A stretch of 64,000 nt of DNA, taken from the NCBI GenBank assembly GCA_921293015.1, contig OV121081.1, positions 65,427,022-65,491,021 on the forward strand. Reading direction: 5' to 3'. A program made the translations under genes and the position numbers. The notes beneath the pieces were generated by a model. That model had not been told where the DNA came from. It did not search any database and saw nothing but the letters and a program-made list of their open reading frames with translations. This document shows, one piece after another, positions 1 through 64,000 of this stretch (position 1 is the stretch's first letter; every line of letters starts with the position of its first letter). Origin of the DNA: Phorcus lineatus (Eukaryota; Mollusca; Gastropoda; Trochida; Trochidae).

Positions 1-2033
1 AAAGACAATAGTTGGCTAGCATTTGTTTGATATAAGAGACACATAAGAACATGAGAAAGAAAACAAATATCATCATTGCACTGTGATAAAACATGGGCTG
101 AAACCACTGTAGCAATGCATTCAAATGTTTGACATGAAAGAAAACAAATTTGCCAAAAATCCCTGGTGGCTTATGCTCCCGACGGGCTTGTTCAAAATGC
201 AAACACACTAACTAAAGCTGAGCATTGAATGGACACACTTCATAAGTACCGATTGTTGTCATATAAGGTTAGGTTTTGTCAACATTGGTTCTCCTTTCCA
301 GGACATTGCAAAAGTAACGTGGTGCCAAAAGCCAGAATAAAAGTTTTCAGTGTCAATTTTCCAAATCTTCATCCTTCAAATGACTGTTTGAGCTTCTTAT
401 TCCATAAAGTTGGAAACTCAAACAGTGGATACATCATTTCCTCAACAAAACAAAAATGTCCAGTACATATGTCTTTTTTTCATAAAAGGTTTTCATCCAG
501 GTTTTCACTTGTTTGTTGACATAACAGGAGAGATTAAATCCACAAAGAAAATCCATAAGTTAAATCAATTAGACACATGCTTAGTTCAATGAAAGAACAA
601 CATGAATCAAGATCTGACCCAATGTCTAATATCTTCATCATCATTCATTTCATGATAATAGGAATCTCTACAACACGGCTCTGTTCCGTTCAAACTAGAC
701 AAAACTGAAGCTCCGAGCCAAGTTTACAGGTTGTCAGAGTGGCCTGATTCCACAGTACTAACTCTACTTCACTCATGAAGAAATCCATCTGACTGCATAT
801 ACACCTGAGTTTGATCTATTGGTCTAACATCAATATCCGCTCCTAGATGAACTCATACACATCTAATTACACCCTGCATTCAACCAAACAATAGCTATTA
901 TGACGACTGACAAAAATTGACCATCTGACCGACTCAGTGGTCCGAATATTGGCTTTATTTCATGCTTAGTGACCAGCCCGGAGGAAGTAAGAGCCTGTTG
1001 TACAAAGGTGGAGCCCAGGGTCAATATTGTATTGATATATCACCAGGCTGTAGTAGACAATCTGAACATGCAACATAGAGAAAAATCATTCCTGTCATTG
1101 TTGACAGAGCCTGGTGATACAAGATAATATATACGCATGGTGCCAGGTGTTTGCTGCTTGAGTTGGTACAATACAGTCTAACTGTATGATCAACAGTGCG
1201 TGGGCTCATAGATACTTAAAATTTGATTGACCCAAATCAAATAACCAACAGTGTGAATACACAAGCAAACTTACATTGACTTCCATGTCAAACAATCATT
1301 ATGTGAATTAAAAAATACATAAGATGAACATTTAAATCAATCCAAGTCACAGGAGTCTGTATTATGGATTTGTCAGTTTAGATTGACTGAAAGTATACAA
1401 TATTATGTAACACATATCCCTTTAGGTTGATTTTGAATAGTGCAATAAGTAATGGTTTAAAAAGATGGATTTTTTTTCATTTATTGGCAAAAAGAATTTA
1501 TGGTAGAACAAGGAACATGTTCACTTAATTCTGAAGGGAAGAAGCTTCTAGCGGTGAAGACCGTGTGTAAGACAAGGTCAGTTTGGTAACATTGGGCGTA
1601 GAACTGTTACCCTTGTTGGTATGCCATTGTACTTATTAACTATTTAAGTACAAAGCAGAAAGCCATGGGAATGAGGTCACATAAATTTGTGTTGCACAAG
1701 GCGGTAACGTGATAACCTGCAACCAGTGAATAAGAATTCCTCAGAAGGAGACTGGACCAAACCCCGTATACAATACATGGTCAATATATGGCATACAATT
1801 AGTCAAAACATCAATCACCATTGATGAAATACTTAACTCAGCCATTTATGACATTTTTATGAAACTTTTGAATGGTAACGGTCTACCAAACCACTCACTA
1901 CTTTCATGTTATATATATTTTTTCTAAAGGAAAGTCATTTAGAATGATAAATTCAAACATCATTAGTCAGTGAAGATAAAGCATATATACAGATATATAT
2001 GCGTGTATAAACAATGACGACATTCCCACTGAC
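1..2033 (-). other. Intron 3' of exon H (partial), no further exon seen
   Basis: Two kilobases of AT-rich sequence following the GTCAGT donor of exon H. I searched the minus strand for the expected continuation (a Ser-Lys-Ser-Leu-Trp-Phe-like segment followed by a Gly-rich stretch) and found no segment with both homology and splice sites. Short ORFs near 229-592 and 1021-1209 have no coding character. Nothing else was seen. Confidence 0.6.
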
Positions 2034-2208
2034 CTCCGTGAGCTGTGTGATGACCCCATCGTAGGCGCGGAGCCAGAGAGCCTGAGCGGTGGAGGACGGC
2101 ATCTCCTGGGTGGGGTTGCTATCGTACGCCCCCTCGAACGAGTCATTGCAGTAGTCCTGCGTACTCTGTCGACTCACGTTCGACGACGACACTCGGCTGT
2201 TCACTGGG
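2034..2208 (-). CDS. unc-13: unc-13 exon H: Ser-rich repeat plus calmodulin-binding-like helix
   Basis: A 175-nt exon with acceptor GAATATTTCAG, donor GAG|GTCAGT, phase 2 in and 0 out, 58 codons after the split Ser. Residues 1-20 repeat the cassette exon G; then an acidic/polar stretch (NDSFEGAYDSNPTQEMPSS) leads to TAQALWLRAYDGVITQLTE. That end aligns with Munc13-1 RAKANWLRAFNKVRMQLQE, the start of its calmodulin site. The Trp, aromatic and Val occur at relative positions 1, 5 and 8 as in the family motif. The basic residues of the vertebrate site (Lys/Arg after the aromatic) are replaced by Asp/Gly/Ile. The expected continuation (the distal Trp of the 1-5-8-26 motif, then SLWF) would be on the next exon, not found in positions 1-2033. 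Confidence 0.92.
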
Positions 2209-3281
2209 CTGAAATATTCCAAGAGTCTTCATTATTACAAACTGGTGAGTTAAGTACACATCTTGGATCTCAACTTTAAATTGTAGTCATTAACATTCAA
2301 AATGATCTTAAGAACACCAAACAGACTGGTCTTAGTAGCTGTCAGATATGTGTCTTGATTGATATCCAGTTTAAACAAAATCCATTAAATGCTTGAATAG
2401 ATCTTTCCCTGAAGTCACCATCAAGTCATAAAATATGCAAGAGATAGTAAGTGTCACCAACATGCACTATTGTCAAATTTGAATAAAACCTCTGGAAACT
2501 ATGGTTCTTGAGATGTCTCAAAAACATTGACTGTGAAATTTTCTTGATCTCGTATATCCTTTTGGTAAACCAATTTGAGAAAACTCATTTTCTTGACCTC
2601 AATAACTTTGCTAAGACCTTGGAAATAAGGAACATCTGCATATTTTTTACAAAATGCACTTGTATGCCTTGCGACAAATATTTCATCAAAATCCATTGAA
2701 CCTATCATGCTCAAACCTTGACACACATAAAACAATTAAATTCAGTGTGACTTTCAACATCATCAATGCCACAAAGATCCTGTTATATTGCTAAACCTGT
2801 TTGCCATAACTTTATATTTCTAATCTTACTTCTTTATTGTTCATTACTGTATCATCACTAAATAATAAATATATTGCATATGTATAATATGAAGTTATTC
2901 ATGTTAAAACACTTCCTAAAAGCTGTACCCTCTCATCAGGACAATGACATTCAATTTTGTTCTCAACTTCCTGGAGGTCATACAACCATTGTAGACTTAT
3001 TTTTTAGACATGTGTTATTTCTTAAAATTTCAACCAATAAACATTAGTTTATGCAAAATGCATTATCTTCAGATGGTAAAAAAAAATCACATTACTCAAC
3101 CTGATCATTACTGGTGGTGATTTTCATAACATATTATTTACCTTTGATACAAACCTAAATGTCATATGTGGTGACATGAAATCAAAACATCTTAACTTTT
3201 CATGTCCAAAAGACATATATATGACAAATACAGACTTATAAATGCATAGAGGTGTAGATATCACATCCAATATACATGGAC

Positions 3282-3680
3282 ACTAGTTATATAACCTAAC
3301 AAACACTATCAACTCCTAACTGCCCTCCTGGCTGTTTTAGATAAGTCTCCAAATTTACGTTTGACTATTTGACGTGCGCCACTGTCCGGTTTTTCGATCA
3401 TAATTGCGATGTTCTACCTTCATATTGTCACTGTAAAAGAACAATAAGCTTTAAAATGTGTCTTTATGGTAACAGTTATAGACATATATAACTAGTTATA
3501 TAACCTAACAAACACTATCAACTCCTAACTGCCCTCCTGGCTGTTTTAGATAAGTCTCCAAATTTACGTTTGACTATTTGACGTGTGCCACTGTCCGGTT
3601 TTCGATCATAATTGCGACGTTCTACCTTCTTATTGTCACTGTAAAAGAACAATAAACTTTAAAATGTGTCTTTATGGTCA
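3282..3680. repeat. Two-copy tandem duplication, period 209 bp
   Basis: The stretch starting ACTAGTTATATAACCTAAC at 3282 recurs at 3491 and both run on together for about 190 bp through CTGTAAAAGAACAATAA and TCTTTATGGT. Copies differ at only a few positions (for example GTGCGCC versus GTGTGCC and a T-run length change), so the duplication is fairly recent. Confidence 0.9.
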
Positions 3681-4334
3681 CAGTCGATATGTCGCGATCA
3701 AATGACACCATTGATGAAGTTTGGCATATATGGCTCAAACAACTCACGGAGTGGCTCTTTTAAGTCTCTCCTATACAGCAGCTTGGTCAGAAGACAAACA
3801 ATTTTAATATTCAAAATAAGGTGTAAAGGTGACACAAACACTGGTTCAAGAACACAATGCACATAACACTTTCCTTCTGACTATTCTTATTGAAAATAAC
3901 AACAATGAATATAATGAATATATGTATTGTAAACTGTCATTATGACAAACTGACTGGGAGGTCAAAATTTAGATCTCTTTCAATCAACATCTTGTTATCA
4001 TGGAAATGTGATATGCAAAAAGTCAAGCTGAGAAAAGATGATATGGTCTGAAATAGGTATAATTATATAAATGTTCAATCAGAAATATTTGAGAATAACA
4101 AAAACACTGTCAAGGTAAGTATACAGATAATTAAAAACCAAATCTCATTCGATATTTCCTATTTTTAAGCAACATTGGTTAAAGTGGCAATGAATGAAAT
4201 TGTTTTTATATAAATAAAATCAGCCACCTGCAAATTTTCAACAACAAAAATCAGAATCAAGGATTCACCTAAGTCATGTTACGATGATGTTGACTGGTAC
4301 CTTTCTATAAAGGTAATATATTTCAGATAACCAG

Positions 4335-4441
4335 GGCCTAGATTTTCGAAGCTCTCTTAGCACTAAGATAGTTGTAAATACCATACATTAACATTGGCTT
4401 ACGACTATCTTAGCACTAGGAGGGTTTGGAAAATCTAGGCC
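4335..4441. mobile_element. Foldback element (~107 bp hairpin, MITE-like)
   Basis: Left arm GGCCTAGATTTTCGAAGCTC and onward to about 4377, and right arm from about 4398 to 4441, are reverse complements over about 43 bp with some mismatches; both include CTTAG.CACTA.GATAGT. The loop is about 20 nt. Foldbacks starting GGCCTAGATTTTCGAAGC occur widely in marine invertebrate genomes (from memory). No ORF is present and no target duplication is obvious. Confidence 0.75.
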
Positions 4442-5564
4442 AAGGTCTTTCGCCCCCTGTCATACAGTAAAAGTTGACGTGTGCTTATCAAGTATCATGA
4501 GGTGAAATTACTTCGAGAACAAAAGAATGATGAGAAATGGAAGTTGAAAATTAAATTACCGGTAACTTAATCTTTAGAAAGGTAAATAATGGGATGCAAT
4601 GAACTACATAGTGCATAAATGCATCTTGAAAACGAATAAATTAATCATAAAACAGAAAACAAGATTGTTGAGATGAGAAAGTTTGCAAAAAAACAACTTT
4701 TATAAATACCACCTTTAGAAAGTTCAAGAAGCATTCAACAATTTATTTACACATGCAAAACAAAAAGCTAAAACTCAAAGATTACCCGCCAAACAATATT
4801 TTACTATTGAACTATGTGGAAAGAAAATCTTATTACAAATAAAGTCTATATACCTGGGAAAAAAAATCCTAAGTCTTGTTTTAACAACTATCCACTGTTA
4901 ATGATCTTTTATAAGGTCAATGATGATAAACATCACTATCAAAGATAGATAAGATGACATTTTCAAAAGTAATAGCTGATATGATGAAAATGAAATTCTA
5001 AAATGTCACTGTCCTTGTTGACTTGCAAATTTTATCACTTTAAAATTTCAGAATACTGAAAGATGATATAAAGTCTTCGAACAACTTCACACTTCACAAG
5101 TCTACAGGTAAATGTTTTTCATCACATACCCCTTACCTTAACACTAAAAGAAAACATCTCATTGATTTAGATTTGTATGATAAGAAATGAAGACAACTAA
5201 ATAATTATGATAGTGAGTTGGATAACTATAATTTTTCTGGGTGACTTGATAAAATCAAAGTGAATAATCACTCAGATGATTCAAAACTCATTTTTCACCG
5301 ATTCAGCATAAAACTGTTACGCGCTGTCTGTTGAATTGTACAGCTTCAATCAACTATAACAAGCAGTATACAATATCAGAAATAAGTGGAGTGCGGACCT
5401 ATCTACAACGACTTCATTTCATGCTTGTATGCATGTATGTATGTATACTGCCACCTGTGCACTGTTTAGTGAGTAAGATTATGAATATGGGCCCACGGTT
5501 AGTCATCTAGTCACACTTAGTCATCAGAGCTCGGTCTGCTGCACCAGGAGTGGACGTATTCAGA

Positions 5565-5740
5565 GGGGGTGTACTCAGAGGGGGTGTACTCAGAGGGGTT
5601 GTATTCAGAGAGGGTGTACTCAGAGGGGGTAAATATAGAGGGGTTGTATATAGAGGGGGTGTATTCAGAGGGGTTGTATATAGAGGGGTTGTATAAAAAG
5701 GAGGTGTACTCAGAGGGGGGTAAATAAAGAGGGGTGTATA
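5565..5740. repeat. 15-bp minisatellite, about 12 copies
   Basis: Degenerate tandem copies of AGAGGGGGTGTACTC, with AGAGGGGTTGTATAT variants and G-run length changes. The plus strand is purine-rich. Because the unit is 15 bp, the minus strand reads as repeated Tyr-Thr/Asn-Pro-Ser-Glu; this ORF (5517-5750) is a by-product of the repeat and is not supported as a gene. Confidence 0.9.
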
Positions 5741-8129
5741 GTAGTGTCATAGTGTCCTTTATTACAATGTTATTACATATTGTGTCATAAAATTTGCATG
5801 CTGATTGACATCACATGGCGGCATGGCAGTATTGGTAATGTCAGCAATTTTTATGCATTTTCTTTGATATAATTCAGCTAGTAATGAATAAAATACCAAA
5901 CTCAGTCCTCATGAAAAGTATCTGTATCTAGCTTTTGATAATCAAATATCAAACCTTCCACTCGTTTCATAAAATTGTTATTTAACTGGGCGTCATTTAG
6001 TGTCCTCTATCTCAGAAACTCATGCGATTTTTTGTATAATTGTTTCATCAAAGTCATATGACACGCTTGCTTTGGTAACAATCTCTTTGTTGTGAACTAA
6101 AATCCTGTATCTCTTTACATCAGATGACAGTGTTGAGTATTATTTTCTGATTGGCTGGAAACTATTTCTGTTCATGAACGTCAAATTCAAATGAACTTGA
6201 AAACCAAAATCTATGCTTTGTACATAATAACAGAATCAAAGAAGGTAATAATATTCATAATATGATTTAATGTCTATTAACATTCAGTTGACATTAACCA
6301 TCGACAATATTCAGCTAACATTCACCATCAACCGATTTTCCCATCAGATCGTTCAATTATTCCAATTTTACCAAGAACCCAAAATGCAAAACTCAATAAA
6401 ACAAATTCACAATGTCTATCACATTAATTTTTAGTAGCAGTATAATAAGTCATACGTAGAAAAACGGATATACAAAATTTGAAAACAAATTTAGTAGATG
6501 ATAAAAAAGAAACAAAAAGAAATACATTTCAAACAAAACCCAATCCTTCAAAACATGATGCATAGAATTGATGCAAACAAGAGACTAATAAACAGAAATT
6601 GTTTGTCATGTTCAGGAATTACGAAATCATTTGAACAAACATGCCAACTAAAGGAGAATATTACAAACCAAAGTCCACAGTAACAGCAAGAGTTACAAAC
6701 AGTCTTTACTCCATTCCACAAAGAAGCTGTAACAAATTTTCCAGTCATTTTTATTCAACACATCTCGGAGTACGCTTAGCTCTGTGAGCCTGGGTTTCTA
6801 TAATGGACTTAAAACAAACCCATTACAGTATTAATTTGCCATAATTAACAACTGTGAATAAAGACCACTCAGCCATGGGCCATCTGAAGAAATGACGAGA
6901 AATTAACCCTTTCAGTACAATATGTGTTTCATACATTTACTCTAACATACTAAAGCCACCAGCTTTCTACCAAGGGTTAACTTCATTCATTGTCATTTAT
7001 AATCTAATAGTTTTAACCTACAATTAAGTGGATCTGGCGAGTCCTAAATATCATCACCAATGATAATCATCTTATTCAAGAGATGTGTTCTACACTGAAA
7101 GTTGACACACACAAAGGAGTATTTCAAAATGTCACTAAAATTAAGAATTTTGAAGAGAATCAAAGGTCAGTGATTCCTGTTTGCGAAATGCCAGCCACCC
7201 AAAACCTACCATTAAGAGCGTTCTAAAATAAGCACCGACTTCCAGATTACCATCGTTGGTTTGTTAGGAAAATATCAACGTTGGTGAATATTGTCAGCAA
7301 GCAATGAAAGTAATAATGCTGTAAACTTAGACGCCAGCCTGTCCTTTCCCTATCATTTTGTATGAACCAAGCCTCTGTTTACAATATAGTGAAGTATATC
7401 ATCCTCAGATTGTCAAATTTTCAAAAAGCATTCTATATGAAACTCAAAATATAAATATAAAATATATGAAGTAATCCTGTAAATATACATAAGGAAAAAA
7501 GTTAAGCACCCCCTAGTTTTTCACCAGTAAGTTTTGTCCGAGAATAAAGAGGACCACATTGCAGTAAAAGTAATTGTATGATATGATAGAATCATAATTT
7601 TGCAATTTGAGAACGTAATTTAATTAACCCTTAAGATGCTAAGCCCGGGCCTGTCCGGGATGAAATTAGCTTTGACTGCATGTCCTACAGGCGAGATGCG
7701 ACAACCACACTCTATTTTTCTCACGCTAGCTCATTATCGCTGTAGTACCCACTAGCGAAGGACGGGCAATTGTTGCACGGCAGTAGTGTCAGTTCAACGC
7801 TAGTACTCTCCGTCCGTCTGTCGCTAAGCTACCGAATTTTGTTTCGTTGGTGTTCTAAATAATGCGCGTACATGTTCCGAAAATTATGCAAACATTGATA
7901 CCGTTTATCGTACCGAAAATAAGCATTAAAATCACTCAATTTTCCCCCACTCCCCGCCGCACGTGCTAATAGCCTGTGGGCACTTTCTACCCGCTCGCAC
8001 AAGCTTACCGTCCCGCGCGTGCTATCGTTTGCTTACAAGCCTGCACTCACACCAAACGTACAACCTTATATCGCACGCCCTATGCCCTGAACCCTTGGGC
8101 GGATTTCAATACCGGTTGGATCATTTGAA

Positions 8130-9580
8130 AGAGCAGAAAATTGTCTTCAATTCAATATAAAATTCGTAACTACGCTACCTGAATTGAAGATACAGCATGT
8201 GCCGCAAAAAAGGTGATTTTTACATATTTTTAGTTTTACACCATTTTGTCACACCAATTTTTACATGATGTGCTCAACGTATTTTGACAATTTTTATATC
8301 ATAAGACAGAGAGAAAGATTGTCTTTCTTTCCATGTAAAATGTGTACATGCGCGATAATAAATAAAGACACAGCAAGCGCCGCACAAAAAGCTAATTTCT
8401 CGATTCAAATCATGTAAACTGAACGTCGATTTTGATATGTGCCTTTCTTTCGCTCATATCTTCTCAACAGCTAGGCATATTTTGAAATTGATTACATCGT
8501 GATAAAGAAGGAATAATTGTCTTCGATTTGATATAAAAAAATTATATACACCATATAGAATAAAAATACAGCAAGTTCCGCAAAATTGTGACTTTTGTTT
8601 ATTCTTTACGTTTTTACCATTTTCTCGCACTTTATATCATATAAACTTCTCGGTAAATTTTGCAATTTCATATATCAAAATATAGAGAAAAGGATAATCT
8701 TTATTGCCATGTAAAATTGGTATGTACAAGAAAATCAGAAAGGACCCGGCGTGCATCGCACAAACAGGCAATTTCTCTATTCATATTTTGTTTACCGAGA
8801 AGCGATTTATTTTCAACTGCTTTTTACACTTCCTATCCATTTAACGGCAGAGCGCATTATCGACATTTTCATATCACAATAAAGAGGAAAGGATCGTCTT
8901 CAATTCTATATAAAATTTGCAAATTACAATTAGACAATAAAGGAGCGGTTAGTGATGTCGCAATTATCAAAATCTGTTCTAAAATACCCGAGGGTACCAT
9001 CTTTGCAAACTTTATATATTCCAAACCAAGTGGTACATATTTATTATTTTCATATCATCGTAAAGCAGAAAGAAATACCTTCATTTTCATGTGTAATTTG
9101 CCCATATTTGCATCAAAATAAAATGTGTGGAAACGATGCGACATATGTTGCCGTAAGGCGATTATCAAAGACTTTATTACTAGCTATACCCACGTTTCGT
9201 TGGTAATAACTTCTAATTACAGTGCAAAAGATTGTTATGATTTATTTCTTCGTAAAGAAGAATAAATTGCCTTCAATTCCATATATAATTTGCATGTATA
9301 CAAAGCGAATAACATGATTTATAAAGTTTGAAATAAAGACAATTTATATTGTGTGTGAGTGTATGTTTCAACGGGGATACCCCGCCTGCACGCGCTGAGC
9401 GCGTGCGTTTGCCCGGGGCTATTAGCTTCGTAATATTACTGTGGGGGTCAGAACGTTATCAGGATTTATCACTACCCTGTTTTCGTAATTTATATCTTTC
9501 GTTTAGGATGGCGTATCGTAATAAAATTTATCGTGAAATATAGAGCAAAAAATTAGCTTCAATTCCGTATATAATTTGCA
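8130..9580. repeat. Degenerate ~190-bp internal tandem repeat of the TIR element
   Basis: A box of the form ATTGTCTTCAATTC.ATATA followed by AAT/AAATTTGC recurs near 8134, 8322, 8516, 8697, 8893, 9078, 9267 and 9551. The first seven spacings are 181-196 bp and the last is 284. Each box is followed by a related 'acagcaag..ccgca' or 'ttttaccattttgtc' stretch. Units are strongly diverged, so this is an old satellite-like expansion inside the element. Confidence 0.7.
9389..9407. repeat. GC-rich hairpin inside the TIR element
   Basis: GCACGCGCTGAGCGCGTGC is a perfect 8-bp stem with a 3-nt loop. Nearby GGGCTATTAGC (about 9417) is the inverted counterpart of GCTAATAGCC at about 7965, suggesting a nested inverted structure of roughly 1.45 kb within the element. 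Confidence 0.6.
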
Positions 9581-12500
9581 TGTGTGCACTCAGTGATTAA
9601 ATGATTTTATAATGTTTGAAATGAAGACAATTTTTAAAATTTTGTAAAATTCGTTCTAAACATATTATAAAAATAATTTTTATATCGATGTGAAGAGGAA
9701 CTATTCATCTTTAGTTTCGTTTTGATTTCGCGCATGCGCTCTTGGAATTTATTGAGTTACGGCGCCCGAATTGAAAACAAGTTTACTTCAGTTGTAGAAA
9801 CCGTTCCAGGGGTGATAGAAATTTCATTCAAAGTGTCAAGTAAGTATCATCCATTTGTAACACGGGATTCGCCGACTAGCTTTGTATAAAACGACGATAA
9901 TGTCCGTATTTCGCCATGTAAACACGCCATATGTTGTTAAAACGGTCGCATCTGGCGGCGCTGGAAAATTCGGCCACAGGGGCTAATTGCGCTGTAACGG
10001 TAGCGAGGCGAGTGCTGGAAAATTCAGCCACGAGGGCAAAACTGGTCAAAATAATATTCAGCAACGTAAGAGTTAAGATATCATTTCGGATATTTTGAAT
10101 AATTGCAGTTATACAAATTGGTTATTTTGAGATCAAAAGGTGAATATGTTCAGAAAGTCAATATTTTTTGTTTTAACGTGTATTATTCCATTATTCCTAT
10201 TCCACTTATCAAACTTTATTATGAATCTCTTAAGCAAAAGACACTGGTTACAGCAATATTGACCTCTAAAATCTCATTTTTTGGATAATGACCCATTCAT
10301 AAAAAGGGACTAAATGGGGCGGTTTTAACCGTAACAACGACTATAAAGCAAAAGGAAGTATAAGGTTAATGAACAAAAGTTAAAGAAGACCACCTTTGTT
10401 CCAAAATCGTCTGGTTATGGCCATTTCCTAAACATTATGGAAAATTCTTATCAAATTTCAAAACCCAATTATGTCCTTATTGTGAAGGATACAAGATTTT
10501 TTTAAAGTGTAAAATTGTACATGTTAACAAAATTGTTGTTCATGACAACTAACATCAGAATCCACCGCATACTTTTGACAAACGGACGATAGTTATTTTA
10601 GGTGAAAAATCAGTACCATTACGTTTTTTATCTTAAGTTCTCAAAATGTCATCATGCATGATGATTTTAAAGATACTAAGTCATGAAAACTGTAGTTTCT
10701 ATATCAATGGGATCCATTTAGTCATATTGTCGTATTTTTCTCCACTAGATGCATTTTGCAATTTTAAAAATAGGGGGGTGCTTAACTTTGTTCTCTATGT
10801 ATATGTAAACAATTTAAACACTCTAGAATAAAATTAAGATAATGAAAAGATACATAAATGAAATTCAGTCCTAGTATTTAAAATAAGTATTTTGTAAAAT
10901 GTCTTTCCACCAAATAATGCCCCTATTCAAAGTAGTGCACTGGTGAACCATCAAACTATTTCTATTTTTGCAATTAAGTTACTTATTGTTATAAGCATTT
11001 TTACCCCAAGTCCCAAACACAAGATTTTTCTAAATGTTATTCATTGGTACAAAAAGATTAACAAGTTAGTCAAATTTTTATTTATATAATTAAACTAAGG
11101 CACATTATGGAACATTTTAATAACAAATTCGGATTATTTTTTTCTTTTTCATATCTTCAAAAACTATAATTTATGTATTGTTTCTCTCAGGAGCCTATTA
11201 TCAAAGCAGCAACAGCAATTTAAGATTATCAGAAGATCTGGGGAATACACTTTGATATTTCACTTTTTGTTGGTGTAATATGTCTTGTACATGGGCCACT
11301 CCAAGGGACATATTACAATCAATTGATGTAAAATAATTCAATTTTTAAGTCAGTGCTCCTGTTTAGCTGTATTTGCATACTACATTGACAATGTATACTA
11401 CATCATATTTGTAACAAATTGTGTAAAATAAAACTTCAGTAAACTCATTGTGAAACTTTGAATACAATCCTCCAAATTAGGTGCCAAAAAGGCACCCTTA
11501 CTCTAACTTGAACCACATGCATCTTTCTTTAGCTTGATTGGCCATTCACATTTACATTAATCCTGTAGATCATCACTTTGATGTTCTGGCCTACAGTCTC
11601 CATGAATGTCAAATACAGCCGAGGCACTTCAACCAATTGTATGATGATCTGGTAGAGGTTCAGCAGGCTACTCTTAGAGCTGTGTTCACGTAACCAGACA
11701 GGCATGTTGCAGTGATCGACAGACATTGAGGACACAAATACTGAATTTAGACATTTTCCTGTCTGATTTCATGCTTCAGGTAGTGTCCAAATTGTAGTAT
11801 TATGTAACCATGCTTCTTTGCTATCATCATTCAGCTCTAAACCTACAGAACATAAAGGTTATTAGGTCTTGAGGGTACATCGTAACTCATCTTATATTTC
11901 ATACGAGTTAACACATGGAGTGTTCTCCTCCTCAATCAGGGTAATTCTATTTGCATTGCTTTTTCAATTCTCTAATAGTCAACTAATACCAGCCAATTCA
12001 ATATTGGCAGTGCCTGGATGAGAGGAGCATGGGGAGCTAAATGTTTTTTGTAGGTCACCTAGCATTATGGGATTAACTTGGCCTTGATACGAGGCAAATG
12101 CTGATAAATACAATCAGGACATTGAAGGCGCCTCAAGGTAAAAACACCCTCATAGAACACAAGATTGTACAAAAGCTACAATTAACATAATGGTCAGGTG
12201 TCATTTCTTTGGAAACAACATAATTAACGAAATATAACTATGATGAAACAGGAGGATACTTGTATTTCTTTCCACTTTTAATTGTTTTCATGTATGCAAT
12301 GGCGAATGCAGACAAGTTTCCAAGAGTGTTAATTAGTAGTACAAGATGGCAGATGATTTTTGATAAAAACAAGGATGTTTTTCCTGTTCTGTTTATGCTA
12401 GCTGCAAAATTCATCTTTGACCTAAGAAAAAAGGCTGATCTGGTAGGATATTTGTTTAATAAAAAGAAGACATAGTCATCAACACGCCCTGCCAGATTGG

Positions 12501-13557
12501 TCCTCATCCACACAACATGTTTCTAAATGATCTAAATCGACAAACTGTCTCTCTCACAATGCAGTTGTATCCATTGTTACGACAATCCAGAGCACTGGCC
12601 TCTACATCAGTGAACCAAGGGTCTGAAAACCTTTTGTTTATTTGTAACATCATTACACTACATCTATATATGTTAATTAATTTATGAAAATATTCTGATA
12701 TCTATAACATTCATAATAAAGAAATTGATAAGAACAAAAATAATTCATAATCTTATTCAAATGTGTTTACTCCTTACATTTTAGCATAAAACTAGTTGAG
12801 ATTTATTTGCCTCTTAAGGTGTTTAATGTCAATAATTGCCTACCAGGCTATTTGAAATGGTGACGGCATTAAGGCCAACCAATTGTCATAATTTTTGTTC
12901 CTTTACACAAATAATGAAAGCAAAGAATTTTCACACACTTGACTCAAACTTTAAAGTCATTACATTACACATGACAATCAATATGCATGCATAGATCATT
13001 GTAACATCATAAGTTGTACTTACATCACAAATGTAAACACAAGAATTGGGATTTATCAAGTAGCAGATCTAGTTGCTATTTAACTCATTATTATCAACAC
13101 AACAAGGGCAGTCTTGAAATAAGACATATCATGTTTTACCTGTTGGACAAGACAAATCAAAAGCAAGGTCTGAAGTTGAATATAGCAATATAAATTTCTG
13201 CAGCCCTATCCATTTTGCAAAGTTTGACCACTTTGAAATTTTGTTAAAACTGAAAAATTTGGCCCAGTTGTAGCAGAGGTTACTTGACAGGCTATACATT
13301 GATTATCCTGTGTGGGGTGAGAATACATACTCCTCCAAACAAATCTACATCTTCCATTGAGGCCCTTTGGTATATCCTCTCAACAAGCTGAAGGTTCAAC
13401 ACACCCTCATCACAGTAACCGTGAAGATAGCAGGTTATCTATGGCATGTCTTCAATGACTGAATACTGACATGACAAAGAGCGTTCAACACATGAAATAT
13501 TGTTCCAATCTGGTGAATGATAAGGAGACAAAAAACACATTAATGTAAGAATGTACA

Positions 13558-15116
13558 ACTGGTAAAGAGTTGGTGATATCCCCTTCATGAGACAACTAGC
13601 TGCCACCAAACAATGAAGAGTTGGTGATATCCCCTTCATGAGACAACTCGCTGACTACCAAACAATGAAGAGTTGGTGATATCCCCTTCATGAGACAACT
13701 CGCTGACTACCAAACAATGAAGAGTTGGTGATATCCCCTTCATGAGACAACTAGCTGACTACCAAACAATGAAGAGTTGGTGATATCCCCTTCATGAGAC
13801 AACTAGCTGCCACCAAACAATGAAGAGTTGGTGATATCCCCTTCATGAGACAACTAGCTGACTACCAAACAATGAAGAGATGATGATATCCCCTTCATGA
13901 GACAACTAGCTGACTACCAAACAATGAAGAGTTGGTGATATCCCCTTCATGAGACAACTAGCTGCCACCAAACAATGAAGAGATGATGATATCCCCTTCA
14001 TGAGACAACTAGCTGACTACCAAACAATGAAGAGATGATGATATCCCCTTCATGAGACAACTAGCTGCCACCAAACAATGAAGAGATGATGATATCCCCT
14101 TCATGAGACAACTAGCTGACTACCAAACAATGAAGAGTTGGTGATATCCCCTTCATGAGACAACTAGCTGACTACCAAACAATGAAGAGTTGGTGATATC
14201 CCCTTCATGAGACAACTAGCTGACTACCAAACAATGAAGAGATGATGATATCCCCTTCATGAGACAACTAGCTGACTACCAAACAATGAAGAGTTGGTGA
14301 TATCCCCTTCATGAGACAACTAGCTGACTACCAAACAATGAAGAGATGATGATATCCCCTTCATGAGACAACTAGCTGCCACCAAACAATGAAGAGTTGG
14401 TGATATCCCCTTCATGAGACAACTAGCTGACTACCAAACAATGAAGAGATGATGATATCCCCTTCATGAGACAACTAGCTGACTACCAAACAATGAAGAG
14501 ATGATGATATCCCCTTCATGAGACAACTAGCTGCCACCAAACAATGAAGAGTTGGTGATATCCCCTTCATGAGACAACTAGCTGACTACCAAACAATGAA
14601 GAGATGATGATATCCCCTTCATGAGACAACTAGCTGACTACCAAACAATGAAGAGATGATGATATCCCCTTCATGAGACAACTAGCTGACTACCAAACAA
14701 TGAAGAGTTGGTGATATCCCCTTCATGAGACAACTAGCTGCCACCAAACAATGAAGAGTTGGTGATATCCCCTTCATGAGACAACTAGCTGACTACCAAA
14801 CAATGAAGAGTTGGTGATATCCCCTTCATGAGACAACTAGCTGACTACCAAACAATGAAGAGATGATGATATCCCCTTCATGAGACAACTAGCTGACTAC
14901 CAAACAATGAAGAGTTGGTGATATCCCCTTCATGAGACAACTAGCTGACTACCAAACAATGAAGAGATGATGATATCCCCTTCATGAGACAACTAGCTGA
15001 CTACCAAACAATGAAGAGTTGGTGATATCCCCTTCATGAGACAACTAGCTGACTACCAAACAATGAAGAGTTGGTGATATCCCCTTCATGAGACAACTAG
15101 CTGCCACCAAACAATG
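13558..15116. repeat. 52/53-bp tandem array, about 30 copies, abutting the exon G donor
   Basis: About 30 copies containing GATATCCCCTTCATGAGACA. Two variable positions define subtypes: GTTGGTGAT versus GATGATGAT before the EcoRV-like core, and CTGCCACC (52 bp) versus CTGACTACC (53 bp) after CTAG. Copies are otherwise almost identical. The array is direct-repeat without unique spacers, so it is a minisatellite and not a CRISPR. It lies just 3' of exon G on the transcribed strand, ending about 12 bp after the donor. Confidence 0.97.
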
Positions 15117-15128
15117 AAGCACCCTCAC

Positions 15129-15188
15129 CTGTAGTCCTGTGTACTCTGTCTGCTCATATTCAGGGAAGAGTTGCGACTCATCGCCGGG
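15129..15188 (-). CDS. unc-13: unc-13 exon G: 60-nt in-frame cassette, duplicate of the start of exon H
   Basis: Acceptor TTATGTTGCAG and donor TACAG|GTGAGG bound 60 nt, phase 2 on both sides. Joined to the AG of the preceding exon it encodes SPAMSRNSSLNMSRQSTQDY. The first 20 residues of exon H (SPVNSRVSSSNVSRQSTQDY) match at 15 of 20 positions and begin at the same phase, so this exon is a duplicated segment. Because it is exactly 60 nt it can be included or skipped without changing the frame; inclusion would give two consecutive Ser-rich/RQST units. A ~1.55-kb tandem array ends about 12 bp downstream of its donor. Confidence 0.88.
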
Positions 15189-17553
15189 CTGCAACATAAA
15201 TGAACACATATCAATAACATTCTTTTTAAATTATATTTTTAGCTAAAGCATCACTAGGTAGGTTGTCTGAAGTGTGAAATATACATTCCACTTTAACTCT
15301 TGTAATTGTCTCCCAGGACTCTGTTGTTAGCACTTTACACTTGAACTCATCGGTGTCATCAAACAGCAAAGTGGATATTACTTAATTGTAAACTTATCTA
15401 AGAGGTTATGGGATATTAGAGACCTTGACTCTGTAGCTCATTCGTCTATGCACGATGTATTGTCGGAGGTAGGAGACTGAAGGATGTTTTCATAACGTAC
15501 ACTGAATGAAATCAGACAGTTTAATCTCCTGGTCCACTGCTCTGTATAGCCATTCTTATGCTGTTAAATCATAGCAGTAAAAAATAGCTGTGTGAAAGTT
15601 ATGACCTACATATTGTGACACAATGCAATACTCCAATAAAGTATTTCTTGTATCTTTTCTGTGAAAAACCCCTCTCCTTTAGTGATCACAGACAAAATAA
15701 AAACATGCTTAAAACATGCTTAGAACAGGTAACATAACAAGTTCGACCAAAAGAAAGTGTACAGAATTTCGTTTTGGAGGAGATGACTTTAAAGGTTTTG
15801 GCGATAGTGCATACCACATTCCTATTTGAACTTTGCCATATGTATGAAAACTTTATGGACGACAGGCAAAGTCCATACCATATGCACATCTGGCCTAAAA
15901 GTCCTAATGAGCTGAAACTTATTCCAAAACATTTAAACAAGAACACAAAGTGATTTGTACCACATTGTATGTCTGAGCGCTAACACTATACCCAATGGTC
16001 TATGTTGAATACACTTGCTGGTGTTCTCACTGCTGTTCCTCACTATATAACATCTATTTTCCTTGGTTACTGTGAAGTGTTCCATATAGTTATGCCATAA
16101 ACAGCGAATAAGGTATATATGGCTTAACTTTGTGATTTTGTTGTGAAAATGTATAAATACATACAACTGTACTTCTATTCTGTGACTACTGGCAACACTG
16201 ACATCAGAGAGAAGTTGAATATCACCCTTCTACATCTACTGTACTATCTTGTCCTATATTTGTTCTCTCAACAGTGATAGTGCTTGTGTACTCATGTGTC
16301 AATCAGAAGTTCAGAGTCGTGCACTAAACCTTAAATATTTATTTACTTTGAAGAAATACATTTACCTTAAAGACAAAAATAATTTCAAGCTTGATCAACA
16401 AATTTCAAGAAACAGAGTTACCAATTAAAAGAATAGCAATTGTTTTAAAAAATGACTGATGAAAATATGTTTATTTCATGTTTTAGTTGCAATAAAAAAG
16501 AAAAAAAAAAAGAAATATAGATAATTTAAAAACAAATTTAAAATTGATAGTTCATATCTGAATAAAGGCATAAACTGAAAAGCACAAAAACTAATCTATG
16601 TATGTCATAAGTCACCAGCAAATTAATAAGAAATACCCAATGTTTATTTTGAAATCCACTCATTTCAATATCATGATACAACAACATTGTGGAACTGTAA
16701 AGTTCCATGCAATTATTTGAGGCTCTTTGTGACCGTTGAAAACCTCAGGTATGTAAATGCATTCATGTCATGAATTATGAAAAGTCACACCCAAAGAAAA
16801 GTAAGTTTAACATCAGATGAAAAGACTGCAATAATCTTGTGCATGATGCCTACTAAAGAACAAGTACAAAGATCAAGATCTACTGGGAAAAATCAGAGGC
16901 TAAGTTCTTGTTTATTTGTATCTATTTTACATAGAATTGCTAACTGAAGTTCAAAAACAAATCTAATTAAAAACTACATAATTGAGAAAATGTCTAAATT
17001 GTAAGCAAAAAAGTCTATTTCATTCCACATTGAAGTGAATCCTTAGAATGTCCAATTACTTGAAATGGAAAGTTTAAAGATATAAAATAAATCATTAGCA
17101 GATTCATGAAATAAACTCTTTAAAGCTATAGAAGAATGCTATGGCATAAAAAATCACATACAGAAAACCTCTTCTTAATAATTGTTAGAGATGATGATCA
17201 TAGCATTTATTGATATCACTGGCTTGAGCAAAAAAACTATTCTAAACAGAAAACGTCATGTAAGACACTCTAATCAATTAAAATCTAAATTAAGATATGT
17301 TAAAGACAATAAATGGTCCTCAAGACATAAGTCGACTGTGCATGAGTTCAAATTATCGGTATTTATTAAACTGTACATTTTAGGCAAATCTATTCTACTT
17401 GCATATACCTTAAAATTAAATAAGTACTTTAATATTAGGTTTTAAGAGTTTTGTTTCTACCAGAAGACTTCAAGACTATTAGAATAAGAAAAGGTTGACT
17501 GTTGTATAGCAAGTGGTCTAGCTACAAGAACTCGGTGTAAAGCAAGATCTCAC
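15189..17553 (-). other. Intron between the microexon and cassette exon G
   Basis: AT-rich sequence with no tandem array. Overlapping minus ORFs at 15686-16166 and a plus ORF at 17182-17445 show no recognised domain or splice context. Nothing else was seen. Confidence 0.65.
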
Positions 17554-17571
17554 CTGGGAGGGCTCATCATA
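17554..17571 (-). CDS. unc-13: Probable 18-nt microexon of unc-13
   Basis: On the minus strand the acceptor TATACTCCCCAG is followed by TATGATGAGCCCTCCCAG and then a strong donor GTGAGA. The 18 nt are GC-rich within AT-rich intron and divisible by three. Between exon F (ends AG) and the 60-nt cassette (starts C) it would insert six residues: AGT ATG ATG AGC CCT CCC then AGC, giving Ser-Met-Met-Ser-Pro-Pro before Ser-Pro-Ala-Met. It introduces no stop and keeps phase 2 on both sides. Microexons of this size are common in neuronal synaptic genes, but nothing in the sequence proves usage. The alternative is a chance pair of splice-like sites. Confidence 0.42.
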
Positions 17572-18356
17572 CTGGGGAGTATACCAGACATGCACATTAG
17601 CGACAATACACACACCAGAGCTTAACTCAAGTACTTCATAAATCAGATTCCTTTTGATATCAGAATTTATTCAAACATCCCAGCCATTTTTTAAATTCTG
17701 GGCTGGTTTATAATGGAGAAATAGTTTGTTGTCATTGTTACTGATTCAGTGCCACATTAATAAACTGACAAGATTATTTTTGATCAATTGATTAAAACAT
17801 TGCCATGTTTCTAATTAGAACACGCGTAGGGCTTTAATGATGGATAAATCAGTACAAAATCTTCAAAAGATGTTTAAGAAATAGCAAATGATGGCTATTA
17901 TAGCAAAACTTGAGAATATAGATGAAAGTGATTGACACACTGAAATTTATACAACACCTTAAAGAGAAAATTTCTATGGAAAAACATAGAGGTACATTTT
18001 GTTAAAAGGTTTGTCTTCCCTTAGGTGAATTACACAGCCAACTAACAACTACAACACTCTAAACAGTGAGAAAACAACTTCCTTTGCAAGGCACAAAAAT
18101 GCACTATTTTTGTTACTGACTCATTGAAACCTTGCTGCTAAATGTCACAGTATAGCCCAAACTAAAATTACTTACCTTCGACAAAATTTCTACCAACATG
18201 AATAAATGAGGCTAAGTAGCTTTCTGTGATCATTAGTTACTTCCTTGTTTAAAAAGTATACTTCAAGAAACTGTTTGCATCATTTCTGGAATCATATTCT
18301 GGAAAATCAATTTCTCCGTCTTAAAAATGATTCCAGTAAAATCTACGTGGACTCAC
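17572..18356 (-). other. Intron between exon F and the probable microexon
   Basis: About 785 bp of AT-rich sequence (or 3.2 kb to exon G if the microexon is not used). No repeats or ORFs of note were seen. Confidence 0.6.
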
Positions 18357-18657
18357 CTGTCATTTATGAAGGAGTGGGGTCGACTGTTGGGCCGACTGTT
18401 GTAGTAGAGAGGTTCTGAATCGGTGTCACTGCGACCTGGTTGGTACATGCCTCCATCCTGGTAGTAGTCTGGTTCCCGCTCGTACCCCCGGTCGAAGGAC
18501 TGGTCGAAGGAATCGAAGCGAGAGTAGTCTCGACTATCCTCGCGGAGACGGTAGGGATGGTCTGGGTGGCTGCGGTATTGGTGCGCGGAGGTGTTGTGCT
18601 GATGCTGCAGGGGGAAGTTGACATCGCTTGTGTAGTCGCTATCCTCAGACATCCCCG
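18357..18657 (-). CDS. unc-13: unc-13 exon F: Ser/Tyr/Arg-rich linker with DSDY segment
   Basis: A 301-nt exon with acceptor TTTTTTTAG and donor ACAG|GTGAGT, phase 1 in and 2 out. It encodes SGMSEDSDYTSDVNFPLQHQ, a His/Asn stretch, SAHQYRSHPDHPYRLREDSR, then a repeat-like RFDSFDQSFDRGYEREPDYY and a Ser/Arg-rich end …NSRPHSFIND. The start resembles the Munc13 segment RDSDYRSETSN…SVHQY. The linker looks disordered, with many Ser/Tyr near Asp/Glu or Arg (possible phosphosites, inferred). The minus-strand frame is open upstream through the 3' splice site into a 22-bp repeat array, so an ORF-only reading would falsely extend this exon by ~215 codons. An overlapping ATG in a second minus frame (start near 18624) is a shadow. 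Confidence 0.93.
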
Positions 18658-18779
18658 CTAAAAAAACATCATAGTCTTTCGTGATACAATAGCAAATGAT
18701 AAAGAGTTGGCTTGATGATGATTTATACATTTGTATTTGATGATTAGTAAAAAATTGCTTGATTATAAATATTAGGGTG

Positions 18780-19410
18780 TATAAGGATAAGCATAAGAGT
18801 CCTTGACGATAAGCATAAGAGTGCTTGATAATAATCATAAGAGTGCTTGTTGATAAGCATAAGAGTGCTCGATGATAGGCATAAGAGTGCTTGATGATAA
18901 GCATAAGAGTGCTCGATGATAAGCATAAGAGTGCTCGATGATAAGCATAAGAGTGCTCGATGATAAGCATAAGAGTGCTCGATGATAGGCATAAGAGTGC
19001 TTGATGATAAGCATAAGAGTGCTCGATGATAAGCATAAGAGTGCTCGATGATAGGCATAAGAGTGCTTGATGATAAGCATAAGAGTGCTCGATGATAAGC
19101 ATAAGAGTGCTCGATGATAAGCACAAGAGTGCTCGATGATAAGCATAAGAGTGCTCGATGATAGGCATAAGAGTGCTCGATGATAAGCATAAGAGTGCTC
19201 GATGATAAGCATAAGAGTGCTCGATGATAGGCATAAGAGTGCTCGATGATAGGCATAAGAGAGCTTGATGATAGGCATAAGAGTAACTCATAACAAGCAT
19301 AAGAGTAACTTATGATAAGCATAAGAGTGCTAAACATAAGCATAAGAGAGCTATAAGATAAACATAAGAGTCCTTGATAAGCATAAGAGTGCTTGTTGAT
19401 AAGCATAAGA
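18780..19410. repeat. 22-bp tandem array, about 28 copies
   Basis: Units of the form GATAAGCATAAGAGTGCTCG plus AT, with GATAGG and GCTTG variants, most regular between 18840 and 19270 and decayed at both edges. On the minus strand the unit has no stop codon, and because 22 is not a multiple of 3 all three minus frames stay open. This produces overlapping ORFs of up to 315 codons that are repeat artefacts. The array starts about 120 bp upstream of the exon F acceptor. Confidence 0.97.
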
Positions 19411-20075
19411 GTGGGCTGACTACGAGGACTTAAAGACAAAGTGGTAGGACACATCATGGTGCTTTAAGATGACTTTAAGACAAAGTGATTGAACACATCA
19501 TAGTGCCTTAGGAGGACTTAAAGACAAAGTTATCAGATACATAAAGGTGCCTTAGGAGGACTTAAAAGACAGGATGTCTTAAGGATGACTTAAAATGTAA
19601 GGTTTTTTTAATAAGACCTTTTAATGGTCAGAGGAGTTTTTTTTAAAGACCAGAATATTACAAAAGATCTTAAATATCGATATTATAATATAATCTAGAG
19701 GGCAGAGTTTGGTGAGCAGGGCTTGTATTTCCAAGGTAACTATGTACACAAATGCCTGCTGATTTTATCTATATGTATGCTTAATATGTGTGCGATTAGC
19801 TTATCATCGTCAAAGTCATTAACAAACCACATGTTTGACCTCAATTGGGACCATAATTGATAAAATAACAACAAATCTGGTAGTAAAGCACTAAATGCTA
19901 ACACAGCTGCTTGATATCAAAGTGATTTCTCCGATTACAAGCCCTTAATTACCACATGTACGCTGTTAACAACACATAATAAAGAATACAGCAGCCGTGT
20001 ATATGAATAATCTACTTGCAACTCCACAAAGTACAATCCTTGTTTGCTTCGAGTCCAGAACATGCTCCTATCATA

Positions 20076-20745
20076 TGATCATGTTATCCTCTAACCATCA
20101 CTCTACACTATCCACTAGCACAGCAGTGATCATGTTATCCTCTAACCATCACTCTACACCATCTACTAGCACAGCAGTGATCATGTTATCCTCTAACCAT
20201 CACTCTACACTATCCACTAGCACAGCAGTGATCATGTTATCCTCTAACCATCACTCTACACCATCTACTAGCACAGCAGTGATCATGTTATCCTCTAACC
20301 ATCACTCTACACCATCCACTAGCACAGCAGTGATCATGTTATCCTCTAACCATCACTCTACACTATCCACTAGCACAGCAGTGATCATGTTATCCTCTAA
20401 CCATCACTCTACACTATCCACTAGCACAGCAGTGATCATGTTATCCTCTAACCATCACTCTACACTATCCACTAGCACAGCAGTGATCATGTTATCCTCT
20501 AACCATCACTCTACACCATCCACTAGCATAGCAGTGATCATATGATCATGTTATCCTCTAACCATCACTCTACACTATCCACTAGCACAGCAGTGATCAT
20601 GTTATCCTCTAACCATCACTCTTCACTATCCACTAGCACAGCAGTGATCATGTTATCCTCTAACCATCACTCTACACTATCCACTAGCAGTGATCATGTT
20701 ATCCTCTAACCATCACTCTTCACTATCCACTAGCACAGCAGTGAT
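20076..20745. repeat. 51-bp tandem array, about 13 copies
   Basis: Units begin TGATCATGTTATCCTCTAAC and end CCACTAGCACAGCAG, with period 51 (for example 20076, 20127, 20178, 20229). Variants: ACTATCC/ACCATCC/ACCATCTA, a 9-bp insertion at about 20535 and a short copy at about 20691. The 51-bp period keeps one plus frame open for 182 codons; it is not a gene. Confidence 0.97.
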
Positions 20746-20799
20746 CACGTTATGGAAACAGGACTTGGTTATGAAACAACATGAGATTGCTTAAGGATA

Positions 20800-20961
20800 T
20801 TGTCCTAACAATCATCACTGGTCTGTGAAAAAACCCAAATGGAAGGAGAAAGTTATTGAGGGTGACGGCGGACATATTTCCTCTCAAGCCAGAAAGCCCT
20901 GGAGAGAGCTCAGACTGACTACTGACACGCACGCGGAACTCTAAGAGAACTCGAACAAACA
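20800..20961 (-). CDS. Weak candidate exon in the exon E-F intron
   Basis: A GC-richer block on the minus strand follows the acceptor-like AATTTCCCTCAG (AG at 20963-20962). Read in the phase exon E would require, it stays open: FVRVLLEFRVRVSSQSELSP, then GLSGLRGNMSAVTLNNF. A compatible phase-1 donor is not obvious (only a weak A|GTAGTC near 20923), and no homology is recognised. It may instead be non-coding conserved or repeat-derived sequence. Boundaries are tentative. Confidence 0.18.
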
Positions 20962-21902
20962 CTGAGGGAAATTAACATTGTGATTTAGATAAATAAAAAA
21001 GATTTTATTTCAATAATCTTGGTCATAGAACTCGATGCTAACAAATTGTTTTCTTCTAAAACATGTTTTTGTCAAAAACTTTTTTCATTTGACAATAAAA
21101 TTCAGTCATTGTGGAAAGTGTGTGTCTGCTGACAGTAAGACTCTGTTTTTTTTCAAATATGGGAAAAAGATATAGATAAATAAGTAGACAAACTTTAAAA
21201 CATAATCCTTATTTCACATTGCATGAGGAAACTATACAGCAGGATGTGAAGTTGATGCGGATATATTTGCTTGTCTTCCTTCATATTGTTATCAGGATTT
21301 AAAGAAAACCATTTATAAGACCACTTAAAGAGAGTATAAGATGAATGTAAGACAATCAAAGGAATTCAATGTCAATTTTTAAAGCTGAAACAGTGCAAGG
21401 AAGGACCAGTTCTGAAAAGATCAAATGTACAATTTTGCTGAGGGCAACGCTAGGGACTCAGATGCAAAATAAAAGTCAATGCAATTGAAGAATATAATTT
21501 TATAAAAATAGATTAAGTGAAAACAGCCAAAGATGAAGTGTTGACATCCCAAAGACGAGGATCGAGAGCTGAATAAAAAAACATGCTTGATGAAAAATAT
21601 TTTCAAAATAAAGGATAGGATTTGATGAAACATGGTTAAACAACTTTATCCTAGAATGCACACAATAATTGACATAGCACAACCAAAAAACTTGTTTTTC
21701 TCTTAATGTTCAACATAGCATAGGCTTGAAAGACAATTGCATGAGCCTATAGGTACATTGTGTTTATGTGGTCAAAGTAAATTTGTCAGTCTAAAAAATC
21801 AAGAATTTTCTCCGAAACTGACTTGACATTTTTATCATTATTGAAAAGGTGTAGAATAACAAAAATCAATTTAGATTTCATAAATACCTTTTATATACTT
21901 AC

Positions 21903-21951
21903 ACTGGGAGTAGGAGGGCGGTCGTCGAGGCTGGTCTTGGAGTGCCAGCAT
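21903..21951 (-). CDS. unc-13: unc-13 exon E: short linker exon
   Basis: A 49-nt exon with acceptor TTTTCCTTATAG and a perfect donor GTAAGT. It encodes MLALQDQPRRPPSYSQ plus one base (T), which with CG of the next exon makes Ser. No specific homology is claimed: in other animals this is a poorly conserved linker between the post-C2A helix and the DSDY segment. Support comes from GC-richer composition in AT-rich surroundings, strong splice sites, and exact phase compatibility on both sides (0 in, 1 out). Skipping it alone would break the frame (49 nt), so it is probably constitutive. Confidence 0.85.
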
Positions 21952-24900
21952 CTATAAGGAAAACAAACACGCCTTTTATTGATTTTATCTCTTCAGTGAT
22001 CACCTGAAAGGCAATAATTCATTTTATGTTCATATATATTTTGTAACATTGTACCATTAGCTATTGACAACAGACAATGTTATTGATTTGGCCTTGCACT
22101 GATCACTACAGAGCCAATAACTAGTATTGCTATTCATATATTTTGCAACATTACATACAAGATCTGTGGACAAAAAACGATTTTATTGGTTTCATTGATT
22201 GTATCTATTCAATAAATGATAACCATGAAATGAATACAATACTCCTATTCATATGTTCATGGATAGCAAGCAGAGCCCTGAATATGTATATTGTTCTACT
22301 TATGCATCAGTGACTTAGTGTTGACGAACCTCAATCAGTTTCAGTGTGGAATAAGGATTGATTGTGTTGGTAACAGTGTAGTAAGGGTTAGCTCTTGTTC
22401 TGGGACGGAGAAAGGGTTTGGATATCAACTAGCTTCTGTCACTAATTCTGATGCTTTATATATATATTTATGAATATATCATTTTTATTCTAGTCCACAC
22501 AGTTCTAAGCTATGGCCTCTACTAAGGGTTCACCTCACTCCCAGACGGAATAAGTTTAATTACAGTGACATTTGAGTGTTGGCATTCTTCGAGTACTCTC
22601 ATTTTCTTGCGCTCAAAGACAAGATAACAACAGCTTAGTCACAGCATAGCTTACAAAAAACAAAAACTTATTTGATTGCTACCTTCTGTCACCTTAAGAT
22701 TGGTTTGAAGCCTTTGTATTTTTGAGTTGCTGCATTACTGGAATCAAATCTTGATAACACCAGGTTTAGTCAGTGATTTGAGACATTTCAGCAAAATATT
22801 ACTGAACTAGCACCTCAAGGTTTAATTTACAGCAATCAGTTAGTCAGCTAGTAGAGTCATAAGACTCAAACATTCAAAAAAATAACAGAGGGTTCCATTT
22901 GGTTTAAAAAACCCAACTTCTCTGGTTCTTACACCTAAGCATCAAATTAGATTTCAATTCACTTTTCACTAAGGAAAAATGTTTCTGCTTTCATAGATAT
23001 TCTTTCACCATCTTAAGAGTTAAGCTTTAACCAGGTGAATCTATTGGTGTGATAACATACTGGTGACTTGACATCAAGTATGCAAACTCAGTAACATATT
23101 GAAAAATCTGGTTTTAATCACAAATAACTTTAGAGGGCACACCTTAAATATAACTGCAGATGAGGTCAAGGGTTAAATTGTTTTATTTCACAAGTGGCAA
23201 TGAATCCTACTATCTCATGAATATAATTGAATTTCATTTTTTTAAGACTGCAGGAAATTGTTTCAGCTTGTATAAAGATGATTTTTTAAAATCATATTTC
23301 AGTTTTTGATGATTGATATGTTGCTGAAAGCCTCATGTGACATTCAATAATTGACTCATAAGAAATTATCTCTATCATAGAACACATTCTTGAATCTCTA
23401 TCATATTAGAACAATTGTCATAATGAATTTTTTCCCCAGGAAAATATGGATTGTTTTCAGAAGAAATGTGCAAGCTGATAATTTGAATGTCAAATACTGC
23501 AAAAAGGATCAATTGAAATGTCCATTATACATCACCATGTCATTTCTGAATTGGAAATTATGAATCGTTATTGTAATGAAACAATGTGGGGAAATTGATT
23601 TTGAATAGCAAAAATTGTTCAAGTTAGGATACAAGTTTTGTGAAAAAGTAAATATAAATTCAGATTGCAAAACAACAATGCTTAAAGATTTTGTTTGAAC
23701 AAGCAAATGGAACATTAAGTAGAATGATTATTGACATGTAGGAGAATATTTTTTTATAAAAAATTTGATAAATCCTCTTTGCTATCAGGTGGTTGACATA
23801 TTGAGTCTACTTGCAGATAAAGACAAGATCTTCAAACATGAGATGTAAGATGTAAGAAAACAAACAAGAGAAGTAATGTTTTACACAAGTCTCGTCAACT
23901 TGACTTATTTGATTCTGCTGTAAAAGCAGGGTTGGCAATAAATTTACTGTGAGTTATACTAATAATTTTAAAACAAATGGGGAAATCCTTCAATATCCAT
24001 TACTCCTCCAAAAAGTCAGGTTGTGCAGCCTCTTTCATTAGGTATATTTAGAGTTTGCTAATCCATCAGATAACAGGTGAAGACAAGAAACCAGAAAAAA
24101 ACCCATTTTCAAGACATTGTGATAAATTAATTAAGACCAAAACGCCAGTTGCAATTAGTGTGTGAAGCAGTCATAAAATACCCAAGAATGGTCAATGTAA
24201 CCCGGCAGTTAGGCCCCCTAATCTTTTTGAGCATGAAATGCCAATCTGTTGCCACTGTCAAGATTGTTTTTAAGTATTCATGTTTATGATACAATCGACC
24301 TATTTGGGATTGACCGACTTGCGGCTCAATTTGATATTTATATACACACACTAATATGTATGTTTACTTTAGTTACATGCATCATTTATGATCAAAGAGT
24401 TATCCAGAAGTTTTGGGTTTTGGATTGAAAGGTATGGAACCGGTTCAGTAATTTCAAGAATAACTAATAAATCATAACTTCTAAAACATCTAGAACATCA
24501 AATGCATGAGTCAAAGTATCTATAGTGGCAGAGAGAAAAACAGAGACAGATATGCAGAGAGACAAACAGAAGGACAGTCATTTGGAATTGTTTCTCCGGT
24601 GTTCTCTTCATGTGTTCATACTATTTACGCCAAAACAAAAAGAGACACAGCCAGACAGAGACTGAGAGATACACAGAGAGACAACAAAGAGCAACAGATA
24701 TTGAGAATTGTTTCTCCTGTGTTCTTTTTACTTGTTCATACCATTGAAGACAACTTAAAGAGACAAAGCGACACAGCCAACACAATGAAGAGAGCATACT
24801 TCCTAGTCCATGATAGTTCAATACAGAGAGACTCAAAGAGACAGAGAGAATCAAGGAGACTGAGAGACTCAAAGACAGAGAGAGAGTATCAAAGAGACAG

Positions 24901-25537
24901 AGAGAATCAAGGAGACCGAGAGACTCAAAGACAGAGAGAGAGACTCAAAGAGACAGAAAGCATCAGAATGGTATGTTCTGTGTCTTGATGGTGAACAGAG
25001 GTGCTGAGAATAAATGGACAAAGCAAAACAGAGAGATAATAAATAAAGAGACAGAGCAAAAATATATGTTCTTGTGATTCATGATGTTAGTGTTGAAAAC
25101 AAGATAAAAAGAGATATACAGATACAAATCAGTTAAACTTTTGTCACATTACCTGTTGGTAAAAGAAAGTGTTGAGGATAGACAGAGAGTCATTTTTGAA
25201 ACATGGAGACAATGAGATATAGTGACACGGAGATACAGAAAGACAGACAGAGAGACACCACTTTACCTATGGTAAAAGATGTTGCTGAATATTGACAGAG
25301 GGACACTTGAGACACAAAAGATTGGCCAAAGACACAACATTTCCTCTAGGTTCAAAATGGTGTCAAGGACAGATACACATAAAGCCAGAGAGATACACAC
25401 ACCCAAACGGCAGATCAAAGATGTAACATTATAGTATTGAGGAGAAAGAGACAAACAGGGAGTGTAGGATACACACATACAGTATGACAGAGACAAATGT
25501 GATCACAGAGAAAGACATATATTAGCCGGTACATTAC
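21952..25537 (-). other. Intron between exons D and E
   Basis: Contains loosely repeated AT-rich units of roughly 100-110 bp at about 21960-22260 ('ttgatt.tatctattcagtgatcac…' pattern), then about 2.2 kb with nothing recognised, then the GA-rich array with exon D-like copies at 24520-25400. Confidence 0.75.
24520..25400 (-). repeat. GA-rich decayed array carrying copies of the 3' half of unc-13 exon D
   Basis: On the minus strand, CT-rich spacers (CTCTCTGTCTCTTTGAG-like) alternate with short segments resembling exon D CTGTCCTCAACACCATCATG plus AACCAG|GTAATG. Copies seen at plus positions: 25185-25153 (reads LSILNTFFYQQ then GTAATG), 25298-25267 (LSIFSNIFYHR then GTAAAG), 25375-25345 (VSVLDTILNLE then GAAATG, donor lost), 25102-25070 (LVFNTNIMNHK), 24830-24800 (SVLNYHGLGS) and 24753-24730 (weaker). 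The match includes exon and donor, which argues for duplication of the exon end, not convergence. The ORFs at 24506-24988 (plus) and 24621-24872, 25263-25496 (minus) are by-products. Confidence 0.72.
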
Positions 25538-25608
25538 CTCCTGGTTCATGATGGTGTTGAGGACAGACAGCTTGTTCTGCAGTTCCGCTGCCTCTGCCTC
25601 GGGCAGAT
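25538..25608 (-). CDS. unc-13: unc-13 exon D: helix immediately after C2A
   Basis: A 71-nt exon with acceptor TGTTGTTGCAG and donor GAG|GTAATG. It starts with two bases completing Asp and contains 23 codons: LPEAEAAELQNKLSVLNTIM then NQE. This aligns with the conserved Munc13 segment [22 protein letters not shown] after C2A, and is predicted to be an amphipathic helix. It ends in phase 0. The intron 3' of it (lower coordinates) contains a decayed array of sequences that resemble the last ~33 nt of this exon including the donor; see the repeat entry at 24520-25400. Confidence 0.93.
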
Positions 25609-26808
25609 CTGCAACAACATCTGAAGTCAGTGAAAGTAGAAGAGTGTGTTAGTACTGTACAGTGCACAAGCTGCAGATGAAGAGATGCAGGACAAAGGGG
25701 GTCAAGTGACAACGTAGTGCTAGTTATTCCGAGCATGCTAGTCATGATGTCCAACTAAAGTAAGCTTCTATTGCAGTTGATGCTTTTGAAAGCATGCTGT
25801 AATTAGAAAGGAATAAACATTGGTTATTTCAGCGTCCATCTAATGGTGTTTTAATTGTCACCATCTGACTATACTGTTTGAGAGGCAGAAGAACCAGTTA
25901 ATAATAGAAGGTTGGTAACTTGATAACATCCTGCTAAATTTATATTCATTTCTATATCTTATTCAGGATCTGTCTTACTAGTAAAACATTGAAATCATTT
26001 AGCTTTTGGGCAACATATGATGACTATGACCCTAATATGTTTGTCTCCGTAGATAACAAAATAACATCAGGTTATATAAACATCAAAATATCAATATCAC
26101 CTGGGCAGCATTATAAGTTGTATAAGGTCTCATATGATAACTATTAATCTAATATGTTTGTCCTATGGTCCAGCAATAGAGTATACTATGCTTCAGATCA
26201 CATTCCACTACAAGTATATATATCAAACTGTGCACTGAATAAACTTGAGTACTCTAATGAGAATAAGATATTATTGGAACCAACAGCTATTTTGGTTTAC
26301 AATTAATCAAACTGAAAAACAGGTGGGAGGGGCAATAACTAAAAGAAAGGTTGATATGTTTACACATTCACTCTCTCACATATACCTAGACCTGCACTTT
26401 AAGGGTGAAGTTAAATGTAGAAGTAACCATTATTAAAAAATTCTGAAATTTATTCCTTGCTTAATCTTTAATGGATGCTCATTCAAGAATTTATTACACA
26501 TTCAAGCTCAAGTTCCAAAATATTTTGGTTTCAAAAGCACTTCAAGAAATGAAACCTATTTGATTGATTTTAGAATTATTCAAAATAAATCATAAAGTCT
26601 GGAATGAACCTACTCACTGTAAAATCAGGAATTGTTTTGAAATTATTCTTCAATATAACCTTGGATCCTGTAAGTCATTCATTTGATATACTCAGGATGT
26701 TAATTTACAAATAATCTTAAAAATAGATATCAGAAATACATTAATTGTAATTAAAACCAAATGAACAGATTTTAATTCAACACACATATTCATATATAAG
26801 TTGATGCT

Positions 26809-27100
26809 CTTTGCATCCAGATAATACTTCAGATCTATAAAAAAAAAATATCCATAATTTGAAATAAGCTTTTTTCCTTAAAAAAAGCTTCGTTAGAAAT
26901 AATGACATTTGACAACAGAGCCTTTGTTGCTCAATCCTATTAAAGCTTTGTAACTCTTTGCATCCAGATACTACTTCAGATCTTCAAAAAACTATCCATA
27001 ATTAAAAATAAGCTTTTTTTCTTAAATATAGCTTCGTTAAAAATCATGACATTTGACAACAGAGCCTTTGTTTCTCAATCCTATTAAAGCTCTGTAGAAG
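26809..27100. repeat. Two-copy tandem duplication, period about 150 bp
   Basis: CTCTTTGCATCCAGATA followed by CTTCAGATCT, AAGCTTTTTT, GCTTCGTTA and GACATTTGACAACAGAGCCT recurs in the same order beginning at about 26806 and 26955. The copies differ by scattered substitutions and poly-A/T length. Confidence 0.88.
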
Positions 27101-27400
27101 TTACAGAAAAACCTCAGCGCTTTAGAGTTGTAAAAACACTTCCTGGTTTGAAAGAGGAATCAATGCAAGTTGGCAATTGTTATTCGTAGCTTGTTATCCT
27201 TGTGATGACACGCAGTAGCCGAGTTGAAAACTTCACTCCTTGAATGAACTTTGATTTTATGTAAATAACAATCAGCAAGATTCACAAGTAAGCACAAACA
27301 GTGATGCCATTTGTTGTCCTTACATGCGTAGTTTAACTTCATAAAACTTTTTTTGTGTGAATTCCTTGCAGAAAAATCAGCCTTGTGTTCTCATAAATCC

Positions 27401-27800
27401 TACTTAAATTCTTTAAGCCTAGGTCCTTGAAATGAGACTGTATGATCTTCTACTTAAATTCTTTAAGCCTAGGTCCTTGAAATGAGACTGTATGATCTTC
27501 TACTTAAATTCTTTAAGCCTAGGTCCTTGAAATGAGACTGTATGATCTTCTACTTAAATTCTTTAAGCCTAGGTCCTTGAAATGAGACTGTATGATCTTC
27601 TACTTAAATTCTTTAAGCCTAGGTCCTTGAAATGAGACTGTATGATCTTCTACTTAAATTCTTTAAGCCTAGGTCCTTGAAATGAGACTGTATGATCTTC
27701 TACTTAAATTCTTTAAGCCTAGGTCCTTGAAATGAGACTGTATGATCTTCTACTTAAATTCTTTAAGCCTAGGTCCTTGAAATGAGACTGTATGATCTTT
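27401..27800. repeat. 50-bp tandem array, 8 copies, essentially identical
   Basis: TACTTAAATTCTTTAAGCCT begins at 27401, 27451, 27501, 27551, 27601, 27651, 27701 and 27751, each followed by AGGTCCTTGAAATGAGACTG and TATGATCTTC. I saw no difference between copies except at the last junction (CTTT). Such homogeneity means very recent expansion or an assembly-sensitive VNTR. Confidence 0.97.
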
Positions 27801-28909
27801 TAAACCTGTTTCTACAGTGCATAAATTCCCTCATATGACACCAATTAAAGTCACGAAGGCACAGGACTTCATGTTGAGAAATAAGAGACATTTTTCCTTG
27901 CTTAATCATTACTAATGACCAGGGAAATGATGGACACACTTGCAGGGAGGAAGCACGACAAGAATCATGCATCATAATTAGGAGGAATTGGACTAATGGT
28001 TTCTGTCACTGAGACAGATCTGTATCAAAGAACAAAATACAAAAGATGTCCATCATGACAAACAGTTTTCTATAAATTAATAACAAGCATTAATTCTGTT
28101 TCAAATAAAATATTGTAGGAAGGTTTTACCATGGAATCATTTCATCATTTTCTTACTAAATTCAAGAATGATGAAGGCAATCCTTATGGATATTGAACTC
28201 CTTTCATCTAAGAGGACAATGTTTCAAGGTAGATTGTAAATGTTATCATGCAACAAGAAACAACAGAATCTTTTATGAAACATTTCCTGCCAAATAAAGA
28301 AGTAGTTTATCTCTATTTAGTTTACCTTCATCATTCTTTAATGTCTCAATTTCTAGTGTGCCTATCAGTGATGAGTCAAATTAGTGAGTTGATTAATTAC
28401 AAGAAGAGAACACAACAAAGAGGATTCAGTTGGACTGGTGAACAAGCTGTTCAGCCTACACATATGTAACTCCCGTACAACATAGGAAACTATGAATATT
28501 TCTAGGTATGTATGATATTGAAAAGTATATAAATATTCATGGTAGAAATTGTGCAAGAATTATGATTACTGAAATTATAATTTGATTATCAATTGAATCT
28601 ATTGAACTTGAAGTGAATCATTTATTGATTAATCGTCAAAGTTCTATATGACATGTTGCCTTCCAATATTTGGTAGAACTTATGTTTCACTAGATTAATA
28701 TTCCTCTAATTTAAAACATAAAGCAAATATTTCAACTACGTTTACATGTAAGCTTTGTTATAAAGTTATAAAACAATTTTTAATCTTTGAGATTAGTCTG
28801 CTTTCACTCGATACATAAATATTGATCCTTTACAGATAACATCTATTTAAGATGGTCTAAATATCAAATCCAGCAAAAGAAACTATATCAATTATAGAAC
28901 TTTTCTCAC

Positions 28910-29033
28910 CGTAAGGGAGCTCGAAGCGAGCATCAATGAGTATATGGTGGCCAGTTGAGTGCTGAGTTCCGATGACCTCTCCGTTTTGCATAATAAGCTC
29001 CGCCTCCAGGGACAACCACTTGCCATCGCCCTC
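28910..29033 (-). CDS. unc-13: unc-13 exon C: end of the C2A domain
   Basis: A 124-nt exon with acceptor ACGTTGCAG and donor TACG|GTGAGA, 41 codons plus one base. It encodes EGDGKWLSLEAELIMQNGEV, then IGTQHSTGHHILIDARFELPY, matching the Munc13 segment EGPGEWLTLDSQVIM…HRILLDTRFELP. This is the last part of the C2A fold, including the WLxL strand and the RFELP strand that closes the domain. The leftover G joins AT of the next exon to make Asp (…PYD-LPEAEA…; rat …PLD-IPEEEA…). Reading frame, splice sites and homology all agree. Confidence 0.96.
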
Positions 29034-32000
29034 CTGCAACGTGAGAATGATATAAAAATTTGCCCTTTTCAGGATAATTCTTCTTCTACAATAAATATCA
29101 TCAACTCCTCAGAGGAGCGTTCTTACGACGTTTGACAAACTTGTATTGATCAAACCAAACAGTTTGGCATTCAGAGCCATTCATTTTGCAATTTTCAAAA
29201 ATAAGATAAAACCAGCAAAACAATCATTAAATGAATATTGAAACAAAGGCCTTGTCATTTCTTCAACAAATGCATATAATCCACCACAAAATGAGTGAGT
29301 GGTTGAGTATTGTTTAATGGCACCATTTCAACCATTGCCTTAGTAAACTACAAAATGGAGACATTTCTATCATGTTTTTAATTGAATGATTAATCAGAAA
29401 GAGACAAATATCTAATTGAAGTTTGGTGAAATTGAATCCATACCTTTCCATGCTTTACAACTTCATCAATGTTTGAGAATTACCAAAAATTTAACATGAA
29501 TTCATAAACAACATATAAATACATAAAAATATCAACAATGCTTCCTAGTGTGGGATTTTTTTATTAGGTTAACAAATACTTGAGACCAAATTAAAAGTCA
29601 TCATTTTTAATCAATGAAATCATATTTCCAAAAGTATATATGTTTTGATAATCATGACTGAAAAAATATCAATATTCTGCATTATGCAACAAATTTATTA
29701 TTGGTAATGTTTTCTAATAATGTTTTCATATGCTAGATACTGTAACCTACATGATAAGTACCTCATAAGCACCCCCTAACCACATGCGCAAAAAAATTAG
29801 CACCCTCTTCTCCTAGTTACCTTGCATGTTAAACCCATTAGGCAGTATCATTGTAACCATTCTTCTAAACTTTCTTAATTATTTAGGCATGTACCTGACT
29901 ATCTTTTTATGCCATAAGGGAAAAAGGAAAAACTACAAATGGGAAGATGTACTTAGATAGCAGATGTTCTTAAATCTTTTATCAAAACATGATAAATTGA
30001 ATTTTACTAATTTTAATAAGCACCACCTCATTTCAATTTTCTAAACTCCCAAGCCTTTATATGTTGTATACTATATAATCAGAGAAATAGACTTGTTAGA
30101 TATTGTACTTGTGTGAAATGACATCATCATCTTAGATCATTAATATGCATAAATGCTTAAAATGTATTATCATCTATATTTAAGAAAAAAAGTTTCATCA
30201 AGATATATAGGAAAATTGTAAAAATCAGAAAATTTATTACAGGAATTATAAATTCTTGTAATGGATAACTTTGTCCATGCAAACCTCCTTTATTTCTTCT
30301 TCCAAGGAAACACTATGTCCCATAACTGACAGCTGAATAATTCAATACCGGCAAATTGAGGCAATTTTAGAGCATCACGATACCAATCGAGGGACATCCT
30401 CAATCAATACATCCCTCCTTGGATGTTGCTCATCACCATCTATCTCCTCTCAAATTCAATTTCATTCCTCTAAGAAGCAGGTTGAGCTGAATTCTTTGAA
30501 ACTATAACTTGATCAAAGACCACTAGCGCTCTAAATAGTATTTGGAATGATATAAAGTTTTCCTAGTGATGTTAACATTTAATATCAAATAAATAACCGG
30601 TCTGAGCCAAGTTTATTTTGATATCCTTTTGAATCTATATAAGAGATGTGTTTAAATTAAGATGTGTGATACCACTGCTTACTTTGAGATCTATGGTTCT
30701 TATATCTTCTTTGGTGACATTAGAACCAAATTTTTCTTTTAAGTTTGTAAATTGCAGCAATAGTGTTTAGGCAAATGAAATATTTGCATAGGTTTAATTG
30801 AGCATAAAAATCACTTCATTTTCTTACATCTTTTTATATATCTTCATTAAGAACCTGTCAACAAAGGAATAGATTTGATATGATGAGGAAAAAACTATTT
30901 TGTATCAAATTAGGAAATTGAAATGTGTAATTGTACTTATAATAATAAAACTTTTTGCAAGTTTAAAAAAAAGTTGATCAAAAGCATTAATTGCTAATGA
31001 TCAGCTTAATTGTGACTCAATTCTCTTCTCTTCAAGAATCAGAGCTTCAAAACAATTTTACGGAGAGTCATAATAATAATTTACACTCAAAAGCATTATG
31101 AATAATTCAAGTTGTAAAACCAAAGTAAGCAATGTGATGTGTCCAAACAACCAGTTCCCACATAGCAAACAAGTCAATATTCATCAAAAGGACCTTCAGA
31201 AAATTCCTTGATAATATGTTTATGAATAATTAAAGTTGTGATATCATTGTTACCAAGACTTGTTGGTTCAACTTATAAAGAATAAATGAAGGCTGAGCAC
31301 ATATCTAATGTTGTAACTCTCAGGAGTATAGAACTTCAGAGATAAAATTCCTGTTTTTAACCCTTGAAGTGGAGGCCCATCATAATCTGGGATAGTCTTA
31401 TTCAACCCTTGAAGTGGAGGCCCATCATAATCTTGGACAATCTTATTCAACCCTTGAAGTGGAGGCCAATCATAATCTTGGACAATCTTATTTAACCCTT
31501 GAAGTGGAGGCCCATCAAAATCTTGTACAATCTTATTCAACCCTTGAAGTGGAGGCCCATCAAAATCTTGTACAATCTTTTTCAACCCTTGAAGTGGAGG
31601 CCCATCATAATCTGGAACAATCTTATTCAACCCTTGAAGTGGAGGCCCATCATAATCTGGGACAATCTTATTCAACCCTTGAAGTGGAGGCCCATCATAA
31701 TCTGGGACAATCTTATTCAACCCTTGAAGTGGAGGCCCATCAAAATCTTGTACAATCTTTTTCAACCCTTGAAGTGGAGGCCCATCATAATCTGGGACAA
31801 TCTTATTCAACCCTTGAAGTGGAGGCCCATCATAATCTGGGACAATCTTATTCAACCCTTTAAATGGAGGCCCATCATAATCTGGGAACGTCTTATTCAA
31901 CCCTTGAAGTGGAGGCCCATCATAATCTGGGACAATCCTATTCAACCCTTTAAATGGAGGCCCATCATAATCTGGGACAATCTTATTCAACCCTTTAAAT

Positions 32001-33131
32001 GGAGGCCCATCATAATCTGGGACAATCTTATTCAACCCTTGAAGTGGAGGCCCATCATAATCTGGGACAATCCTATTCAACCCTTTAAATGGAGGCCCGT
32101 GATCTGTGACATCAGTGTAACAACTTATGATTCCTATGAGCAGTTCCCTTAGAATCCCTAGGTACTAAATTCTTTAGGTTAAGGGATAATAAAACAAGGT
32201 TATTAGAGTGGACATCCCTCTCATTTGAGATTAAAAAGAATAATTGAAAATTGTCTGTTAAGCACAACATTTGGTATTTCAACATTAGTTATTTCTGTCA
32301 GAACCTCTACATCAAGACAGTTTTGCCCTCCATTGATAAATCAGTCGCCCATAGCTACCAAGAAGTTCTGAAACCGTTTCAAGTGGTGTCTCCTTCCCAA
32401 GCTGATGTTACTTAAGCAGTAGATCAACAGAGACACACCGACATCCTGTTGCTGTCTGTTGCCCATTACCAGGTAGTAAACTCAATCTACGAGGATCGTC
32501 CCCAACAAAGGAGGCTAGCTCACTCCTCTATAAAGCACAAGGAAGAGATGTTCCTCGAAGGGGAGACTGATCTATAGGAGTCAGGAACACTTCAAAGCAA
32601 GGAATGGTAACATATATCATGGCATGATGTTCACCCTTCGAGGCAGAGTTCGTGAGATGATTGGAAGATAGGAATAGTTTTGTAGATGTTCTTGATAATA
32701 CTTTCTTGCTTTTTGTTACTTTGTATGACGTATACCAGATTGTGGGGGAGCTTGGCTGATAGACTTATAGTGGTGAGTAAAACATACTGGCTGAAAGTAA
32801 GGACATTTCTGGTGAGGTTGTAGCTCGATCATGAATACATATAGGCCCAACCCATTCAGAGTTGCCAGTTTACATGAATAAAAACTTGATAACGCTTGGA
32901 ATAATTAATCCAAGATTGGCTGCTTTAAAAGTAATAATTTGTATCAAAATAGCAAACTTAGCATTTGTTTTGAAATACATGACATTTACAAATAGGAGGG
33001 GAAAACTTAATTTTACCTAGTTTGCATGTGACATCTCATTATATTGCCTAGTAAAGTGTATTATCTGGAAATATCAAGCTCTTAGAGTTTGGTATCAAAT
33101 AATAATACCCAGTTTATCTGACAATAGTTAC
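29034..33131 (-). other. Intron between exons B and C
   Basis: Holds the 45-bp array (31361-32095). Around 29766 the string TAAGCACCCCCTAA resembles the terminus of the 7483-10804 element, with TTAGCACCC 30 bp on, but no inverted partner was found nearby. The region 32160-32720 is slightly GC-richer but without recognised coding content. Other parts are plain AT-rich. Confidence 0.75.
31361..32095. repeat. 45-bp tandem array, 16 copies
   Basis: Units CCTTGAAGTGGAGGCCCATC followed by ATAATCTGGGACAATCTTATTCAAC, with TTTAAATGG and AAAATCTTGTAC variants. The 45-bp period leaves open frames on both strands: minus, 15-residue units such as NKIVPDYDGPPLQGL; plus, VEAHHNLGQSYSTLE. It sits in a phase-0 intron inside the C2A domain, so use as protein is unlikely. 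Confidence 0.97.
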
Positions 33132-33249
33132 CTGGTTAGAGTGTGGTATCTTGGTGAGAGGCAGCCAGTGGAGGCCAAGCAGTTTGTCCCAGAGCATGCC
33201 CTTGTTCCACACCTCCACAATCAGACCCGTGTCTAGCCGCATCGTCTCA
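33132..33249 (-). CDS. unc-13: unc-13 exon B: middle of the C2A domain
   Basis: A 118-nt exon with acceptor TTGTTGCAG and donor CAG|GTAACT. The first base completes Phe, followed by 39 codons ending exactly at a codon boundary. It encodes ETMRLDTGLIVEVWNKGMLW, then DKLLGLHWLPLTKIPHSNQ. The core LxVEVWNKGxxWDxxxGxxWxPL is the diagnostic Munc13 C2A signature (rat: [24 protein letters not shown]). It follows exon A with no missing residue relative to Munc13 (…QDF-F-E…), so there is no exon between them despite the 13.9-kb intron. The flanking phases (2 in, 0 out) fit both neighbours. Confidence 0.96.
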
Positions 33250-33479
33250 CTGCAACAACGCAACAAACACTTAGCATTTTGAAATAAAATTTAGCATTAA
33301 GAACATATAGAGAATCACATAAAAAATACAGTTTCATCCCAAAAACTCATTACTTGATTAGAATTACCTCATTAAAATTTTATTAAGAAAAACAAGATTT
33401 TTTAGTTCAGTAGTTTTTTCATGAAGTTTAACAGTACATGCTTACTCCTTCTAAACTTTTTTACAGTAGATACAAAGAC

Positions 33480-33760
33480 AAGCATACTTTGATAGTCTCT
33501 AGTAGGTCATTTAACTAATTTACATGTTAATCTGACACAGAATTTTGATTTTCTTTTTAACAATTATAGGGCCGTTTTCCTATCATCATTGAAAAGAAGA
33601 AAAAATATCATTCTGGCATTTTTAGATAGATTTGTAGTGCTTAGAAGGTTGTTTAACTAATACATTTATAGGAACTCAGAATTTTGACTTTTACCATTTG
33701 TATGGGGAAAAAAAAGGAAAATATCATAATGTTGACATTTAAGAGATAAAGATGAATCTT
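33480..33760. repeat. Decayed two-copy duplication, period about 138 bp
   Basis: TTTAACTAAT...CAGAATTTTGA at 33510-33550 recurs at 33650-33690, and AAAAATATCAT followed by ACATTT/GCATTTTTAGATA recurs about 120-130 bp apart. Divergence is high. Confidence 0.5.
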
Positions 33761-35346
33761 TAGAAAGTTTATTTGAACTCAGCTTAGTATATCGTTTTCG
33801 ATCCTTATTTAGTTATATATATAATTTATGAAACATACTCTGTGTCACATTAACTCCTATTCTTGGTTACCAAGGTAACTAACAATTAGCTTCCTTTGTT
33901 AAGGAGCCAAAGGAAGCTCCTCCTATTTGCTGGGTTCTTCATATTGCCAAAAGCAACTTGATTAAACAGTAACAAGACGTATGTTGGTTTATTTCAAAGT
34001 TTAATATAGCAAATGCATTAAAAAAAAAGACTGATACACAAGTCGCTCCTCTTGTATTTACATATATCAAACCTGGTAGCAATATCATAACATTATATTC
34101 CCGACTAAGGAATTAGTCAATATACAGCAATCAAACACTATTTCAGTTAGGTGTTCTTTTCTTATTAATGGACTTTTTCTACAAGACGCCAATGACAATA
34201 CTTTAAATAACTTAACAGAAACAGACACTGACCAGCAGCCAGACAGCTCAATACATATTCAGTGTGACTTAAACACCAAGGCACATCTCAGAAGTGTAAT
34301 TATCAGAATTCAGAAATATCAACATGAAGAAGGGCACCAAATTATAAAACTCTGGACCAGAAGTACCATTAGATGGTACCTACATCCAATTCTTATCATG
34401 AAGTAAGCTCATACTTCCTGTGTAACACTTCAATGGCTTACTTGGTATTACTGACTCATTAATATACATATACTGTATGTGACTAAACGACACCCGGGAT
34501 TTCAAACAATGGGAGTACTATGATAAGAGCATGCATATCTTAACAATGTCATTGTTAAATCAACACTCTTTTGCTTTACTGTTGCAAAACGTCATGGACA
34601 CAATTCATTCTATATGTATTGAAATTATTTCTCTTGCTACATCAAACAATTTATTTTGGGTCATAACTGAGGTTAGAATATTTAAACTGAGACACATGTT
34701 TTAAAGAGAACCTAGCTTTTGGTAAATTTGTATTTCAATACACATCACATCATGTCAGCTAAAAAACAGTTAATAACTTTTTTCTAAACTATAGTATGTT
34801 TTACCCACAGAACAATAGAAGATATATAAAAAGGGATGTTAAATAATATAGTATTTAAGGTAGCTCATATTTCAATTTCTTCCCTTTTCCCCTGTGAAGC
34901 TCAGGTAACTATAAATCTTTTATCTATGTCTATTAAAACTTCAAGAGACATCCCAAAAGTTTCTAGCTTGACCACAAAAACTTTTAGAAAAGTGAAAATG
35001 TTTATTTTTTGGCAGAACAACTGCAGAACAGATTTTTGGGCCACTTCGCACCCAGCTGGAAAGTCATTCATGAAGGTAAAATATGGTTGCACTTTGGACA
35101 TTTGTTCCGTTCAGGCTAGACACTTTTGACATACACCTCATAACTCTGTTACTGCATGTACCTGCAGAGGTTTATTTACACCAGTTTAATGTTTTACTTA
35201 TAGAGGCAGAATTTCTGCTACTTTAAATATAATTCAAACCCCTTCTAATTTAAAATCTCTTACTTAAATAATAAAAAAAATAAATAAATAAAATACTTAA
35301 TTCAAAACCCCAGTAAATAGCATAATACAGAGTAAGAATTGTGAAT

Positions 35347-35505
<159 letters not shown>

Positions 35506-35720
35506 TCAAAAAAAGGATAAATCTTGTGGATATAGTGCTGAGAGTGGAAGAAGAGAATAGAGTAGAAAATGAAGAAACAGGGCAGAGAGTGAATGAAGAA
35601 GAGAACAGAATAAAACTTGTGGTCGCAGCATGGAAAAGGTGAGTGAAGAGTGTAGAGTACAATATGAAGAAACAGGGTAGAGAGAGAGAGAAAAGAGAAG
35701 AATAAAGTAGAAATGGTGGA
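35506..35720. repeat. GA-rich duplication, period about 100 bp
   Basis: Two copies of a unit containing GAGTAGAAAATGAAGAAACAGG / GAGTACAATATGAAGAAACAGG, each followed by a 'gcagagag/tagagag … gtgg.cgcagc' stretch, follow the GA microsatellite. Confidence 0.6.
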
Positions 35721-36878
35721 CACAGCGCGGGAAGAGTGAAGGTTTGCTGTCAGGTAATACACACAGAACTACGTGTATTGATTTCTTTGCTAGGCTCTAT
35801 ACCTCACTGCCGTGACGTTACCCAAGATCTACGTCTTGAATAATAGCCTCCTTTCATCTCACAAACCTCCCAGAGATTACATTACTTTTCAACTCAAAGC
35901 AGACTTAGACATGTTTAGTAATGCAAAGGCAGATTAATTGTCATAAAGCAGTGGTTATATCTTTTTCTGACTGATAAATTAGAAATGCCTTCCTTCGTGC
36001 CTGTACGGATAAATCAACCTGCTATTTCAATGTCTTTCTTACTTTAATTTGCTTTTTCTCTGACAAAGGATATCCTATTAATGTCAGCGTTTGATAGTGA
36101 ATTCTGAATAAGCCCACATAATGATTGTCTGTTTGTTTATTCTTCAGTTTATCTTCTTTGACAGATCTTGTTGGTGAATTTTAAGAACAATGTAGATTTT
36201 AAAGCAATATTTACTATTTATCAAACTATTTTACTCTATTTATCAAAACGTGGTAATTTTTAATCAATTAAGACTTTTTCCACGACTTTGGATAATTATT
36301 TTTTTTAATACTGAGATGTTTTACACTCTAAAGAAAATACATTTAGCAATAACATTTTATGGGGGCAAATTTGAAGAAATATAACATTTAAAACATGCTA
36401 CAGTTTCTTTTAATGTCTTAAATGATACTACATGGTCGGACATCGAACCCTGTTTCTAAAACTGAGCTCCAACCAGTGGTATGATAAATTAATGTTCCAG
36501 ATAACTTTGCCTTTCCCTAATCACAATGCATTGCCCAGTGCATCTAACAGTAAACCACTCAAAGCAAGACCACATTACAATCAAGACACAGCATAAAATC
36601 TGAGGAAAAATAAAGACACACTCGAGAAGAAATTTATGATAATTACTCTGCCGTTGCTATTACTTGAATTGGAAGACTTAAAGTGTTTCTGCAAGTTAGA
36701 GAAAGAGAGTTGCAAATATTGATTCTCCTGTGATTCAAGTTTGTGTCAGCCCCACCGAGCTGGTACAGAATTCATCTCAAACATGTACAAAAGATGGCAG
36801 AGTCGTTTGACAAGTTTAGAGCCAAAGCCAATAGTTTGTGTTTTTTCTTGTGTGAACTGAGTTTCAAACTACCCGTAA

Positions 36879-36965
36879 TTTATCATTTCTACATGTTCCT
36901 GAACAAGCTTGTGTGACACTCCACAACAACGAGATATTGATCCATGAGGAACTGCCTGCTTCCTG
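36879..36965. repeat. 85-bp dispersed direct repeat, copy 1 (copy 2 at 37790-37875)
   Basis: TTTATCATTTCTACATGTTC followed by CTGAACAAGCTT.TG.GACACTCCAC.ACAACGAGATATTGATCCATGAG occurs here and again about 911 bp further on. Near identity over 85 bp with divergent flanks indicates a dispersed element fragment or a segmental duplication. Confidence 0.9.
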
Positions 36966-37789
36966 AATATTGTTGAGTTTAGGAGGCAATTCTTGCATCT
37001 GAAGCAATCATCTCTGTTTATCTTTCTATGATGTGGATTTAGTTCATCTTTTTAAATCAGCTTTTTAGGTGAAATCCTTTTCATTAATGAATTGTCCTTT
37101 TCTGTTTTATCCATTGCAGAATTGCATTCAGGGCCATGCAAGATTTTTTCCAATTATTAAATATCAAACTTTTGACATATTTGTAATTCAAAGAATTTCA
37201 ATAACTTGAGTATTTTCTCAAAATATAAACAACAGCATATTCAGAATAGAGTGAAAACAATATGCTAAACTCATTTTCACAAATGTTCATAGGGTAACGA
37301 GTTCTAAATCTTGTCAGCATAATAATATGACATGGTAAAGAAACTAGTGCCTTTGAATTCAGTGTACCATTACAGCTATCGTGACGGAATTACAAAAGGA
37401 GCTATCCCATATTAATAGATATGTAGGTTTAAAGTGTTAAACACACAAACCAATAAAAAATTGCAACACAAAAAATATTGAATGTCTACCATGAGAATAA
37501 GCAATCTTTACGTGACAAGGCTTTATCAGTTTCAAATGAAACAAAGGCCCACACTCAAGATCATCAAAGTTCTCAAACATACAAGTAATCCATTAGATCC
37601 AATCAGTTTTCTTGTAGAGTGGAATGTGGGCTTAGGTAAGATTTTTGTACAGCATTGCCTGGTTGCCTTACTGTATTTACTTGTTGAGGAATTAAACACT
37701 TTTGTCCATAAATATTTTTTAAAGAGCTGTTGACTTTCACAGTATACTAATATTTACAGTAGCTTGCTGTCTGTAATTAATGCTGAAAT

Positions 37790-37875
37790 TTATCATTTCT
37801 ACATGTTCCTGAACAAGCTTATGAGACACTCCACGACAACGAGATATTGATCCATGAGGGACTGCTTGTAAGAAG
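37790..37875. repeat. 85-bp dispersed direct repeat, copy 2
   Basis: The same unit as at 36879-36965, differing at a handful of positions (for example TTATGAG for TTGTGTG, CACGACA for CACAACA). It overlaps the unrecognised minus ORF 37737-38084. Confidence 0.9.
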
Positions 37876-40800
37876 AAGTTCATAATCTGAAATATTGCAG
37901 TTAAGTACAACAGAAAGTAACCACTGATACCCTGGCAGATCCAGAGGAGTTTGTGAGAGTGGGCAACAATAAAGACAGAATGCTGCCAGTTGCATACCCA
38001 CACATGGTAAAAGTATACAACGATAGTGTAGGGCAGGGAGCTTAAATTTAGTAAACATTGTAACCTGTAACACCCACACAACAAAAATCCTGTATAAGTC
38101 CCCGTGAGAACAAACGTGAGGAATTCTTATCCTTTCTTACACATTAAACCTCGGATATCCAATATGTTTGCTTAAAATGAGTGTTTCCTCCACGAGACTT
38201 CGACCTTTATTTGAATATATTGGAAAGTCAAACCTTTGCTGCTGGTTGAATAATTCCTATCTTAGATTAGTTGTGATTCTTCAAAATTGTCCACCGAATA
38301 AAAAATAAATCAACTTATGTTTTCTAGGCAACTTGCGAAGGTTTTGGCTGAAACTATGGCATTATCCTTTTCACAGCAATAGTGGCTCAAATCTTTACCC
38401 CAAAAAAGATATTCACCATTTACTTAGCAAACCCTGCTATCCGACAAGGCTTTTCATCATGAGATAGAGGAATGGGTTATTAATCACAAGTAAAGCAAGA
38501 GGGTGTTCAAAACAAAGCTAATTATCTTTAACAAAAATGTGAGCAAATTTATGTCCATGATATGAATAATTATAACTAGTAATCAAACAAAAATCATACA
38601 ACACAAGAGTCATTTCCTACAAAATATTATTTGAAGAGACATTCTAAAATATTATTCATGTGTGGAGATTGGTACACCGTGGTTGGCCAGTATTGACGGA
38701 CGACCAGCGTGGGAAATCTATCCCTGGTTTCCTCATGGAGAGCTTGAATATCAACAGCAAAAGCTTGGCAACTCAAAATAGCAAACAAAATGTTCTACAG
38801 TTCAAAAGAACTTCTTGACATGAAAGATTAGTTTCATTGATTTTTGGAGTATCACCATTTATCATCATAAATCGGCGGCAATGTTACTGTTGTTGCTGAG
38901 TGTGATAACAGTAATGCATAAAGCAGATAATTCTGGCAAGCTGGCAAAATGAGCATGAGTTGAGCTATTGGTTTTATCTTGTCTCCCATGATTGAATAAA
39001 TGTCATATCGCACGTCAAAGCCGCAGAGGTGCGGTGTGAAATAATTCTCTTAGGCTGAACCATCCTCGGTCAGAATGTTTCCATTCAGTCATCAGCACCA
39101 TGTCAAGACTAATCTTGGCTTTTGAAAGGTTAAATATGTTTTTTCTCATTTTAAGGGAGTTCAATTTTGGAAATGTGTAATAGTCAGTTTAAGACTTATT
39201 AAACTTTGAACCATCCATTTTCTCATTCTTGAAAGGTAAACCCTTCAGCTGTTAAAGAGTAAGTACTCATTCTTACAGAGTGACCACTAATCTGGAATCA
39301 AGCTCAACCTTCATGTTCTGTGCTTATCCTTGTCTTCATTGATCAATAACGTGAGGATAATACCAAAAGCAATTTAATTAAATGTTCATATAAAATGAAC
39401 ACTTGTCAACAGAAATGAAATTCTGAAAACCTGAGCTTACTAGCAATACTTGTTCTGAAAAGGAGTGCACCATTCCCACTTGAACTCCCACATGAAGATG
39501 AAGATGAACATGAACATGCCATGTTAAGGAGACATCAATGATCATCAGTTTACATATAACAAGTATGTGATTCTTAAAGTATGCCCATAGGTTTTAAAGA
39601 AATTGTTTTGAAAATTTTAGGGTTATCAGGTAGAAATCTACAAAACTTAAATGGGTGTAAGAATTCCGCTTTTGGTGTAAAGCAGTTCTGACGCTCAAGT
39701 AATAGATGTTAAAAGTTTACTGGCAGATGCTGACAGAATATTTGCCTATGTCACGTGTCAATATGGTCTTATTTGCCTCAAAATCTAGAAATGTGGATTG
39801 CTAAAATGCTGCTCAACAATTAAAGTGCATTGCATTAACATTCATGTTGATGTCTGCAGCAGACAGAGGATGTGCGGGGTATGTGATGCTCCAAACGCTC
39901 TCATTACTGACTATAAGGTCTGCAATACCATTCATTCAGTCCACTCTGAAACATCAAATAACAGGGTTTCTATATCAACATCATTCTTATCTGAGATTAG
40001 TGGACAGTAATAAGACCAGTAGGAACTCATACAACATTATCCATTTCCTACAAATTATTGATGTCTGGTAACCAAAATCTGCAGATACTGTGACTCAGAC
40101 CAGATGATGGGAACATCAACATGCATGTCATTAAGATAGAAAAGTAAATCATAGCTAGAGATAATTTTGGTTTGCTGAATACACTGACAACCCAATTTAT
40201 CTTCCAAAACAAACTGTAATACTTAATTCTCTAAAACTATTTTTAAAATAGAGCCATTGGCTCTTAAGCTAATCAGGCTACATATAAATTATTCATAAAT
40301 GGTCACAGTGTCACAGGATCTTAAAATCCATTTATCATAATCCTCATCATCTGAGAAGTCTGTACACAAGATTTTAGCTTTCTGAGCCTTTTGCTTTTGT
40401 AAAAGGAGACAAAAGAAGATTTTAGGTTGTGAAGGTACTAGTGGTCCCTGTTCATCCCAAGGAGTCTGTACTAATGGTTTCACATTTCTACACATTTTGC
40501 TTCAGGATACAAAGAAGAAAACAGGTTTTTGAATGTGGTTCCTGCAGTCGGTTCACAAGGTCACCAATCTATAAGTTAAAATCCAAACGGCTAAGGAGTC
40601 CGTATACAAGAATTCAGCTTTCTAGGCCCCTGGCTTTTTTGGGCGTAAAATCTATAAATAAGATCTTTCTTTACACAGGAATTCAAAATACTTGTCAATG
40701 TTTCTGAAGAAGTTTAATAGTGGAAAGAAAGAAGGACAGGTGCCAGACACCATGCCATGTCATCAGCACATTGGGACTTTCAGGCCAGATGAAGTTAAAG

Positions 40801-41259
40801 GTGAATTTAGTTGCATTTTCACATAAATCTTAAATTAACCAATTCATAAATGAAGTTTATACCACCATACCAAAATTATGTGTAATTTAAGTTTTGAGCT
40901 AGTTTTCCTAATCATGTCTTAAATGCATAGAATATGTCTATATCAATATCATGATATGTACAAATCTTATTACAAACATGTATGTCCAAGAGGGTTCATC
41001 TAGACTAAATGACTTACTGTTACTAGTTGACATTATCATCAAAAGGAAATAAAATATTTTGTCTATTCTGAAATATTGGCAGAAACTAATTTCGAAAATG
41101 AATTCATAATGAAAAACTCTATTGTTTAAAAATCTAATAAACCCTATAAAGACAGATACACTTCCTCAAAAATAAAGCGAAGCATCAAAATATCTTCATC
41201 AAGATATAAACAACTAATAGAAGGCATAATTCACCACTACTTGCCTTTGAAGAATTAAC

Positions 41260-41364
41260 AGGCTGAAACCATGAGATATCTAATAAGAATTATCAGGCTG
41301 AAACCATGAGATATCTAATAAGAATTATCAGGCTGAAACCATGAGATATCTAATAAGAATTATT
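41260..41364. repeat. 35-bp tandem triplication
   Basis: AGGCTGAAACCATGAGATAT followed by CTAATAAGAATTATC starts at 41260, 41295 and 41330. The copies are identical until the last few bases. Confidence 0.95.
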
Positions 41365-44300
41365 CATATCCACAACAAACAGGGAACACATTTCGCCTAC
41401 TCCCCCGTACGTCTAGAGCTAAATGGCTGAAACAAAGGGCTTCTGCTTCAACAAGCCATCTCCTGCTGCTGCTCCTCAAGCAGACAGCCAGCAGACCAGA
41501 TTAAGTAGATAGATAGGTATTCAGCACTGGTAAATTAGCCTAAAACCCTGCATCTCTATGGGTTAGGACTAGGAGCTGTAGAGAGAGGAATTCGGCAGAA
41601 AGGTTAATATGGCAGGCCTTCTTACAGATTGCTCAAATGGCAAGGGAAATCCTCACTCGAGCATCAATATGCAATTAATCCAAGAGCTGGGCGACTACTG
41701 TATATGACAAGGAAGGCCATTCACAAGCTGATATATCTAATTGCTTTGTCATCAGAGGATGGAATTTTACACAATGTTATGGAACCGGCTCAGCTGGTAG
41801 CGCCAGAAGACGGACTGGACAGAATTGTTAATCCTTATGAACTGACGGTGCCAGTGGGTGGTTTCCCGTCTTAGACTACATATTTTCTCAACGTATGTTC
41901 CGACTGATTTTGTTTATCAATCCACATAAGTAATGGTGGATCCAGGAATTTCCAGGATGGAAACCTATTGAAACAGGCCTATTTACAGGCAAAGTTTTTA
42001 ATTTCATGAAATGCAAAAGACATGATTTAAGTGTATATACTTTGAAAACAAAAGTGACCTTGTTTTTGTATGTAGCAGGATATATCCTATCAGATTTCTT
42101 GCATACAGGTTTTCATGTAAATAGGATTTTGGGTTTGGATGTTCACATTACATTATCCTGTGAATTAAGAGTTTTAATTTTGAAGAATGCATAAATAAAA
42201 CAATAAGATGAAATAACAATAAGTGTATCGTAATCAAGAGAATTTAGAAACAATGGTTACCTTTCAAGGAAACCATGTCCGCGACAACCATCAACACTCC
42301 TAGCAACCAACTACATTCGAGTCAGGAAAAGTGATACCAAACAGTATGTTCATTTGGAGAAATATATAGCTCATCCAAGCTGATTTGTAAAAAGCATGGT
42401 GATTATTGGCTCAAGAGCTGAGGCTGGTTTAAGCTCCCATCCATCACCCGATGCAGCACATCATTATATAGAGCCATGGAATCGTGATCACTCCACTCTC
42501 CCTGTGCCCACTTTGCGGACAGCATTACTGTCGTCTGGGTTGGGCATGGAGCTGACCTTAACATATTGTCTTTGAGGATGCCAATATTTGGCTTAAGAAA
42601 AGCATTAACCCTTTAGTTGTTAATGCAGGATGTTGGGTCTTTTGCTATTATCCACCTGGCCAATACAAAGTTATCTCATGTTATGCTTAATTAAAGTCAA
42701 ATGACTTTAAAAAGTATGGCTTTTTATGAATGAATTCAACACAGAAAGAATTATTTGTGAGTGAAAAATACGGAGAACAACACAAAACATATTGCTTCAG
42801 TAGTATTTTTATTGCAATATTGTGTGTTCATGCTGCTGTTGGCATACTTTTCTTGTCGATACATATAACTGAGGCTGTAAAATTATATTTATATCATGAG
42901 GCTGTGAAATTACCAATTACTCCTTGCCACACACGTTTAATCATGTAAACAACTTACAAGAACAGCAATTTAGCCAAAACGATTAGACCTATCTCAAAAC
43001 AAAGAATGTTTCATTTTGTCACATGTCAGACAGAGCATATAATAATCTTATTCTTTAAACATCTCTTTTAGGAACATGTCTTGCAGTTTTTAGAAAAAAA
43101 TGTTAATAAAGTGCATAAATAATAAGAACAAATACAAACTAAAAGACTGCTTCAACCCCTTTAACATAATGGAAATGAGTGGTGACAAAATCGAAAAGTT
43201 AGATATGTCATAGAAAATAGACAGGTTTCGAGTCTGAAATTAGATCTGAACAATTCAAAAGTTGGACAGAAGTTATGATGAGATGCAAGTGCATAAACGG
43301 AACTGGAATGAAGTAAGTTCTGGAACCGAAAGATATGTGTCTACAAGAAACAGGATAAATGTTCTCTTATTATTTTCACCACCTTGTTCAAGGTAAACGA
43401 GCATGCTGCTTTTTACAGGGAAATCGCTTAACTAATTTGCTTATATGTGAACAGTTGGTTTTTGCCAGGCAGTTAATCAAGCCGGACAATATTCCACCAA
43501 TCAGAATATTTGTTCATGGAAGAAGTTATGTTTCGCCCACTCCACATATCCAATCCATTCCCAAAACAACGGCGGGACTGTCAGAGTAAATCACCTCCAG
43601 ACAGGGCTAACAATCCTTTATCAGAAAGCCATAGGGAAGAGTATCTCACCCTAACAACCAACAATTCATAAACTTTTTCTGTTGTGTAATACAAACGTAG
43701 CATGCCAAAAAGGGATCACTGTCCAAACAGGCATCACAGAACTTCAATTAAGAATTTTTTTTATCAACTATAGTATATATCTAATCAAATCATGCAAAAT
43801 TTTGGTTTGATTCCAGAAAGTTACAGAGTAAATTCTGATAATGAAATTAGTTCTTTTATTTTGTTCAGTGAGTAACTAATGCCAAAAGCTACATTTATAA
43901 ATTTTGGGCTAAAGAGAATAAATGTATGATATGCAAATCACCAAAAAGAACAGAAACTAATTTAGTCCCTGGAGATATTTAACTTTCACAATTTTATTTC
44001 TGCTAAAAATCTTATTCAACCAAATAATATTTTAGATTCCATAAGAAAAATGCATGAATTAACATTTGTGTACTGAAATACAACAATCTGAAATAATCCT
44101 TATGTATTTGGAAAAAAAATGACTCTTCTTTGCATTATTAACTAATACTAATACTAATTCATTAACAAATACATTAATAAACTCATCAACAAATACATTT
44201 ACAAACTGGTATTCCACATTAGAGAAAGCACTTTCCTACACTAAGCCCTAACATTTACGCTGCCACAATGAAAGGTTACGTGTTGAAAAGAAACACTGAC

Positions 44301-45599
44301 ACATTTATTATTCCATCATCAGTCGTGAATATCATCTCTATTGTTTCTATTAGGAGAAAAACTTGCTGAATTGCATCATCATTTTATATATCACTTATGA
44401 AAACATTCAACATAAAACTGATAACTTCAGTGACAACAACAATCATACCAAATCTAAATTTTTACAGAGAGTAATGATTTCTTTCAACTTGACAAATGAT
44501 CATGTCCATAACGCCATTGATGTATGAAAAACAACTCATTAGGTTTTGTAAAGTAGAAAAAATATCGCTTTGTCGTGACCAAAAAATTCAGGAGTAATTT
44601 GTTCTGATCACCAGGAGATGAAGTAGATGGCGTTAAAGTCACTCTCTGGAGAAATTCCTCAATTCTTTCATGAACATAATTTCCACAGCAAACTCAAATT
44701 GATAGCGGTCTCATCGCTAACTGTTCATTATGAATAAAACAGTACTGATAAAGTTGATTTATTAATGATACATTTATCATTTCAGAAAACTGATAACAGC
44801 TTTCGAGGATCATACAACTCTTAAATCCCTGGGCAGAAGTAAATGTCAACCTCATTCAAGATATCAGTTGCTCATACTTTCTTCTTAAACTTTCATCGAT
44901 GACTTAACTCCAACAATGAAACCATCTTTCATAGAAAAATCGAAATACCTTTTAAAAAGGAATCTGTTATGAAAGTTACTTTGAACTCTAATCCTTTCCA
45001 ACCTTGTTCATGAAAACTGTGCATGTCAACAGTCAGATATGTCAAGTTCTTCTTCACTGAACGTTTCAAAGCGACGTCCGTTGAAAGCCTTGCTAGTTTT
45101 CAAGGAGGTTGGAGATGACTGTTAACGACACAAGGTGTGGGGGACCTCCTGGAGATCCTGGCTCAGACAATCTGTGAAGCAAGACTTTTGGGGGTCGCAC
45201 GGATTCCTAGTCAAATACTTTCTGTCAGAAGATGGCAAATAAACTGTGAAATTATCTTCCTCTCTGAAAATTGGAGCCTGAATCTGTGGACACGAAGCAA
45301 TTTCCTCAGTTACAAACATGTGAAAGGGGCCAAAGCTTGTGTGTAAACACAGACTTTGCTCAGCGCTTGCAACATTGCCTGCTCTCAATGCCAGCAGAAA
45401 TCTTTAGATGCACATTAGGTCTACAGAGAAATTGTGAAGTTCCGATTGCCTCAAGGTTAATTTCCTTTCATGAATATTTCTCCACCTCTAGCTGATAGGG
45501 TTATCCAACCATCTTGTGTTCTGATTACCTCTTCACAATCAAAAGTATAAAACTATTGCATTAGTAAGCATATGTTTTGTCATATGATTTTTCCCTTTA

Positions 45600-45990
45600 A
45601 TATGCTACAATGTTGATTTCTTATCAATGTGCCATGATGTTGAATATTCCCTGTTAATGTGCTACAATTTTGATTATTTCCCTGTTAATGTGCTACAATA
45701 CTGATTATTTTCAATATGGTACTACAATGTTGATTTTCTCATCACTGTGCTACAATGTTGATTATTTCCTTGTTAATGTGCTACAATGTTGATTATTTCC
45801 ATTATCATGCTGCCATGTTTATTTTTTCCCTGTTAATGTGGTACATTGTTGATTTCTCATCAATGTGGTACAATTTTGACTTTTTCCCTGTTCAACTGTT
45901 GCAATTTTGATTTCAAACATTGATTTTCTTTTGAATGTTTAACAATTTCTATTTCACTGCGAAGGTGCTGAAAAGTTGATTATTACCTTG
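45600..45990. repeat. Decayed ~30-bp tandem array
   Basis: About ten or more degenerate units resembling TGCTACAATGTTGATTATTT followed by CCCTGTTAA, near 45605, 45660, 45690, 45720, 45750, 45780, 45840 and 45868. It lacks homogeneity, so expansion is old. Confidence 0.85.
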
Positions 45991-46479
45991 CAACAATGTC
46001 TTGCAATTTCCTGTGAGTATGCTACATTGTTGCTTCCCTCCTCATCCACACATGAACAATACCCTATTTACTATCCCTCCTTGACTAGAACTCAACCTAC
46101 AAAAGATATTGTTGGTATCTGTTGGACAAAGCTGCGGACAGGGTTGTCATTAGCAAGATGACTGCAGCAAATTGATTAGGTTAACCTTCCCTGGTGGATG
46201 ACCATCAGCACAAACCACGCCAGGAGGTCGACAAATAGCCCCATGAATGGACAACACGAATATTATACAGCGCAAGTATGGAGGACACGACCAGTCAATA
46301 GCTGTGTATGTTCTTCCTTTCTCAACTTGCACATTTAATCAGAAGGGTGTACACCATGATATAGTAATGGTCTGACCTATAATTGACAGGAGTTCAAATA
46401 TGATTCAATTGTCTGAATATACCCATACCTTTTTCCTCTAAAACATACCGAATGGAAACAATACCTTAGATTATCAATA

Positions 46480-46800
46480 ACAGACTTGCACTTCTTTTGA
46501 TTTTTCATAACCAACTAGCTTATCCTTTGACTGTCCATAGCTAACTATCCAATCTTTTGATTCTCTACACCAAATTATCTTATTTGACTGTGCATAACCA
46601 ACTATCTTATCCTTTGAGTGTCTTTGACGATTAATCTTATCCTTTGAGTGTCTGTGACCAACTTGCTGGTCCTTTAATTGTCCATGACAAATTTTGATTG
46701 TTCCTATGACTGTTCTTGACCATCTACTTCACCGCTTGACCGTTCATGACCAACTTTTTTATCCTTTGATTGTACTTGACAAACAACATTTTAGATTTTG
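46480..46800. repeat. Decayed ~36-40-bp tandem array
   Basis: Degenerate units resembling ACCAACTATCTTATCCTTTG followed by A.TGTC..TG, about eight copies with substitutions and indels. Confidence 0.8.
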
Positions 46801-47383
46801 CATTCCTTAGCTCAAATTTTAACAACATTTTGACAGGCATGCAGCGTAAAAAGTAAAGGCTTAAATTATTGTGAAAGCATGTAAATAAGGCTAGAACTCT
46901 TGATATCCTTTATTTGTAAATAAACCAAGTCAGCACCAGTCTGCTATTACGCAAACAAACAACAATTGTAACTATCTGTTATTTTAGTCACAAACAAAAT
47001 GATTGGTTCCAATTATAAGCGAGACCAAGGGGAAAAAACTCTTTACTGCAGTATTTACAGTTGTACTTTCTGTCAAATAAAATTCACGTCAGCACTTATG
47101 TTTTATCAAATTAAAAAAAAAAATGTTTATTGTTAGTTTAAGACTGAATAAACTTGATATTTTCAACAGTGTTATATTGTTCCTAGTTTTGTCACACGTG
47201 CTAACAGCACCACCTGAGAACTGCCCACTTCTCCAGCTGTCATCAAGTTATGTGCTGTGTCTATAAAGTGTTGTTAAAAACATGTCACGTCAGCAATATC
47301 ACCACACTTTGAAAGACAAATCAAACCTGTAATAAAGTAAGCAAACAAGCAAGCAGGTGGTAAGATAGAGATGCTGTACTCAC

Positions 47384-47483
47384 AAGAGGAAGTCTTGTTC
47401 CCAGCAAGGGTTGTTTCCCTTGACTTGGATGGTTGTTGACTTCACATTTTGAAGTTTCAGTGTCACATATGTGTTGAAGCGTT
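47384..47483 (-). CDS. unc-13: unc-13 exon A: first recognised part of the C2A domain
   Basis: A 100-nt exon with acceptor TTTTTCCCAG and donor TT|GTGAGT. It starts with the last two bases of a Glu codon (G|AA) and ends with TT, completed to Phe by the T that opens the next exon. It encodes [18 protein letters not shown] and continues through [14 protein letters not shown], nearly identical to the Munc13-1 C2A strands beginning [18 protein letters not shown]. The Lys after QNV corresponds to Munc13-1 Lys32, needed for C2A homodimerisation and linked to RIM competition; it is conserved here. No Ca2+-binding aspartates are expected in this C2. The missing upstream residues (about 18-20 with the initiator Met) must come from an exon further 5'. 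Identity is very secure. Confidence 0.95.
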
Positions 47484-48779
47484 CTGGGAAAAAGAAAAAG
47501 AAGACAATGAGGATAATTAAAATTTTTTTGGCCTGAAACGTTTCTACAAAAACAGTCAATGGGGTTGCCTGCTGAACCTCTTGACCTAATTTGCAAAATT
47601 TAAAAAAAAAATGAGAGACACTGGCTCTGTAGCTCATCATTTCATTAAACTTGCATAGAAAATATAGAGGCATATAATGTGCGAGGAATCATCAGCAAAC
47701 ATGAAATCATAATCTGATGGTCAACGTATGTCGAAGATTTCATCATTCTTGTGATTTTCATTTATTTGAACAATTATGAATGACCTATTCGAACCAATAT
47801 TCTTTCCAGTTGTCTATTTGGCACCAAGCTAAGTTCATATCACCAACAGATTTTAATAAGCACACTCAAAAGTTAAATCATTATCATCAAAACAAAATAT
47901 TTTATTAAATATGTTCACAGTGGTTGAGTTCATTTAGTTATAGCATGGATAAACAAATTTTGGATATCCACATTGAAATTATCTCTGCAGCTCATAAGGC
48001 TTGTATATCAATGACATGCCCATGTGATCATCATATCCTTCAAGGATTAAGAGCATATGTGTTATGAAATTCACAATAAAGAAGTTGTTATCCTGGCATC
48101 CCAATCTATTGTTTTTATGATTATATGATAAAAAATAAATAAGATTTCAGGTTTCTACATATTGTTCGTTGTCAGAAAAGCCAAAGGATCACAAGTTCAC
48201 AGGAGCACAAAATCAAATAAGTCAGTAGGGGTTTGTCAGATACTTGAGTACTCAAGCCACAGTTGGGTCAAGATGGACTAGTCCATTTTCTCAGACTCGA
48301 GGACTCAAAAAGAGGAGATCACTATTACTTATTTCATTAATTTTAAACTGTTTGTCTATTATGTGTGAAGTATGATTGTCAACATGATCACAATATACCA
48401 TATATGACCATATATTAGTCGACATATATGTGTATATGTATAATTTGGTTGCAAAACATGACCTCTTGTGTAAAGATAAGAATTTTGGAGACTGACCCCT
48501 TGAGTACTAGAGTCCATTTATTTTTACCAATGGAAGCTCCATGAGTCAGTTCAGATGATTTCAGTTGATCAGTCTTAAAATTCTGCAATATGTTACATAG
48601 TATATAAGTTGGGTTGCGAAAATGCTAAAACATTAAAATAAGATTTATACGTAAGATTTATACGTCCAATTCCTGCACATGCTTTAAAGCAAATATCGAC
48701 CTTAGTAATAAATGATAGGACATGAAGTGTTTCATTTAAAGTGTTGAAAATGAGATACAGTTTGCAACAACCTGCCTAA

Positions 48780-49335
48780 GCAATGCAGCATGTGATACAG
48801 TGATTGTCAGTCTGCCTTAAAACTGCAACATGTAATACAGATTGTACAGTCTGCCGATAGACTGTAACATGATACAGTTTGTATCAGTCTGCCTAAGAAC
48901 TGCAACATGTGATACAATTTGTATCAGCCTGCCTATACAATGCAAGATGTGACACAATTTGTATCAGCCTGCCTATACAATGCAAGATGTGATACAGTTT
49001 TATCAGCCTGCCTATACAATGCAACATGTGATACAATTTGTATCAGCCTGCCTATACAATGCAAGATGTGATATAGTTTTATCAGTCTGCGTATACAATG
49101 CAAAATGTGATATAGTTTTATCAGCCTGCCTATACCATGCAACATGTAATATAGTTTGTATCAGCCTGCGTATACAATGCAACATGTGATACAGTTTTAT
49201 CATCCTGCGTATACAATGCAACATGTGATATAGTTTGTATCAGCCTGCGTATGCAATGCAACATGTGATACAGTTTTATCAGCCTGCGTATACAATGCAA
49301 CATGTGATATAGTTTGTATCAGCCTGACGAAGCAC
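48780..49335. repeat. 40-bp tandem array, about 14 copies
   Basis: Units such as CAGCCTGCCTATACAATGCA followed by ACATGTGATACAGTTTTAT/TTTGTAT. Variation is modest centrally and stronger toward 48780. Several overlapping ORFs on both strands (48933-49433) are repeat by-products. Confidence 0.95.
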
Positions 49336-50059
49336 TGCAACACACCTCTATATTGGCAGTTTGCCAAATCAATAAGGGGAATTATGTGGAGAGTGAGAGA
49401 GAACCCATGGAATAAGTAGGTCAAACATGGCAACCAATGTGGAAATTGTCACTAAATAATACACACTGGCATCAGCATTTCCCATCCAGGGGAGCTTACT
49501 CCTCTATTTGCAATTTGCCTGCTTCCAATTTGGTAGTCAATATTTTTATTGCATTCAAATCTGAACACACCATAAATTCTTGATTTTATTGTTGGTATTG
49601 ATTGAACGTTTGAGATCATTCACAGCCTCAACAAAGCCCTTGCATACAAGATTTACTAAATCACGGACAGTCTGCAAATTTACGAGTAATCCGTTATTGT
49701 CAAGACATTGATCTACTCTGTCAACTTTAAATTGGATTATTGCTCAACACCTTTCATACCTAGTGCTGGTGGAAAAGGCAGGAACCTGTAAACCTGAAAT
49801 CAATAGATATCTAAATAACGAAAAGAATTGTCAATAGGAGTTTGAAACCATCAATTTCATCCTCTTCTACAAGTATTGAACCAACAAAGGGATAAAGCTG
49901 ACTTCAGCGTACCAACTGCTAATTTTAGCATCAGGAATCTAGAACCCATAATGGATAAATAGTTGATGGACAAGGTAATTATCTTAGGAAAAAACTCCAC
50001 AGACAGAAGCGGACATTTGAAGTCTCCCTGCCTCAGTTGGAGCTGATGTAAGCAGCGGG

Positions 50060-50200
50060 AGGTTCCGTCTTTGCCATTTCCCAGTGTCGTCTACTCATCT
50101 CGGCTCAGTGAGTCCGCATCCAAGTTGCCCAGTGTTAGCGCTTTTTTACTCTTGTGTGGGATTCCGTATTTCCACATTTCCGCTTGTAGGTGTTGAAGCA
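50060..50200 (-). pseudogene. Possible retroelement RNase H remnant
   Basis: One minus frame reads MWKYGIPHKSKKALTLGNLD then ADSLSRDE before a stop. The string N-x-x-ADSLSR resembles the end of the RNase H domain of LTR/YR retroelements (N..AD.LSR), and the block is GC-richer than its surroundings. Only a few residues support this; the orientation matches the reverse-transcriptase fragment at 54.9-55.2 kb, but 4.7 kb separates them. Confidence 0.22.
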
Positions 50201-51289
50201 CCCACAGTCATTAAGTGGTGACAATGTTCTATTTCGATTTACTTATTTATTTTTAACTTCTAAATGTTACCCATTTTTTCTTAGCATTATATATATGAAG
50301 GACTTCTGAATTAATCTTTCATCCACTCATTGATAGGTTCATTGCTCTTATACATTCCCACTGCTGTCAATTTAAAAGCTTCTAATTTCATATAAAGAAA
50401 AATATTAATATTCTTAAGATATGCAAATGATATCTATGATAAGACTTAAAGGATTTTAAAACCCTGTTCAGAAACTATCGTGATAAAATATGTGATGTTT
50501 CAATCACATAACACATCCTACAACATTGCCCTGCTAAAAAGTTTGCCCATCTCAGTAAACCTGCTTCGTCACGCTTTCCGAGCGAAAGCTGAAAACAACT
50601 CAACATTAATGAGTGCAAAATGTAATAGTCCAATGAACCCGGAAATGTAATTTTTTTCATATTCATAGTAGCCTTCATCAAATCGTCAAGATAAAATTAG
50701 CCATTAGACTGGAACAAAATATATCTATCAATAATATTAAATAAGTAAAATATGTCAGGCACTGATTTTGTTTGATTTGTAAATTATTTTTGAATGATGA
50801 TATCCTTGCCATAATAATGAATGATGCCTGTCAATTGCTACATTTACTGAATCTTCTGATTTCTGTTATTTATTTTCTGCAAGGAATCCAATTTGTGAAG
50901 TAAATTCTCTTTTCAAGTCTCAAGACTAACAATTTAATCATAGTTGTATAATTGCAGGTGCAAGAAAGGTTATGTTCAAGCAATTTTTCATGTTCAGTTC
51001 AAACCGTTTTCATATTTTGTACATATGTGACAAAATACATATCACTTGAGTTACCAATTTTGAAAAAGGAATGTCAACAACATAAATGATACTGTTAAGG
51101 GTGTATTTCCCTTTATATGATTTTCATGCTTTTTTCACTTATCACATTTCAATTAAGATAGATTATTTATATCAATAATATTTCAACTGTAAACATGAAG
51201 AGAGGTTTTAGAAATGATGAATAGTGACACCTGAAATAAGCTAGAGTTTTGTATATCTTTCAGAAAATTTATCATAAATTCTAGCATTG

Positions 51290-51450
51290 TTTCGGTAAAG
51301 ATCGAAGGCTCAGCCTATCCTTTATTCCGCAATAAAGTATAGTTTTTTAATGACGTCACGAAACAATGACCCATGACGTCAACAACAATAACGCTATGAC
51401 GTCATCAGTTATGGCCCGAGTCGAGCATTTTCAATTCATTGCCAAATTCA
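51290..51450. repeat. Dispersed module with three TGACGTCA palindromes, copy 1
   Basis: GGTAAAGATC...TTTTTTAATGACGTCACGAA...GACGTCAACAACAA...GACGTCATCAG...GCCC.GTCGAG recurs at 54785-54920. The palindrome TGACGTCA occurs at 51351, 51374 and 51397. The repeated module is probably part of a transposable element. Confidence 0.8.
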
Positions 51451-51507
51451 TTTAAATTCATTTTGGTTGTAATATAATCTGTACGAGATAAAATCGACAT
51501 GCTAGAA

Positions 51508-51689
51508 AAGAAATAGAGTAGCCTAAACCATCATTTGTTTTGCAATAAAGTACAGTTTTGCCCTGAACTATTATAGTTAAAGCACAAGGCAGGAGCCAGA
51601 AGGCCGAGTGGTTTGACACTAATGATAGTTCAGGGCAAAACTGTACTTTATTGCAAAACACATGATGGTTTAGGCTACTCTATTTCTTA
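51508..51689. mobile_element. 64-bp-arm inverted repeat (foldback hairpin)
   Basis: The left arm 51508-51570 starts AAGAAATAGAGTAGCCTAAA and ends TTTTGCCCTGAACTA. The right arm 51626-51689 is its reverse complement with about two differences; the loop is 55 nt. A transcript would fold into a near-perfect ~63-bp stem. The arms contain GCAATAAAGTACAG, similar to GCAATAAAGTATAG in the adjacent CRE module, so both may be parts of one element family. Confidence 0.9.
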
Positions 51690-53360
51690 ATGATATGTAT
51701 CAGAATAACAAACTTAATTTGGAAGTTTGGAAGAGTGCCACACTTCAATTTTGAAATATTTTTCATAAATGTTTTCTGATAACGCAGTATTCCCAAAATG
51801 ATTTTAATCTAATAACACATCTTTATTTCATTTGTCATTTTCATTCATCTTCCAACAATCAATTATCCTTTGTAAATTTCTCGCAAGGGGTATGTTATAT
51901 CTTCATCTTGAAAAACAAAATGGGGAATACTTTTAATATTCTAAAAAGAATTTAACACTTATATTTGCTAATTATTTGTTATATATGCATGTGATGAACA
52001 TTATTTATCTATCTAAAAAAAAAATTCCCAGTTTCTCATTGTCTACTTTTAATCTTTTAAAAAATCTACATATTATTGAATTGGATACAAATAAACATTT
52101 CAATTTGCCTTTATTTCTACTGACTGTTTTCCTCCCGGGCATTATTTCAACCCCTAACATTTTGTTAACTATTTAAATATATAAATATTTAGGTTTTTTT
52201 TGTATTTATTGAAAATATACCTTGTATCCAAAAAAAACTTAAATCCAACAACAAAATATACGGGCTGCAAGCACAATGATTTCAAACTTCGATCTGATGA
52301 TCTGTCACAACATACCAACCAAGAAGCATGTTTATGAACTGCTTAACATCGGCCTTCTACCCTTGTAGACGGGGCCGGAGTGACAGACGACTATGATGTC
52401 ACATTAGGGAAGTAATATTACAAAAACAGTTGCAAGACAATGTTTTTTATTCAAAAGAAGCAGTTTTAATATGAACATAACATGATCGGTTAAGCTAAGC
52501 AAATCTATTTCCCTATCTCAATGATTAAAAGGTGTTCACAAAAAAATGACCGCCAGTGTTTGTTTGTTTTCTCTCTGACTACAGACAATAAGGATGAGTA
52601 ATGAGATGTTTTGACCCACAGAAGGTAATAAATTTGGCAAATTAGGAAAATTTTAAGAAAATAATATTTCAATAAAACAATGAGAATGCCGCTTTAAAAT
52701 CTTAAACCCATTATCATAATCTTTTAAAATAATGTAAATTCAAAATCTCATATTCAACAATATCCTAACACCATCTGCCTATTTCCATTTATTTTCTTCT
52801 AAAACATACAAGTCTAGAAAAAAAATCTAAAACACACTTATTCAAATGGTCCATTTCCTGTGCAATTTTCTCTTCCAACTTTACAAGACGGTTTCTTCCT
52901 TTTTTTAGGCCAAAAAGTTCAAGAAAATTGTTTTCGAAATTTCTTTGGTAAAATAATCTAATGACTGCCAGAACCTCCAATCACACACCATGAAGGTCAT
53001 AAAAAAACATTTAAAAATTTCAGAATTTTAAACCTGAAAGAAGTTCCAGACAAAGAAAGTGTTTCTCTATTTTGAATAATCAGTGCTAGGCCATTTTGTA
53101 TGGCCTCTTGACAGGAATCTCAGTAGTAAACTAAGAGAATAATACAGGGATTTCCACTGGCAAAAGAAATTCTTATTCTTGGACCTGCACCTGATATCCT
53201 GGACCTGATATTCTTGGACCTGCAGGTGGTAAATAATATTTTTTGAACTTGAAATTGACAGCAAAAGCAACCAGATTCAGCAGAATTTCATATAGACTAT
53301 TGTGAGAATAATATAAGAGCGCAAGTGTAATGTGAGCATTTTGTTTTTTCAGGATCTGTG

Positions 53361-53874
53361 CATACATGTCAACCCCCACGGTTTACACGTATTTACTACG
53401 GTTTTTGTTAAATTAAAAATGGTAAGGGTGCAGTGGTATTTTGCTACGGATTTTCCTAAAATATTACGTCAAAATATTTTTTACCAATTTTTAACAAAAT
53501 TCATAAACAAACACGAGAATTCATGGAAGTCGCCATTGTTTACATTTGGAATACCTCGATATGTACTTCCGGCAGTACCAACAAGCCCTTCCGAAAGTTT
53601 AGCATGCGCAGAAATGATTTTCCGGCTCACCGAAACTAGCGAGAATTTCATGAAACACATGGTCAAATTAGGTAAGGTTCAACAGGTCAACATTAAATTT
53701 TGTTGAAACGAATGCAAAGTGTTTGTTTTGATGTACAGAAAAAGACAAGTTCAAATTAAGGTAAGATCTGACCATTTTTATTTTGCATGAATTATTACTA
53801 TGTATTTAGTATGGAAATTATGGATTATTTAACCAGGGAGTACAGATTTGAGCAATTAGGGGTTGACATGTATG
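53361..53874. mobile_element. 514-bp MITE with perfect 16-bp TIR and 6-bp TSD
   Basis: CATACATGTCAACCCC at 53361-53376 is the exact reverse complement of 53859-53874. TCTGTG flanks it on both sides (53355-53360 and 53875-53880) as a target duplication. The 124-codon plus ORF (53332-53706) covers its left part but starts outside it and has no recognised domain. The interior around 53520-53630 is GC-richer and has promoter-like motifs (see findings). Confidence 0.85.
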
Positions 53875-54784
53875 TCTGTGAAACATTGCAAAAGTGAGCA
53901 CAGTTCACATACAACTGCCTCTAAATAACATCAATCATTTAAAAAAAATGAAGTCAATGATATTAATGAGGGGGGATCACATTAAAAAAGGTGATGTTAC
54001 ATATTTGGACAGATAATGGTTACCACATAGGGAAGGTCATATAAAACTTATCTCATAGTTATGAAGCCACAAAGTTCTCTTGAAACAAAACAAAGTTTTT
54101 GTTTTTGGCAGCACTCTAGAGATTTAAGCCCTATAAGTAACATTCCACACTTGAAGTTTCAAAGTCATTAAGTTTTTGAATAATGCCCCAGCAAGAAAAG
54201 AAAGCCATGAAACTTTGCTAGTTAAGATCAAAATTCAAAAAGAATTTGGCATTCTTGAGTTTTAAACCCTAAAAGCACATCACACCAGATTTGTAATTTC
54301 CAAAACATTTATTATCCAGAAATGCAGAAAAACGATTGCGGGCACACAGACAGACAGACAGGCAGAGCGCTATATATTCCCAACTATGTTGTAGTAGTGG
54401 TCTCTTGTCAAAGTTCCAGTGTCTTTCTACTAAATAAAAATCGTTAACAATTTCCTTTGAGAGAAAATTCATTTCTTGCAAATATGAAAGTCAACTACTT
54501 TCATGAAATATCTCACAAATGGAATTTTTCAGTCTAATGCATTTACGACATTAACATCATAAAAGTTAAGCAAACTTCAGTATTACATAATACAAGTCTT
54601 AAAAAGCACTTAGCTTAAAATATGTCCAGCTGCATTGTACAGTAATTGAAAAACAGCCTTGACATTAATAACCTCATTATTCAAAACATCTGCCCTACCT
54701 TTTAACCATGATGCATCAAGCATGTTTTTCTACTATCTTTATCATCATAACTCTTACTGCTGCATGACAGAATTATTTTTCTAG

Positions 54785-54920
54785 CATTCGGTAAAGATCA
54801 AAACTGACGTCCACAAATTCAAGTATAATTTTTTAATGACATCATGAAACGATGGCCTATGACGTCAACAACAACCATGACAGAGTTATGATGTCACCAG
54901 CCATAGCCCTGGTCGAGGAT
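54785..54920. repeat. Dispersed CRE module, copy 2 (decayed)
   Basis: Homologous to 51290-51450. The corresponding palindromes read TGACATCA (54837), TGACGTCA (54860) and TGATGTCA (54889): two of three have lost CpG by C-to-T-type change. It directly adjoins, and slightly overlaps in frame, the reverse-transcriptase fragment. Confidence 0.8.
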
Positions 54921-55180
54921 TCCAATAATTTTGTACATTTTGTACAACTCGGTGTAATTATTTTTAGTGCCGAATTTTGGTCCATGAAGGAACAAGAACA
55001 GTCAGACGCAAAGGAGTTGAGAGCCTGACCTTCAGGGTTACTGGCATCATGAATAAGCCTAACAGAACCATCCTTTTTGGGTACTGCCCCTAACGCACTA
55101 CAGTTCACTGGTTGGCAGTCTGTTAACACATAATTTCCATGCACAATTTCAAAAGATAGCTTGTGATTCGGGGGGCATTT
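54900..55180 (-). pseudogene. Reverse-transcriptase fragment of a retroelement
   Basis: An open minus-strand stretch reads SALGAVPKKDGSVRLIHDAS, then NPEGQALNSFA. This matches the conserved N-terminal RT blocks (S.LG.VPK..G..RLIHD.S.P.G...N) seen in tyrosine-recombinase/DIRS-like and related retroelements of marine invertebrates. The catalytic YxDD block and all other domains are absent nearby, and the frame runs out into the CRE module. It is a truncated relic. The superfamily assignment is tentative. Confidence 0.7.
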
Positions 55181-55794
55181 AAAAAAACTAAAATGTAGTT
55201 TAATTTATAAACTATCACATTAACATCAAACCACTTGGCTTTCGTTCTCCTTCTTTAAGTAAGGAAGTTAAGCTAAGGAAATGACACTAGAACTTATAGA
55301 TAAGTCATAGATCAGGGTCTTCTGTACTGATTGTAGAGGATACTCAACGTACTTACATTGAACAATATGATACGTTTCACGATATGGTTCAATATGATAC
55401 AATAATGATACAATGATGATACAATGTTTTCAGGTATTTATGATAAAAAGAAAGATTAACTTTTGACAGCACCTTGAGATGACACAGAGACCATATCACG
55501 ATATGTATATTGTCAGATTAAGTACAACAATGCTTCATACTACGATATGTCATCACAGCTCTGAGTTCAGATGAGGAGATCCGAGTATGAATGTCAAGAT
55601 CAGGTGTATGTTATATATAAGTTGCCCATGTCAGATACTGCAGTGTAATATTTATAAGGCATTATTGAACTAGTTTAATACTAATTTACGTATGATGACA
55701 CAATACAATATTGTTGTGATTTCACAACATAGACAATCAATATGCTTGCTTAATGAGTAATAAAAACACATAACTCCTACTCCAACCATTCAAT

Positions 55795-56102
55795 GGGCAC
55801 AGTAATGTGGTGGTTAGCATGCCTTTGATGCCAATGGTCTGGGTTCAATCCCGGTTGAGGCACTAAACATTTGTAACTTCCCTGGGCAAGACACTTCATC
55901 TACATTGCAATAACTCTACCCAGCTGTACCATTGGGTACCTGAACACAGGAAGGTAAGGACCTATAGCATCCTGTAACGAAGCATTTCCTAGGCTGCATC
56001 GTATTAGTATACCTCAGGGTACTAATACAATTTGTGCTTTTTGAGAATGCTGTCATAGATATATATATGCATGGTACAAGAGAGCTATTATTATTATTAA
56101 TG
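55795..56102 (+). mobile_element. tRNA-derived SINE, plus orientation
   Basis: A tRNA-like head has an A-box-like TGGTGGTTAGCATG and a B box GGTTCAATCCC. It is followed by a conserved body (CCCTGGGCAAGACACTTCAT), typical of SINE cores in aquatic animals, and a 3' ATT-rich tail (TATTATTATTATTAA). Length is about 305 bp. It is not a functional tRNA: the cloverleaf acceptor ends do not pair well and it continues into the SINE body. Confidence 0.8.
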
Positions 56103-56693
56103 CTATTTTTATAAAACCAGTGAATTATTTGGTATCAAGCTTGATTTTAGCTAAATTAAGACGAAAATTAATAGCTTATTTAATAAATTAAGAATTATAT
56201 GGATGGTTGTTTAGTATCTTCAATATCTATCTATAAATATATATATATATCAATTCTGGGAGAAAGCCTGCATCACTAATTTGTCTATGTATTGCAGTGG
56301 AACTTAGCAGCACTATCTGGAACAAGCAAACCATCAATAGTATCAAGCTATCAAATTCATTATCAAAACCCCTATATTTTCAAAAGAATGTTTTTGTTTA
56401 CATTAGAAACAAGAGAGTTTAGATTAGCACCATGTAGGACTCCAGCTAGTGGTCCTGAAAGTCTTCTTAACACATTTAGTATTTAATGATATATCTCCAC
56501 AATATGCGTGATGAGTCTTGTGAAAGGTGACAAATTAAATACATCTTTATCATATGTTTCAGATAGCTTTTAGCTCTCTTTTATTGTTTAACTGTCACTA
56601 AATTCAAGTTTAACATACACATCATTATTTTGTTTAGCAGTGTAGCCATTTGATACTCTATTAAGAAGTTGGTACAATTGAGGTTCTCTTCAG

Positions 56694-56975
56694 GTGAGTT
56701 GAGGTGAGCTGAGGTGAGGTGACTTGGTGTTTAACGCCGCTTCAAAGATTATTTCACTTATATCGCGGCTGCTAGTATTATTGCAGGAAGAAAGCCTACA
56801 ACACCATTTTGGCTATGCATTACGGTGAAACCTGTGAGAATCGGCTGGAATTAGCGAATAATGGGTGGTACTGCGCAGAAATTCAGTGTAGCATTGCACC
56901 CAAACCTGACGGGATTCGAACCACAGACCTCTTGATTCGAAGCCGAACGCGCTAACCACTGCGCTATCCCGTCCC
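56694..56975 (-). mobile_element. tRNA-derived SINE, minus orientation, with 13-bp TSD
   Basis: On the minus strand a tRNA-like head GACGGGATAGCGCAGTGGTT ... GGTTCGAATCCCGTC is followed by about 200 bp of body, containing GCGGCGTTAAACACCAAGTC, and a TCACC-repeat tail. AGGTTCTCTTCAG directly flanks it at 56681-56693 and 56976-56988. The intact TSD and good A/B boxes imply a fairly recent insertion. The GTTTAACGCCGC motif is familiar from mollusc SINEs (from memory). Confidence 0.92.
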
Positions 56976-57079
56976 AGGTTCTCTTCAGAGAGGTGCCCAT
57001 AACACATCAAGCATGAACTTATTTGCAACACAGGAATATGTAACAGCTTTCCAGCTAAATATTGTTATTCACATTTTGT

Positions 57080-57480
57080 ATGTTAGACTTGGCTGTTAGT
57101 ACACGCAGGAGATTTTCAATAGAAAGACACTTAAGACTACGTCCGTTTTGTAAATCTGCTGTTGAAGATGAAGTCCACTTTGCTTTTGTTTGTCCACACT
57201 ATGCTGATTTAAGAAAAACATATATTTCACACGTTTATCTATCAAAGTACTCTATAACTGCCTTTATGTCAATTATGTCTCCCAGAAACAAAAAGTAATA
57301 TGTAATAAAGCCTTTTTTGTAAATCATGCTGTTACATTAAGACAAATTAATATCTGACTTGTGAATTCTGCTTTGAAATGTTAATAATTATGTATGTACC
57401 CAATGTAACTTGTACCATTTGTATATGGGCTGGAGGCCTTATTATTACAACAAACTTCTTTGACTTTGACTTGACTAGAA
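57080..57480 (+). mobile_element. 3' end of a non-LTR retrotransposon (5'-truncated)
   Basis: The plus frame encodes RRFSIERHLRLRPFCKSAVE, then DEVHFAFVCPHYADLRKTYI, ending in a stop at 57296. C...VEDE.HF...CP.Y..LR is the C-terminal motif after the RT of L2/CR1/jockey-type ORF2 proteins. A ~180-bp 3' UTR ends GGGCTGGAGGCCTTATTATT and a TTTGACTTTGACTTGAC tail, typical of such LINEs. Only about the last 65 codons remain. Confidence 0.88.
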
Positions 57481-60400
57481 ACCAGTGGAAAGCAAACTGT
57501 TTTCCTACAGGGTCTTCTTGTTTCTCATTACATGTTCACTTATGTATTTGACAATCAATTTGACATCAAGCCCAGATCGTCAATTACTCTACCAAACTTT
57601 CTGTAATGGCAGACATCCCTTTACTTTTTCTAACCATGTTCTGACATATTCAACATCTTGTTATCTAAGCTGGAACCAGAGCTCCAGAGCTGCATACCTG
57701 CGTATTTTAAGGAATATAATCATTAAAAATTAATTGAAGTTAACATTGGAGTACAGATAAACAGGAATTTTCGTGAAAACTCAATAGAATCAGAAGATAC
57801 TATTTACCGTACACAATTGTTTGTACACATTAGATTTTATTTAACATTAACATGCAATTATTGGATATCAAAGCTCTACACCAGTGTTTGATTTCTCTCT
57901 GTGTTTTAAGTTGTTGGGAACCTGACCAGGTAAGAATATGTGTAGAAATGATAGCAGCATTAAAGCTTACAAATATCTGAGCAAATCAAGGCACTAATAG
58001 CATTTATGTTTCCAGCATCATTTGCCACAAGGACAGCCATTTAGTAAGGTACAGTGGACAGTTCAAGAATAGTTTCATAAGTTGTTATAAAGACATGAGT
58101 TATCTTATTATATGAATTTAATAAATTAACATTCAAGTTCAACACATAAAATAAGAATTATTATTTCAAAGTGACATTTCAAGACTAAAGAAAAAATCAA
58201 TACATTCAAGCTATTAATAATGCTTATGAGTACAGATTAACCCTGTCTTGTGGATTCATGACTGTACAATCACATTTTGTACATAAAATACAAAATTGTC
58301 AAAAATCTAAAGTGTCCCATTTTACTAAATACACTTTATGAATTGACTTTACTCAATGGTAACCAAATCAAGGAGTAGATACCCAATGGGTCCAAAGAAT
58401 ATCTGTAGGATTGTGCAATATTGTACATCAAATCTCAATTTCAACTTTAGTTACTATGGCAATAGCATGTGAATATGTCTTCCACAATTGACATTTATTG
58501 ATCATACAAATGATCTTTCTATATAAGATTACATCATTTCCATCATGATATTCTAAGCTAATCATTTCTTATATATATATTAAAAAAATAATCTATAATG
58601 GACAATGACAAATAAAACATTGGTAATTATATATTTTTATGACTCCACTGTTGATTAACTCAGAGACCAACTACTACTATTACTACTAATCTTGTTTTAT
58701 ATCAATGGAATCTTCCATATCATGTTATAACTTTTATACACACTGTTTTGAGTAAATATGAACTTGAGTATTCATTCAGTATTACTTATGTGGTATGTTA
58801 CCGTCATAATAACAAACACTTTCATAGAATTAGATGATGATATGTACTCCATTATTCAACACCTTTCAATGAATTAAAAACAATGTAAATGACAAAAAGC
58901 ACCACTTTAAAACATGTGTAATTCACATGTAAAGTTCAACAAGATAAAATCAAAACACTTGTTCCCCATACACATAGACAGCAACACAATCAAGCTAATT
59001 GCTACAGTTCCCATTGTATGCCAGGAATAAACACCAAAAAAACTTTCTGCCTGGATATGTGATATATATCAAACTCTCGGAGGTGATTACCCTACCTAAA
59101 AAAAAAACTGTCGGCAGCCACCTATGCCATATGCTAGTAATTATCATCAATTTGCACGTCTTTCCTAAAAAAAAAACTGTTACAACTATGTACAGTATTT
59201 GATAGCTCTAATTATACTTAAGGAAAGCTGGCTGTGTCATGTATCAGTAATAAGAATCAAATTAAAACACATCTACGAACAAAAGATATAAATCGATGAT
59301 TTGTCGTTCTCCAAACTTTCGTTTCCTGAATGTCAGTTGGTTAAATACAGACTAACTTTATTACTTTGCCTGACTACTTACTTTTATACCTCATATTCTG
59401 CATTTGAAATGATTATTTGTAACAGAAAGGAATGTTTTGCATTTTCGTACATGTGTTGATAAATTTACCAACGGTTTACCATGTCATGCCATAAGTCCAT
59501 TAGACTTTCCAGGCCTGATGAGCTAAAAATTAAGTACAAATATATATAGTTAAAAAACCACTGTCCTGAAGCACACAATAGATTCTGTTAGTATCCATAC
59601 ATACTTCATACGTCATACACAAGAGCAGCTATGAAGTCATAATGTTGACAGCAATATCACACAGGTTTTGGGTTAGCGCTGTGCCATGTGGGTGTTGCCC
59701 ATCTCTTGCTATGCGTACAATTACAGTAATGAAAAATGTAAAAAAACTAAAATAAAAACAATAACCAACTTGTGTCAGAGAACGCTATATCATTTTTTCC
59801 TTGAGTTACATCATCTGGCCAAGGCTTAAAATTTACACATTTGATACAACTCAAAAAAGATAATCCATCACTTCCCTTCACTCAGTACTTATTGTCAAAA
59901 TGATTTCCAGAAATTTGATTTTAAAGTCAAACTTGTAGCATAAGGAATAATACAATTATACTAATTCCCTGATATGAAGTTGATTTCCATCACAGTACGG
60001 AGCATCAAGCTTTGGTTGTGTTCTGCCTTCCATACTGTGTTTGTTTGGTTTCCCTCAAAGCAATGTCTCAGTTAAAGAAATAACTCATGCAAAATCCTTC
60101 CTGCTTTCAGGCAAGGGGCAATATAAAAATACACTTGTGCATGAAAATAACACTGGTTTGTATTACCATGACATACATCTCTGACACGATTATTACACAA
60201 TATTAAGGTAGAATTACAATGTGCGTATTTTAAAATTTCCATTTTATGCAGTGTGTCATCGTTTGTTGTCGGAATAAAGAGTGTTGTATTCATTATGATC
60301 TAAATACAGTAAAATGCTGCAGGTTTGTTTAACTGTATCATTGTGAGATAGATGAGATCTAAAGCAGTCTAGCAGTTTGCTCCTCAAGCAGTGCATCTGC

Positions 60401-61799
60401 CGACTCTACTCAAATACTCATGTACCGGCTTACGAATCCTCAAAACCACATACTTGTTTTGTTTATAAATGTCATTCACATTTAGACAAAACCAAGTTGC
60501 CACTAACTGAAGCACTTGAGCAGTCAAGCATGGACATCAGCCACCAGAGCGAGACAAGAATAACAAACATTCTAGAGGTTGATTGCAACACAATATGGTT
60601 GACCAGCGTCCAGCGGCTGTGACCCTCCTGGTTACTTCTGGTGCTGGTCAATATGTAATCTTGGACCTAATCCCCCTCAACACCACACAATAGCCATCCA
60701 CTGGCTGGTCAGACAGCTCTGGACAAGGCTACTGACCGATGCTGAATTTCAGTATACTGGTCACGAAGCAATCTCAGATAAAGAAAACTGGAGGTAGCCT
60801 TTCTCCTAGTTGCTAAATATAGAAAATATCCCCTTAGTGTCATCACTTATCAAATATCTTTTAAACAATGTGGTATTTTATGCTCTACTTGTTGGTAGCA
60901 GGCTCTATAAGCTTTTATACATTTAGTACATCATACTCCATGGTATGGTACTGTGTGCTCTACTGCTGGACAAACTGTAATCAAGTACATTACACTTCAA
61001 AAGATCAAATAGATTTGTGTAACACCTTTCATGGCGACCAATGCAAAAAAAAAAATGTTTTTGTTGATAAATTAAATTTTACCCTGTGTCTATTGAGTAG
61101 TTTACACTTTGGTATTCAAACCAAAAAGAATTTTCATTGTAAAAGTAAAAATAAGTAAACAAATTCTTGTTGATACTTTTCATTTAGAAGACTCCTGCTT
61201 GAGATTCTTTGCACAAAATATTTTCACTTTATTTCATAGTCTTTTTTTCAATTTTCATCTTTCCCATTATTACAAGTAATATTCTTAACAAAACGTTGAT
61301 CCGAACTGGTCATTCTCCACTACTAGACAAGATGATTGACATGAAAAATGGTATCTTCAATTTTTTATTCTCCCTATACTTACCTAACCCAGAATCATTT
61401 CACTAATTAATGAACAAAACAAAACATAACTTTATAAAATAACAATTGAAAACAAAAGAACTCTTCACCAATCACCAATCGAAATAAGACTTGCAAGACC
61501 ATTCACTTCATTTCTTCCTCATTTGACATTCAGGTTATCCTAAGCCTGTCTAAATTGTCAACATCATCTCTTCTTACACATTTTCATCTGTCACTCTTTC
61601 TCAATGTGCAAACATTTGACCTAAACCTGTCATTCTTACAAAGTGTGGATCTATCTTACCTCAACTTGCAAGTATTTGATGTAAACTGATAATTCATTCA
61701 CACTACTTGACTTTAAACTCTTAATTTCTCTTTCTGCATCTAATTGACTTTACCTTCACATTTAATCACAGTATGCATCTATGAGACCATTAAGCTTCA

Positions 61800-61980
61800 C
61801 ACTTCATTATTATGTGGAACTTAACCAAAACTTGTCATTAGTTCACAATGTGTAACAATTTAACCAAAACTTGTCATTAATTCACAATGTGTAACAATTT
61901 GACCAAAACTTGTAATTTAATCACAAAAAGAAACAATTTGACCAGAATTAATAACCTACCCACAATGTGCAACTGCCTGA
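61800..61980. repeat. ~39-bp tandem repeats
   Basis: ACTTGTCATTAATTCACAAT followed by GTGTAACAATTTGACCAAA occurs about four times, nearly identical in the middle copies. Weaker related units ('..cttaacctgtcatt..cacaatgtg..') extend on both sides, about 61540-62200. Confidence 0.85.
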
Positions 61981-62261
61981 CCCTTAACTTGTAGTTTTGT
62001 TCATGATCTACATTTTTGTGATATTAACTTATTATCTAATGATAATGTGTTATTAATCCACAATGTTCATCTTTATGACTTCAACTTAAAATTCTTTCAG
62101 AGTTTTCTTCTATCAGACCTTAACAAGCAATCTATTCCCAATGTACATGCACATGATCTCAACCTACCATCCTTTTAAAACACGCAACTACTTAACCTTA
62201 ACTTAAATTTTACAGCAATTACCACATACCTCAAAATTATCTCAACCACAACATTTTGTCA

Positions 62262-62530
62262 ATTCATTTTACTATTTGAAGTGAAGTTGTCATTTGTCTT
62301 TAATTTTCTAACTAGTTAATGTATTCACATTATTTGAAGTGAAGTTTACATTTGTTCTTAATATTTAACTAGTTAATCATATTATTTGAAGTGAAGTTAA
62401 TATTTTGCTTAACATGTGACTAGTTAATGTAATCATATTATTTGAAGTGAAGCTAATATTTTGCTTAATATGTAACTACTCAATGTAATCACATTATTTT
62501 TAATGTTTTTAATGTGTAACTAGTTAGTGT
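62262..62530. repeat. ~56-bp tandem repeats, about 4.5 copies
   Basis: ATTATTTGAAGTGAAG followed by TTAATATTTTGCTTAA and AACTAGTTAATGTAATCACA recurs near 62274, 62330, 62386 and 62442, with small deletions. Confidence 0.9.
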
Positions 62531-63422
62531 ATAATCACATCCTTCTTTCATAATATTCAGCTGTTGATCAAAACTCTTTCTGGTTTCTTCTGTGAAACTA
62601 TTTGACCTGAGAAAAACCCTGTGTTAGTGATAATCTGCCCACCACCAGGGTGAGACTTGACTTGTAAGCTACGTCCTGGGAATTCACAAAGCAGATGGCA
62701 TAACGAATCTGTCATCCTTACACCTTCACATTTAAATCCCACAGACATGCTAAACCCACCATAACATGTCTGCCATAATTCTCGTCTTATATCGCAACGG
62801 CCAGTAAGCTCCAATCAGCCCTGTTTGATCAAAGGTGAAATCCAGTCGGCCATAAATTCTCCAACGGATATTTATTACATCTTTCAAATCGAATTTATTG
62901 GCAATAATTTATAAACCATTGTCAACAAGCAGATCTCATCCAATTAACACACGGAATGCATTGATTTTCCTAATATGATTACTTGTAACAGAGGGAATTG
63001 TATTGACGCAACGACCCTACCAGGAATACAATCTCACAATTCCTTCACCTACATCTCTTTGTAGCCATCATCACAGTCAGAGACAAAATACGGAATAAAC
63101 GACTCTCAAAGAGCCGGTTCAATAAATTGTGATTAAATGTCAAGATGGAGCCCAAATCACTCCAAATAATCAGACGGTGTGCAGAGCTCACTTATGAAAA
63201 ACCTCAGTCAAATATTTCTCAAAGATTTTGCGAAAGATCACATCGAGGGTCTAAACAAATTAAACTGGCAAATCAATGGAAGGATCAATTTCAAGTTGCA
63301 GGAAAAAAATGTTCTTAATGAGGTGCCGAGAGAGTACGTCAGTATGCTTCTGTCTGCGGAGGTGGTAGGCAGTGCACAGGGGGTTCAGCAAGGAGCCACT
63401 GCTATGATGTATACTGTAAAAT

Positions 63423-63507
63423 CATAATATTTTGCGGGGGTTTAATTTTCGCGTTTTTCGCGCAAAGCCATAATGCGCGAATAATAAAACATCGCGAAAT
63501 ATTATGG
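63423..63507. mobile_element. Foldback/MITE fragment with CGCG-rich arms
   Basis: CATAATATTTTGCG...TTTAATTTTCGCG on the left pairs imperfectly with CGCGAATAATAAAACATCGC and GAAATATTATGG on the right. ATACTGTAAAATCAT just to the left is a common start of this element type in molluscs (from memory). Confidence 0.65.
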
Positions 63508-64000
63508 TTATGAACGTGAAGAAAACCAATAACAGACAAACAATTTGGTTGACACATTTTATTACTCACAGGAATGTTTGGTTCGTTCATTAATGACGAG
63601 TCACTAATTAGAGCTCTCACAAGTGTGTACATCGTACCCCGATATGCACGTTGTTTGTTGTGCAAACACAGTCATCACAATAATCCGGCCTGGCGGAATT
63701 CTTTATATTTATAAGCCAATATTTTCAGTTCAGTATGATATTTCTTTGAACGAGATCTCGAGAAGTCACATATTCAAACACTATTGTTTGGAGTTAAAGA
63801 TCAAACTAAACCGTTAAGAATGTTTACTTCCGGGAAAAACTTGGCGACAGGTATCGTTACCACTTCTAACCTTGAAGACGTTTAATGACAATAAATAAAA
63901 TAAATTTGATCATTGACTTTTTGAATAAATATTGTTTTTATAAGTTAATAACTACTAGTTTCACTGTAATCTTTGCTGCACAGTGCATGTAGTTTTGCTC

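Follow-up and report, generated by a model that had tools for sequence, protein, structure and literature searches.

Zhuo et al., writing in PNAS in 2007, reportedly traced human introns to tandem arrays, in which a boundary segment present in tandem copies lines up several splice sites one after another. At the locus that we describe here, in an unc-13 gene of the gastropod Phorcus lineatus, no new intron is shown and the old donor presumably still works. Human segmental-duplication genes likewise carry internal tandem repeats at exon-intron boundaries, which alter gene structure (PMC2812944). The human repeats are like the unc-13 array in having minisatellite-sized units at exon-intron boundaries; they are, however, recent, variable among paralogs, found by TRF and in some cases backed by transcripts with novel introns (PMC2812944), whereas the unc-13 array is decayed (about 80% identity at best) and yields a TRF report for one spacer only. 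The UBC gene offers a second comparison, because dual-specific AG/GT splice sites (the slash marks the splice junction) occur in its tandem repeats (PMC10809524). There, an AG/GT stands at the repeat-unit boundary, as at positions 25266 and 25152 here, but the UBC units are whole coding monomers that are spliced, whereas the unc-13 units are remnants. A third likeness is to recursive splice sites, for which the motif Y5+N0-4YAGGT has been published (PMC10156609). The pyrimidine tract followed by YAG/GT that it describes is present at 25266, which fits the motif, and at 25152 with a gap of 5 nt, which does not. The unc-13 array is a decayed case of already known boundary minisatellites. Our literature search found no title on this intron, though absence is not thereby proven.

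The unc-13 host gene

We analyzed a stretch of 64,000 nt of contig OV121081.1 (assembly GCA_921293015.1, positions 65,427,022 to 65,491,021), hereafter the window, and all positions refer to it. Exons were recognized by eye and with a simple AG/ORF/GT/GC filter. Splice sites were scored with textbook frequency matrices (elsewhere with a simpler rule), which gives rough values. When joined, exons B, C and D of the minus strand encode 104 residues; residues 2-102 align with PDB 2cjs_A (UNC-13 homolog A; phmmer, E 2.1e-31) and residues 2-77 with PDB 2cjt_A (phmmer, E 6.2e-24). The minus-strand host is identified by this C2A-region similarity as an unc-13/Munc13-type gene. A PDB search with nothing but the 83-aa open reading frame that surrounds exon D gave five matches (E 0.63-6.7) that we judged to be chance. 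A Pfam scan of approximately 25503-35003 in three frames, with stops read as X, yielded no family at E <= 0.1; since the interval includes exons B and C, the scan was too insensitive. Splice signals and phase suggest that the intron downstream of exon D probably extends to a small exon of 49 nt, the probable next exon, as follows:

33249-33132, minus strand: exon B of the unc-13 host gene
29033-28910, minus strand: exon C of the unc-13 host gene
25608-25538, minus strand: exon D, DLPEAEAAELQNKLSVLNTIMNQE, 71 nt, phase 0 at its end, assigned from the 2cjs_A alignment and splice sites
25537-21952, minus strand: probable host intron, 3586 nt, up to the 49-nt exon
21951-21903, minus strand: probable next exon, MLALQDQPRRPPSYSQ, 49 nt, phase 0 to 1, with a GTAAGT donor, assigned from splice sites and phase
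18657-18356, minus strand: exon E, GMSEDSDYTSDV, joined in frame by the 49-nt exon

Exon D is taken to encode the helix after C2A, a label that the original prediction, made from the sequence before this analysis, also used. A second in-frame acceptor lies 12 nt upstream of its start (25622-25608, minus strand) and outscores the downstream one; from it, the exon would start at 25620 and gain the four residues DVVA.

Several other features of the window were recorded along the way. Two unc-13 exons on the minus strand, 15188-15129 (PAMSRNSSLNMSRQSTQDY) and 2208-2034 (PVNSRVSSSNVSRQSTQDY), match at 47 of 67 bases, ungapped, over their first 58 nt plus 9 nt of the acceptor, and the 60-nt exon 15188-15129 looks like an in-frame cassette (phase 2 to 2) that originated by partial duplication of the larger exon. 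In the intron past the exon F donor, a 52-bp array of 30 copies (13565-15119) begins after ten bases and has no likeness to exon F (score 10). The reading frame of exon E is stop-free over 318 codons (18353-19309, minus strand), a run that extends upstream across most of a 22-bp array with about 29 copies; other frames of the array likewise lack stops (239 and 150 codons), and the long open run may therefore be trivial. The intron between exons B and C contains a 45-bp array of 16 copies (31268-32164, minus strand) with 298 codons without a stop, and the intron between C and D a 50-bp array of 8 copies at 100% identity (27400-27799) that is probably very young. A tRNA-like match to RF00005 (35.4 bits) lies at 56907-56973 on the minus strand.

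Copies of the exon D end in its intron

Exon D ends in CTCAACACCATCATGAACCAG, followed by the junction GAG/GTAATG (25561-25532, minus strand). The original prediction held that the 3' half of the exon and this donor recur at least five times in the next intron. We aligned the 40-mer 25570-25531 locally to the intron segment 25500-24520 (match 1, mismatch -1, gap -2/-1) and obtained seven non-overlapping matches with scores of 24, 23, 15, 15, 14, 12 and 10. None of 500 dinucleotide shuffles attained the observed score at any of the seven ranks; the eighth was the bare CTGTCTGTC, which 3 of the 500 attained. The copying of the exon D end into the intron is therefore real, with seven copies rather than the minimum of five, and the comparison with shuffles of the same composition that had been proposed as a way to refute it came out in its favor at each of these seven ranks. 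The range first proposed for the array (24520-25400) leaves out the first copy. The source segment, the copies and the associated repeats are listed below:

25570-25531, minus strand: source segment, made up of the final 33 nt of exon D and the 7 nt of intron next to it (donor GAG/GTAATG)
25450-25427, minus strand: copy c1, CTCTTTCTCCTCAATACTATAATG; score 12 (0/500), donor part lost
25373-25337, minus strand: copy c2; score 23 (0/500), 81% identity over 37 nt, donor GT changed to GA (GAGGAAATG; GAG/GAAATG)
25298-25260, minus strand: copy c3; score 15 to the exon and 19 to c4, TAG/GTAAAG kept at 25266
25185-25146, minus strand: copy c4; score 24, 80% identity over 40 nt, CAG/GTAATG kept at 25152 behind CTTTCTTTTACCAA
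25101-25075, minus strand: copy c5, TTTTCAACACTAACATCATGAATCA; score 14 (0/500), without a donor
24993-24978, minus strand: copy c6, a short remnant, CACCATCAAGACACAG; score 10 (0/500 at its rank), without a donor
24830-24797, minus strand: copy c7, CTCTCTGTATTGAACTATCATGGACTAGGAAGTA; score 15 (0/500), GT at 24799 in the weak context AA/GTATGC, donor score below 1.5
24763-24694 and 24643-24574, minus strand: two sister units 120 nt apart, 76% alike, from repeat finding
24965-24823, minus strand: CT/GA-rich tandem expansion within a spacer, 2.5 copies with a period of 56 nt, 91% matches by TRF

The exon-like readings described at the outset were found in the DNA (LSILNT from 25185, VSVLDTILNLE from 25376 and LVFNTNIMNHK near 25102), as were the two donors said to be kept, GTAATG in c4 and GTAAAG in c3; with the weak GT of c7, three of the seven copies retain the dinucleotide and four have lost it. 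The sister units score 35 with one another, 15 with c5 and just 8 with exon D, and they may be far copies that extend the array, their membership being uncertain.

Because the intron is patchily CT-rich, we used shuffling within 60-nt blocks and a 30-mer without the CT-rich head as further tests. With either the 40-mer or the 30-mer, 0 of 500 block shuffles attained the observed score at any of the seven ranks. The complementary strand and the reversed array scored below the array, the other strand at background level, and each of 124 further tiles taken from the window scored lower (best tile sum 77 vs. 113 with the 40-mer and 68 vs. 89 with the 30-mer). A search of both strands of the 64 kb with nhmmer placed the top three non-self matches in this intron and on the exon's strand (E 0.0015, 0.046 and 1.7). 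In a cross-control of six exon ends against six downstream introns (kilobases of sequence), exon D scored 24 against its own intron, whereas no other pairing exceeded 13; for exon E this control used 18355 as the end instead of 18356. When 16 tandem arrays of the window were compared with segments of the seven recognized exons, the maximum was 15 (exon D in its intron: 24), and no second case emerged among those seven exons.

Repetition starts near 25570 (CTGTCTGTCC), and the first half of exon D is not repeated, as 30-mers 5' of about 25580 scored only 7-9 against the array (sliding 30-mers from 25520 and 25510, which overlap the target, were left out). Copies c2, c3, c4 and c7 match the source across both sides of the exon-intron junction, with the intron side amounting to the first 7 nt. 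All copies are minisatellite-sized, tandem and on the strand of the exon. The starts of successive copies are irregularly spaced, at 120, 74, 78, 113, 79, 99, 177, 73 and 120 nt (range 73-177), four of the nine spacings falling at 73-79 nt; the values were computed from typed starts, with those of c5 and c6 extrapolated, and the last two lead to the uncertain units. With TRF run at score 40, the sole report in the array region is the CT/GA expansion at 24823-24965, which is young, and repeat annotation of this kind would therefore miss the exon-derived copies.

Origin of the array

We consider it about 80% probable that the array is a decayed, boundary-spanning minisatellite seeded from the end of exon D and its donor. 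Relations among the copies bear on the direction of copying. The two best copies, c2 and c4, stand in a star-like relation to the exon, each nearer to it (scores of 23 and 24) than to the other (15, a score also attained by 1 of 500 shuffles), as would be seen with a slowly evolving exon and fast-evolving derivatives. Copy c3 is closer to c4 (19) than to the exon (15), the pattern of a later ancestor common to c3 and c4, as their alignment suggests. A consensus of the copies agrees with the exon at 38 of 40 positions when projected on it, a comparison that is hence circular; with c4 or c2 as the scaffold, the gain was 0 and 2 score units. The proposal of tandem amplification across the exon-intron boundary was borne out to the extent that the copies stem from the exon's 3' end and donor and the exon looks ancestral.

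In the mechanism that we propose, several rounds of tandem duplication would have acted on a segment that runs from the final 33 nt of exon D through the donor into the adjoining intron. Such duplication probably came about by replication slippage or by unequal exchange involving the exon tract CTGTCTGTC (25570-25562) and the intron tract TGTCTCTGTC (25495-25486), which lie 76-80 nt apart; the resulting unit would contain the exon end and its donor together with some 45 nt of intron. A tract-to-tract event predicts that the first half of the exon is not repeated. The first copy would still finish the exon and provide a working donor, so splicing would be unharmed, and the later copies would end up in the intron, where they would decay neutrally. 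Some may have been duplicated again (c3 and c4; the 120-nt pair), the 113-120 nt spacings would mark units with a longer CT spacer, and the CT tracts would have expanded afresh; we infer this order of events from the copies as they stand today. The many further tandem arrays that TRF reports in the window and the young 56-nt expansion of the spacer support such a model. When the CT-rich spacers were compared with the first intron bases, none of four tests was significant and no homology beyond composition appeared, which leaves the ancestral unit demonstrated only up to the first 7 nt of its intron part. If the copies are neutral, the best of them (about 80% identity) would probably date back tens of millions of years.

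The opposite direction of copying, in which the array came first, or the array and the exon end came from another common source such as a dispersed repeat, with the exon end rewritten from the array, seems to us unlikely. The repeated part does begin with a stretch, CTGTCTGTC, that resembles the CT spacers. Moreover, a search of 958 Mb of the genome (74 contigs) with 25480-25660 returned exon D once and missed c2 and c4 nearby, and it therefore cannot exclude dispersed copies that are about 80% alike. Yet the alignment to 2cjs_A continues through the repeated part, sharing KLxxLN, with identities by our own count at 4 of 9 residues there and at 6 of 13 where the exon is not repeated. Such conservation of the protein indicates that the exon predates the copies, and the greater nearness of c2 and c4 to the exon than to one another also speaks against rewriting. 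Chance resemblance in CT-rich sequence strikes us as barely credible. CT-rich spacers do produce spurious matches, as in the reversed window, where a spacer part matched at E 0.001, and the coding 21-mer alone (CTCAACACCATCATGAACCAG) scored 13 at best, below the maximum of 14 among 1000 shuffles (null mean 7.9); the case therefore rests on the longer match and the number of copies. The local shuffles, the reversed sequence, the other strand, the 124 tiles and the 30-mer without its CT head all argue against chance, which is ruled out for the best copies and may still apply to c6 and the two farthest units.

Candidate splice sites in the array and their meaning

A boundary-derived minisatellite would carry donors into the intron, and the original prediction saw in those retained a set of decoy or alternative 5' splice sites, a splicing buffer or a source of extra residues after the C2A helix. 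We regard as distinctly improbable that they compete with the weak donor of exon D, be it as a buffer or, via the stop at 25417, as an NMD switch. In favor of competition, the donor at 25152 scores 4.09 by the textbook matrix vs. 3.00 for exon D's own, and c3, c4 and c7 keep their GT; no other donor in the array is better than that of the exon. The GT is gone from the remaining copies, however, and donors are not enriched over shuffles: the array has three scoring at least 1.5 (attained by 147 of 500 shuffles), one of at least 3 (shuffle mean 0.70; 257 of 500) and one of at least 4 (143 of 500), while the other 2568 nt of the intron carry two of at least 4. The proposed functions find no support here. 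Nor would simple use of 25266 or 25152 add residues, because exon D extended into the array meets a TGA at 25417-25415 and the protein would be truncated; an exon D that reached to 25152 would measure 456 nt and contain this stop. Position 25538, also named as a candidate donor, is the authentic end of exon D and not a decoy. Decoy donors, possible as they are, would not be needed to explain the sequence.

A further reading makes c3 and c4 dual-specific AG/GT sites that bound an in-frame cassette exon of 114 nt (25266-25153), or else recursive splice points, and we hold it to be very unlikely. The cassette would encode 38 residues, has no stop in the phase required after exon D and is in frame with the next exon, and its candidate peptide ends in LSILNTFFYQQ, an echo of the LSVLNTIMNQE of exon D. 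In addition, 25152 is the sole minus-strand AG/GT site of the window with a donor score of at least 4 and an acceptor score of at least 5. Against this reading, 634 of 3000 shuffled 114-nt frames were open, 59 of 2000 shuffled arrays contained such a dual site and 66 of 2000 contained two at the level of 25266, the plus strand has an equally good one at 34905, and lower donor thresholds give higher summed scores at 55939 and 18356 on the minus strand. Furthermore, the acceptor at 25266 is poor (-0.54), and the cassette peptide resembles a translated CT tract. The published motif quoted above (PMC10156609) lends recursive splicing no strand excess: it occurs 12 times on either strand of the window, and 25152 is not one of these sites. 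There is accordingly only a slim chance that the cassette could be inserted after the UNC-13 C2A region in some neurons, as an exon-birth intermediate from a boundary minisatellite.

Preferring the decayed minisatellite, we regard the array by itself as a neutral-looking product of mutation. It is a readable minisatellite seeded across a junction of a conserved gene, in which the exon serves as a built-in reference that polarizes the decay of the copies. Should the array be preserved in relatives of P. lineatus, it would put a date on such events and reveal the lifetime of extra donors next to a weak natural one.
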